Source of the DNA: Alphaproteobacteria bacterium
Lineage (GTDB): Bacteria > Pseudomonadota > Alphaproteobacteria > UBA2136 > UBA6156
Length of the DNA: 42,339 nt
NCBI GenBank assembly: GCA_027483385.1
Contig: JAIXUT010000178.1
Span: forward strand, 1 to 42,339
Reading direction: 5' to 3'
Shown here: positions 1-42,339 of the stretch, one piece after another
Numbering within the stretch: position 1 is the stretch's first letter
Layout of the letters: each line of letters begins with the position of its first letter
The notes under the pieces: generated by a model
What the model was told of the DNA's origin: nothing
Databases searched by the model: none
What the model saw: only the letters and a program-made list of their open reading frames with translations
Program-made: the position numbers and the translations under genes

Positions 1-591
1 AGCGGGAGCATTACCATTGATGCTCAGGATATTCGGGAGGTGACGCAAGAAAGCCTCCGCGCTCAGATAGGGATGGTGACGCAGGATACCAGCCTGCTCC
101 ACCGCTCGATTTTGGATAACATTACCTACGGCAAGCCTGGCGCCAGCATGGCCGAAGTGGTGGCGGCGGCGGAGAAGGCGCAGGCCCACGCGTTTATATT
201 GGGGCTCCAAGATAAGGATGGTAACCAAGGCTATGCGGCCCGCGTGGGTGAGCGTGGGGTGAAGCTTTCGGGCGGGCAGCGGCAGCGAATTGCAATTGCA
301 CGGTTGATATTAAAAAATGCCCCGATTCTGATTTTGGATGAGGCCACGAGCGCGCTGGATAGCGAGGTAGAGCAGGCCATTCAGAGCAACCTAAGCACGC
401 TCATGGACGGCAAGACTGTGATTGCGATTGCGCACCGCCTTTCAACCATTTCGCAACTTGACCGTTTAATCGTGCTCCACGAGGGCGAGGTGGTGGAAGA
501 TGGCAGCCACGCTGAATTGCTTAAAGCTAAGGGGCTATATGCCAAGCTATGGGCGTTGCAGTCGGGTGGGTTTATATCCGAAACGATTTAA
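1..591 (+). CDS. ABC exporter, ATPase-domain end (5' partial)
   Basis: This is the C-terminal nucleotide-binding domain of an ABC transporter. The reading frame is open from base 1, so the membrane domain and Walker A lie to the left of the window. Visible motifs are the Q-loop (MVTQDTSLLHRSI), the signature LSGGQRQRIAIAR, Walker B ILILDEATSALD and the H-loop AIAHRLST. The spacing and the DEATSALDSE form match type-IV exporters of the MsbA/LmrA kind, where membrane and ATPase domains are fused and act as dimers to export lipids or drugs. The substrate cannot be told from this half. A GTG at 40 is an internal codon and not the start. The gene converges on the minus-strand gene ending at 597, with only 5 bases between them and no visible terminator. 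Confidence 0.93.
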   Translation, partial: SGSITIDAQDIREVTQESLRAQIGMVTQDTSLLHRSILDNITYGKPGASMAEVVAAAEKAQAHAFILGLQDKDGNQGYAARVGERGVKLSGGQRQRIAIARLILKNAPILILDEATSALDSEVEQAIQSNLSTLMDGKTVIAIAHRLSTISQLDRLIVLHEGEVVEDGSHAELLKAKGLYAKLWALQSGGFISETI

Positions 592-596
592 AGCGT

Positions 597-1046
597 TTAC
601 CGACCTACAACATACTTCTCGGCACCCAGCAGCAGTGGTTTGCCGTCGAAGCAGAGGAAGCGTACGCTTTCGGTGTTATCGGGGCTCATTGTCACTTTAA
701 TTTGCTGATGTTTGACGCCCAAATCTTTGCAGTCGCGCTTGCCGCTGCCCCAAAAGCTGGCGCGAATATTTTCCAGCTCGGTATTACGGAATTCCTGCAG
801 GCCATCGATGCCGCCTTGAATTTGCCCCTGTTGGCTCTCTACCAGTTTGGTGACGCGGTCTTGCTCGCGTTGCAGCGCGCGTAGTTCGCCCATCAGGCGC
901 TCGTTTTGTTGCTCCATGCGGGCAATCACGCCATCGTAACGCGAAAGGGCCTGATTCAGTTCCCGCGTCGACATCCCCGTGTTCTGCGCCAAGGGCGCTG
1001 CCGCGACGGGCAGCATAAGGAGGGTAAGAGCAATTTTATTTTTCAT
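597..1046 (-). CDS. Exported coiled-coil protein of unknown function
   Basis: The predicted protein has 149 aa. It starts with a signal peptide (MKNKIALTLLMLPVAAAPLA) and continues with a charged heptad-like helix at about residues 35-75, rich in E, Q, R and L (RMEQQNERLMGELRALQREQ), so it is probably a periplasmic coiled-coil protein. The C-terminal half has two cysteines (CKDL and FLCFDG) that could form a disulphide. I do not recognise the family. It begins 8 bases after the stop of the TSUP permease gene, so the two are probably co-transcribed. Codon use fits the host, which supports it being real. Confidence 0.7.
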   Translation of the reverse strand: MKNKIALTLLMLPVAAAPLAQNTGMSTRELNQALSRYDGVIARMEQQNERLMGELRALQREQDRVTKLVESQQGQIQGGIDGLQEFRNTELENIRASFWGSGKRDCKDLGVKHQQIKVTMSPDNTESVRFLCFDGKPLLLGAEKYVVGR

Positions 1047-1054
1047 GCCCTACC

Positions 1055-1798
1055 CTAGAACCCTGCCGCGCGCGCCAGCAAGATGCCTGCCACAATGCTG
1101 ACCACCAGTTTAAACAGGTGATCGAACCATTGGTTATTCATTTTTTGTAAAAATTTGACCCCAAACCAACTCCCTAAAAAACTAGCAAAGCCCATACAGG
1201 CAAGCAAAGGAAGATACTTGCCGAATACAAACCCAGTGGCGCCGAAAAAAATAATTTTTAGGCTTTGCACCATGACTGTGACAATACTTAAATCAGCGAG
1301 CATTCCTTCCTTACTACGTTTTCCTTCGCGTTTACGCACGGTGCTCATCAGCGCAGCGCCTGCTCCAATGAGCATGGAAATTATGCTTGTTATTGTTAAG
1401 AGAATAATTGTTCTGACACGCTCTGGCAAACGCATTACGGCTCGGGTTGGCAGAGGTGGAGCCCACACCAGCAGCAACAGCCCAATTCCAAGAGAAATTT
1501 GGAGCCACTTTGGAGGAAGAACTAGGGCAATTGGCCCAGCGAGCGCCACACCTAAACAGGCCCCAATAGCAGCATAGCTAATAAATTTCCAATCTACTAA
1601 GCGCCATAAAAAGCCAATCCTGAAGGCGCCTTGTAAAAACATAACACAGCCGTGGATAGGAATAACCGCAGTAGGCGGCAAGGCAAGACCAATGGCACTT
1701 AGTAGTAAAATACCACCGCCGATACCTGTAGTTGCTGTTAGTATTGCTGAAAATGCCGTGACAGGGATGAGCCACCAAAGGGAGAAGAGGAGTTCCAT
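1055..1798 (-). CDS. TSUP (TauE/SafE) family membrane permease
   Basis: The protein has 247 aa and about seven to eight hydrophobic helices. The first repeat contains TATTGIGGGILLLSAIGLALPPTAVIP, cut here to its hallmark glycine-rich stretch after the first helix, which is typical of TSUP (DUF81, TauE/SafE) permeases. These proteins move small organic or sulphur-containing anions such as sulphite, sulphoacetate or taurine products across the inner membrane; the actual substrate is unknown. Length is normal for the family. The gene is noticeably richer in A+T codons than its neighbours, which may mean later acquisition. No good Shine-Dalgarno sequence precedes the ATG at 1798. It is followed by the coiled-coil gene at 1046. 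Confidence 0.82.
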   Translation of the reverse strand: MELLFSLWWLIPVTAFSAILTATTGIGGGILLLSAIGLALPPTAVIPIHGCVMFLQGAFRIGFLWRLVDWKFISYAAIGACLGVALAGPIALVLPPKWLQISLGIGLLLLVWAPPLPTRAVMRLPERVRTIILLTITSIISMLIGAGAALMSTVRKREGKRSKEGMLADLSIVTVMVQSLKIIFFGATGFVFGKYLPLLACMGFASFLGSWFGVKFLQKMNNQWFDHLFKLVVSIVAGILLARAAGF

Positions 1799-1814
1799 CG
1801 ATTATACACCGCAC

Positions 1815-1840
1815 GTCACCCCTGCCTACGCAGGGATGAC
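1815..1840. repeat. Short palindromic repeat (GTCATCCCTGC type)
   Basis: A 26-base near-perfect palindrome, with arms GTCACCCCTGC and GCAGGGATGAC, lies between sodB and the TSUP gene. It is the minimal form of the longer element at 12326-12423, whose arms also read TGTCATCCCTGC. It could fold as a hairpin in RNA from either strand. Confidence 0.7.
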
Positions 1841-1849
1841 ACGCAAGAT

Positions 1850-2485
1850 TTACTTCACAAACCGTGGGCTGGCCAGCCCGCCAAGGCAGGCTTGGGTACG
1901 GGCTTCCACCACCTCCCAGTTGGTATTGGCCATGAAGGCGTCGATGTATTTGGCGCGTTCGGCGGGGAGGTAATCGATCAGGAACGCGTGTTCCCAGACA
2001 TCCATCGAAAGCAGTACCTGCATCCCTGGCATGTGGCCTTCACTGTGCATTTCGATGAAGTGGTTGTTAGCGTCGCCCGTAATGGGGTCGAGGTAGCAAA
2101 TCGCGTGGCCAACGCCGCGCGTCAGGCCACAGGCTTTGAAGTCGGTCAACCAGTTTTCATAGCTGCCCCACTTGGCGGCAACCACGCGTTTGAATTCAGT
2201 CGCCACACCGTCGGCCACGCCTGCTTTCAGGTTGCCGAAGTAGTAGTCGTGCACCAGCATCCCGCACATTTCAAACGCCAAGCGGCGACGGCGGTCGGCG
2301 TAAATTGGTGAAGCCCCCTCGCCGCCTTCGCGCATGGCTTTCAGCTGTTCAATCAGGGTGTTGCTTTGGGTGCAGTAGCCCTCGTACAGCTTCCAGTGTA
2401 CTTCAATTTGCTTTTCAGAAATGCCGATAAGGTTGGTGGGCTTGAATTCGATGCGGGCGGTATACTGAACTGGATTGGTCGTCAT
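1850..2485 (-). CDS. sodB: Iron/manganese superoxide dismutase family protein
   Basis: The family member converts superoxide to peroxide and oxygen in the cytoplasm. The C-terminal signature DVWEHAFLIDY and the motif NTNWEVVEAR are plain, giving the Asp and His metal ligands, and LVHDYYFGNL gives another His. The first helix reads EVHWKLYEGY, so the first His ligand is kept but the usual HH pair further on is missing. A Gly four residues before the second His is more like Mn- than Fe-enzymes, so metal choice is unclear. I chose the ATG at 2485 (211 aa, starting MTTNPVQY). The longer start at 2506 lies inside the repeat element that begins at 2501 and would add seven repeat-derived residues. 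The symbol is by family only. Confidence 0.85.
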   Translation of the reverse strand: MTTNPVQYTARIEFKPTNLIGISEKQIEVHWKLYEGYCTQSNTLIEQLKAMREGGEGASPIYADRRRRLAFEMCGMLVHDYYFGNLKAGVADGVATEFKRVVAAKWGSYENWLTDFKACGLTRGVGHAICYLDPITGDANNHFIEMHSEGHMPGMQVLLSMDVWEHAFLIDYLPAERAKYIDAFMANTNWEVVEARTQACLGGLASPRFVK

Positions 2486-2500
2486 GGGGCTATCTTTCTT

Positions 2501-2619
2501 TGTCATTCAGAGCGTAGCGAAGAATCCAGGTCTTCACAACTTAGAAAGTAGGCTTCGTTTCAATCAACATGCACGCGCTTAATATCACACCTGGGTCCTT
2601 CGCTGCGCTCAGGATGACA
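2501..2619. repeat. MITE-like inverted-repeat element, copy 1
   Basis: About 119 bases bounded by inverted arms. The left arm begins TGTCATTCAGAGCG; the right arm reads, on the other strand, TGTCATCCTGAGCG and ends GGACCCAGG. The inner part contains GGCTTCG and AACATGCACG, shared in the same orientation with the copy at 20932 and inverted in the copy at 19563. It abuts the start of sodB. The right arm is closer to the consensus than the left. Confidence 0.8.
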
Positions 2620-2649
2620 CCCGCGGTGCGGGTGGTGTGGGTGGTATAA

Positions 2650-2853
2650 TTAAAACTTTTTACCAGTTAAAATATACCTTGAAGTCCAACCTAAACCCCA
2701 AGAAAAAATACTTAGAACAATACCATAAACTAATACTCCTAAGCTCCAATCCGTATGCTGATTTAGGAAAAAAATGAGACAAGCCCCCACTATTAACAAA
2801 CTCGCAACTGTTGTTCCAAACCAATATAAAACATTAGAGAGACGATCGATCAT
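2650..2853 (-). CDS. Small two-helix membrane protein
   Basis: A 67-aa protein with two clear transmembrane segments (roughly residues 10-30 and 37-58) and a short basic tail RYILTGKKF. Small proteins of this shape, ending in a W-x-x-RYIL(S/T)G-like motif, occur next to unrelated genes in many alphaproteobacteria; their function is not known to me. It starts 9 bases after the stop of the dcd-like gene and is probably translated from the same message. The gene is much more A+T-rich than its neighbours. Confidence 0.65.
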   Translation of the reverse strand: MIDRLSNVLYWFGTTVASLLIVGACLIFFLNQHTDWSLGVLVYGIVLSIFSWGLGWTSRYILTGKKF

Positions 2854-2862
2854 TACTTTTAC

Positions 2863-3960
2863 TTAATCCGTTGTAAAAAACTTTGCCAATTTCAGCCCCT
2901 GCCCCGCGTAGTTGCTGCCGATGCCTTGGCCGTAGAGGCTGGCGCTGGGGCCGGTCAGGCGTTCGTACATAAAGCGCCCCACCCGCTGGCCATGGCGCAG
3001 CACGCACGGCACGTCGTGGGCGCGGACTTCCAGCACCGCGCGCGTGCCCACCGAAACTGCCCCTTCCATGCCCCAACCTGGGTCGAAGAAGCCGGCATAG
3101 TGCAAGCGCAATTCGCCAACGCGGGTGTCGTAGGCCACCAGTTCGGCACTGTAACCTGCGGGCACCGAAATTTGTTCTAAGCTGACGAAAATATAGAATT
3201 CCTCGGGGTACAGAATGAGCGATTGGCTGGCGGTGGCGGGCAATGGTTCCCAATAATCGCGCCAGACATGCTGGCCGATTTTGGCCAGATCCACGGGCTG
3301 GGTGTGCGCCTTGGCCTTGTAGCCCACAATCCCCTGCGCATTGGGCGAGAGGTCAATCGACATCCACAAACCCTCGGCAATTTTCGTCTGGTTGAGTTGG
3401 TTCGGCTGGCCATGCAACAACGGCGTGTGGGCGTGCAGGGCCAGCAGGTCGGTGTCGTTGACCAGCGTTTCGCCGCTGCGCAGGCGCAGTTGAATGAGCC
3501 TATCGCCACTGCGCACCCGAATCGGGAAGGTTAAGGGCATAATTTCGAGCCACAGGGGGCCACTGTAACCCGCGGGGACGGTATCGAAGGTTTCGCCTTC
3601 ATCTGTTAACAGCCGCACGAACACATCCAGCCTACCGGTGCTGCTTTTAGGGCTGGCGACGCCACGAATGTGCGGCGGCAGTTGCAGCCCTTCGGCCAAC
3701 GGCACCATGTAAACGGCGCCGCGCTCGAGCAAGCGTGGTTCGGTAAGGCTGAAATCGTACATAATTAAGGGCGCAATCGCGGCGGCCACAGTTTCGCCCG
3801 CCATTGGCAGCACGCTGGCCTGAATCCGGTAGGCATGGGTGCCAAGGCGTAAATCGAGGCTGCTTGGCTGAATTTGCCCTGCTTCCAACGGCAAGCTGGC
3901 AGCAACTGCGCCTTGCTGCAGCAGGGCCTGCAAGTCGGTGTCGGTGAGGACGCCTTGCAT
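2863..3960 (-). CDS. dcd: dCTP deaminase family protein, double-domain form
   Basis: At 365 aa this matches the long alphaproteobacterial 2'-deoxycytidine 5'-triphosphate deaminase, which carries two Dcd/dUTPase-like folds in one chain. The enzyme would make dUTP from dCTP in the cytosol for thymidylate synthesis. The first half shows QPSSLDLRLG and ASPKSSTGRLDVF, the nucleotide-binding motif of the family, then PAGYSGPLWLEI. The second half repeats the pattern with HYAGFFDPGWG and HGQRVGRFMYERL. I start it at the ATG at 3960, one base after the secF stop. The open frame extends to 4083, but that stretch lies inside secF and is not Dcd-like. Tight spacing suggests translational coupling to secF. 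The symbol is by family. Confidence 0.85.
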   Translation of the reverse strand: MQGVLTDTDLQALLQQGAVAASLPLEAGQIQPSSLDLRLGTHAYRIQASVLPMAGETVAAAIAPLIMYDFSLTEPRLLERGAVYMVPLAEGLQLPPHIRGVASPKSSTGRLDVFVRLLTDEGETFDTVPAGYSGPLWLEIMPLTFPIRVRSGDRLIQLRLRSGETLVNDTDLLALHAHTPLLHGQPNQLNQTKIAEGLWMSIDLSPNAQGIVGYKAKAHTQPVDLAKIGQHVWRDYWEPLPATASQSLILYPEEFYIFVSLEQISVPAGYSAELVAYDTRVGELRLHYAGFFDPGWGMEGAVSVGTRAVLEVRAHDVPCVLRHGQRVGRFMYERLTGPSASLYGQGIGSNYAGQGLKLAKFFTTD

Positions 3961-3961
3961 G

Positions 3962-4912
3962 TTAGGGCGCAGGCGTGGCGGCGTCGCGGGCGGCGCGGTC
4001 GCGGGCCATTTTCTGGTACCATTCTTCCAGCAACAGCAGCACCGGGCTGGCCACAAAGACGCTGCTGTACGTGCCAAGCACAATCCCGATAATCAGTACA
4101 AAACTGAAATCATGAATCACTTCGCCGCCAAAGAAGTACAGCATGCACAGCACCAGCAGCGTGGTCGAAACCGTCATGATGGTGCGGCTCATTGTCTGGT
4201 TAACGGAAAGGTTCAGCACGCTGGCCAAAGCCTGATTGGGAAAACGCTGGCGATTTTCCCGAATGCGGTCAAAAATCACGATGGTATCGTTCAGGCTGTA
4301 GCCGATCAGGGTAAGGATCGCGGCCAGTACGGTGAGGGTTATTTCGGTCTGGAGCAGGCTTAAAATACCGACTGTTAACAACACATCGTGGCTTAACGCC
4401 AAAATCGCCCCAAGGCCGTAGCGCAATTCGAAGCGGAACCAAACGTAAATGAGAATCCCGATGGTGGCGAACAGCATGGCCAGGGCGCCCTGCACGCGCA
4501 GTTCGCCGCCCACCTGCGGGCCCACAAATTCCACGCGGCGCAGTTCGGTGGCGCCCAGTTTGGCTTGCAAGGCGGCCTGCACGCGTTGCTCGGCAAGCGG
4601 GGTTTGCAGTTGCGGATCGTTGGCGCCAAGCCGAATTAGGAATTCATTTGGCCCGCCATAATTTTGAATGGTGGCGGCGGGGAAGCTGCCCGCTTCCAGG
4701 GCCTCGCGCACCGCACCAATGCTGGGGCTACTTACAATTTGTACCTGCACCAGTTTGCCGCCCGCAAAATCGATGCCGTAGTTCAGCCCCCGCGCCACCA
4801 GCAAGCCAAGGGTGGCCACGCTTAACAGAATACTGAACCAGACCCAAAAACGCCGCCAGCCCATGAAGTTGAACTGCGGCAGATTTTCAAACGGGCGGAT
4901 GGGGAAGCGCAT
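3962..4912 (-). CDS. secF: Protein translocase subunit SecF
   Basis: SecF pairs with SecD in the inner membrane and uses the proton gradient to help pull proteins through SecYEG. The 316-aa sequence has the N-terminal helix (WVWFSILLSVATLGLLVARGLNYGIDF, here noted only as residues ~20-45), the GIDFAGGKLV motif that opens the periplasmic P1 domain, and the six-helix RND-type module with LIGYSLNDTIVIFDRIRENR. The last motif is diagnostic for SecF. The C-terminus is short and charged. The gene lies 3 bases downstream of terC and one base upstream of the dcd-like gene, within the yajC-secD-terC-secF-dcd transcription unit. Confidence 0.97.
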   Translation of the reverse strand: MRFPIRPFENLPQFNFMGWRRFWVWFSILLSVATLGLLVARGLNYGIDFAGGKLVQVQIVSSPSIGAVREALEAGSFPAATIQNYGGPNEFLIRLGANDPQLQTPLAEQRVQAALQAKLGATELRRVEFVGPQVGGELRVQGALAMLFATIGILIYVWFRFELRYGLGAILALSHDVLLTVGILSLLQTEITLTVLAAILTLIGYSLNDTIVIFDRIRENRQRFPNQALASVLNLSVNQTMSRTIMTVSTTLLVLCMLYFFGGEVIHDFSFVLIIGIVLGTYSSVFVASPVLLLLEEWYQKMARDRAARDAATPAP

Positions 4913-4915
4913 GAT

Positions 4916-5881
4916 TTAAGCCTTACGGGTTTTCCATAAACTATAGCCCACACCTGCGGCAAGAATCAGGAACGTGATGCTTAAGCCCAGCGTCGGTGGG
5001 AATTTTTCCAGGCCCAGCAGTGGCGCCACAAAAATCTTGCTACCAATAAATACCAGTAACACCGCCAGGGCATACTTCAGGTATTTAAAGCGGTGCACCA
5101 TCGCGGCCAGCGCAAAATAGAGCGCCCGCAAGCCCAAAATGGCCATGATGTTGCTGGTATAAACAATGAAGGGGTCGGTGGTAATCGCAAAAATCGCGGG
5201 GACACTATCCACGGCAAAAATCACGTCGGCAATTTCCACCATAATCAGCGCCACCATGAGTGGTGTCATGAACCAGACCATTTGACCAGTTTTTGGGTCG
5301 GCCTGTTTGACGTAAAAATTCTGGCCGTGCAGATCCTTGGTAATTCGGGTATGTTTGCGCAACCATTTAAGCAATGGATTGTTGTTCAAGTCACCTTCGG
5401 TTTCGGCGTAAATCCACATTTTAATTCCAGTGATAATGAGGAACCCGGCAAACAGGTACAGCACCCATTCAAACTCGCTCACCAGCGCGGCGCCAAGGCC
5501 AATCATAATCCCACGTAACACAATAACCCCTAGAATTCCCCAAAACAGGACGCGGTGCTGATACTTGGCGGGAATGCCAAGCACCGTAAAAATCATCGCA
5601 ATAACAAAGACGTTATCCATGGCGAGGGATTTTTCCACCACAAAGCCCGTCAGGTATTCCAGGCCACTTTGCTGGCCCAGTTCCCACCAAACCCACACCC
5701 CAAACAACAGCCCCATGGCAATGTAGCCCGCGCTCAGCTTCAGGCTTTCTTTCACCTTAATTTCATGGTTGTCGCGGTGCAGCACGCCCAAATCGAAGGC
5801 CAGCATGACGCTCACCAGGCTAAAAAACGAGAGCCACATCCAGAGGGGTTTAGAGAGCCATTCGGCAAACAGAAATTCCAT
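4916..5881 (-). CDS. TerC/Alx family integral membrane protein
   Basis: A 321-aa polytopic protein with about nine hydrophobic helices. The family hallmarks are visible: LDNVFVIA-like SLAMDNVFVIAMIF, the acidic pairs in MVEIADVIFAVDSVPAIFA, and FIVYTSNIMAILGLRALYF. TerC and Alx proteins are linked to tellurite resistance, alkaline response and manganese export, and recent work ties some of them to metal supply for exported or membrane proteins. The ATG at 5881 has a good AAGGA ribosome-binding site. Its position is odd: it sits between secD (28 bases upstream) and secF (3 bases downstream), a pair that is normally adjacent or fused, which suggests a role tied to protein export. Confidence 0.93.
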   Translation of the reverse strand: MEFLFAEWLSKPLWMWLSFFSLVSVMLAFDLGVLHRDNHEIKVKESLKLSAGYIAMGLLFGVWVWWELGQQSGLEYLTGFVVEKSLAMDNVFVIAMIFTVLGIPAKYQHRVLFWGILGVIVLRGIMIGLGAALVSEFEWVLYLFAGFLIITGIKMWIYAETEGDLNNNPLLKWLRKHTRITKDLHGQNFYVKQADPKTGQMVWFMTPLMVALIMVEIADVIFAVDSVPAIFAITTDPFIVYTSNIMAILGLRALYFALAAMVHRFKYLKYALAVLLVFIGSKIFVAPLLGLEKFPPTLGLSITFLILAAGVGYSLWKTRKA

Positions 5882-5909
5882 GGTTTATTCCTTTTTATTT
5901 AATGCCGTT

Positions 5910-7457
5910 TTACAATGGCAACGCAGCAGGCCGCGCCCGTTTGTACCAGCTTAAAATAAGCCAGCGGGTAAGGGTAATGCTGGTGAACATGCTGACAATC
6001 AGCCCAATGGAAAGCGCCACCGCAAAGCCCTTGATTGGCCCGCTGCCGTAAATGAACATCACCACCGCCGCGATGAGCGAGGTAATGTTGCTATCTAAAA
6101 TCGTCCGGAACGCACCTTCAAAGCCGCCCAAAATGGCCGCCAACGGTTTTTTGCCTGCCTTCATTTCCTCGCGCATGCGCTCAAAAATCAATACGTTGCT
6201 ATCCACCGCCATGCCCAGCGTTAAAATCATGCCCGCCAAGCCAGGCAGCGTAAGCGTAAAGCCCATCGCCGTCATAATCGCCACCAGCAAGGTGAGGTTA
6301 AACAGCACCGCAATGTTGGCGGCCAACCCAAACAGACCATAAAACAAGCCCATGAACACCAGCACGGCCACCAACCCCAACCCCATGGCCACCAACCCCG
6401 CACCGATACTATCGGCCCCCAAGCTTGGCCCAATGGTGCGTTCTTCCACCACATCGACTTTGGCAGGCAAGGCCCCTGCGTTCAGCACTGCGGCTAAATC
6501 CTGGGCTTCTTCGGGCTTAAAGCTGCCCGAAATTTGCGCGCGGCCACCCAATATCGCTTCGCGGAACACGGGTGCCGAGTACACCTTGCCATCCAGCACA
6601 ATGGCAAATCGCTTACCCACATTTTCAGTGGAAAGCTGGGCAAATAGCTGGGTACCGCGGCTGTCGAAAGCGATATCGACAGCGGGGTTGCCAAATTCAT
6701 CGAAGGCACTGGCGGCACTGGTGAGCATCTGGCCGGTTAAACTTGGGCGGCGTTGTACCAACAGGGGCTGTCCGCGTTCATCGGTCAAGGCCAACAGGCC
6801 GGGTGGGATAATCCCGCCCATACTGGCCTGTTCGCTGACCAAGTGAAAATTCAGCTGGGCGGTTTTGCCAATCGCGGCCTTGGCGCGGCCCACGTCGCGC
6901 ACGCCTGGCAGTTCGACAATCACGCGGGCTTTGCCTTGTTGCTGAATCACGGGTTCGGCCACGCCGAATTGGTCGACGCGCGAGCGCAGCACCTGCACCG
7001 TCTGCGCCAAGGCGCGGGTTTGCAATTCGGCAATAAAACTTTCGCCAAAGGTTAAGGTCGTCTGACCAGCGGCATCGGTCGCAAGCTGTACCTGCTCGCG
7101 CACCAGTTCATCGCGCAGCAGGGTGGTTTGTGTGGCATCACGGAGTGTAAGGGTCACTCCACCTGGCCCACTGCTTAAGCCGGTGTAGCCAAGGTTTTTA
7201 CTGCGCCCGAGTTCGCGCACTTGGTCTTCCAGATTTTCATACGCACGTTGTAAAATATCGGTTTGGTTCACTTCCAGCACCAGGTGGGCGCCACCTTGTA
7301 AATCCAGGCCCAGCGTCATAGCCTGATGGGGCATGAAGGCTGGCAGCGCGTCGCGCTGGGCAGGGGTGAGCAAGTTCGGCAAGGTGGCGAGCAGGCTCCA
7401 GACCAGCATCGCTACTACGGCCAATTTCAGCCAGATTGAAAGGTTTGCTCCGTTCAC
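5910..7457 (-). CDS. secD: Protein translocase subunit SecD
   Basis: SecD is the larger partner of SecF in the accessory translocon complex. The 515-aa chain begins with one membrane helix (residues ~8-28). It continues with the motif LGLDLQGGAHLVLEV and a large periplasmic P1 domain, and it ends with the RND-type helical module. That module carries LPGLAGMILTLGMAVDSNVLIFERMREE and RTILDSNITSLIAAVVMF (described here, residues ~400-470), both family signatures. Length is typical for alphaproteobacteria. It follows yajC by 27 bases. Confidence 0.97.
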   Translation of the reverse strand: MNGANLSIWLKLAVVAMLVWSLLATLPNLLTPAQRDALPAFMPHQAMTLGLDLQGGAHLVLEVNQTDILQRAYENLEDQVRELGRSKNLGYTGLSSGPGGVTLTLRDATQTTLLRDELVREQVQLATDAAGQTTLTFGESFIAELQTRALAQTVQVLRSRVDQFGVAEPVIQQQGKARVIVELPGVRDVGRAKAAIGKTAQLNFHLVSEQASMGGIIPPGLLALTDERGQPLLVQRRPSLTGQMLTSAASAFDEFGNPAVDIAFDSRGTQLFAQLSTENVGKRFAIVLDGKVYSAPVFREAILGGRAQISGSFKPEEAQDLAAVLNAGALPAKVDVVEERTIGPSLGADSIGAGLVAMGLGLVAVLVFMGLFYGLFGLAANIAVLFNLTLLVAIMTAMGFTLTLPGLAGMILTLGMAVDSNVLIFERMREEMKAGKKPLAAILGGFEGAFRTILDSNITSLIAAVVMFIYGSGPIKGFAVALSIGLIVSMFTSITLTRWLILSWYKRARPAALPL

Positions 7458-7484
7458 AAAAAAAATCCCTGATAACGACTTAAA

Positions 7485-7880
7485 CTATTTTTTGCGCTTG
7501 GGCTCAAATTTGGCTTCGGCAGCCCCCGGCAACCAGCCCTTGGCTTCTTCGGTGGTCAGCACCTTTTTAATACTGGCGCGGGCGACGCATACTTCATCTT
7601 CGGCATTCACCTTCAGGTGCACCAATTGTTCCAATACCTTACGCACTTCCCCTACCAAACCGCCATCAATCAGCACTATATCGCCCTTGGACACACCTTT
7701 CACCAATGCGGCATGGTCTTTGGCGGCCTGATTTTGCGGGCGGATAATCAGGAAGTAAAAAATCGCAAAAATAAAGACAATCGGCAGGTAGCTGATAAGC
7801 ATCACGCTCCAGCCAGCACTTTGCGGGGCGGCTGCGGCGGCTTCTTGCGCCCACGCTTGGCCAATCAATACATCTAGCAT
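7485..7880 (-). CDS. yajC: Preprotein translocase accessory subunit YajC
   Basis: YajC associates with SecDF and YidC in the inner membrane. The protein has a single transmembrane helix (YLPIVFIFAIFYFLIIRPQ) ending in the IRPQNQAAK motif that marks the family. The C-terminal domain follows with GDIVLIDGGLVGEV and is typical in size. I start it at the ATG at 7880 (131 aa, MLDVLIGQAW), preceded by GAGAGTGGATGAG. A GTG at 7904 would add eight residues and is less likely. It leads the export operon, and a separate promoter is probably in the 56 bases before it. Confidence 0.94.
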   Translation of the reverse strand: MLDVLIGQAWAQEAAAAAPQSAGWSVMLISYLPIVFIFAIFYFLIIRPQNQAAKDHAALVKGVSKGDIVLIDGGLVGEVRKVLEQLVHLKVNAEDEVCVARASIKKVLTTEEAKGWLPGAAEAKFEPKRKK

Positions 7881-7936
7881 CTCATCCACTCTCTGTTGGG
7901 CCACACCTTAGCCAAACTGGGCAGCGGCGTAAAGGG

Positions 7937-9154
7937 CTAGCTGGCCCAACGTGGGAATGGGTCTGCCATTTGCGCAGGCGTTAGATAGGTTACAGGTTCG
8001 GAATCGGGCATCAAGGCGGCCTCCAAAGCTGCCCGCAGTGGTTCACACTCCCAGTTTACCCCGATAAAGACCAACTCCTGGCGGCGGTCGCCCACCACAG
8101 GCCGCAGGTAATCCAGCATCATCAGTTGCCAATCGCGGTTTTGTGGCCATTTTTCTTTTGGAATGGCCGCCCACCATTTGCCCGCACCTTTGGTGTGACA
8201 CATCGCGCCAGCCAGGCTTAATTCGCCCACCCAATCGGGCCGCGTGGCCAGCCAGAAAAAGCCCTTGGCCCGCACCAGCCCGGGCCAATCGGCTTGTAAA
8301 ATTTTTGCCAACTTTTCAGGGTGAAACGGCGTACGCGCTTTAAACACCAGGCTGCTAACGCCATATTCCTCGGTTTCGGGTGTGTGGGCGTGGGGTTCGA
8401 AGAGTTCCTGATGCCAGCGCGGCGCGGTTTCGGCAACTTCTAAATCAAACAAGCCGGTGTGCAGAATGGCGGCGGGGTTAAGCCGGCTTTGCACCGTTTC
8501 GTGCACCACCGCACGCGGATTAAGCGCACTGACAACACCGCGCACCGCTTCCAGCTGCTCAGAACTGACGGCATCAGTTTTATTCACTACCACAACGTTG
8601 GCAAATTCCAGCTGGTCGGTGAGTAAATCGACGAGCGTGCGGGCGTCGGCCTCATTGGTTTGTTGGCCACGCTGATGTAAAAAATCATGGCTGCCGAAAT
8701 CACGGAGCAAATTCGCGGCATCCACCACTGTCACCATGCAATCCAGGCGCGCAATATCGCTGAGGCTGTGTCCGGCTTCATCGCGAAACTCGAAGGTGGT
8801 GGCAATCGGCAATGGTTCAGCCACGCCAGTGCCTTCAATAATTAACGTATCATACTGCCTCGTGTCGGCGATTTCACGCACGGCCGCCAATAAATCGCCC
8901 CGAAGCGTACAACAAATACAGCCGTTTGAAAGCGTGACCATTTTTTCAGCCGTGCGCAACGTGTTAGCGCCCTGCCCTGCGGCCACCAGTTGGGCATCGA
9001 TGTTTACTTCAGCCATATCATTCACGATTGTGGCGATTTTCAGGCCGTGGTCGGCATTTAATAAATGATTTAGCAAAGTAGTTTTACCCGCGCCTAAAAA
9101 GCCGGATAGCACCGTCACGCTCAGGCGGGAGTCGGGGAATTTTTTGACACGCAT
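7937..9154 (-). CDS. CobW/COG0523-family metal-handling GTPase
   Basis: The 405-aa protein has a G3E GTPase domain with Walker A ([15 protein letters not shown]), the CxCC metal site ([14 protein letters not shown]), the guanine motif NKTD, and a C-terminal CobW domain. COG0523 GTPases act as metallochaperones; the best-known members deliver zinc to client enzymes under zinc shortage, while CobW itself serves cobalamin synthesis. No cobalamin genes are nearby, so a zinc-type role is more likely, but this is inference. The ATG at 9154 has a strong AAGGAG site. No Zur-box-like palindrome was recognised upstream. Confidence 0.9.
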
Positions 9155-9222
9155 GGTTACGCTCCTTGGTTAGTTCAAGGTGTACCAGAGCTGTCAAGCC
9201 CCTCCCCTATTTCGTGAAAGAA

Positions 9223-10719
9223 CTAATTGGGCAACACCGTTAATGGGTCAATCGCGGTAGCATTGCGGCGTAATTCAAAATGCAGCTGTGGGCTGCCGAC
9301 GTTGCCGCTCTGGCCACTCATCGCCAGCACCTGGCCTTTTTTCACGCGCTCGTTTTTGCGGACCAAGAGATGACTAAGATGTGCGTAGGCGCTGACCATG
9401 CCGTTGCTGTGCCGCACCAGCACCATGTTGCCATAGGCGCGCAGGCCGCCATCGGCATACAGCACCGTGCCGCTTTCGGTGGCCAGCACGGGGGTACCAG
9501 TCGGCACGTCAATGTTAATGCCCGTATGCGCCACGCCGTTACCCTTCTCGCCAAACTTTTTCATCAATGGGCCACGGGCAGGCCAGATAAGCCCTTTGCT
9601 ATTTGCTGCCGCCTTATCAATCTGGCCGCGTTTCAGTTCGGCGCGGAGTTTATCCTTTTCATTCATCGGCGCAATATCGCGCAGCGGGCGAATGGTTTCA
9701 GCAGTATCGGTGCCCTTGTCGGCATCGAAGGCGGGGCGCGTGCCTGCCGCTGTGGGCGTTGGGGCAATGGTGGCACGGGTGGCGGCCACCACGCCCAGTT
9801 CGGCGGCGGGGCGCAGGTTTGGTTTGGCGGCTGTTTCAGCAGCTTTCAAATCGGCCCTTTCAGCCTTGGGGGGCTGCTGGGGAATATTCAGCTTCATTCC
9901 TGCCTGCAAGGCTTCGGGGCGTTCCAAATCGTTGGCGGCCATGACGTCGAGTACGGAAAGATTATACTGCCTGGAAATCCGGAAAATCGTTTCGCCTGCT
10001 TTCACCGTATGGGTTTGCAGGGTGAGTTTGGGGGCAATTTTCGCAGCTTCGCGACCGGCGGCAGGTTCGATGCGGGCCACATCAAAGCGCTCGGGCAGTG
10101 GTGCGGTGGCCACCGCTGCGGCGGGTTCCGCAGTGGCTGGCGTTGCGGCTGGCGTTGCAATTGGGGCTGCAATTGGCGTGTTGGCAGAGGTGGGCGGCGT
10201 GCGTAGGTAATTGGCAATGCTTTCGGTCAGCGACGGTGCGGTACTGCGCGTGTTGGTGGGGATGGTAAGCGTGCGGCCCGCTTCAATATCGGCCATATTG
10301 CGTAGGCTGTTGGCACGAATAATGGCCTCGGGCGTGGTGTTGTGGGCGCGGGCAATTTTGAACAGGGTATCGGTAGGAAGTACAGTGTAGGTGGTAGGTG
10401 CGCTAGGCGCGGCGGGGCTGGTACTTGCATCCACATTCACGGTGGTGAAGCCAGAGTTTGGCACCCGATTGAGCCCACTTGAGGGGCCACTGCGCGGGCC
10501 AGCAGCGGGCTGGATAGTTTGCAGGGATTGTTCGGTGACAGGCACCGCCAAGGGTGTGACCGCGGCAATAGGTTGGGCGGCAGCAGGCACACTGCGGGGC
10601 GCGGGCTGCTGCCAGTTGGTCTGGATCTTCCCCGCCACCACGGGTGCTGGCGTACCATTTAAGGCACAGCCCGCCGCCCCCGCTGCCAGCATGAAGGCCA
10701 GAGTATATGTTGCCCGCAT
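9223..10719 (-). CDS. LysM-M23 lipoprotein, NlpD-like, probably non-catalytic
   Basis: The 498-aa protein is a predicted outer-membrane lipoprotein (lipobox AAGC at residue 18). Two LysM peptidoglycan-binding modules follow, at about residues 109-152 (TYTVLPTDTLFKIARAHN) and 236-280 (THTVKAGETIFRISRQYN), separated by Ala/Pro-rich linkers. The C-terminus is an M23/LytM domain (residues ~377-498). In active LytM enzymes zinc is held by HxxxD and HxH. Here the first motif reads HTGIN and the second QLH, so two ligands are lost. This resembles NlpD and EnvC, which activate cell-wall amidases during division and do not cut themselves. It starts 13 bases after the YqaA gene. Confidence 0.9.
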   Translation of the reverse strand: MRATYTLAFMLAAGAAGCALNGTPAPVVAGKIQTNWQQPAPRSVPAAAQPIAAVTPLAVPVTEQSLQTIQPAAGPRSGPSSGLNRVPNSGFTTVNVDASTSPAAPSAPTTYTVLPTDTLFKIARAHNTTPEAIIRANSLRNMADIEAGRTLTIPTNTRSTAPSLTESIANYLRTPPTSANTPIAAPIATPAATPATAEPAAAVATAPLPERFDVARIEPAAGREAAKIAPKLTLQTHTVKAGETIFRISRQYNLSVLDVMAANDLERPEALQAGMKLNIPQQPPKAERADLKAAETAAKPNLRPAAELGVVAATRATIAPTPTAAGTRPAFDADKGTDTAETIRPLRDIAPMNEKDKLRAELKRGQIDKAAANSKGLIWPARGPLMKKFGEKGNGVAHTGINIDVPTGTPVLATESGTVLYADGGLRAYGNMVLVRHSNGMVSAYAHLSHLLVRKNERVKKGQVLAMSGQSGNVGSPQLHFELRRNATAIDPLTVLPN

Positions 10720-10732
10720 TGTTTTTTCTCCT

Positions 10733-11314
10733 CTACAAATATTTCAGTAGCAACAGGCTTACGGCCAGTAATAACAAGCCCAAAGCCACCACCAGCGTAA
10801 GGCCATGGTAGTAACGGGCCAGCCAATCGCGGAACCGCGTGCCACCACGCCACAGCAACCAGGCCAGCAAGCCGTAACGCACACCACGGGCCAGCACGGC
10901 CACCGGCAGCAGCCACAACGGCGCGGCACCCAGTAAACCAGTCAACAGCATCAGGGCGGCAAAGGGCGCGGTGGCCACCCCTGCGGCCAGCACCAGCAAG
11001 GGCGCATAGCTGTGCATCCCTGCCTGAATATTGCCAATCAGTGGCCCAAGCCCCAGGTTTGCCAGCAACGGCAAGGCGCCCAAACCCCCCAGCAGCGCCC
11101 CAAGCACATACAGCGCCCCCCCCGCCAGCACGCTCCCAAGCACGGCCATCAGGGTTATCCGCCACGGCGCTTGGGCTTGCAGCAGCACGCTATCGGTCAG
11201 CAATAAATCGGTCCGCACACTGGCGCCCACGGTTTCGGCAGCGGCGGCCAGCGCCAACGTGGCTTCGGGCTGGGAAGCCGCCATTGAGGCGGCAAAACGT
11301 TGGTGCAGCTGCAT
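10733..11314 (-). CDS. YqaA/DedA-like small membrane protein
   Basis: A 193-aa protein with an amphipathic N-terminal segment (AETVGASVRTDLLLTD) and four to five hydrophobic helices. A Gly/Ala-rich helix (VLGSVLAGGALYVLGALLGG, residues ~58-77) and the closing Leu-rich helix match YqaA (COG1238), a relative of the DedA family. DedA proteins flip undecaprenyl phosphate or phospholipids and support membrane integrity; YqaA itself is poorly characterised. It leads the pair with the LysM/M23 lipoprotein, which suggests a shared link to the cell envelope. Confidence 0.72.
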   Translation of the reverse strand: MQLHQRFAASMAASQPEATLALAAAAETVGASVRTDLLLTDSVLLQAQAPWRITLMAVLGSVLAGGALYVLGALLGGLGALPLLANLGLGPLIGNIQAGMHSYAPLLVLAAGVATAPFAALMLLTGLLGAAPLWLLPVAVLARGVRYGLLAWLLWRGGTRFRDWLARYYHGLTLVVALGLLLLAVSLLLLKYL

Positions 11315-11405
11315 ACAGCCACCCTACGAAATTTTTGCGGCGCGCGGAGCCTAACCGCGCCACCTTACAAGGAATATTTAGCCCACTGTGGCAGAAATGC
11401 CAAAT

Positions 11406-11549
11406 TTAGACTGGCCGCCCCTGCCCTTTCCCTGGCACCCGAATTTCCGGCGGAAACGGGAGGCCATTAAAGCCTTGGTAGGTGGCCAGGCGGCCATCGA
11501 GAAAGCCTAATAAAATAAATATATAGGCCCAATGCCAATTGGCTTTCAT
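11406..11549 (-). CDS. Small membrane-anchored protein, 47 aa
   Basis: An open frame runs from an ATG at 11549 to a TAA at 11406. The product has one hydrophobic segment near the start (AYIFILLGFLDGRLATYQG) and a Pro/Gly-rich tail (LPFPPEIRVPG). It lies 44 bases downstream of yebC on the same strand, so it could be the last gene of that unit. No strong ribosome-binding site is visible. The codons resemble those of the host, and the rest of the 279-base gap holds nothing else I can identify. I do not recognise a family. Confidence 0.5.
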   Translation of the reverse strand: MKANWHWAYIFILLGFLDGRLATYQGFNGLPFPPEIRVPGKGQGRPV

Positions 11550-11593
11550 GGGCTTTTATAGTGTGGCTGCCCAATAAACCTGACAGTAGCTGG

Positions 11594-12316
11594 TTAAATA
11601 AGGTTCACCACGACGCTTTGCACGTCGTCGTCGGCTTCGAGGGCTTCGATGAATTTCAGCACTTGGACGGCGTGCTCGTCATCTTTGGCCACCGTGGTCT
11701 GGGTAGCGAGGTAGGTGATCTCGGCCTCGTCGGGTTCGCCAAACTTGGCTTGCAGTGCAGTTTTGACCGTAGCAAAATCGGTCGGGGCAGTCAGGATACG
11801 GTGGCCTTCGGCGCTGCTTTGCACGTCTTCGGCGCCGGCTTCAATCGCGGCTTCCAGCACCGCTTCTTCGGTGCCAATCTTGGCAGGGTAATCGATGGCG
11901 CCTACACTCTTGAACATCCAGGCCACCGCGCCGTCTGCGCCGACATTCCCGCCGTGTTTGCCGAAAATGGTGCGTAAGGACGTGATGGTCCGGGTGGGGT
12001 TATCGGTCAGCGTAGTCACAATTGCGGCCACGCCGCCGGGGCCGTAGCCTTCGTAGGTGCGTTCGGTGTAGTCGGCACCCGCAATTTCGCCCGTGCCCCG
12101 CTTGACGGCCCGTTCGATGGTTTCTTTGGTAAGGTTTTCCTTACGGGCTTTTTCAACTGCCGTGCGCAACGCACTGTTGGTGGTTAAATCGGCACCGCCG
12201 CCACTGCGGGCGGCGACCATCACGTCGCGGATGAGCTTGGTGGCGACTTTGGATTTTTTCTTATCCTGCGCCGCCTTACGGTGCATGATGTTTTTGAATT
12301 GACTGTGACCGGCCAT
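11594..12316 (-). CDS. yebC: YebC/PmpR/TACO1 family protein
   Basis: The 240-aa protein begins MAGHSQFKNIMHRKAAQDKK, the signature start of YebC, and runs through GPGGVAAIVTTLTDNPTRT and HGGNVGADGAVAWMF, both diagnostic. YebC proteins bind DNA in some bacteria and are now also implicated in helping ribosomes through proline stretches. I start it at the ATG at 12316. An in-frame extension to 12424 exists, but its residues (such as EEFPAFAGMT) are translated from the repeat element at 12326-12423. Neighbours are the Nudix pair and the YmdB-like gene, a usual alphaproteobacterial arrangement apart from the missing ruvC. Confidence 0.96.
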   Translation of the reverse strand: MAGHSQFKNIMHRKAAQDKKKSKVATKLIRDVMVAARSGGGADLTTNSALRTAVEKARKENLTKETIERAVKRGTGEIAGADYTERTYEGYGPGGVAAIVTTLTDNPTRTITSLRTIFGKHGGNVGADGAVAWMFKSVGAIDYPAKIGTEEAVLEAAIEAGAEDVQSSAEGHRILTAPTDFATVKTALQAKFGEPDEAEITYLATQTTVAKDDEHAVQVLKFIEALEADDDVQSVVVNLI

Positions 12317-12325
12317 TATATTGCG

Positions 12326-12423
12326 TGTCATCCCTGCGAAGGCAGGGAATTCCTCTCGTTTAGTTAAAAAATCGTTGAAAACCTCTTTCTTCCAACGAGA
12401 TCCCTGCCTTCGCAGGGATGACA
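12326..12423. repeat. Inverted-repeat element, GTCATCCCTGCG family
   Basis: A 98-base element with inverted arms (TGTCATCCCTGCGAAGGCAG and its reverse complement) surrounding an A+T-rich middle of about 45 bases. It lies between yebC and the degenerate Nudix gene. Translated in one frame, its arm gives the familiar FAGMT residues, which explains the spurious N-terminal extension of yebC. Confidence 0.85.
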
Positions 12424-12431
12424 CCGAGGCT

Positions 12432-12977
12432 TTAGCTGCGGTTAGCCAGTTTGGTCAAGAGCCGTTGCATCTGAAGGTTAGACGTATCGGCTTGAACTTC
12501 TGGCACTGTAAACCAGAAGGCGGGAGGCATATTTACTCTTTCAGATGTCTCAAATAGGTACATAATATCGTAGTGCAAATGGGCTTGAACAGGTTTACCG
12601 TGGCGTTCGTGTGGCGGAACGTAGTGGACATCCACATCAAAAATTCCAGACACAAGTTGAATTGTTTCCGCAAAGGTCGTTGAAATTTCTTTGGCCACAC
12701 GCTCGCGGGCTTTGGCTATTAAATCGTGGCTGCCATCGGCGTGATTACCGAAAAAACTTCGTTCGCCTGTGACAGTATGAACGGTTAATAGAACCTTATG
12801 CTGCGCAGGATTCCAAACTAAGGCGCTAGCCCCTATATGCCCCAAAGCGTCATTCTCGCGTTCGAACGCCAATGGAGTACGCCTCACAAAATCAATGGTT
12901 TTAAGAATATGAGCGCGTTCCTCGTCATCCCAGGCCTGGGGTAGATAGTGCTCTAAGTCTTGAACGAGTTTTACCAT
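12432..12977 (-). CDS. Nudix-like protein with degenerate Nudix box
   Basis: The 181-aa product is a clear paralogue of the Nudix protein encoded immediately upstream. Shared blocks include GNHADGS against GGHADGN, SGIFDVDVHYVPPHERHGKP against GGIFDLDIHYVPAAQKQGRT, and AHLHYDIMYLFE against EHLHFDARFAFE. The catalytic box is damaged: REUxEExGU has become RERVAKEIST and the lead Glu is an Asp, so hydrolysis is doubtful. Start is at the ATG at 12977, which overlaps the TAA of the upstream gene (TAATG), implying coupled translation. It could be a regulatory or binding partner of its active neighbour. Confidence 0.82.
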   Translation of the reverse strand: MVKLVQDLEHYLPQAWDDEERAHILKTIDFVRRTPLAFERENDALGHIGASALVWNPAQHKVLLTVHTVTGERSFFGNHADGSHDLIAKARERVAKEISTTFAETIQLVSGIFDVDVHYVPPHERHGKPVQAHLHYDIMYLFETSERVNMPPAFWFTVPEVQADTSNLQMQRLLTKLANRS

Positions 12978-13555
12978 TACAAATGCGAGGTTTTCTCCAG
13001 CATCCGCATCCGCCCGCCCCATTCCATAAACAGGGGCTTGGCTTCCGCCAAGGTAAACCATTTCAGCTCAAGCTCTTCGGGGCTGACCAGGGGCTTGGTG
13101 TCATCCAGTTCAAAGGCAAAGCGGGCATCGAAGTGCAGGTGCTCGGGTTCGGTGCGGCCCTGCTTTTGCGCAGCGGGGACATAGTGAATATCGAGGTCGA
13201 AAATCCCGCCGCCAAGCAGTTGAACCTGGCTTTCCGTCACGCCCACTTCTTCCATAAGTTCGCGCAATGCCACCTTGTGCAGTTCGCCATTGCCATCGGC
13301 GTGGCCGCCTGGTTGTAACCATTTATTGAGTTTAGGATGATTCAGCAGCAAGACCTTATTACGCCCAGGGTTTACCACCCAGGCGCTGGCGGTAAAGTGG
13401 CCCGGGAAGAAGCAGTCGCGAAACAAACAGCGCTGCTGATAAAACAGGTGCTCGGCCATCAGCATTTTATACACCTGCTCCTGGCTTTCTTTGTCGGGCG
13501 CATAGGCCTGCAGGGCGGTGGCGATGTGGTAACGCTGGTCGTTGGTGGCAAACAT
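12977..13555 (-). CDS. Nudix hydrolase
   Basis: This 192-aa protein has an intact Nudix box beginning GGHADGNGELHKVALRELME and closing EEVGV (residues ~88-112), which binds the metal that hydrolyses nucleoside-diphosphate-linked substrates. The substrate cannot be told from sequence. The N-terminal 50 residues are helical and include two Cys. I start it at the ATG at 13555, five bases after the stop of the YmdB-like gene; the longer frame to 13765 lies inside that gene. It is followed without a gap by its degenerate paralogue. Confidence 0.9.
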   Translation of the reverse strand: MFATNDQRYHIATALQAYAPDKESQEQVYKMLMAEHLFYQQRCLFRDCFFPGHFTASAWVVNPGRNKVLLLNHPKLNKWLQPGGHADGNGELHKVALRELMEEVGVTESQVQLLGGGIFDLDIHYVPAAQKQGRTEPEHLHFDARFAFELDDTKPLVSPEELELKWFTLAEAKPLFMEWGGRMRMLEKTSHL

Positions 13556-13560
13556 GGAAG

Positions 13561-14370
13561 CTACCCGTTGTTGGTTACAGGTTGTAAGGGGCCCACCACC
13601 ACCGCTTCGACACGGGTGGCAAGGCCGTTGCCGCCCGTTTGCACAAATACACCACACAGCGTGGCTTCGCCTTCGGCGGGGGTGAACTTGATACGCCCCG
13701 CATGTAAAAAATTGGGTAGCACGCTGGCAAAGCTCATGCCCAAACTGCTGTGGTAGTCGCCGCACATGCCGGCGTCAGTCTGGAAGGCGGTGCCACCGGG
13801 TTGCAGGCGGGTGTCGCGGGTCGGGATATGGGTGTGCGTGCCCACCACCAGGCTGGCTTTGCCGTCCCAGAAGTGCCCAATGGCGGCCTTTTCCGAAGTC
13901 GCCTCGGCATGGATGTCGATAATCAGGGCATCGCAGGTTTCAGCCAAGCGGTAGGCTTCCATGAGAGTTTTGCTGACCTGAAACGGGCAATCCAGGCTGC
14001 CGCGCATGAACACGCGGCCCATCAGGTTAATCACGCTCACGCGCTGGCCTTGCGCGGTGGTAAAAGTTGTGTGCCCACGGCCAATGGTGCCGCTAGGGTA
14101 ATTGGCAGGCCGAATGATGCGCGGGTGGCTGGCCAGCAGCTCTTCCACGCCTTTTTGGTCGAAGGTGTGGTCGCCCAGCGTAATAATATCGGCGCCCGCG
14201 TTGAGAATTTCCTGTGCGGTTTCGGCGGTAATCCCCTTACCAGCGGCGCTATTTTCGCCGTTCACTATCACGCAATCGGCGGCATATTTGGCCCGCAGGC
14301 TGGGGAGGTATTTGGCAAGCGCCACGCGGCCTGGGGTACCTACCACATCGCCAAAAAAGAGAATATTCAT
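13561..14370 (-). CDS. TIGR00282/YmdB-family metallophosphoesterase
   Basis: A 269-aa protein with the two-metal phosphoesterase motifs FGDVVGTPGR, VNGENSAAGKGIT, LGDHTFDQKG, DIHAEATSEK and VGTHTHIPT in the order found in YmdB. Family members hydrolyse 2',3'- or 3',5'-cyclic nucleotides; Bacillus YmdB influences motility and biofilm choice. Length is normal. It heads the minus-strand group with the Nudix pair and yebC, which is common in alphaproteobacteria. The 133 bases to mlaE form a divergent promoter region. Confidence 0.93.
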   Translation of the reverse strand: MNILFFGDVVGTPGRVALAKYLPSLRAKYAADCVIVNGENSAAGKGITAETAQEILNAGADIITLGDHTFDQKGVEELLASHPRIIRPANYPSGTIGRGHTTFTTAQGQRVSVINLMGRVFMRGSLDCPFQVSKTLMEAYRLAETCDALIIDIHAEATSEKAAIGHFWDGKASLVVGTHTHIPTRDTRLQPGGTAFQTDAGMCGDYHSSLGMSFASVLPNFLHAGRIKFTPAEGEATLCGVFVQTGGNGLATRVEAVVVGPLQPVTNNG

Positions 14371-14503
14371 GCAACAGTGCTAACACATCCGGCACGGCAC
14401 GCGCAACAAAGCTGCCACAGTTGTTGGCTTTTAGCCGTGGGGGTAATTGACGCCTCAACCCCCAAGCCCTAGGGTTTTTTCATAAATTAGGAAACACCGA
14501 CGG

Positions 14504-15298
14504 ATGCCGACCACGACCCCCGCCCTCTTGCGCCCGCTGGCCGAGCTTGGCGGTGCTGTGCTGTGGCTGGTGCGTGAAATTGGTAAATTAACTCTGTTTA
14601 CAGGCAAGCTTGTGCAAGCCATGGGGCCACGGAATTTTTGCCGTACTTCGTTGACCGAACAATTTGTGTTTGTGGGGGTGGGGAGCTTGCCCTTAGTGCT
14701 GATGACCGCCCTGTTTACGGGTGGTGTCGTGGCGTTGCAAAGCCACCACGGCTTGGGCGGCGGCGTACTGGCCAATACGCAACTGGGGAAGCTGGTGGCG
14801 CTTTCGATGTTGCGCGAACTGGGGCCCGTGTTGGCTGGCCTGATGCTGGCCAGCCGGGTGGGTGCTGCAATGGCCGCCGAACTTGGCACCATGCGCGTGA
14901 CCGAACAGATTGACGCCCTGATTACACTGGCCACCAACCCGATGCGTTATCTGGTGCTGCCTCGCGTACTGGCTTGCTTGCTGATGTTGCCACTGTTGGT
15001 GATGCTGGCCAATACGTTGGGGATTATTGGGGGTTACTTGGTGGCGGTGCAAAGTTTAGGCCAAGATGGGCAAGCGTTTTTGGACGCGGCCTTTGGTGCG
15101 ATAACTTCTGAAGATTTAATGATGGGCATGATCAAGGCAGCTGTATTTGGCTTTTTGGTTGGCCTGATGGCCACCTACCACGGCTTTAACGCCAGCATGG
15201 GTGCGGCGGGTGTGGGTACGGCCACCACCCGGGCGGTGATGTACAGCTCGGTGGCGATTTTAATTTCCGATTATTTCATCACGGCAGCGTTTGTCTAG
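14504..15298 (+). CDS. mlaE: Phospholipid ABC transporter permease MlaE
   Basis: MlaE is the inner-membrane permease of the Mla system, which moves phospholipids between the outer and inner membranes and keeps the outer leaflet asymmetric. The 264-aa protein has an amphipathic N-terminus and five to six helices with family motifs LREPGP-like LRELGPVLAGLMLASRVGAA, the coupling helix region EIDALITLATNPMRYLVLPR (here EQIDAL), and YHGFNASMGAAGVGTATTRA. It is followed directly by mlaF and mlaD, and there is no MlaB or MlaC gene in the cluster. Confidence 0.96.
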   Translation: MPTTTPALLRPLAELGGAVLWLVREIGKLTLFTGKLVQAMGPRNFCRTSLTEQFVFVGVGSLPLVLMTALFTGGVVALQSHHGLGGGVLANTQLGKLVALSMLRELGPVLAGLMLASRVGAAMAAELGTMRVTEQIDALITLATNPMRYLVLPRVLACLLMLPLLVMLANTLGIIGGYLVAVQSLGQDGQAFLDAAFGAITSEDLMMGMIKAAVFGFLVGLMATYHGFNASMGAAGVGTATTRAVMYSSVAILISDYFITAAFV

Positions 15299-15302
15299 AG
15301 CC

Positions 15303-16073
15303 ATGGTTCAAACCCCTGCCCCCGCCATTGAACTAAATAACCTCCACCTGGCGTTTGGCCCCAAGGTGGTATTGCAAGGAGCCAGCCTGAGTGTGGCCAA
15401 GGGCGACATTCAAGTGGTGTTGGGCGGTAGCGGCAGCGGCAAAAGTGTATTGCTGCGTTGTATTTTGGGGCTACTGCAGCCCACCCAAGGTTCAGTAAAA
15501 GTATTTGGTCAAACCCCCGACGTGGGCAATATTTCCGCCCATGCGGCCCTGATGGCCAAGTGCGGGATGCTGTTCCAGAACAGCGCCCTGTTCGATAGCA
15601 TGACAATCTGGGAAAACGTGGCGTTCAGCTTGCTGCAAAAAGGCCAAACCACGGGGCAGGCCAAACAGGTGGCCATGGAAAAACTGAGCATGGTCGGCTT
15701 GGCCAGCCGGGTGGCCGACCTTTTTCCCGCCGAACTTTCGGGCGGCATGAAAAAGCGCGCGGCCTTGGCCCGGGCCATTTGCGGTAACCCGGAATTAATC
15801 TTGTACGATGAGCCCACCACGGGGCTCGACCCCATCACCGCCGACGTGATCAACGATTTAATTTTAAAGCTGCAAAAGGAATTGAAATGCACCAGCGTGG
15901 TGATTACCCACGACATGGCCAGTGCCTTTAAGTTGGCCGACCGCATGGCTTTTTTGTACCAAGGCAAATTTTTAGCCGAAGGCCCGGCCGTCGAGTTTGA
16001 AAAAAGCCAAAACCCCTATGTGCGCCAGTTTGTGGAAGGCCGTGCCACGGGGCCGATTGCCGCCACACTTTAA
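15303..16073 (+). CDS. mlaF: Phospholipid ABC transporter ATPase MlaF
   Basis: A 256-aa ATPase with Walker A GGSGSGKS, the signature LSGGMKKRAALARA (the GGM form is typical of MlaF), Walker B LILYDEPTTGLDP and the H-loop VITHDMASAFK. It powers MlaE. I chose the ATG at 15303, four bases after the mlaE stop. A TTG at 15291 would overlap mlaE and add four residues. Length matches the family. Confidence 0.96.
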   Translation: MVQTPAPAIELNNLHLAFGPKVVLQGASLSVAKGDIQVVLGGSGSGKSVLLRCILGLLQPTQGSVKVFGQTPDVGNISAHAALMAKCGMLFQNSALFDSMTIWENVAFSLLQKGQTTGQAKQVAMEKLSMVGLASRVADLFPAELSGGMKKRAALARAICGNPELILYDEPTTGLDPITADVINDLILKLQKELKCTSVVITHDMASAFKLADRMAFLYQGKFLAEGPAVEFEKSQNPYVRQFVEGRATGPIAATL

Positions 16074-16108
16074 CCAATTTATAACACGCAACGAAAGTAT
16101 TACCTATC

Positions 16109-17560
16109 ATGACCAACGAACTGAAAATCGGGTTGCTGGTGGTGCTGGCACTGGGTGCCTTGGGTTGGCTTTCGGCCAAGAGTGGCAGTTTTGGCTTGGG
16201 CCAGAACGGCACCCCGGTGCGGGAAATTACGGCAATCTTTACCGATGTGAACGGCATAAATGAAGGCAGCAAGGTTAAAATGGCGGGTGTGGATATCGGC
16301 CAGGTAGATGCCGTGCAACTGCAAAGCAACGGGACAGCCGTATTGCGCTTAAGCGTACGCCGCAACGTCGCCCTCCCCGCCGATGTGACAGCGCAAATCA
16401 GTACCAACGGCCTTATTGGCGAACGCTTTGTGGCGCTGGTGCCTGGGCCTGCGGGGGCGTTGGGCCAAGCGGGTAGCCTGGCCGAAAGCCAAACCATGAT
16501 CCCCAGCGCGGGCACCGCCGACGTGCAAGCGATTGGCACTGATTTTGCCCAAGTGGCCAACGATTTGAAAGAGATGACCACCACCCTGCGCACGGTGCTC
16601 GGGACGCCAGAAAATGCCGAAAAGCTGCAGCAAATCATCGATGGCTTGGCCAGCTTCAGTGGCAACATTGGCGGCAGCAACCAGTTGATGCAGAACTTGG
16701 AAGTGACTGCCGCGAACTTTGCCAAAATTTCGAATGACCTTGCGCAAGGTAAGGGTACCTTGGGTCAGCTTATTTCGGGCGGCACGGGCGACGGCACCGC
16801 AGGCGGCACCGACCTTGCAGGCGCCATGGGCAGCCTGAACGATATTGGCTTGGCGGCAAAAGAAATCCGCGACGTCATGGCCAAAATTAACGAAGGCCAA
16901 GGCACCTTAGGTAAACTGGTGAACGACCCCGAAACGGCCCAGAAACTGAACGATACGCTGGATAGCTTTGGGGCGTTAAGCCAGCGGATTGAACAAATCC
17001 GCACCGAAGTGGCCTTTGAAGGCAACACCTACACCAACGAAGCCGCTGGTGGCGGCGAGTTTAGCCTGACTTTGGCGCCTCGGCCAACCCGCTTTTACCA
17101 GCTGGGCGTGAGCGCCGATGGCTTTGCCAGCCAAGCGGGCAACGTGAATGACCGCGCCAACCCCTACTTTGGCCGCGATTTCGGCAAGGAAACCAAATAT
17201 ACCGCCCAGTTCGGTCACGTCTTCGAAAATGCTGCTGGCAGCGGGCAGGATGTTGCGCTGCGGGTTGGGCTGAAAAACAGTACGGGCGGCCTCGGGGTTG
17301 ATACCTTCAGCCAGCTGCCCGTGGTGGGTAACAAGGTCAAGCTGAGTGCTGACCTGTACGATATTGGCGGCACCCATACCCCTGGCAGCGACAGCCCACG
17401 GCTCGACCTGACCGCACGTACCGATATTATTGGCAAAACGGTATATGGGGTGGTGGGCTACGACAACGTGCTGAACCAGGAATACGGCAGCCCGAAAGTT
17501 GGGGTTGGGGTACGCTTTCAGGATGACGACCTGAAGTATCTGCTTGGGCAAGCGTTGTAA
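16109..17560 (+). CDS. mlaD: MlaD-type MCE-domain protein with long C-terminal domain
   Basis: At 483 aa this is far longer than the roughly 150-180 aa of E. coli MlaD. Residues ~5-24 are a membrane anchor, and ~35-115 are the MCE domain (EGSKVKMAGVDIGQVDAV; TNGLIGERFVALVPG) that forms a hexameric ring for lipid passage. Residues ~125-300 are a long, mostly helical stretch with repeated KLVNDPETAQKLND-like segments. From ~315 a Gly- and aromatic-rich beta region (FYQLGVSADGF; KVGVGVRFQDDDLKYLLG) closes the protein and looks like outer-membrane-type strands. Such extended MCE proteins occur in several proteobacteria and may bridge the periplasm; that role is inference. Confidence 0.9.
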   Translation: MTNELKIGLLVVLALGALGWLSAKSGSFGLGQNGTPVREITAIFTDVNGINEGSKVKMAGVDIGQVDAVQLQSNGTAVLRLSVRRNVALPADVTAQISTNGLIGERFVALVPGPAGALGQAGSLAESQTMIPSAGTADVQAIGTDFAQVANDLKEMTTTLRTVLGTPENAEKLQQIIDGLASFSGNIGGSNQLMQNLEVTAANFAKISNDLAQGKGTLGQLISGGTGDGTAGGTDLAGAMGSLNDIGLAAKEIRDVMAKINEGQGTLGKLVNDPETAQKLNDTLDSFGALSQRIEQIRTEVAFEGNTYTNEAAGGGEFSLTLAPRPTRFYQLGVSADGFASQAGNVNDRANPYFGRDFGKETKYTAQFGHVFENAAGSGQDVALRVGLKNSTGGLGVDTFSQLPVVGNKVKLSADLYDIGGTHTPGSDSPRLDLTARTDIIGKTVYGVVGYDNVLNQEYGSPKVGVGVRFQDDDLKYLLGQAL

Positions 17561-17584
17561 CAGCCTAGATTCTGCTTAACGTAA

Positions 17585-18223
17585 ATGTCGCAGATTAACT
17601 TGTTCGATTCCCTCTTTGGCCTGGCGCTGGTGATGGGGATTTTTATCGGCATCATGCGCGGGAACGGGCGCGAGACGCTGCACACCTTCCTGTTTGGCCT
17701 AAGCTTGCTGGCAGGCTGGTTGTTTCTGCGCAGTGGCGAAATGCCTGCCACCCAGGCCGAATTGGCGCGCCTGACGGTGGGTATCGGGTTCTATACCATG
17801 GCGATGTATATTTTTTGCTGGGCTTTGATGGGCGTGTTGGCGCCCTTTATGCTGGACAGCGTGCCTGCCGGCATACGCAGCCGGTTTTGGGCCGGTGCGC
17901 AGGCCATCGTGAAGCTGGTACTCATCGTGCTGGGGGTTAATTTATGGTACGCCACGCACAGTGTCGCAGCGCCATGGGAGCGCCTGCAGCCCCTGCCACC
18001 TTTGCTGCGCGACAGCACCTTCATCGCCCTTTCCGACCGCGTGACCGATGACACCCATCGTTGGTTGGCGGCGCAGAATTTTTTAACCTATCAGTACACC
18101 AGCGGCACGGTGCCCGCACCGAGCTGGAGCACTTCGGACACCACGGTGTTGGCCCCGATGGAACCAGAACCCGTCGCGCCTGCAGGCCAAGCGGCGCCTT
18201 TGTTGCCCGAAGAAAACTTGTAG
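17585..18223 (+). CDS. CvpA-like membrane protein
   Basis: The 212-aa protein shows the CvpA pattern: NLFDSLFGLALVMGIFIGIM with RGNGRETLH at the start, then about four helices and a segment (RSRFWAGAQAIVKLVLIVLG) like the family's DRxxGxxFGxxRG block. CvpA proteins support envelope functions and were first noted for colicin V production. The match is divergent. The C-terminus is a Pro/Ala-rich tail. It follows mlaD by 24 bases and is probably the last gene of the mla operon. Confidence 0.6.
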   Translation: MSQINLFDSLFGLALVMGIFIGIMRGNGRETLHTFLFGLSLLAGWLFLRSGEMPATQAELARLTVGIGFYTMAMYIFCWALMGVLAPFMLDSVPAGIRSRFWAGAQAIVKLVLIVLGVNLWYATHSVAAPWERLQPLPPLLRDSTFIALSDRVTDDTHRWLAAQNFLTYQYTSGTVPAPSWSTSDTTVLAPMEPEPVAPAGQAAPLLPEENL

Positions 18224-18239
18224 GCCGCGCCGGGCGCGG

Positions 18240-18399
18240 TGTCATCCTGAGAGCGTATATTCTACCGAAGTTTAAAAGCTAAGGGCGAAGGACCCAGTGG
18301 GTTGGTGGTTATGGCACCAGCGGGCTTCGGCAAAATGTGCACTGGATTCTTCGCAGATGGCATCACAGACTTCGGCATCCTGGGTGCTCTCAGGATGAC
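18240..18399. repeat. Inverted-repeat element, longer variant
   Basis: A 160-base fold-back element with outer arms TGTCATCCTGAGAGC and its reverse complement, and inner stretches resembling GAAGGACCCAG. It is flanked by GCGCGG-type complementary bases on both sides. It differs from the other copies by an inserted stretch in each arm. It lies between the convergent mla and DUF1488-like genes and may also end transcription. Confidence 0.65.
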
Positions 18400-18429
18400 C
18401 GCGCCCTGCGCGCGGGCGGGGGTGGAAAC

Positions 18430-18696
18430 CTACCGAATCACCAGCTGGGTTTGCCCCTGCTGCCATTGGCGCTCGGCTTCGGCTTCCAAGTACCCCACGT
18501 TATCGGCCACAATGCGCAGCTGGCGCGGGGCGCTGTTTTGGGCGCTGCGGGCCATGGGCGAACCCTGAAACTCTTCAAAAAAGCTCTGTTCAATCACGCT
18601 CTGGCGTACCGCGCCATCGGGCGTTTGCACGGCACACACCACTTTGCCGCCATCGGCGAGGCGCAGGGTTTCGAGTAGGAATTTGGTGTTTGTCAT
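18430..18696 (-). CDS. Small soluble protein, weakly DUF1488-like
   Basis: An 88-aa protein starting at the ATG at 18696 (MTNTKFLLETLRLADGG). Its pattern of CAV, IEQSFFEEF and a closing YLEAEAERQWQQGQTQLVIR block resembles DUF1488, a small family found beside many alphaproteobacterial genes, but the match is weak. Function unknown. A longer frame to 18759 runs into the divergent promoter region and is unlikely. Codon use fits the host. Confidence 0.6.
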   Translation of the reverse strand: MTNTKFLLETLRLADGGKVVCAVQTPDGAVRQSVIEQSFFEEFQGSPMARSAQNSAPRQLRIVADNVGYLEAEAERQWQQGQTQLVIR

Positions 18697-18752
18697 TGTT
18701 TTATTTAGGGCCTTTGGGGCTATCGTGTCAAGCTTGGTAAACCCTTGACAAG

Positions 18753-18760
18753 TATACAAT
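18753..18760 (+). promoter_or_regulatory. Possible -10 element (TATACAAT)
   Basis: TATACAAT lies just upstream of a tiny leader ORF and attenuator. It could be a -10 box with a weak TTGGTA at 18734-18739. A better -35 match, TTGACA at 18745, would place the start site after the leader's ribosome-binding site. The promoter assignment is therefore uncertain. Confidence 0.35.
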
Positions 18761-18805
18761 ATGAAGAGTATTGGAGAAGTAATGGCCCATCGGCCCTTGC
18801 TTTGA
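18761..18805 (+). CDS. Putative leader peptide upstream of a terminator
   Basis: A short ORF has two in-frame ATGs, at 18761 and 18782. The second follows GGAGAAG at ideal spacing and encodes MAHRPLL; the first gives 14 aa. The TGA stop (18803-18805) overlaps the first base of the intrinsic terminator hairpin that follows. A ribosome standing on the stop would cover the 5' arm of that hairpin, the layout of translation-coupled attenuators. No known leader peptide is recognised, and no expression evidence can be drawn from sequence. Confidence 0.4.
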   Translation: MKSIGEVMAHRPLL

Positions 18806-18829
18806 GCGGGGGCTTTCCCGCTTTTTTTT
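18805..18829 (+). terminator. Intrinsic terminator acting as a possible attenuator
   Basis: AGCGGG (18805-18810), loop GGCTTT, CCCGCT (18817-18822), then eight T residues. It points along the plus strand between two divergent genes and only 26 bases before the start at 18856, so it cannot serve an upstream gene on that strand. This is the position expected for regulated premature termination. Confidence 0.75.
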
Positions 18830-18855
18830 CTTTCGGCGCTGGAGGCGCTAGAACA

Positions 18856-19485
18856 ATGACCGAACTTCGTTTTTTCGACTCAACGCAACTCCTCATCTCG
18901 TCGGGTTTCATCTTCGTCGACTTGTACCGCGGGGTGAAAATCGCCTTCATGCGGCGCCTGCAGCCTGAAATCCATCACGGGCCGCAGATGCCAATCACAA
19001 TGGCAACAGTTGGCGGCATGTTTCAGCCGCTCAACGAAATGGAAACCGATGGCAGCATCAACGCCGAAGGTTTCAAAGGGCGGCCAATGTCGCTGTTTGA
19101 GAATGCCCACATGCATGCAATGGGCAAGCTGGGCATCTGGGTGAATAAGAAGCATGCGGCAAACTACATCTGGCATGTCATCGACCACCCGTACTACTAC
19201 GGCGAGCGCACCCCCAATGTGCGCAACGTCGGCAAGGTGATGCGACAGGTGTATGACGTGACCGACATCCTCGAGCCCTTCGAAGAGGGCTTGGCGAAGG
19301 TCAACGCGTCCAAGAAGCCTGAGGAACGCAGTGAGCTGCTCTGGCTGAGTGAATCTCAGTTTTCCGGTCATCTGGCAGGAAATCACTCACTCAAACAGGG
19401 AGAGATTGAGTACCTGCGACGGCTGTACTCTGGGCTTGAGAACAAAGTCGATAAACCACCACGCGCTGTCATCAGTCTTGCTTGA
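18856..19485 (+). CDS. Unrecognised protein with foreign codon use
   Basis: A 209-aa protein (MTELRFFDSTQLLISSGF...) that I do not recognise. It has no signal peptide and no clear membrane helix, and is rich in His, Met, Tyr and Trp in its middle (HAMGKLGIWVNKKHAANYIW; DHPYYYGERTPNVRN). Codon use differs sharply from neighbours: ATC, TTC, GAC and GTC dominate where host genes prefer ATT, TTT and GAT. This supports horizontal transfer. GGAGG at 18841-18845 precedes the ATG. The frame is open back to a TTG at 18745, but that start lacks a ribosome-binding site. It is bracketed by the attenuator-like hairpin and a terminator, like a self-contained cassette. Confidence 0.75.
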   Translation: MTELRFFDSTQLLISSGFIFVDLYRGVKIAFMRRLQPEIHHGPQMPITMATVGGMFQPLNEMETDGSINAEGFKGRPMSLFENAHMHAMGKLGIWVNKKHAANYIWHVIDHPYYYGERTPNVRNVGKVMRQVYDVTDILEPFEEGLAKVNASKKPEERSELLWLSESQFSGHLAGNHSLKQGEIEYLRRLYSGLENKVDKPPRAVISLA

Positions 19486-19507
19486 CCCTCCGCAAGGTTC
19501 TGACCTC

Positions 19508-19533
19508 CCCGCCGCGCCTTTGGATGCGGCGGG
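19508..19533 (+). terminator. Terminator after the foreign gene
   Basis: An eight-base-pair stem, CCCGCCGC with GCGGCGGG, around a ten-base loop, followed by TTATACTT. It begins 22 bases after the stop of the gene ending at 19485. The T-tract is interrupted, so it may be of moderate strength. Confidence 0.6.
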
Positions 19534-19562
19534 TTATACTTGTGGAGCACGCAGGTGAGTAT

Positions 19563-19683
19563 TGTAATCCTGAGGCTGGCCGAAGGATCCAGGTGTGAAA
19601 TTGCGTACGTGCATGTTGGCTACGGCGAAGCCCATTTACCAATTCAACAAAGACCTGGGTCCTTCGCTGCGCTCAGGATGACA
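19563..19683. repeat. MITE-like inverted-repeat element, copy 2
   Basis: A 121-base element. The right arm reads TGTCATCCTGAGCG on the minus strand; the left arm is degraded (TGTAATCCTGAGGC). The inside carries GTGCATGTTGGC and GGCGAAGCC, the reverse complement of the core seen in the copies at 2501 and 20932, so this copy is in the opposite orientation. It lies between the foreign gene and flgH. Confidence 0.8.
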
Positions 19684-19731
19684 CCGCGCAAAGCGCGGTG
19701 GCCCTCGTTCCTCGCTACCTAGGTCCTATTT

Positions 19732-20460
19732 TTAAAACGGCAGCACCTTATCAATCCAGCGCACGCCGTACTGGGGCGTTTGCGATTCATCAATCAGCCC
19801 CCTGCCCGCGTAGGCAATCCGTGCTTCAGCAATTTTGCTGCTCGGGATGGTGTTTTGCGCGGTAATATCTTCAGGCCGCACCATGCCTTGAATGGTGAGG
19901 AGCTGCTTTTCATAGTTCACCAGTACCTCGCGCTGGCCTTGAATGACCAGCAGGCCATTGGGCAGTACCTGCGTCACCACCGCCGCCACGCTGGCGGTAA
20001 GCCTATCGCTGCGGTCGGTGCTGGCATCGCCCTGAAAATCGCGGTTAGAACTGGTGTTGGCCATCCCCGTGGGGGTGAGGTCGATGCCGCGCTCCAGCAA
20101 TTTGCCTGAGATGAACGGCAGCACACTTACGCCCGCCTGCTGGCGGCTGTTGCGGCTGGCTTCGGTGGTGGCTTCGGTTTCGGCTTCGGCGCGTTCGCTG
20201 ACCAGGACGGTGAGAATATCGCCGATGCGGTGGGCGCGGGAATCCTTGAAAAACTGCCTTGAACCCGGTTGCCACAGGCTGCCGGGCATCGGGTTGGCGG
20301 CGGCGGGCATGGCAATGGGGGTGGCGATTTGGGTGCCCTGGGTGGGCAGGCCTTGGCCCACACCTGTCATGGCAGGGCGCATGGCTTGGGTGCAACTGGC
20401 TAGAACCAGAGGAACTAGGAAATAGGAACTAGGAACTAGGTATTTTTTAAGGATATTCAT
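19732..20460 (-). CDS. flgH: Flagellar L-ring protein FlgH
   Basis: FlgH forms the outer-membrane L-ring around the flagellar rod. The 242-aa lipoprotein has a lipobox LASC after a signal peptide, the motif RIGDILTVLVSERAEAETEA at about residue 77, and the closing GRGLIDESQTPQYGVRWIDK-like region seen in FlgH. The signal peptide YLVPSSYFLVPLVL is encoded by a tandem CCTAGTTCCT-type repeat (bases 20411-20440), also found at the end of dnaX. It is the last gene of the flgF-flgG-66aa-flgA-flgH block, 13 bases after flgA. Confidence 0.95.
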   Translation of the reverse strand: MNILKKYLVPSSYFLVPLVLASCTQAMRPAMTGVGQGLPTQGTQIATPIAMPAAANPMPGSLWQPGSRQFFKDSRAHRIGDILTVLVSERAEAETEATTEASRNSRQQAGVSVLPFISGKLLERGIDLTPTGMANTSSNRDFQGDASTDRSDRLTASVAAVVTQVLPNGLLVIQGQREVLVNYEKQLLTIQGMVRPEDITAQNTIPSSKIAEARIAYAGRGLIDESQTPQYGVRWIDKVLPF

Positions 20461-20473
20461 GATTTATTCTTTC

Positions 20474-20971
20474 CTAATTTACCAAAACTTGGCCGTTGGT
20501 TTGCACGGTGCCCACCAAGGTGGCCCGTGTGGCGGGGTTGAGCAGCCGAATTTGCTGGCCTGCTGCACCATCTTCTAAGGCCTGCCCCGTGCCTTTGAGG
20601 CTGACCACGCCGCGCTGAATGGTGAAATCGATGACACTGCCCCGATTCACCAACGGCGGCACGCGCAGGTGCAGCGTGGAAAGCGGCACGCCGGCTGCCA
20701 GCGCCCGCGTGGTTTGCAGGCCAATCGCTTGGGCAGGCTGCTGCACGGTGGAGACAAACACCTGCGTGCTGATGACGGTGCGGCTGGTGAGGTCGGCAGT
20801 CTGCACAATCGCGCCCTTCGGCAATGGGGCCGCCAGCACGGGGATGCTGACGGGGGCGGCAGGCGCGGCAAAACTTGACGTAGCAACCATGACCAAACAC
20901 AAACCGCCGTAAGCGCCACGCTGCAGCAGGCTGTCACCCTGAAGCTTGCCGAAGGACCCAGGTCTTTTCAC
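20474..20971 (-). CDS. flgA: Flagellar P-ring chaperone FlgA, repeat-derived N-terminus
   Basis: FlgA is the periplasmic chaperone for P-ring assembly. The C-terminal SAF-like domain is intact: LPKGAIVQTADLTSRTV, RALAAGVPLSTLHLRVPPLV, RGSVIDFTIQRGVVSL and closing TLVGTVQTNGQVLV. At 165 aa it is short, as in some alphaproteobacteria. The N-terminus is odd: the only upstream start is a GTG at 20971, and the first 13 or so residues (KRPGSFGKLQGD) are translated from the left arm of the repeat element at 20932. The hydrophobic stretch GAYGGLCLVMVATSSFA that follows is the real signal peptide core. Confidence 0.85.
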   Translation of the reverse strand: MKRPGSFGKLQGDSLLQRGAYGGLCLVMVATSSFAAPAAPVSIPVLAAPLPKGAIVQTADLTSRTVISTQVFVSTVQQPAQAIGLQTTRALAAGVPLSTLHLRVPPLVNRGSVIDFTIQRGVVSLKGTGQALEDGAAGQQIRLLNPATRATLVGTVQTNGQVLVN

Positions 20972-21054
20972 TGTGTGTGTAAATTGGCTTTGCTGAAGCC
21001 AACATGCCCGTGCGCTACATCATACCTGGGTCCTTCGCTACGCTCAGGATGACA
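20932..21054. repeat. MITE-like inverted-repeat element, copy 3
   Basis: A 123-base element with left arm TGTCACCCTGAAGC and a consensus right arm. The core holds GGCTTTGCTGAAGCC and AACATGCCCGTGCGC. It reaches into the 5' end of flgA by about 40 bases and separates flgA from the 66-codon gene. Confidence 0.85.
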
Positions 21055-21065
21055 CATAGAATCAA

Positions 21066-21266
21066 TTAAACCAAAAACACGACTGGCAAACCTACGGCCA
21101 AGATCAGCAGCCACGATACCGTGCGGAAGGTGACCAGTGGCGCGGGTGGCTGGGTCAGGTCGGCGTAGCTGATGAAGGCGTACAAGCCATCGCGCTGCAA
21201 GCGAATGGTGGCTTCTTTGGGTTCGGTATTCAGCCAGTTCACGGTTTTGAGTAATAAAGTTTCCAT
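21066..21266 (-). CDS. Small tail-anchored protein inside the flagellar operon
   Basis: A 66-aa protein (METLLLKTVNWLNTEPKEAT...) with one C-terminal membrane helix (VSWLLILAVGLPVVFLV) that ends the chain, so its N-terminus would face the cytoplasm. Host-like codons and its position between flgG and flgA on the same strand support a real gene. The ribosome-binding site is weak. I do not recognise it; a role in flagellar assembly is only suggested by position. About 136 bases separate it from flgG. Confidence 0.6.
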   Translation of the reverse strand: METLLLKTVNWLNTEPKEATIRLQRDGLYAFISYADLTQPPAPLVTFRTVSWLLILAVGLPVVFLV

Positions 21267-21402
21267 TGGGTTGTTCTTTTGCTTGGCCCCAACTTTGGCC
21301 CCCTCGGCCGCAGTCGGTATTCCCTGTGCTTAAATATGCAGCAGGTATGCCAACTTGTATTATATCATTGTTTTTTATATTTTTATTTCTCATAACCAAG
21401 AC

Positions 21403-22185
21403 CTACCGTAGCTGCGTCAGGGTTTGCAGCATTTCGTCGGCAGTCGAAATGACGCGGCTGTTAAGTTCGTAGGCCCGCTGGGCGGTAATCAGGCGCGTGA
21501 TGCTGGCAATACTATCCACGTTGCTGCTTTCCAGAAAACTTTGCGAAATCGTGCCGGCACCTTGCTCGGCGGGGGTGGCATCGGTGGGGGCGCCGCTGGC
21601 TTCGGTCTCGCGGTACAGGTTTTGCCCGATGTTTTCGAGCCCCGCTTCGTTGGTGAACATCGAAAGCGTAATCGTGCCCAGGTTGGTGGTGACGTTATTG
21701 ACCTTGGCACTGACAACCCCCGTGGCCGTCACGGTAAAATCGGTGGCGTTCACGGGAACGTTAATGGCGGGGTCGAAGGTGTAGCCTTCCTTGGTCACCA
21801 CTTCGCCGTCTTGGTTGAGTTGCAGACTGCCGTCGCGGGTGTAGGCGGTGGTGCCATCGGGCAACGTGATACGGAAAAAGCCGCGCCCAGAAATCGCCAA
21901 ATCAAATGCGTTGCCGGTGTTGGCCAAGTTCCCCTGACGCATGGATTTGTAGGTAGAACCCACACTCACGCCTAAGCCAATTTGCAACCCCGTGGGGGCC
22001 AAGGTGCCAGCGCTGCTGGTAATGGCGCCCACCCCAATGCGGTTTTGGTACACCAAGTCGGTAAACGCGGCGTTTTGTTCCTTATAGCCCGTGGTATTAA
22101 GGTTGGCGATGTTGTTGGAAAGAACGTCTACGTTCGTTTGCTGGGCGTGCATCCCGGTGGCGGCGATGCGGAGAGCTTGTAGCAT
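21403..22185 (-). CDS. flgG: Flagellar distal rod protein FlgG
   Basis: FlgG builds the distal rod. The 260-aa protein has the N-terminal rod motif (NVDVLSNNIANLNTTGYKEQ), the SGRGFFRITLPDGTTAYTRDG core and the C-terminal SNVDSIASITRLITAQRAYE helix needed for polymer contact. Length is exactly as expected. It follows flgF by 37 bases. Confidence 0.97.
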   Translation of the reverse strand: MLQALRIAATGMHAQQTNVDVLSNNIANLNTTGYKEQNAAFTDLVYQNRIGVGAITSSAGTLAPTGLQIGLGVSVGSTYKSMRQGNLANTGNAFDLAISGRGFFRITLPDGTTAYTRDGSLQLNQDGEVVTKEGYTFDPAINVPVNATDFTVTATGVVSAKVNNVTTNLGTITLSMFTNEAGLENIGQNLYRETEASGAPTDATPAEQGAGTISQSFLESSNVDSIASITRLITAQRAYELNSRVISTADEMLQTLTQLR

Positions 22186-22222
22186 GATATTATTTCCTTA
22201 CTTAATCTATGTCGTTGTTGGG

Positions 22223-22978
22223 CTAGTTGTTACCGCTTAAATTACGAATCGCGCGTTGTTCCAGCTCTTCCAGAGAACGTGCCAGAGTTAGGCTTTGCTG
22301 GTAGGCGCGGGAAACGGCCTCCATCTCCACCATTTCCTGCACCGCGTTCACGTTGCTGGCTTCCAGAAACCCTTGGCGCAGTTGCGGCGCATTCGGGGTG
22401 GCAAAATCCACCGGTGTGGCCGCTGCTCCTTGCGTGGCCACAAAGGCGCTGGCCCCTGCCCGTTGCAACAGCTTCTGGTTTTCGGGGGTAAACTGAAACA
22501 CCCCGATTTGCGCCAGCTGGCCCTGTTCGGTGGAAAGGGTGCCATCGATGGCAATTTTTAGGTTGCGAGCTTCGGGCGGGACTTGAATCGGGGCGCCGGC
22601 GTTATCTTGGACAATGCTGCCTTCAGGCGTCACCACGGTGCCATCGTTGGCCAGTGCAAACTGGCCCCGGCGGGTATATTGGGTGGTGCCGTTGACAGTA
22701 ATCGCAAAAAAGCCTTCGCCGCTCAGGGCCAAATCCAGCGGGTTGCCCGTGGCTTCATGGACGCCATCGGCTTGAGAAATTAACAACGCACGGTCGGCCA
22801 CGTAGCTGGCCCCATGGAAGTCGCTCGGGCGGCCTGCGGGGCGGGAAATGACTTCCCGAAAATTCATTTCCAGCTTGCGGAAGCCGTGGGTGTTCACGTT
22901 GGCCACGTTATCGGCCACCGCGGTAAATTGCCGCTGCGTGGTGAGGGTACGGGAGGCCAATACAGCTAGTTCTTGCAC
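22223..22978 (-). CDS. flgF: Flagellar proximal rod protein FlgF
   Basis: FlgF is a proximal rod subunit. The 251-aa protein shows TAVADNVANVNTHGFRKLEM near the start, the SGEGFFAITVNGTTQYTRRG core and the C-terminal SNVNAVQEMVEMEAVSRAYQ block. It is slightly shorter than FlgG, as is usual, and heads the minus-strand flagellar unit. Upstream lies a fold-back repeat and the divergent GGDEF-like gene, so the promoter is probably within 22979-23270, but no sigma-54 or sigma-28 box was recognised. Confidence 0.95.
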   Translation of the reverse strand: MQELAVLASRTLTTQRQFTAVADNVANVNTHGFRKLEMNFREVISRPAGRPSDFHGASYVADRALLISQADGVHEATGNPLDLALSGEGFFAITVNGTTQYTRRGQFALANDGTVVTPEGSIVQDNAGAPIQVPPEARNLKIAIDGTLSTEQGQLAQIGVFQFTPENQKLLQRAGASAFVATQGAAATPVDFATPNAPQLRQGFLEASNVNAVQEMVEMEAVSRAYQQSLTLARSLEELEQRAIRNLSGNN

Positions 22979-23003
22979 TGAAACTAATCCCCTATTCTAC
23001 TAT

Positions 23004-23102
23004 GCGGGTCGATTTTCCCGCTTTCCTGGCCTTTCGCTCCGCACGTACCTAAGTGTACGCTTACGGTGCTTAGTCTGCGGAAATCGATAAAATCGACTCC
23101 GC
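23004..23102. repeat. Nested fold-back repeat
   Basis: GCGGGTCGATTTT (23004-23016) pairs with AAAATCGACTCCGC (23089-23102), with one bulged base. Inside, CCGCA pairs with TGCGG and CTAAG with CTTAG around GTACACTTAGG-like sequence. The arms differ from the TGTCATCC elements, so this is another repeat family. It occupies the flgF upstream region. The remaining 170 bases to the next gene hold nothing I can name. Confidence 0.65.
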
Positions 23103-23274
23103 CTAGCGAATATGGAACCAGCTTCATGGCCATATTATGCATAGCGTGTGCCAACCCAAAAGCCGCAGATTTATTGCAAGTGTTGCCAAAAAGCCCTTGC
23201 CCGCACCTGGCCCGCACAGTAGCTTAGTGGTTACTTATTTAAAGAAGCTTGCAATAATAACAAAAGGCTGCTCG

Positions 23275-24009
23275 ATGCCCCAAAAAGATTCGCCCGCGAT
23301 TTTGCACGATATCCGCACGATTCGGGATATTGAAAGTGCGCTGGAAGAGGCCGAAACCTTTATTGGCCGGGTGAAGGCCAACAAGGTGCGCCTTACTTTA
23401 ACCGATGGCAGCATTTCCATTTCCCGCGAGGAAATGGCCAAAATTACCGACCTCGTCATTACCCTAGAACGCAGCGGCAAGGCGCTGGAAACCGCCGTGC
23501 GCTACCTGCGTGAGCTGATGGCGTACGATGAAGTGACCCACCTGTTTAGCCGCCGCTATTTATTTCATTTGCTGGAAAAAGAGCTGCACCGCGCCCAGCG
23601 CTACGATAACCCCTTTGCCGTGTTGGTATTCGAGCTTGACCCGTTTTCGGCCAACCCTGACTTGAAAAACTTGGGGCAGGATGACTTAAACATTTTGCTG
23701 GGCGAAGCCGCCCGCGTGGTGCGCAAATACGTCCGCGACAGCGACAGTCCTGGCCGTACCGGCGAACGCAGCCTGATGATTTTACTGCCCGAAACCCAGG
23801 CCAAGGGGGCACTGATTCTTGGAGAACGTATCCGGAAAGCCATTGATAAGACATACAATTTAAGTATCGGTAATACGCCCATGAGCGCAGTGGGGGCGAT
23901 TGTGGAAAGCGCCGACCCCGCCGCCACCGACATGGCAGGGTTGCTGTACCTGATAGACCAAAAACTGGCCGAAGCCCGCGCCAAGGGCCCGAATGTGCTG
24001 GTAAAGTAA
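23275..24009 (+). CDS. GGDEF-like protein with degenerate active site
   Basis: The 244-aa protein has a helical N-terminal part (residues ~1-85) and a diguanylate-cyclase-like domain from about residue 87 (DEVTHLFSRRYLFHLLEKEL, matching the DxLTxLxNRR start). The place of GG(D/E)EF reads GRTGERSLMILLP, so both the substrate-binding glycines and the catalytic acid are altered, and cyclase activity is unlikely. Such domains often work as c-di-GMP or GTP sensors or as scaffolds. Start is at the ATG at 23275. It lies 68 bases before the GGDEF-EAL gene and is probably co-expressed with it. Confidence 0.8.
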   Translation: MPQKDSPAILHDIRTIRDIESALEEAETFIGRVKANKVRLTLTDGSISISREEMAKITDLVITLERSGKALETAVRYLRELMAYDEVTHLFSRRYLFHLLEKELHRAQRYDNPFAVLVFELDPFSANPDLKNLGQDDLNILLGEAARVVRKYVRDSDSPGRTGERSLMILLPETQAKGALILGERIRKAIDKTYNLSIGNTPMSAVGAIVESADPAATDMAGLLYLIDQKLAEARAKGPNVLVK

Positions 24010-24077
24010 GGTGGCAATGGCTGTGCCACTTTGGGGTGTTCAGGGCGATTATTGCTTGAATCTATAAGAAATTACCA

Positions 24078-26186
24078 ATGCCCGTTGCGCTTGCTGATTT
24101 AGTGTTTGTGATGACGCCAGATTTGGCCGAGCGGGTGCATGGCTATATAAAAGCGGGGGGTGGCGACTGGAGCACGGAAACACCCTTGGTGCTGGAAGAC
24201 ACCACAGCGCTGCTGAACCATGTGCGGCGGGTGCGCCCTGCCCCGGTGCTGGCGTTGTGGGGGGTGCCGGCCCTTAACCCAAATTTTGAACAAACCCTGC
24301 CCCAATTAACTGCCCACCCAAGCCTGCAAGTGGCCCTGTTGAGCGATAACGAGAATGTGATGCAGACCGCCCAACGGGCGGGCTTGCCACTGGGCTTGAA
24401 CGTGAGTGACCTTTCCCCGCAGCGCCTGACTTCTCTGGTGCGCCTGATGGCCGAATGGCAACATTTAAAAGCCACTCAATGGCAGATGCAGCAACTTTGC
24501 GATGCTGCGGAAGCCCGCTTTCACGATATGGCCGACCTCTGCGCCGACTGGCTCTGGGAAGTTGATGCGAATTTAAACTTGGTATTTAGCAGCAACCGTA
24601 AGCGGCCTTCAGCCACCAGCACCAAGGGCGCCAATTTTACTGGCAGCTTCCTGCCCGAAGAAAAGTTGCGGATTGAAGATGATTTTGCCGAACTGCTACG
24701 TACCCCCAGGCCCTTCCATGACCGTGATTACTGGAGTGCCGACCGCTTCGGCAGCCGCCTGTGCTGGAGCGTGAGCGGTGTGCCCCTGACCGATAGCGCC
24801 GGCAACGTGACTGGCTTTCGGGGTGTGGCGCGGGATATCTCGGGCCAAAAGGCCAATACCGACCAAATCTATTATTTGGTGAACCACGACGCCCTGACCG
24901 GCGTGATGAACCGCCAGCGGTTGCAAGACGAACTGACCCGCACCCTGCGCGCCGCCAAGCGCGAAGCCCGCAGCGGCGTGCTGGTGGTGCTGGATGTTGA
25001 CCGTTTTGCCTATATTAACCAAACCCACGGGCACTTGGTGGGCGATAAATACCTCATCCATCTGGCGCAGGTGCTGAAAGATAACGTCCGCACGGGCGAC
25101 GTGGTGGCGCGGCTGGATGGCGACACCTTTGCCGTGCTGCTGCGCGATGTGCGGGTTGAAGATGTGCCGCCACGATTGGAACGCCTGCAGGCCGCCTTGG
25201 CCGCCCGTCCGCTGCCGACCGAAAACGGTGCTTTAACCATGAATGTTTCGGGCGGCGCCGCCTGTTACCCCAAAGATGCCGAAAGCGCCGATGACCTGCT
25301 GGCCAACGCGATGGATGCATTGGCGCGGGCCAAACAGCGCGGCCCCCGCAAGATTGAAACCTACGACCCGAACTCCACGCAAGAACACGTGGCCGAAGGG
25401 CACCTGGAATATGTGGAGTTGGTGAATGAGTGTTTGGAGGCCAGTGAACAACGCATGGTGCTGTATTATCAGCCGATTGTGCCGTTAAGTGGGCCCGCCA
25501 TTGCCACCCGTACCGAACATTATGAAGTGCTGTTGCGGCTGATTGACCGCGAAGGCGCCATCATTGCCCCGGGGAAATTTATGGCCACTGCCGAGGAATT
25601 TGGCCTGATTGGCAAAATTGACCGCATCGTGACCTTGCGGGCCATCGAGATGTTAAAGTATTGGCATAAGCAGGGCCGCAAGGTGCATTTAAGCGTGAAC
25701 CTTTCGGGCAAAACCTTCGATAATGCCGAGTTTTTGAAGGTGATTAAGGAAGCCATGGCCGCCGCCGCCCTGCCGCCCAAAACCCTGGTGTTTGAAATTA
25801 CCGAAACGGCGCTGTTGCGAGACTTGCAGCAGGTGAAGGCCTTCATGACCGAGCTGCGGGCTTTGGGCGCCGGGTTTGCGCTGGATGACTGCGGCGTTGG
25901 GTACAGCAGCTTTAATTACATCCGGCAGTTGGAACTGGATTTCATTAAAATTGATGGCAGCTTCGTGCGCAACCTGCACCTAAATGGCGATGACCAAGCG
26001 TTTGTGAAAGCCTTGGCCGATGTGGCGAAGCAAAAACAGATTTCCACGGTGGCTGAAATGGTGGAGCACGAGGCGGCGATGACGGCGCTGCAGGGCTTAG
26101 GGATAGATTTTGGCCAGGGGTACTTCTTTGCCCCGCCCCAGCCCGAATTGCCTGCTGAAGGGTGGGATAAGGCGTTTGTACATTAA
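24078..26186 (+). CDS. PAS-GGDEF-EAL protein, likely c-di-GMP phosphodiesterase
   Basis: The 702-aa protein has an N-terminal receiver-like region (~1-130), a PAS-like segment (ADWLWEVDANLNLVFSSNRK to GFRGVARDISGQK, ~155-265), a GGDEF domain (from ~275) and an EAL domain (~455-690). The GGDEF motif reads RLDGDTFAVLL, so it has lost the first Gly and the catalytic Glu. The EAL domain keeps its key residues: EVLLR in place of EALLR, NLSGKTF, FEITET, LDDCGVGYSS, KIDGSF and GQGYFF. It should therefore break down c-di-GMP, with the GGDEF part as a regulatory GTP site. Next to flagellar genes it may tune motility. Confidence 0.93.
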   Translation: MPVALADLVFVMTPDLAERVHGYIKAGGGDWSTETPLVLEDTTALLNHVRRVRPAPVLALWGVPALNPNFEQTLPQLTAHPSLQVALLSDNENVMQTAQRAGLPLGLNVSDLSPQRLTSLVRLMAEWQHLKATQWQMQQLCDAAEARFHDMADLCADWLWEVDANLNLVFSSNRKRPSATSTKGANFTGSFLPEEKLRIEDDFAELLRTPRPFHDRDYWSADRFGSRLCWSVSGVPLTDSAGNVTGFRGVARDISGQKANTDQIYYLVNHDALTGVMNRQRLQDELTRTLRAAKREARSGVLVVLDVDRFAYINQTHGHLVGDKYLIHLAQVLKDNVRTGDVVARLDGDTFAVLLRDVRVEDVPPRLERLQAALAARPLPTENGALTMNVSGGAACYPKDAESADDLLANAMDALARAKQRGPRKIETYDPNSTQEHVAEGHLEYVELVNECLEASEQRMVLYYQPIVPLSGPAIATRTEHYEVLLRLIDREGAIIAPGKFMATAEEFGLIGKIDRIVTLRAIEMLKYWHKQGRKVHLSVNLSGKTFDNAEFLKVIKEAMAAAALPPKTLVFEITETALLRDLQQVKAFMTELRALGAGFALDDCGVGYSSFNYIRQLELDFIKIDGSFVRNLHLNGDDQAFVKALADVAKQKQISTVAEMVEHEAAMTALQGLGIDFGQGYFFAPPQPELPAEGWDKAFVH

Positions 26187-26203
26187 TCAACACACACTAT
26201 TTG

Positions 26204-26559
26204 TGTCATCCTGAGCGAAGCGAAGGACCCAGGTTGTGACTGAAAAAACCTATTTTGTTTACATCATGGCAAGCCGCAAAAATGGAACTATCTATATTGG
26301 TGTAACCAACGATTTACCACGCCGTGCCTTTGAACACTTTACTGGCCAAATAGCTGGATTTACGCGCAAGTATAAAGTTAAATATTTAGTTTTTTATGAA
26401 TCATTTCGTGAAATTGAGCAAGCGATTGCCCGCGAAAAGTACTTGAAGGGCCTAATGAGAGAAAAGAAATTGGCGCTGATTGAAGATAAAAAACCACTGT
26501 GGCTGGATTTACGCCCCTCTCTCTAAAGACCTGGGTCCTTCGCTACGCTCAGGATGACA
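26204..26559. mobile_element. Inverted-repeat element carrying a GIY-YIG gene
   Basis: Two 30-base arms, 29/30 identical as inverted copies, lie at 26204-26233 and 26530-26559. Only one ORF fits between them, starting 2 bases after the left arm and stopping 3 bases before the right arm. The arms are the consensus of the MITE-like family elsewhere in the window. The left arm supplies the AAGGA ribosome-binding site of the gene. The compact build suggests that the nuclease gene and repeat form one unit, though no target-site duplication was seen. Confidence 0.7.
26236..26526 (+). CDS. GIY-YIG nuclease, UPF0213 type
   Basis: A 96-aa single-domain nuclease of the small UPF0213 type. The GIY-YIG signature is visible as YFVYIM and TIYIGVTNDLPRRAFEH, followed by FYESFREIEQAIAREKYLKG, which includes the conserved Glu. 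Family members are single-strand or structure-specific endonucleases; most are uncharacterised. The start is a GTG at 26236; the next in-frame ATG would cut the domain. The AAGGA at 26223-26227 lies inside the left inverted-repeat arm, 8 bases before the GTG. The gene is richer in A+T than neighbours, which supports transfer. See the element 26204-26559. Confidence 0.88.
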   Translation: MTEKTYFVYIMASRKNGTIYIGVTNDLPRRAFEHFTGQIAGFTRKYKVKYLVFYESFREIEQAIAREKYLKGLMREKKLALIEDKKPLWLDLRPSL

Positions 26560-26562
26560 CCC

Positions 26563-26784
26563 TAACCGTTAATGACTCTCCCCCTTGCCGGTTGGCGCAA
26601 GGCATGCCATAAGACTTATGAACAATACGAAGATAAACCCCTTGGGTTAGCGGCACGAAAGCGGAAATTGCGGTAAATACCGCCCCTTCTTCTCTAATTC
26701 CCTTCCCCCGAGATAAACGCAAAATGCGAGAATTCGCTCGGCGCAAGGCCTAGCAGAATTCCTAACAACGGAGGCACAAGCCAG
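26563..26784 (+). promoter_or_regulatory. Leader and promoter region of pnp
   Basis: No rpsO lies upstream, although it usually precedes pnp. The 222 bases hold several dyads: CCTTGC/GCAAGG (26583-26602), the perfect CATAAGACTTATG (26608-26620) and GCGGT-AAAT-ACCGC (26670-26683). GGAGG at 26770-26774 is the ribosome-binding site. In E. coli the pnp leader is a structured target of RNase III and autoregulation; a similar role here is inference. Confidence 0.4.
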
Positions 26785-29103
26785 ATGTTTACAATTTACA
26801 AAAAAACCATCGAGTGGGGCGGCAAGCCCCTCACCATCGAAACCGGCAAAATGGCCCGTCAGGCCGATGGCGCGGTGGTGGTGACCTACGGCGAAACCAT
26901 GGTGCTGGGCACCTGCGTGTTTGCCAAAGAACCCAAAGCGGGCGTGGATTTCTTCCCCCTGACTGTGAACTACATGGAAAAGTTTTACGCCGGCGGGCGC
27001 ATCCCCGGCGGCTTTAAAAAGCGCGAAGGCCAGCCGGGCGAGCGTGAAACGCTGGTCAGCCGCCTGATTGACCGCCCCATCCGCCCCCTCTTCCCGAAAG
27101 GTTTCAAGCACGAAGTGCAGGTGGTGACCACCGTGCTGCAGTACGATAAGGAAAACGAAGCCGATATCGCCGCGATGGTGGCCGCTTCGGCCGCACTGGC
27201 ACTTTCGGGCGTGCCGTTTACCGCCCCGATTGCCGCCGCGCGCGTGGGCCTGATTGACAACACCCTGGTGCTGAACCCGACTGTCTCCGAGCAAGCGGGC
27301 AGCCTGCTCGATTTGGTTGTCGCTGGGACCGCTGAAGGCGTGCTGATGGTGGAAAGTGAAGCCAAGGAATTGCCTGAAGAGGTAATGCTGGAAGCCGTGA
27401 TGTTCGGCCATGCCCGCATGCAGAAAGTGATTGCCGCAATTGAAGAGCTCAAGGCTGCCGCTGGCAAGCCTGCCTTTGTGATGCCCGCGGCTGAAGATAC
27501 CACCGATTTGGAAAAGAAATTGGTTAAAGAGTATGCCGATGGCATCGTGGCCGCCTACAAGATTGCCGACAAGCAAGCCCGCGTTTCGGCCCTCAAAGCC
27601 GTGCGTGAAGCTGCCGTGGCGGCCCATGCGGGTGAAGGCGAAAGCAAAGATGCCAGCAAGGCCGACAAAGTGGCCAAGCTGATTAAGGGCATGGAAGCCG
27701 ATGTGTTGCGCCTGGATGTCTTAAAAAAGAAAACCCGTATCGATGGCCGCGCCACCGACCAGGTGCGCCCGATTGTGGCGGAAATTGATGTGCTGCCTCG
27801 CACCCACGGCAGCGCCCTGTTTACTCGCGGCGAAACGCAGGCGCTGGTGGTGACCACGCTGGGCACGGGCAAAGATGACCAAATCATCGACGTCATGGAA
27901 GGCGAGAGCAAGCAGGCGTTTTTGCTGCACTACAACTTTCCCGCCTTCAGTGTGGGGGAAACGGGCCGCATGGGCGCGCCGGGGCGGCGTGAAATTGGCC
28001 ACGGCAAGTTGGCCTGGCGGGCAATTAACCCCCTGATGCCAACCAAGGAACAATTCCCGTACGTCATTCGGGTGGTGAGCGAAATTCTGGAAAGCAACGG
28101 CAGCAGCTCCATGGCCACTGTGTGCGGTACTTCCATGGCGCTCATGGCCGCAGGTGTGCCGTTGGCACGCCCTGTGGCCGGGATTGCCATGGGCCTGGTG
28201 AAAGAAGGCGCCGACTACGTGGTATTAAGCGATATCATGGGCGACGAAGACCACCTCGGCGACATGGATTTTAAAGTTGCGGGTTCAGCCGAAGGCATCA
28301 CGGCCTTGCAGATGGACCTTAAAATTACCAGCGTCACCAAGGCCATCATGGAAGAAGCCCTGGCCCAAGCCATGCACGGCCGCCTGCACATCCTGGGCAA
28401 GATGGCCAAAGCGATTACCGAGGCCAAGACCGAGATTTCGGACTTCGCCCCCGCCATGGAAACCACCAGCATCCCCAAAGAAGAAATTCGGGTGCTGATT
28501 GGCAAGGGCGGCGAGACCATTCGCGGCCTGTGCGAGACCTTCAACAGCACGATTGATGTGGATGATGAAGGCAAGGTGACGATTGCCAGCACCGACCGCG
28601 TGCAGTTGAAGGCCCTGCTGGCCAAAATTGACGGCATGTTTGCCAAGCCCGAAATTGGCGGGCTGTACGCCGGTACCGTGCTGAACACCACCGATTTTGG
28701 CGCGTTTGTTAGCTTCATGGATGGCAAGGAAGGCCTGGTGCACGTATCGGAAGTGGTGCCCGTGCGCTTGGGCCACATTACCGATGTGCTGCAAACGGGC
28801 GACGCCGTGAGCATTAAGGTCGTGGAAACCGATGACCGCGGCAAAATCCGCCTGACCATCAAGGAAATTGCGCAAACGGGCGCCGTGGCCGAACGGATTG
28901 CTGCCGTGACCGCCAGCGGTGGGACGCAGCGCAAGCCGCGCGAAGAAGGTGAAGGTGGTACCGATGAGAACCGTGGGAACCGTGATGGCGGCGACCGTGG
29001 TAACCGTGGGCCACGCCGTGAAGGCGGCGGCGGCGGTGACCGTAACCGTGGCCCGCGCCGCGAAGGTGGTGGCGGGGAACGCCGCCCCAAGCGCGATGCT
29101 TAA
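26785..29103 (+). CDS. pnp: Polyribonucleotide nucleotidyltransferase
   Basis: PNPase degrades RNA from the 3' end using phosphate and is part of the degradosome. The 772-aa protein has two RNase PH domains (residues ~1-230 and ~310-550) with FYAGGRIPGGFKKREG and GRREIGHGKLAWRA, then a KH domain (IRVLIGKGGETIRGLCE) and an S1 domain (GLYAGTVLNTTDFGAFVSFM). The C-terminal tail of about 55 residues is Gly/Arg-rich (RGNRGPRREGGGGGDRNRG), longer than usual for alphaproteobacteria and likely to bind RNA or partner proteins. Start and ribosome-binding site are clear. Confidence 0.98.
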   Translation: MFTIYKKTIEWGGKPLTIETGKMARQADGAVVVTYGETMVLGTCVFAKEPKAGVDFFPLTVNYMEKFYAGGRIPGGFKKREGQPGERETLVSRLIDRPIRPLFPKGFKHEVQVVTTVLQYDKENEADIAAMVAASAALALSGVPFTAPIAAARVGLIDNTLVLNPTVSEQAGSLLDLVVAGTAEGVLMVESEAKELPEEVMLEAVMFGHARMQKVIAAIEELKAAAGKPAFVMPAAEDTTDLEKKLVKEYADGIVAAYKIADKQARVSALKAVREAAVAAHAGEGESKDASKADKVAKLIKGMEADVLRLDVLKKKTRIDGRATDQVRPIVAEIDVLPRTHGSALFTRGETQALVVTTLGTGKDDQIIDVMEGESKQAFLLHYNFPAFSVGETGRMGAPGRREIGHGKLAWRAINPLMPTKEQFPYVIRVVSEILESNGSSSMATVCGTSMALMAAGVPLARPVAGIAMGLVKEGADYVVLSDIMGDEDHLGDMDFKVAGSAEGITALQMDLKITSVTKAIMEEALAQAMHGRLHILGKMAKAITEAKTEISDFAPAMETTSIPKEEIRVLIGKGGETIRGLCETFNSTIDVDDEGKVTIASTDRVQLKALLAKIDGMFAKPEIGGLYAGTVLNTTDFGAFVSFMDGKEGLVHVSEVVPVRLGHITDVLQTGDAVSIKVVETDDRGKIRLTIKEIAQTGAVAERIAAVTASGGTQRKPREEGEGGTDENRGNRDGGDRGNRGPRREGGGGGDRNRGPRREGGGGERRPKRDA

Positions 29104-29120
29104 GCGTTAGGCGCCCGATA

Positions 29121-29147
29121 AAGGCCCCTGCGGGGGCCTTAATTATT
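29121..29147 (+). terminator. Terminator of pnp
   Basis: AAGGCCCC (29121-29128), loop TGCG, GGGGCCTT (29133-29140), then AATTATT. It lies 17 bases after the pnp stop. Confidence 0.85.
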
Positions 29148-29195
29148 GATTTAGTGTTATTTTAAAAAATAATATACACTATTACAGATTTATGC

Positions 29196-29224
29196 TTGAC
29201 GACCTTACGGCAGGCTGATAGCTT
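29196..29224 (+). promoter_or_regulatory. Possible promoter of the structured leader
   Basis: TTGACG (29196-29201) and TAGCTT (29219-29224) are spaced by 17 bases, a fair sigma-70-like arrangement downstream of the pnp terminator. Only the -35 box is a good match. Confidence 0.4.
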
Positions 29225-29245
29225 TTTTTTATTCGGCTAAAGGCA

Positions 29246-29330
29246 CCTGAGAAATGAGGTGCTGCTGGCCCTCACGTTTCAGACCTTCGGTCGAAGCTGC
29301 GGGGACTTTCCCGCTAACCCTCGAAGGAGA
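29246..29330 (+). promoter_or_regulatory. Structured leader with two exclusive folds
   Basis: The leader contains a TGAGG/CCTCA stem (29255-29273, with outer CTGA/TCAG), then CCTTCG at 29284-29289. This strand can pair locally with CGAAG (29292-29296) or with CGAAGG at 29322-29327, which overlaps the GGAG ribosome-binding site at 29326-29329. In the second fold a GCGGG-GACTTT-CCCGC hairpin (29299-29314) sits inside. The two folds exclude each other, so the leader could switch translation on and off. I know no riboswitch class with this sequence. Confidence 0.5.
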
Positions 29331-29335
29331 AGACC

Positions 29336-29497
29336 ATGAAGCTCGTCAAGAGTCTGGGCCCGCTGGGCCATTGCGATGAGAAGATCGAAATCGGCCTCGA
29401 CCCGCGGCTCCGCACCTCGCCGCTCGGCATGATCGACCAGGGCTGCGACGTCGACCGCACCGGCACGGCGCCGATCGGCGCGATGACCGGCGGCTGA
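29336..29497 (+). CDS. Small ORF of 53 aa behind a structured leader
   Basis: The ORF starts at an ATG five bases after AAGGAG and ends at TGA. The product has two Cys (residues 13 and 37), acidic and Gly/Pro-rich stretches, and ends GAMTGG. There is no signal peptide or membrane helix. Codon use is unlike the host, with ATC, CTC, CGC and TCG prevailing, as in the gene at 18856. I do not recognise it. It could be a small regulatory protein or a modified-peptide precursor, but no maturation genes are nearby. It has its own leader and terminator, like a tiny cassette. The opposite strand has a longer open frame that I take to be a shadow. Confidence 0.55.
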   Translation: MKLVKSLGPLGHCDEKIEIGLDPRLRTSPLGMIDQGCDVDRTGTAPIGAMTGG

Positions 29498-29550
29498 GAC
29501 TGAATGGGCTACACGGTGCCAAACCCGTGAAAGAGAGTTCACCCTCTCTG

Positions 29551-29582
29551 CGGCGTCCTCCTCTGGGAGGCGCCGTTTTTTT
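29551..29582 (+). terminator. Terminator of the small cassette
   Basis: CGGCG-T-CCTCC pairs with GGAGG-CGCCG, with one bulged T and a short loop, followed by seven T residues. A second small hairpin (AGAGAG/CTCTCT) precedes it. It separates the cassette from the convergent sua5-type gene. Confidence 0.85.
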
Positions 29583-29586
29583 GTGC

Positions 29587-30555
29587 CTACCGCCCAGCGG
29601 CGGCGCGTTGCAGGCGGTCTTGAATCGCTTCGCCCAAGCCTTCCTGCGGGATGGGCATCACCGCAATGGCGGTGGGGCTCAGGGCATCCAGTTCCCGCAG
29701 CATCGCAAACAGGTTGAGCGCCGCTTCGGCCAGGTTAGCGCTGGGGGAAAGGTTAAGAGTTATTGGTTGGTGCTGGGTGGTTGTAAGAATTTCAGCAGTA
29801 TTGCCAAAGGCCAATAAGGCTTCGCCTACGTCCAGCTGCGTGGCATGGAGGCGCACTTTAGTCTTGGGCGCGTAGTGTTTCAGTAGCATGCCGGGCGCAT
29901 GAGGCGCGTTGGTGGTGGGTGATAGGTGATTGTCAACGCTTTCAAGCATTACAACGCGCTTTACATCGGCAGTCGACAACGCCCCGGCCCGCAATAGCGT
30001 GGGGGTTGGGGTAGTGCAGTCGACGATAGTGCTTTCAAGCCCCAGGGGGCATGGGCCGCCATTTAAAACTGCTAGGTCTGGCCCGAAATCGGCCGCCACA
30101 TGAGCAGGCTGCGTGGCCGAGACATGACCTGATTTATTGGCGCTCGGAGCTGCCAGCGGGCGGCCCACCAACTGTAGCAGCTGCTGCATGAGCGGGTGCG
30201 CAGGTACGCGGATGGCCAGGCTAGGCAGGCCCGCGCGCACCAAATCGGGAATGGTTTCCCCCCCAGAGGGCACCACCAAAGTTAATGGGCCGGGCCAAAA
30301 TGTGCGCGCCAATTTCAAGGCATTTTCATCGAATTGGCCATAGATTTGCGCAGTGACCAGATCGGGCACATGCACAATCAGGGGGTTAAACTGCGGGCGG
30401 CCTTTGGCGGTGTAAATTTTCAGCACCGCTTGCGGGTTGGTGGCATCGGCGGCCAGGCCGTACACCGTTTCGGTGGGCAGTGCGGCCAAATCCCCGGCCC
30501 GCAGCGTGGCGGCAACCACTTCAAGGTTTGCAGGGGTTGGGAGAAGGATCGGCAT
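29587..30555 (-). CDS. Threonylcarbamoyl-AMP synthase, Sua5 type
   Basis: The 322-aa enzyme makes threonylcarbamoyl-adenylate for the t6A37 modification of tRNAs that read ANN codons. The YrdC domain covers residues ~10-200 with LPTETVYGLAADAT, KGRPQFNPLIVHV, RTFWPGPLTLVV, PSANKSGHVSATQ and LGLESTIVDC. The additional C-terminal Sua5 domain (HAPGMLLKHYAPKT onward) marks the long form, as opposed to short TsaC. The ATG at 30555 is followed on the far side by a repeat element. Confidence 0.95.
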   Translation of the reverse strand: MPILLPTPANLEVVAATLRAGDLAALPTETVYGLAADATNPQAVLKIYTAKGRPQFNPLIVHVPDLVTAQIYGQFDENALKLARTFWPGPLTLVVPSGGETIPDLVRAGLPSLAIRVPAHPLMQQLLQLVGRPLAAPSANKSGHVSATQPAHVAADFGPDLAVLNGGPCPLGLESTIVDCTTPTPTLLRAGALSTADVKRVVMLESVDNHLSPTTNAPHAPGMLLKHYAPKTKVRLHATQLDVGEALLAFGNTAEILTTTQHQPITLNLSPSANLAEAALNLFAMLRELDALSPTAIAVMPIPQEGLGEAIQDRLQRAAAGR

Positions 30556-30570
30556 GGGTTAAGGGTTCCG

Positions 30571-30653
30571 TGTCATTCAGAGGCTTTAGCCGAAGAATCC
30601 AGGTCTTTACAAGATTTAAAAGACCTGGATTCTTCACTTCGTTCTAAATGACA
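30571..30653. repeat. MITE-like inverted-repeat element, short copy
   Basis: An 83-base element with arms starting TGTCATTCAGAGGC on the left and TGTCATTTAGAACG on the right (minus strand), meeting around a central AGGTCTTT/AAAGACCT stem. It is nearly a pure hairpin without the core of the longer copies. It lies between the glycosyltransferase and sua5-type genes. Confidence 0.8.
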
Positions 30654-30659
30654 CAAAAT

Positions 30660-31727
30660 TTAGATTTTCAATGTAGGGCTCAGACACCGAAAATACGCCA
30701 AATATTCCGCCACCACCTTGGCTTCGCTAAAATTTTCCTGCCAGCGCGCCTTGCCGCCTTTCACTACTTTCTGCTGCAAAGCTTTATCGGCCGCCAGCGT
30801 ACGAATGGCCTCGGCCAGCGCGGCGGCATTGTCCTGGGGCACTTTCAACCCCTGCTGGCCGTCATCGACCAAGGCGTTGAGCCCGCCCACGGCGGTGACA
30901 ATCAGGGGCACTTCGTGCACCCAGGCATCAATCGCCGAATTGCCCAAGGGTTCGTGGCGGCTGGGGGCCAGCCAGATATCGGCAGCGGCGGCGGCGGGCG
31001 CCATACTGTTGGCCCAGCCCGCAAAGACCACGCGCTCGGCCACGCCCAGACTGGCCGCCAGCGCTTGTAACGCCGCCTGTTCAGGCCCCTGCCCCACCAG
31101 TGCCAGCTTGAAGTTGGCAGGCAAATCGGCCAAGGCGTGCAAGGCCACATCGACCCCCTTGACCGGGTGCAGCCGCCCCGCCAGCAGCAGGCCAACGTCA
31201 CCAGCCTGCCAGCCCCACGCCGCCCGTTGCGCCGCGCGGCCCTGTTGCCAGCCAACGGCAGGCGCTGGGATAAAATTATGCAGCAGCTTGGTGTGGCTTA
31301 CGGGCCAGCCGTGTTGCCCGCAGTAATCCACAATTTCCTGGGTATTGCCTATCAGGTGGGTAACGCGGCCACGGTAGTATTTAAGGTCGTAAAAGCCACC
31401 CAAGCGGGCAAGCTTGTGAAAGTTCCCCTGCGGCATGAACGTAACGCCACGGTTCATCCAGGCCAGTGCGTGGGTGGGCTGAAAAGTTTGCGCCACTTGC
31501 CGCGCGATACGGTGAGTAAAGAACGGCGTGTGTGCATCCCACCATCCGCCAAACGGGGCGATGTTATGCGGCAGATTGGCTTCGGCGCAGCGTTCGGCAA
31601 CCCAGCCCGCACGGCATAAAATATGCTGCTGCAACCCTGGTTGCTTGGCCAATGCAGCAAACAGACGCAGGGCAAAGGTTTCGGCCCCACCCGGTTTGGC
31701 CGCACCTATCAGATGAAGGAGGCGCAT
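30660..31727 (-). CDS. GT4-like glycosyltransferase
   Basis: The 355-aa protein has a GT-B fold pattern: an N-terminal Gly-rich loop (HLIGAAKPGGAETFALRL), a C-terminal donor-binding half starting LLLAGRLHPVKGVDVALHAL, and SRHEPLGNSAIDAWVHEVPL, the GT4 E-x7-E site with Asp in the second acid position. It should add a sugar to a lipid carrier or lipopolysaccharide in the cytoplasm. It begins 2 bases after the stop of the O-antigen ligase-like gene, so the two are likely to act together in surface polysaccharide synthesis. The sugar is unknown. Confidence 0.88.
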   Translation of the reverse strand: MRLLHLIGAAKPGGAETFALRLFAALAKQPGLQQHILCRAGWVAERCAEANLPHNIAPFGGWWDAHTPFFTHRIARQVAQTFQPTHALAWMNRGVTFMPQGNFHKLARLGGFYDLKYYRGRVTHLIGNTQEIVDYCGQHGWPVSHTKLLHNFIPAPAVGWQQGRAAQRAAWGWQAGDVGLLLAGRLHPVKGVDVALHALADLPANFKLALVGQGPEQAALQALAASLGVAERVVFAGWANSMAPAAAAADIWLAPSRHEPLGNSAIDAWVHEVPLIVTAVGGLNALVDDGQQGLKVPQDNAAALAEAIRTLAADKALQQKVVKGGKARWQENFSEAKVVAEYLAYFRCLSPTLKI

Positions 31728-31729
31728 CC

Positions 31730-32989
31730 TTAGGCTTTACGTAGCGCCTTGCGCCGCATTTTCTGGTCGGGGCGGCTCCAGCCCGCGCGGTAGCCCAGCA
31801 TGCACACGAATGCGAGTAACGCCAGCCAATCCCACCTGAAAATACTGGTATTCGCCAGCCCCGCCACCAAGAACGCCAGCACGGCGGCAAAGGCGGCCGC
31901 ACCATACAGGTTGCCGCGGGCATACAACCAAAATTTGGTGAGTATATACAGCATCAGCACCACAAATAATGTGAAGCCAATCAGCCCGGTTTCCAATAAT
32001 AATTGCAAGGCCCAGTTATGCGGGTGCATGTCGATGGCGCCCGGCAAATCGCGGTAGTTCATAACACCCACGCCGTACAGCAATTGCATGGGCGACAGGG
32101 CTTGAATCTGGGCCCAGGCCGCCGCCCAGACTTCGGTGCGGCCACTCAGCATGCCGCGCCCCACATTGGCTTCGGCAAGAATATTTACGCGTTCGTACAT
32201 AAAGCCAAACCCGTTGGCGAGCCCGTAGGCCAACAAACCAGCAATCAGTACACCCAAGCCTTGCAGCCAATGCTTTCGATGCAGCGTAAGCCCGTGGTAT
32301 CGCCCCATCAGCCAAATGAAGGCCAAGGTGCCAACCAGCCCACCCACCCAGCCTGCACGCCCACCGGCCAACACCAGCACAAACAACCCCAAGGCCGCGA
32401 GCGGCAAGGCTATCCGTTGCGCAAACGGCTCGCCTTCCCGCGCTTTTAAATACAGCCGCGCCCAGACAAACGGCAACAGCACCGCCAGCACACTGCTGAC
32501 AAAATTGAGGCGGTACGGCGTGGTGGCCTTATCGGCACCATGCAAGGCAGTGGCCAGCTGCAAGCTACCAGTCAGGGCATCGAGCGCCGCCAGCCCGCAC
32601 AGCACCATGGTGCCAATCGCCAGCGTTTTCAGCAGCAATTCCAGCGCCACCCCCGGCATTTCGCGTAATGTAATGAACAGCAGCCCAGCGCCCAAGGTAA
32701 CCAGAATGAGCTGAAACCATTTTTCCAAAGCCTGCAGCGGGTACGGCCCCAATGCCACGCCTGCAATCGCCGCCACCAAAAAGGCCACGATTAAAAGTGT
32801 GACAGTATTGTTAAACAGCAGCTTTACCGTGGTGCGCAGGCTTTCATCTTTGGTAGCCAGCAGGCCGGCAATCAGGCCCAGCAGCAGCACCCCGCCCAGC
32901 ACGCTTTTACCCACAATAATGAGGGGCATACACAGGCCAATCAGCACCGCACTGGCGCGCCAGAGGAGGAGTTTTTCTACAAACAACAT
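31730..32989 (-). CDS. O-antigen ligase/polymerase-like membrane protein
   Basis: A polytopic protein of about 419 aa with ten to twelve helices. The Wzy/WaaL-type periplasmic loop appears as GRGMLSGRTEVWAAAWAQIQ and MHPHNWALQLLLETGLIGF, with the conserved HN(x) motif and an Arg pair. These proteins join O-antigen to lipid A-core or polymerise it at the outer face of the inner membrane; the two roles cannot be separated by sequence alone. I start it at the ATG at 32989; the frame is open to 33046. No strong ribosome-binding site is visible. Confidence 0.85.
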   Translation of the reverse strand: MLFVEKLLLWRASAVLIGLCMPLIIVGKSVLGGVLLLGLIAGLLATKDESLRTTVKLLFNNTVTLLIVAFLVAAIAGVALGPYPLQALEKWFQLILVTLGAGLLFITLREMPGVALELLLKTLAIGTMVLCGLAALDALTGSLQLATALHGADKATTPYRLNFVSSVLAVLLPFVWARLYLKAREGEPFAQRIALPLAALGLFVLVLAGGRAGWVGGLVGTLAFIWLMGRYHGLTLHRKHWLQGLGVLIAGLLAYGLANGFGFMYERVNILAEANVGRGMLSGRTEVWAAAWAQIQALSPMQLLYGVGVMNYRDLPGAIDMHPHNWALQLLLETGLIGFTLFVVLMLYILTKFWLYARGNLYGAAAFAAVLAFLVAGLANTSIFRWDWLALLAFVCMLGYRAGWSRPDQKMRRKALRKA

Positions 32990-33088
32990 GCTGCAAGAAT
33001 ACGGGAGAACGCTGGGCGGATAAAGCGGTTTTTTGCCGCGCTGCAATCTTTTGTTGCGGAAATGCTCAAGGGTTGCTAACCTTGCTTT

Positions 33089-33160
33089 ATGAAAATGCGT
33101 TTTGTGGTTTCCGCCAGCGGCGTTGGGCGCTCGCCCATTTTTTTGAATTCTTCAATTTAA
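33089..33160 (+). CDS. Possible leader peptide before glycyl-tRNA synthetase
   Basis: A 23-codon ORF starts at an ATG at 33089 and includes Gly codons (GGC, GGG) just before and inside a terminator-like hairpin. It ends 62 bases before the glycyl-tRNA synthetase start. Gly codons placed at a hairpin would suit attenuation by glycyl-tRNA supply, but only two are present and no clear ribosome-binding site precedes the ATG. Confidence 0.25.
   Translation: MKMRFVVSASGVGRSPIFLNSSI
33124..33144 (+). terminator. Terminator-like hairpin before glycyl-tRNA synthetase
   Basis: TGGGC-GCTC-GCCCA followed by seven T residues. It points along the plus strand between divergent genes, 78 bases before the start at 33222. 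As with the hairpin at 18805, this is where an attenuator would lie. The stem is only five pairs. Confidence 0.5.
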
Positions 33161-33221
33161 ATTTTTGGTGCGCCGTTAAAGGTTCACCGACAACCATTCA
33201 CTGATAACTGGATTCCGACTC

Positions 33222-34589
33222 ATGCCCGCCACCGAAATGCAACAACTTGTGAGCCTATGCCAACGCCGTGGTTTTATTTTTCAATCGGCCGAGATTTACG
33301 GCGGTATGAAGGGATTCTATGACTTCGGCCCCATGGGCGTTGAACTCAAAAACAACATCAAGCAATCTTGGTGGAAGGCGATGGTCTATCAGCGTGACGA
33401 TATGGAAGGGATTGATGGCTGCACCATTGCCCCTGCCGTGGTCTTTCAGCAATCGGGCCACACCGAAACCTTTACCGACCCCCTCACCGAGTGCCGCGAC
33501 TGCAAAAGCCGGATGCGCACCGATAAAATGAAAGACCCCACGGTTTGCGAAAACTGCGGCAGCAAAAACCTGATGGAACCCCGCAATTTTAACCTGTTGT
33601 TCCCCGTTCAGGTGGGCGCGGTGGAAGGGGCGCAATCGCTGGCCTATTTACGCGGGGAAACGGCCCAGCACATTTTTATTAACTTTAAAAATGTGACTGA
33701 CAGCACCAACCGCCGCCCGCCCTTTGGCATTGCCCAAATGGGGAAAATGTACCGCAATGAAATCATTGCACGGAATTTTATCTTTCGTGTGCGCGAGTTT
33801 GAAGCCATGGAAATGGAGTTTTTTGTGCCACCTGGCACCGATGAAAAATGGCATGAGTATTGGTTAGAAGAGCGCCTCAAATGGTGGGAAAGTATTGGTG
33901 TTCCGCGCAACAAAATTAACATTAACGATAAGCCAAAAGAAGAGCTTGCCCACTACAGCAAACGTACGTTCGATTTAGAATATCTGTACCCGCACGGCTA
34001 TGATGAAATTGAAGGGATTGCCAACCGCACCGACTATGACCTTGGCAGCCACAGTAAAAATCAGGATGAGCTGAACCTGACCGCAACGCCAATCACCAAC
34101 ACGCGTAGCAACGCGAAGCTAACGGCGCAAAATGCCGAGGGCCAGCACTATGTGCCCTTTGTGATTGAGCCCGCAGCCGGCGTAGAGCGCGCCATGCTGG
34201 CGGTGTTGTGCGAGGCCTATACCGAAGAGGTTCTAGAAAATGGCGACACGCGCACGGTGCTGAAATTCAAGCCCCACCTGGCCCCCATTAAGGCCGCGGT
34301 GCTGCCCTTGGCGCGCAACAAGCCCGAACTGGTGGCGCTGGCGCAAAGTGTTAAAAACACCCTACAAAAGCTGGGCCTTGGGCGGATTGTGCTCGATACC
34401 AGCGGCAACGTGGGCAAGGCCTACCGCAAGCACGATGAAGTGGGCACGCCGCTGTGCATTACGGTAGACTTTGAGAGCCTTGAAGATGGCCAAGTAACCG
34501 TGCGCGACCGCGACAGCATGGCGCAAATTCGGTTGCCGATTGCGGCGTTGGCGCAGCACCTACGCGGAATTGTTGAAGACGCGGCCTAG
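33222..34589 (+). CDS. glyS: Glycyl-tRNA synthetase, alpha2 single-chain type
   Basis: The 455-aa enzyme charges tRNA-Gly with glycine. It is the single-chain alpha2 class II type also found in archaea, eukaryotes and Gram-positive bacteria, shown by GGMKGFYDFGPMGVELKNNI, CxxC pairs (CRDCKSR, CENCGSKN), RGETAQHIFINFKN, FRVREFEAMEMEFF and the C-terminal anticodon domain (APIKAAVLPL). Most alphaproteobacteria use the separate alpha2beta2 GlyQ/GlyS form, so its presence here is a lineage clue or a transfer. Start at the ATG at 33222 fits the family. Confidence 0.96.
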   Translation: MPATEMQQLVSLCQRRGFIFQSAEIYGGMKGFYDFGPMGVELKNNIKQSWWKAMVYQRDDMEGIDGCTIAPAVVFQQSGHTETFTDPLTECRDCKSRMRTDKMKDPTVCENCGSKNLMEPRNFNLLFPVQVGAVEGAQSLAYLRGETAQHIFINFKNVTDSTNRRPPFGIAQMGKMYRNEIIARNFIFRVREFEAMEMEFFVPPGTDEKWHEYWLEERLKWWESIGVPRNKININDKPKEELAHYSKRTFDLEYLYPHGYDEIEGIANRTDYDLGSHSKNQDELNLTATPITNTRSNAKLTAQNAEGQHYVPFVIEPAAGVERAMLAVLCEAYTEEVLENGDTRTVLKFKPHLAPIKAAVLPLARNKPELVALAQSVKNTLQKLGLGRIVLDTSGNVGKAYRKHDEVGTPLCITVDFESLEDGQVTVRDRDSMAQIRLPIAALAQHLRGIVEDAA

Positions 34590-34628
34590 ACGTTTAGGGG
34601 GCCGCGTTTGGGTGTGTACGGGCGGGAT

Positions 34629-36035
34629 TTACTTCCCGCCAAAAGCAATCAGCCGCCCAGCATCGGTGAGGAAGTACAGCATGCCGCCCGCCACAATGGG
34701 CGGCACCGAAACGCCTTCATCGATTTCGGTGGCGGCCAGTTTGGCCCCGCTCTGCGGGTTGACTGAAACCGCGTAGCCATCGTTGCTGGCGACAATCAGG
34801 CGCCCACCCGCCAGCAGCGGCCCTACCCATAAACGCTTGCCGTCACCAGCCTCGGGTAGGCCCGCATTCAGGTTACTCACCCAACGAACCAGCCCGTCTT
34901 GGCGGTTTAACGCCACCAGTTCGCCTTTGTCGGTAAGCACAAAAATATGTGCGCCCGCCACAATGGGGAGCTGGCTGCTGGTGAGGTCGGTGCGCCAGTA
35001 GCGCTGGCCATCCACTAAGCCATAGGCACTGAGGCCACCGTTCAGGCCCACGGCGTAAATGATGCCATCGGCCACCACGGGCGGTGCGGCGATGGCGGCC
35101 ATGGTGGTGGCAGGGTCTTGGCCGCTGAACGGCGAAGTGAGTGTTTCGTGCCAGAGGTAGCGGCCATCGGCGGCGCGGAGCACGTAAATTTCACCACTGG
35201 TATAGGGCACCACAATCGCGCCATTGACCACGGCGACGCTGGCGGCTTTCATGGGGGCCAGCACTTCTTCAATCCCGGAGTGCGTCCACTGCAGAGCACC
35301 ATTCAGGGCCGAAAGTGCGAACAGGCGGTTGTCGTGACTGAGCACATACACGCTTTCCCCCGCCGTGGTAGGCGCGGCACGCAGCGGCACGTTGAGGGGC
35401 GTTTCCCAGACTTGCTCGCCCTTATCGGCCGTGAGGGCAAATACCTGCCCGCTGCCCGTCGTGATAAAAACCAAATTCCCACTCACCGCCATCCCGCCTG
35501 CCAGGTTGGCCGCGCTTTCGCCCGCCAAGGGCAAGGAAATCTGCCATAATTCTTTGCCCGTTTGGGCGTTCAGCGCCGTCACTTCGCCTTTGGTGTTGCT
35601 AAAAAACAGGCGCCCGCTGTGCACCACGGGGGGGTTTAGCAGCGCCTTGCCACGGGCAAAGCCGCCGCCAATATTGGCCGACCACGCGCGCTTTACGGTG
35701 GCAGGCAATGCCACATGCCCCGGCGTGTGGCTGCTGTTGGCGCCTGATTGTGCCCAGTTGGGCAAGGCTTCGGGCAGTGGCAGCGCAAAGGCCACCTTGC
35801 CCGCCGCCGGGTTTACCTTCAGTAAGGTGGGCTGGATGGTCACATCGATGCGCTCGCCCGCCAGTTTGGGCGTGGGCGTTTCCTTCAGCCCTAAGCTTTC
35901 ACACCCCATCAGGAAAATTGGCAGTAAACACAATGTGGCAGGCAACAACCGTAAAGCGCGCATCGGGGGGTTAGCTTTCTTGTTGGCAAACATTAGCTTG
36001 AACTTGAGGAAAGGAAAAGGCCCGACCTTCATCAT
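34629..36035 (-). CDS. bamB: Outer-membrane assembly lipoprotein BamB
   Basis: BamB is a beta-propeller lipoprotein of the BAM complex that inserts outer-membrane proteins. The lipobox is FLMGC, and the rest has repeated PQQ-like propeller blades ending in motifs such as TGKELWQISLPL, KGEQVWETPLNV, NGALQWTHSGIE, DGRYLWHETLTS and DGLVRWVSNLNA. The start is uncertain. GAGG precedes paired ATGs at 36035 and 36032, but the classic signal peptide starts at the ATG at 35963 (MRALRLLPATLCLLPIFLMG), which would leave a 25-residue extension in the longer form. It closes the dnaX-ybaB-recR-bamB unit, 17 bases after recR. Confidence 0.92.
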   Translation of the reverse strand: MMKVGPFPFLKFKLMFANKKANPPMRALRLLPATLCLLPIFLMGCESLGLKETPTPKLAGERIDVTIQPTLLKVNPAAGKVAFALPLPEALPNWAQSGANSSHTPGHVALPATVKRAWSANIGGGFARGKALLNPPVVHSGRLFFSNTKGEVTALNAQTGKELWQISLPLAGESAANLAGGMAVSGNLVFITTGSGQVFALTADKGEQVWETPLNVPLRAAPTTAGESVYVLSHDNRLFALSALNGALQWTHSGIEEVLAPMKAASVAVVNGAIVVPYTSGEIYVLRAADGRYLWHETLTSPFSGQDPATTMAAIAAPPVVADGIIYAVGLNGGLSAYGLVDGQRYWRTDLTSSQLPIVAGAHIFVLTDKGELVALNRQDGLVRWVSNLNAGLPEAGDGKRLWVGPLLAGGRLIVASNDGYAVSVNPQSGAKLAATEIDEGVSVPPIVAGGMLYFLTDAGRLIAFGGK

Positions 36036-36052
36036 TGCCTCGCAAAATTATG

Positions 36053-36673
36053 TTACAACCGCTGCCGGTAAGTTAATGCCAGGCCCAGCGTGCCTTCATC
36101 CAGGTAATCCACGCTTGCACCCACGGGCATGCCCTTCGCTAAAGTGGAAAGCAGGGCATTGGGGGCCGCCCGCTGCACCAGGCTGGCCACCAGGTGGCTG
36201 GTGGTTTGGCCTTCCAGGCTGGCGCCCAGGGCCAGGATAATTTCCGCAAACTCGGGTGTGGCCGTGCGCAGGCGGTGTTCCAGCAGCCCCAAACTTAAAT
36301 CATCGGGCCCCACCCCTTGCAGCGCACTCACCACCCCCCCCAGCACATGGTAACGGCCTTTAAAGTGCCCGCCTTTTTCCAGCGCCCAGATATCGGCAAC
36401 ACTTTCGACCACACACAGTACGTATGGGTCGCGGCGGGGGTCGGCACAGATTTCACACACACAGGCTTCGGCTTCGGTGCGGGCGGCGATATTGCCGCAG
36501 GTGGCGCAACTGCCCAAATCGGCCTGGGCATGCTGCAGGCTGCTGGCCAGTTCGGCCATTTTTTGCGGCGCAGCCAGCAACGCCAAGGCCACCCGCTGGG
36601 CACTGCGCGGGCCAACCCCCGGCAGCCTTGCCAACTGCTTCAGCAACCCTGCCAACGCTGGCGGATGGGCCAT
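36053..36673 (-). CDS. recR: Recombination mediator RecR
   Basis: RecR works with RecF/RecO to load RecA at gaps. The 206-aa protein has the helix-hairpin-helix (LARLPGVGPRSAQRVAL), the zinc finger (CATCGN...CEIC) and the Toprim domain (YVLCVVESVADIWALEK; YHVLGGVVSALQGVGPDDL). Length is standard. It begins five bases after ybaB. Confidence 0.97.
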   Translation of the reverse strand: MAHPPALAGLLKQLARLPGVGPRSAQRVALALLAAPQKMAELASSLQHAQADLGSCATCGNIAARTEAEACVCEICADPRRDPYVLCVVESVADIWALEKGGHFKGRYHVLGGVVSALQGVGPDDLSLGLLEHRLRTATPEFAEIILALGASLEGQTTSHLVASLVQRAAPNALLSTLAKGMPVGASVDYLDEGTLGLALTYRQRL

Positions 36674-36678
36674 AATTT

Positions 36679-36990
36679 CTAAAACCCAAGCTCTGGGATG
36701 CCAAGCCCACCGGTAATTGCACCCATTTTGCTTTTGGCCAACGCGTTGGCCTTGGTTAAGGCATCGGTGTAGGCAACTTTCAGTAAATCCTCGAGCGTTT
36801 CGATGTCGCTGGCATCGACAACCGCCGGCTGTAATTTCACGCTTACCACGGTGTGGTCGCCTGTCATGGTGATGCTAACCGCGCCGCCGCCGCCGCTACC
36901 TTCCACGGTGGCCTTGGCCAACTCGGCTTGGGCTTGCTGCAGGCCTTTTTGCATGTCTTGGGCTTTTTTTAACATCGCCATCATATTCAT
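36679..36990 (-). CDS. ybaB: YbaB/EbfC nucleoid-associated protein
   Basis: A 103-aa DNA-binding protein of the YbaB/EbfC family: MNMMAMLKKAQDMQKGLQQA, the Gly-rich turn VEGSGGGGAVSITMTGDHTV, and the helix with DIETLEDLLKVAYTDAL are typical. It usually sits between dnaX and recR, as here. It lies 66 bases downstream of dnaX. Confidence 0.96.
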   Translation of the reverse strand: MNMMAMLKKAQDMQKGLQQAQAELAKATVEGSGGGGAVSITMTGDHTVVSVKLQPAVVDASDIETLEDLLKVAYTDALTKANALAKSKMGAITGGLGIPELGF

Positions 36991-37056
36991 TTTTTATCCT
37001 CCTCATTCGACTGGTGTTGCTACTTTAACCGCTTGGTTGGTTTACGAATATCTACC

Positions 37057-38706
37057 CTAGTTCCTAGTTCCTGGGTCTTCTACCGCCACAACCTTGGCAC
37101 CTGCAAACATGGCCAAAGCCGCAGCCACGTTAGGGTCGGTCGCCACTTCTTCCAGCCGTGCCACGTGGTCGGCCTTGGCGGTTTCGGCCAGCGTGGGCGG
37201 CAGCGGGGTGGTGCGTTCGGTGTTCCCCGCCAACAGCACCACCTGCCATGGGTGGCCCGTGGCAGTGCCGAGAACTTCCCGTAGTTGCCGCACAATTTCC
37301 TCGGGCTTATGGAGGCCGTTTTGTACATGGATATCGGCCACCCTGTCGCCGACGGCATCACAGCGCACCTGCTGTTCCAGCACTGCCGCCAGCCCTGGCT
37401 TTTGGGCCCGAACCAGCTTCACGATGCTGGCCCAGTCGGTGGGGTCGGGCGCTAAGGTATCGGGTGTCGGGTGTCGGTGGTCAGTGGGGGGGGTATCTAT
37501 GACCACTTGGCTTTCGGCCTGCTTCAGCAATGTTTGCAGTGGCGGCAGTGGGGCCAAATACGCCACCCGCACCAGCGCCATACTGAAGGCTTCAAAGGGC
37601 CGCTCGGCACCCTTCACTTCACTTAACGCCTGCAGCAACACGCTGTAGGCACGGGAAAGCTGCGCCACCTGCAAGCCAGCCGCCAGCGGGATGGCGTGGC
37701 GGCGTTCCATTTCCGTGAAGGCGTTGCCAGCGGCCAGATTTGGCACCACTTTCAGGCGCGTCATCAGGTGCAGCGCTTCCAGCATCGCCTGCACCAGCCC
37801 CAGGGCATCGGTGCCCGCGGTATAGAGGCTATCGGCCCGCAGCAGTGCTGCATCTAGCTTGCCGCCCAGTACGTCGGCGAGCAACTCCCACACCTGGGCG
37901 CGGTCGGCCACGCCGAGCATTTCCTCCACCTGCGCCAGCTTAATTTCGGGGCCAGCGTTGGCAGATTTTTCCTGCGGCGCCGAAAGCGCAATCGCTTGGT
38001 CGAGCAGGCTTAAGCCGTCGCGCACGCTGCCGTCAGCGGCGCGGGCAATCAGCTGTACGGCACTGGCTTCAGCCTGCACCCCTTCTTTGGTTAAAATTTC
38101 GGTAAAGTGGGCCGTCAGGGTTTCGGCATTCACGCGCTGCAAATCGAAGCGCTGGCAACGCGAGAGCACTGTGAGCGGCACCTTCTGCACGTCGGTGGTA
38201 GCAAAAATAAACTTTACCTGCGGCGGCGGTTCTTCGAGCGTTTTGAGGAGCGCATTGAAGGCCGTGTTGGAAAGCATGTGCACTTCATCGATGATATAAA
38301 CCTTAAAGCGCCCGCTCATCGGCGCGTAGGCCACGCCTTCAAACAGCCGGGCAATATCCTCCACACTGCGGTTGCTGGCGGCATCGAATTCCAACACATC
38401 GGGGTGGCGGCCGAGGCGAATATTTTCGGCCTGTGGGTCGCCTTCGGCCCAGGTGGCACTCGGCCCGCCTTCGCAGTTCAGTGCCATCGCCAGCAGCCTG
38501 GCCGTGCTGGTTTTGCCCGTGCCGCGGATGCCCGTCAGCACATAGGCGTGGTGCAGTTTGCCGCTGGCCAGTGCGTTGGTGAGGGTCCGCACCAAGGCGG
38601 GCTGGCCGATCAGTTCGGCAAAGGTGCGGCTGCGGTATTTCCGCGCCAGCACGATGTAATCGGCAGCGCTTGTGGGGTTAGGTGCGGGGTTGGGGGCTGT
38701 TGCCAT
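37057..38706 (-). CDS. dnaX: DNA polymerase III gamma/tau subunit
   Basis: DnaX is the clamp-loader ATPase and organiser of the replisome. The protein of about 549 aa has ARKYRSRTFAELIGQPALV, Walker A GIRGTGKTSTARLLA, the DEVH-type Walker B YIIDEVHMLS, sensor LKTLEEPPPQVKFIFATTD and the SRCQRFDL motif. The usual four-Cys zinc finger after Walker A is gone: only Cys in LNCEGG remains, and DPQAENIRLGRH stands where CxxC pairs normally occur. Start is at the ATG at 38706; the frame runs to a TTG at 38724. The last residues and stop codon come from a CCTAGTTCCT repeat. Confidence 0.95.
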   Translation of the reverse strand: MATAPNPAPNPTSAADYIVLARKYRSRTFAELIGQPALVRTLTNALASGKLHHAYVLTGIRGTGKTSTARLLAMALNCEGGPSATWAEGDPQAENIRLGRHPDVLEFDAASNRSVEDIARLFEGVAYAPMSGRFKVYIIDEVHMLSNTAFNALLKTLEEPPPQVKFIFATTDVQKVPLTVLSRCQRFDLQRVNAETLTAHFTEILTKEGVQAEASAVQLIARAADGSVRDGLSLLDQAIALSAPQEKSANAGPEIKLAQVEEMLGVADRAQVWELLADVLGGKLDAALLRADSLYTAGTDALGLVQAMLEALHLMTRLKVVPNLAAGNAFTEMERRHAIPLAAGLQVAQLSRAYSVLLQALSEVKGAERPFEAFSMALVRVAYLAPLPPLQTLLKQAESQVVIDTPPTDHRHPTPDTLAPDPTDWASIVKLVRAQKPGLAAVLEQQVRCDAVGDRVADIHVQNGLHKPEEIVRQLREVLGTATGHPWQVVLLAGNTERTTPLPPTLAETAKADHVARLEEVATDPNVAAALAMFAGAKVVAVEDPGTRN

Positions 38707-38786
38707 AGCGGCTTTATACGGCAAAATGCGCGGTTACAAAAGCAGAAAGCGGGCGAAAGGGCCGAATCGGGTGCCCAACCGCGCGC

Positions 38787-39128
38787 CTAATTTCCTGCCT
38801 TGACTGAAAACAACGAAAGCTTTTCTTCGGCACTGTGTTCGGCGGCTTCCTTGGCGCCTTCCATCGGCCCGATGCTGCTTTGAATATTGGGCCACACCGC
38901 GCTGTATTTGCGGTTAAGCGCCGCCCAGGCCAGCTCATTCGGGTTTAGTTCTTCATCACTTTTAATGGCCTCGATGGGGCATTCGGGCTCGCATACGCCG
39001 CAGTCGATGCATTCATCGGGGTTAATCACCAGCATGTTCTCGCCCTGATAAAAGCAATTCACGGGGCAGACCTCGACGCAGTCGGTGTAGCGGCAGTTAA
39101 TACATTTTCCAGTCACCACAAATGGCAT
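38787..39128 (-). CDS. fdxA: Seven-iron ferredoxin FdxA
   Basis: A 113-aa ferredoxin with one 3Fe-4S and one 4Fe-4S cluster. The cluster motifs [19 protein letters not shown] and [12 protein letters not shown] match Azotobacter FdI-type proteins common in alphaproteobacteria. A C-terminal extension of about 50 residues is normal for the group. The ATG at 39128 has a good GAGGA ribosome-binding site; the longer frame to 39179 adds unrelated residues. It is divergent from the DsbA-like gene. A fragment copy of its start lies 101 bases upstream. Confidence 0.97.
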
Positions 39129-39181
39129 GAATTTATCCTCTTTACCTTTTATACTGCCGCTACTTTGAGATATGCGCACCG

Positions 39182-39229
39182 TTAGTGCAACCGGCAGTTA
39201 ATACATTTTCCAGTCACGACGAATGGCAT
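39182..39229 (-). pseudogene. Fragment copy of the fdxA start
   Basis: The 15-codon frame [15 protein letters not shown] repeats the first 13 codons of fdxA and then hits TAA. The DNA match starts at the ATG and differs at only a few bases, two of them silent. AAGGGG lies at ribosome-binding distance. It may be the stub of a partial duplication, or a conserved upstream peptide. Confidence 0.65.
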
Positions 39230-39396
39230 AAAGCAAACCCCTTGTTAAAATTTACTGCGTAAGAGTGTTTTGTATTTATCCGTATAGAGCGCACGCGGCG
39301 GCTTGGCAACACCGCCTTGGCTTAAGTAGGTTTAGCCAGCCCGCCCAAGCCTGTAAGCCATGGCACCAGGGGTAAAACTGCGGTAAGTTTGCTTCA

Positions 39397-40392
39397 ATGA
39401 TAACAAAAATTTGCGCGTCCTTGCTGGGGGTTCTGTTGCTGGCACCCATGCCCGCCTTTGCCGCGCGAGAGTTATTTACCGCCCCTCTTCCAGCCTTCAA
39501 TGCCATTGAGCCCGCCAGCGGGGCAGCCGCAAGCCCAAGCGAACCTGCCCAACCCGCGGAAGCCTCTGCGACCGAAGGCCACGATGAGGGCCACAGCGAA
39601 AGCACTTCCACCGAACCCGCGCAGCACTCGCCCGATGAAAAACCAAAAGCCAAGAAAAGGGCTGGCCCCGCCCCCCTCCCCACGGTGCGGATTGGTGGCG
39701 CGGTGGTGCAGCGGGCTGCCGCCGCCTTTGCTGCCAGCGAGGCCACGGTACTGCCCGAAGCTTTAAACAACAAAACCTCGGCGCCACTGTTACAACAGCG
39801 ACTTAGCCTTACCCCCTTTGCCCACAGTCCGCGCCACGGGCCGAACGTCGCCCAATTAAGTATTGTGGTGTTTGAAGACCTGGCGTGTATCAGCTGCACT
39901 GCCGCCAGCCTTAAAATTACCGAAGCATTGCAGCAATTTTTCATTCCGCCTGCCGTGGCGATTTCGGGCACGGAGGTGTCGTTCACCACCCAAATACTGT
40001 GGGTACACGCCCAAAGCCAACGTTTTGGCGGAACCAATTTGCCGGCTTTTTATGCCAAGGTTGCCGCGCGGCAAGGCAAGTTTTGGGAATACCGGGAAGG
40101 GCTGTTGGCCACCCAGACCCGCAATACCGACAGTGCCTTTGGTGTGTTAAGTAGCCTTGGGCTAGAGCCCCGTACCACCCGCCAGATTATGCTGGCTGAG
40201 GCACGGCGTTTTTACCGCGAACTGGACGGCGATAGCCAACTGGCTCGCAGCATTGGCATTGGCAAACCGCCGAGCGTGCTGGTGAGCGGCATCCGGGTGG
40301 GTGAACACGGGGTGGCGCTGGAGCTGCTGCCTGATGTCATTCAATACGTCAGCAACCGCCTGAAGGCAGGCATGACCGAGCCACCACGCTAG
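39397..40392 (+). CDS. Exported DsbA-like thioredoxin-fold protein
   Basis: The 331-aa protein has a signal peptide (MITKICASLLGVLLLAPMPA), a long low-complexity Ala/Pro/Glu/Ser linker with a basic patch (KPKAKKR, residues ~25-95), and a C-terminal thioredoxin-like domain from ~150. That domain starts IVVFEDLACISCTAAS, giving a CxxC pair in the DsbA/Thioredoxin_4 position, and includes KPPSVLVSGIRVGEH with the expected cis-Pro region. It probably handles disulphides in the periplasm. The partner may be the next gene, which starts 2 bases after the stop. The 167 bases upstream contain a GGCGG/CCGCC stem and nothing else I can name. Confidence 0.8.
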   Translation: MITKICASLLGVLLLAPMPAFAARELFTAPLPAFNAIEPASGAAASPSEPAQPAEASATEGHDEGHSESTSTEPAQHSPDEKPKAKKRAGPAPLPTVRIGGAVVQRAAAAFAASEATVLPEALNNKTSAPLLQQRLSLTPFAHSPRHGPNVAQLSIVVFEDLACISCTAASLKITEALQQFFIPPAVAISGTEVSFTTQILWVHAQSQRFGGTNLPAFYAKVAARQGKFWEYREGLLATQTRNTDSAFGVLSSLGLEPRTTRQIMLAEARRFYRELDGDSQLARSIGIGKPPSVLVSGIRVGEHGVALELLPDVIQYVSNRLKAGMTEPPR

Positions 40393-40394
40393 CC

Positions 40395-42339
40395 ATGGCC
40401 GCCGCTGCAGCCCCGTTAAGTTTAAAACAGCTGGCCGGCCAGCTGCACCAGCTGCGGCTGAAAGTTGAGCAGCGCACCACGAGCCGCCGCCAAACCCGTT
40501 CGGCACCTCCTGCCAACAAAAAAACCGATGACTTGATAAGTATCCCGCTGAGTGCGCCGGTGCAGCAACTGTTGGCCATCAGCTTGAAAGCGATGCAGGC
40601 CGACCAGCAACGCTTGTTTGGTACGCCCGCCCCGACGAACCCAGCCGCGGGAGCGCCCGGAGTGAGTGGGGCATCTCCTGCCCCTGCTGCACCTGTTGCC
40701 GAAGCAGTGCCAAACGCTGAAAGCTTTGGCCCTGCCCTACGTAGCCTGGCGCAACAGCTGTTGCAGGTGCAGGATTTTCTGCCTCGCACGCGTGTGTCGG
40801 TCAGCCCTCACCCCAATGCCCAACCGGCGATTCTCGCCTTCATGCAAGAAGAACTGGCGTGGCTGAGCGATACCACGCAATCCCGACCAGCAACCCCCGC
40901 CGCCCTGTTGGTAAAATTACGTCAGGCGGCATTGGCCTACGAAGAAGGCCGCACCACCGACGCGATTACCCTGCTTAAAAATATTTTAAATGGCGACCCG
41001 CACAACCACACCATTCAGGCATGCTTAAGCCAAATACTCTATGCCCTGGCGGCCAATGGCACCCTCACCGCGCTGCCCGAAGCCCGCGAATATGCCCAGC
41101 GTAGCATTGTCGCCACCGAAAAGCAGCGCCCTGCCCGCTTGGAAGTTTATCAGTATCTGGCGGTTGTGACCGAACGGGCCTTCGGCGAAGAACGGGCGCT
41201 GGAATGGCTGCGCAGCAGCGGGATGCTGCACGCCAACCTGCTGCAAACCCAGCATGGGTTATTGGCCGCGCGGGGGGCCTATTTACGCGCCTGGGCCGTG
41301 CTGGGCAGCATTAACCCAGCGCTGTGGGGCGAGCCCGAACTGGCCGCAATTCACGATTTGGTGCTGCAAGTGGTGGGCGGCGCCGCGCTGTACGTACATT
41401 GGTTGCGCCAGCCACTGCTGCAAAAAATGATGGCCAGCAAAGTGCCAGACCCGCTGGCATTGGCCACTGAAAACCACATTACCGAAAGTTGGCAGGCCTA
41501 CACCGAACTGAGCCAGCACTGGCAGCATTTCCCCATCAGCAACCTGGCCAATCCGTGGCTGCTGAAAATAAGATATTTGCAAACCCTGGCTCAACTGCTG
41601 CCAAGCCCAGCCTACGATTTAATTCTGTGCCACGTGGCGTTGGATGCCCAAACCTGGCGCGATGGCGTTTACCCCGAACGCGAAGCGCAGGAACTGCTTG
41701 AAGACCGCAGCGTGGCCTACTGGCGCCTGTGGGCCCAGACCCTTTCGGTGAAAAACGACCAACGGAAATCGGCACTCTTCCCGGTAGCCGAAACACTGGA
41801 AGATACCGAAGATTTGGCCGCCGCCGATAACTTGCTTGGCCAGTTAAGAGGCCTCGAACTGCAGTACATCAAGCCCGAAGCATGGGAAGATTTAAAACCC
41901 TGGCTGACCCGCTGGCAGACCGAGCACCTGTTGGCTGCCGCCACCGGCAGCAACCAGCCGCGCAGCCGCTTTGCGCCCAACAGCCTGCCCTTCAGCAATT
42001 TTTACCGCCGTTGGCAGGAGCCCCAAATTATGGGCCATCAACCGACTGAAATTATTGCTACCTTGGCCAAACGCGGTGCCTTTGCCAATTGGCCAGAAGC
42101 GTTGGCCGCCATGGATGGGGCCGTGCGCCTGCTGGAAGACCCGGTGCACGGGTTGGTGGCCAACCAAAAACGCGCCTTTGAACTTGCGAAAAAAAATAAT
42201 CCGCAAAAATTTGCCAGCAAAAACTATACTTTTGGTAAGCCAAGCCAGGCCAGCTTGGTGTACAGCATGGTGCCGCTGGGGGTGATGGGTGCCATTTTTG
42301 CCGCGTTCATGTTCAGCGACAATATCAGCCAAGCGGTAG
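40395..42339 (+). CDS. Large TPR-like protein (3' partial)
   Basis: An open frame from the ATG at 40395 runs past the right edge with no stop in 648 codons. The N-terminal ~40 residues are basic, followed by an Ala/Pro-rich linker. Residues ~180-270 look like tetratricopeptide helices (KLRQAALAYEEGRTTDAITL; LKNILNGDPHNHTIQACLSQ). Later parts are helical and Trp-rich, and a hydrophobic helix (SLVYSMVPLGVMGAIFAAFM) lies near the end of the window, so the protein may be tail-anchored. Family unknown. It is tightly linked to the DsbA-like gene. Confidence 0.8.
   Translation, partial: MAAAAAPLSLKQLAGQLHQLRLKVEQRTTSRRQTRSAPPANKKTDDLISIPLSAPVQQLLAISLKAMQADQQRLFGTPAPTNPAAGAPGVSGASPAPAAPVAEAVPNAESFGPALRSLAQQLLQVQDFLPRTRVSVSPHPNAQPAILAFMQEELAWLSDTTQSRPATPAALLVKLRQAALAYEEGRTTDAITLLKNILNGDPHNHTIQACLSQILYALAANGTLTALPEAREYAQRSIVATEKQRPARLEVYQYLAVVTERAFGEERALEWLRSSGMLHANLLQTQHGLLAARGAYLRAWAVLGSINPALWGEPELAAIHDLVLQVVGGAALYVHWLRQPLLQKMMASKVPDPLALATENHITESWQAYTELSQHWQHFPISNLANPWLLKIRYLQTLAQLLPSPAYDLILCHVALDAQTWRDGVYPEREAQELLEDRSVAYWRLWAQTLSVKNDQRKSALFPVAETLEDTEDLAAADNLLGQLRGLELQYIKPEAWEDLKPWLTRWQTEHLLAAATGSNQPRSRFAPNSLPFSNFYRRWQEPQIMGHQPTEIIATLAKRGAFANWPEALAAMDGAVRLLEDPVHGLVANQKRAFELAKKNNPQKFASKNYTFGKPSQASLVYSMVPLGVMGAIFAAFMFSDNISQAV

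Follow-up and report, generated by a model that had tools for sequence, protein, structure and literature searches.

Two described systems lie close to the element reported here. CGTC-tagged REPs are repeats with a terminal CGTC or TGTC, a stem of 8-9 bp starting with AT, a loop of 4-5 nt and a CCA tail; they form head-to-head dimers, occur mostly in Alphaproteobacteria and include dRS3 of Neisseria and RPE-4 and RPE-6 of Rickettsia, and no dedicated transposase was found for them (Di Nocera et al. 2013, PMC3733652). REPtrons associate REP, BIME or REPIN repeats with TnpA_REP (RAYT) enzymes, for which there is about one gene per REP type (PMC6006769).

We studied a small gene enclosed by inverted repeats in a window (the whole stretch of DNA analyzed) of 42,339 nucleotides, contig JAIXUT010000178.1 of an alphaproteobacterial genome. 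An earlier note had read it as a GIY-YIG nuclease gene filling an inverted-repeat element, possibly REPtron-like. The features of the element and its neighbours are the following:

26203..26234, + strand: left arm, a GTC-tagged REP-like repeat, GTGTCATCCTGAGCGAAGCGAAGGACCCAGGT, with 34 related copies in the genome and the YGTC tag, AT-initial stem and CCCAG tail as in CGTC REPs
26529..26560, - strand: right arm, an inverted copy of the left one, 31/32 identical in the arm alignment
26236..26526, + strand: GIY-YIG nuclease gene, 96 aa, GTG start, assigned by Pfam match, an alignment of 27 relatives and an AlphaFold2 model
26223..26227, + strand: AAGGA within the left arm, 8 nt 5' of the GTG, a possible Shine-Dalgarno sequence, local only and not conserved in relatives
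24078..26186, + strand: left neighbour, a GGDEF-EAL protein gene, which adjoins pnp without the element in genomes G001 and G003
26785..29103, + strand: right neighbour, pnp, polynucleotide phosphorylase

As the earlier note had it, the arms are inverted and nearly identical (32 nt each, 31/32 complementary, spaced 294 nt apart) and the ORF fills the space between them; 1 base separates the left arm from the GTG and 2 bases separate the stop codon from the right arm. Its identification of the product also held: the ORF at 26236-26526 matched PF01541 (GIY-YIG) with 56.8 bits over a cut-off of 22.6, its sole Pfam match, and no NCBIfam profile matched the protein above cut-off. The active-site Tyr, Tyr, Gly, Arg and Glu are present and invariant across the 27 aligned relatives, in which residues Y9, Y20, G22, R30, H34 and E67 were invariant or nearly so. 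The AlphaFold2 model (pLDDT 89.6) consisted of a bare single GIY-YIG domain, and the nearest solved structures were UPF0213 BH0048 and Slx1. Defence-system models gave only weak matches, and a phage origin of the nuclease was rejected, the phage matches being two, both distant. The proposal that the arm serves as ribosome-binding site fared less well: AAGGA does precede the GTG at the distance claimed, but the gap between arm and start codon varied from 0 to ~130 nt in relatives and most of their arms had no Shine-Dalgarno-like stretch. The ribosome-binding role of the arm is a local coincidence.

Inspection of the arms of relatives revealed a usual anatomy of YGTC-AT-palindrome-CCA(G), e.g., TGTCATTCCCGCGAAAGCGGGAATCCAG. 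The base outside GTC was C or T in 91 of 94 ends, the tags faced outward in 48 of 63 two-sided cases, and head-to-head dimers predominated, as in the CGTC-tagged REP superfamily. Most relatives had a stem of 8-9 bp and a loop of 4-5 nt. The window arm shares the terminus (its tag is TGTC), the AT that opens the stem (GTC-AT...) and a CCCAG tail that fits CCA. Inside the outermost AT, which has C, not T, opposite its A, comes a TCCT...AGGA pairing. The stem comprises 4+2 bp and two G.A mismatches, and the loop 3 nt. A strong single-strand hairpin was unsupported for this arm (-2.2 kcal/mol, no better than shuffles). We conclude that the window arm is an aberrant member of the CGTC-tagged REPs, its stem interrupted by the two mismatches.

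The arm core was found five times in the window and never in shuffles of it, and 34 times (up to 3 mismatches) in the genome to which the window belongs (G000; 1.94 Mb in 233 contigs, 89% complete), where the reversed control gave 0; these controls exclude a chance origin of the matches. Most of the 34 matches form inverted pairs 50-110 bp apart. The arm pairs lacking the nuclease ORF within the window were:

2501..2620, unstranded: ORF-less head-to-head dimer with a left arm, GTCATTCAGAGCGTAGCGAAGAATCCAG, of the type of a second GIY unit (locus L003) and a right arm of the window type
19569..19684, unstranded: ORF-less head-to-head dimer, one arm diverged
20932..21055, unstranded: ORF-less head-to-head dimer, one arm diverged
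18241..18399, unstranded: decayed arm pair, GTCATCCTGAGAGC ... GCTCTCAGGATGAC

Thus ORF-less copies do exist nearby, as had been claimed, but they are not bounded by two equal arms: each of the three dimers combines a canonical arm with a diverged relative, and the remaining pair is decayed. The dimers of ~110 bp (19569-19684 in the window; L026, L028, L029 and L031) have a common conserved spacer, GCACGTGCATGTTGGC... / ...ACATGCACGCGC, and are a MITE-like subfamily with no obvious derivation from the GIY unit. Three more short GIY-YIG genes were present in the same genome: one fills an element that has other arms (GTGTCATTCAGAGCGTAGCGAAGAATCCAGG...), another lies between GTCATTGCGAG-type arms, and the third has a repeat pair on its downstream side only. 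Elsewhere in this genome (C190:1145-1561, locus L011), a window-type arm pair surrounds a different small ORF of 93 aa, hydrophobic and with no Pfam match, possibly cargo replacing the nuclease.

We then compared 80 loci of relatives, 78 of them usable, collected by protein similarity and not by arms. They belonged to Pseudomonadota, Desulfobacterota/Myxococcota, Bacteroidota, Chloroflexota, Nitrospirota, Nitrospinota, Omnitrophota, Armatimonadota, Planctomycetota, Verrucomicrobiota, Ignavibacteriota and several candidate-radiation phyla. A gene was considered flanked when the 150 bp before it and the 150 bp after it gave an inverted match score of at least 16. Matched inverted arms flanked 57 of the 78 relatives (73%) versus 25 of 804 other genes in the same loci (3.1%; Fisher OR 85, p=7e-52), so that the association of arms with GIY-YIG genes elsewhere, on which the earlier note had staked its reading, was borne out. 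Only 6 of 213 small control genes in these loci were flanked. The arm-flanked relatives were spread over more than a dozen phylum-level lineages, and about a quarter of the relatives were without matched arms. When loci from whole genomes were added, 99 of 141 close relatives were flanked versus 1 of 15 distant GIY-YIG proteins. In 9 of 41 loci, the contig held further copies of the locus's own arm, compared with 2.9% expected from the arms of other loci. A tree of the family had too few columns for firm clades; on it, arm presence was mildly clustered (39 changes vs 48.8 in shuffles).

Some of these loci presented additional peculiarities. The units in L160, L073 and L128 sit in the middle of another palindrome: the flanks outside the tag are inverted relative to each other, as though terminator hairpins had been the insertion sites. 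Records of several Sphingobium plasmids (e.g., AP027312.1 94116-94355) label the nuclease 'excinuclease ABC subunit C' and call its start late. A second GIY-YIG clade, distant from the first (45-60 bits), was found between arms that belong to a different palindrome family, TCATCCTGAG...TCGAAGGATGA (L251, L252, L254, L255, L139, L271 and others), and 13 of its 28 loci passed the same inverted-arm test. The window arm and the palindromes of the second clade have a TCATCCTGAG...CGAAGGA core in common.

Empty sites were found in close relatives. In two other species of the genus (G001 and G003; pnp 86% and 85% identical), the GGDEF-EAL gene immediately precedes pnp, and both nuclease and arms are missing; contrary to what would speak against the earlier note, the gene was thus not kept in place without its arms. 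Matches to the arm family numbered 34 in the genome of the window versus 4, 0 and 4 in three other genomes of the genus. Therefore, gene, arms and family expansion go together in the lineage of the window. In Azospirillum lipoferum 4B, a GIY gene between two REP dimers separates sufB from sufC, a spacer that in A. ramasamyi, A. oryzae and strain B510 measures 87-129 bp and has no repeat of the A. lipoferum 4B type, with flanks ~96% identical. Note that the site by the suf genes (L068, L151, L222) is occupied in various Azospirillum-like genomes by GIY units whose DNA cannot be aligned, and is without a GIY unit in others; this intergenic site is an insertion hot spot. A third case is the space between fnrL and a response regulator gene in Sphingobium: strains TomMM7A, TomMM15 and TomTYG46 have arms and GIY gene, TomTYG72 has neither, and TomTYG64 and TomTYG74 have one bare palindrome (CGTCACCCCGGGTCAAGCCCGGGGTGACG in TomTYG64). 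Such single palindromes, seen in L226 and L228, are tagged at both ends (CGTC...GACG) and correspond to what a hairpin-mediated collapse of two arms into one would leave; from the sequences, either insertion or collapse may account for the difference between the strains. An ORF-less dimer with the arm type of the Sphingobium unit was present in TomMM7A and TomTYG64 and absent from TomTYG46. The flanks of the empty sites have diverged and the integration points are not base-exact. Among several units in different surroundings, DNA homology covered ORF and arms and ended at the outer arm edges. None of 47 units had a target-site duplication of at least 4 bp, and insertion of the DDE type was rejected on this ground. 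Plasmids of Rhizobium tumorigenes and CIAT894 were also considered and discarded, as they offered no clean empty site.

At the genome level, we searched 289 alphaproteobacterial genomes for the REP pattern GTCATNCCN(8-22)GGNATCCA, taking those with at least 3 occurrences as REP-rich. The REP-rich genomes tended to carry the gene: this class comprised 50 of 82 genomes with the GIY gene versus 25 of 207 without it (OR 11.4, p=2e-16; Mantel-Haenszel OR stratified by size 8.6), in a sample of genomes related by descent in which only size was controlled. A joint model including genome size gave a coefficient of 2.2 (1.6-2.9) for the GIY gene and 0.05 (-0.76 to 0.84) for Y1 transposases. Moreover, Y1_Tnp (PF01797) had no match in the whole genome of the window, at 89% completeness. 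A RAYT as driver was rejected both for this genome and by the regression. Genomes rich in REPs and devoid of the GIY gene do exist (G292 with 140 copies, G283 with 75 and G110 with 49); the gene is therefore not needed for REP persistence. Conversely, 21 genomes had the gene and no match to the REP pattern, among them that of the window, whose arms do not fit the pattern.

Different genes within one genome had different repeats. One alphaproteobacterial genome (G139) had eleven such GIY genes, and most of those examined were surrounded by palindromes of different types; read by eye, the arm types also differed among the window, L003 and L005 genes of the window's genome and among most of the G139 genes. 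A recent burst of near-identical units in one genome was looked for and not found, the G139 genes being mutually unalignable by blastn at the threshold used. Arm similarity rose with protein identity, from 0.30 at 45-55% to 0.44 at 65-75% and 0.75 above 75%. This correlation is weak (rho 0.165, permutation p 0.002), and its direction is that expected of recognition or co-inheritance.

We favour, as the probable reading, a small mobile REPtron-like unit in which two head-to-head GTC-tagged REPs enclose their own GIY-YIG nuclease gene, which replaces the Y1/HUH transposase (RAYT, TnpA_REP). The ORF-less head-to-head dimers of the arm family are best explained as non-autonomous, REPIN/MITE-like derivatives of this unit. 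In the mechanism that we propose, the nuclease would cut the repeats and the cutting would drive their spread. The palindrome recognised would be the protein's own YGTC-tagged one, in the form of an extruded hairpin or cruciform or as a single strand during replication, and the nick would fall at its foot; host repair or replication might then copy, move or collapse the unit. GIY-YIG enzymes cleave DNA by hydrolysis, and none is known to rejoin it, for which reason the joining step is assigned to host enzymes, unlike that of TnpA_REP.

The strongest alternative, which we hold to be unlikely, is that the gene is a passenger: REP dimers would be spread by something else, and the GIY gene would lodge between or beside them, REPs being tolerated insertion sites. 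The REP-rich genomes without the gene are compatible with it, as is the 93-aa ORF without Pfam match that lies between arms at C190:1145-1561, and REPs have been described as IS targets (PMC1525189). However, the unit contains no other enzyme, the REP association does not run through Y1 transposases, and the empty sites in the genus are without arms as well as gene. Neither other GIY-YIG genes nor other small genes are placed in this way, which is limited to this clade and to the second one with its different repeat type.

Those arm-free empty sites also bear on a second and less probable reading, namely that the nuclease is a homing-like selfish gene that cuts gene-less REP dimers and is copied into them by recombination on the arms, spreading itself and not the REPs: no resident dimer is there to be cut. 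The protein has no DNA-binding domain beyond its 96-aa catalytic domain, and the G139 copies are old, divergent and of different arm types, not one gene copied into many dimers. On the other side, GIY-YIG is a classical homing-endonuclease fold, the gene stands in place of the spacer of a head-to-head dimer, and several units unalignable at the DNA level share one intergenic site in different Azospirillum-like genomes.

The resemblance of the fold to UPF0213 and to Slx1, a branched-DNA nuclease, would suit a house-keeping enzyme that processes REP hairpins or cruciforms, or their transcripts, averting blocked replication or expression, and that is kept adjacent for this reason, mobility being incidental. 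We consider this very unlikely, since a patchy distribution, several diverged copies in one genome and recurrent gain and loss suit a mobile element better. Finally, chance or ascertainment, i.e., small genes that happen to fall between common REPs, is refuted by the controls even though the initial queries were proteins of a genome in which arms flank most such genes: the loci were found by protein, the contrast of 73% with 3.1% arose within the same DNA (p=7e-52), and the genome-level count is independent of flanks.

Returning to the mobile unit with its own nuclease, this GIY-YIG enzyme is the best candidate yet for what spreads CGTC-tagged REPs. A broader proposal, which we advance tentatively and with less assurance than the unit itself, is that GIY-YIG nucleases constitute a second, independent class of REP mobilisers: one clade would drive CGTC-tagged REPs across bacteria and a sister clade the TCATCCTGAG...TCGAAGGATGA palindromes, both moving short hairpins without a transposase, by nicking and host repair. 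What mobilises the CGTC-tagged REPs, scattered over many phyla, was the question left by Di Nocera et al. (2013); there is now one named gene family to test for this role, together with the repeats matched to it, empty sites and clades that serve as negative controls. If the reading of a mobile unit with its own nuclease is right, bacterial REPs have been mobilised at least twice, by unrelated enzymes; a function would be assigned to many entries named 'GIY-YIG nuclease family protein', some of them mislabelled excinuclease ABC subunit C; and a structure-directed nuclease of very small size, along with its short matched hairpins, would become available for study. Our search found no paper linking GIY-YIG proteins and REPs; preprints and most subscription journals lay outside it, and prior notice elsewhere is possible.

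Compared with known systems, the arms resemble CGTC-tagged REPs in the YGTC tag, the AT-initial stem, the short loop, the CCA tail, the head-to-head dimers and the preference for Alphaproteobacteria. They differ in being tied to a specific GIY-YIG gene, whereas CGTC-tagged REPs were described without a dedicated transposase, and, in the window, in their interrupted stem with two G.A mismatches. The protein shares fold and catalytic residues with UPF0213/YhbQ-type GIY-YIG proteins (PDB 1ZG2, 1YWL) and with Slx1, which cuts branched DNA; in contrast, no repeat association was found for these in the literature searched, and most of the distant GIY-YIG genes tested here were not arm-flanked. Like MITEs and insertion sequences with terminal inverted repeats, the unit has inverted ends and occurs in ORF-bearing and ORF-less versions, but it contains no DDE or Y1 transposase and shows no target-site duplication, and each of its ends is a palindrome in its own right. 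Free-standing GIY-YIG homing endonucleases (I-TevI, F-Tev type) have the same catalytic domain and a similarly selfish-looking distribution; unlike them, the unit has no separate DNA-binding region and occupies varied intergenic sites between REPs, not an intron or a place beside a fixed target gene.

The analogy with REP/RAYT pairs drawn in the earlier note extends to the architecture, to the copy-number association and to the different arm types around several genes of one genome. As in REPtrons, a small single-protein gene is flanked by inverted REP-type palindromes that recur in many copies, mostly as inverted, head-to-head dimers without ORF, and the distribution is patchy; several genes of one genome have different repeat types in the cases read by eye. 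The Y1 HUH enzyme and the GTAG foot of REPtrons are absent. In their place there are a GIY-YIG nuclease of 96 aa, whose fold and chemistry are unrelated to those of Y1/HUH and for which no covalent tyrosine intermediate is expected, and a YGTC tag; and, unlike what has been stated for REPtrons (PMC6006769), gene and repeats are here gained or lost as a block.
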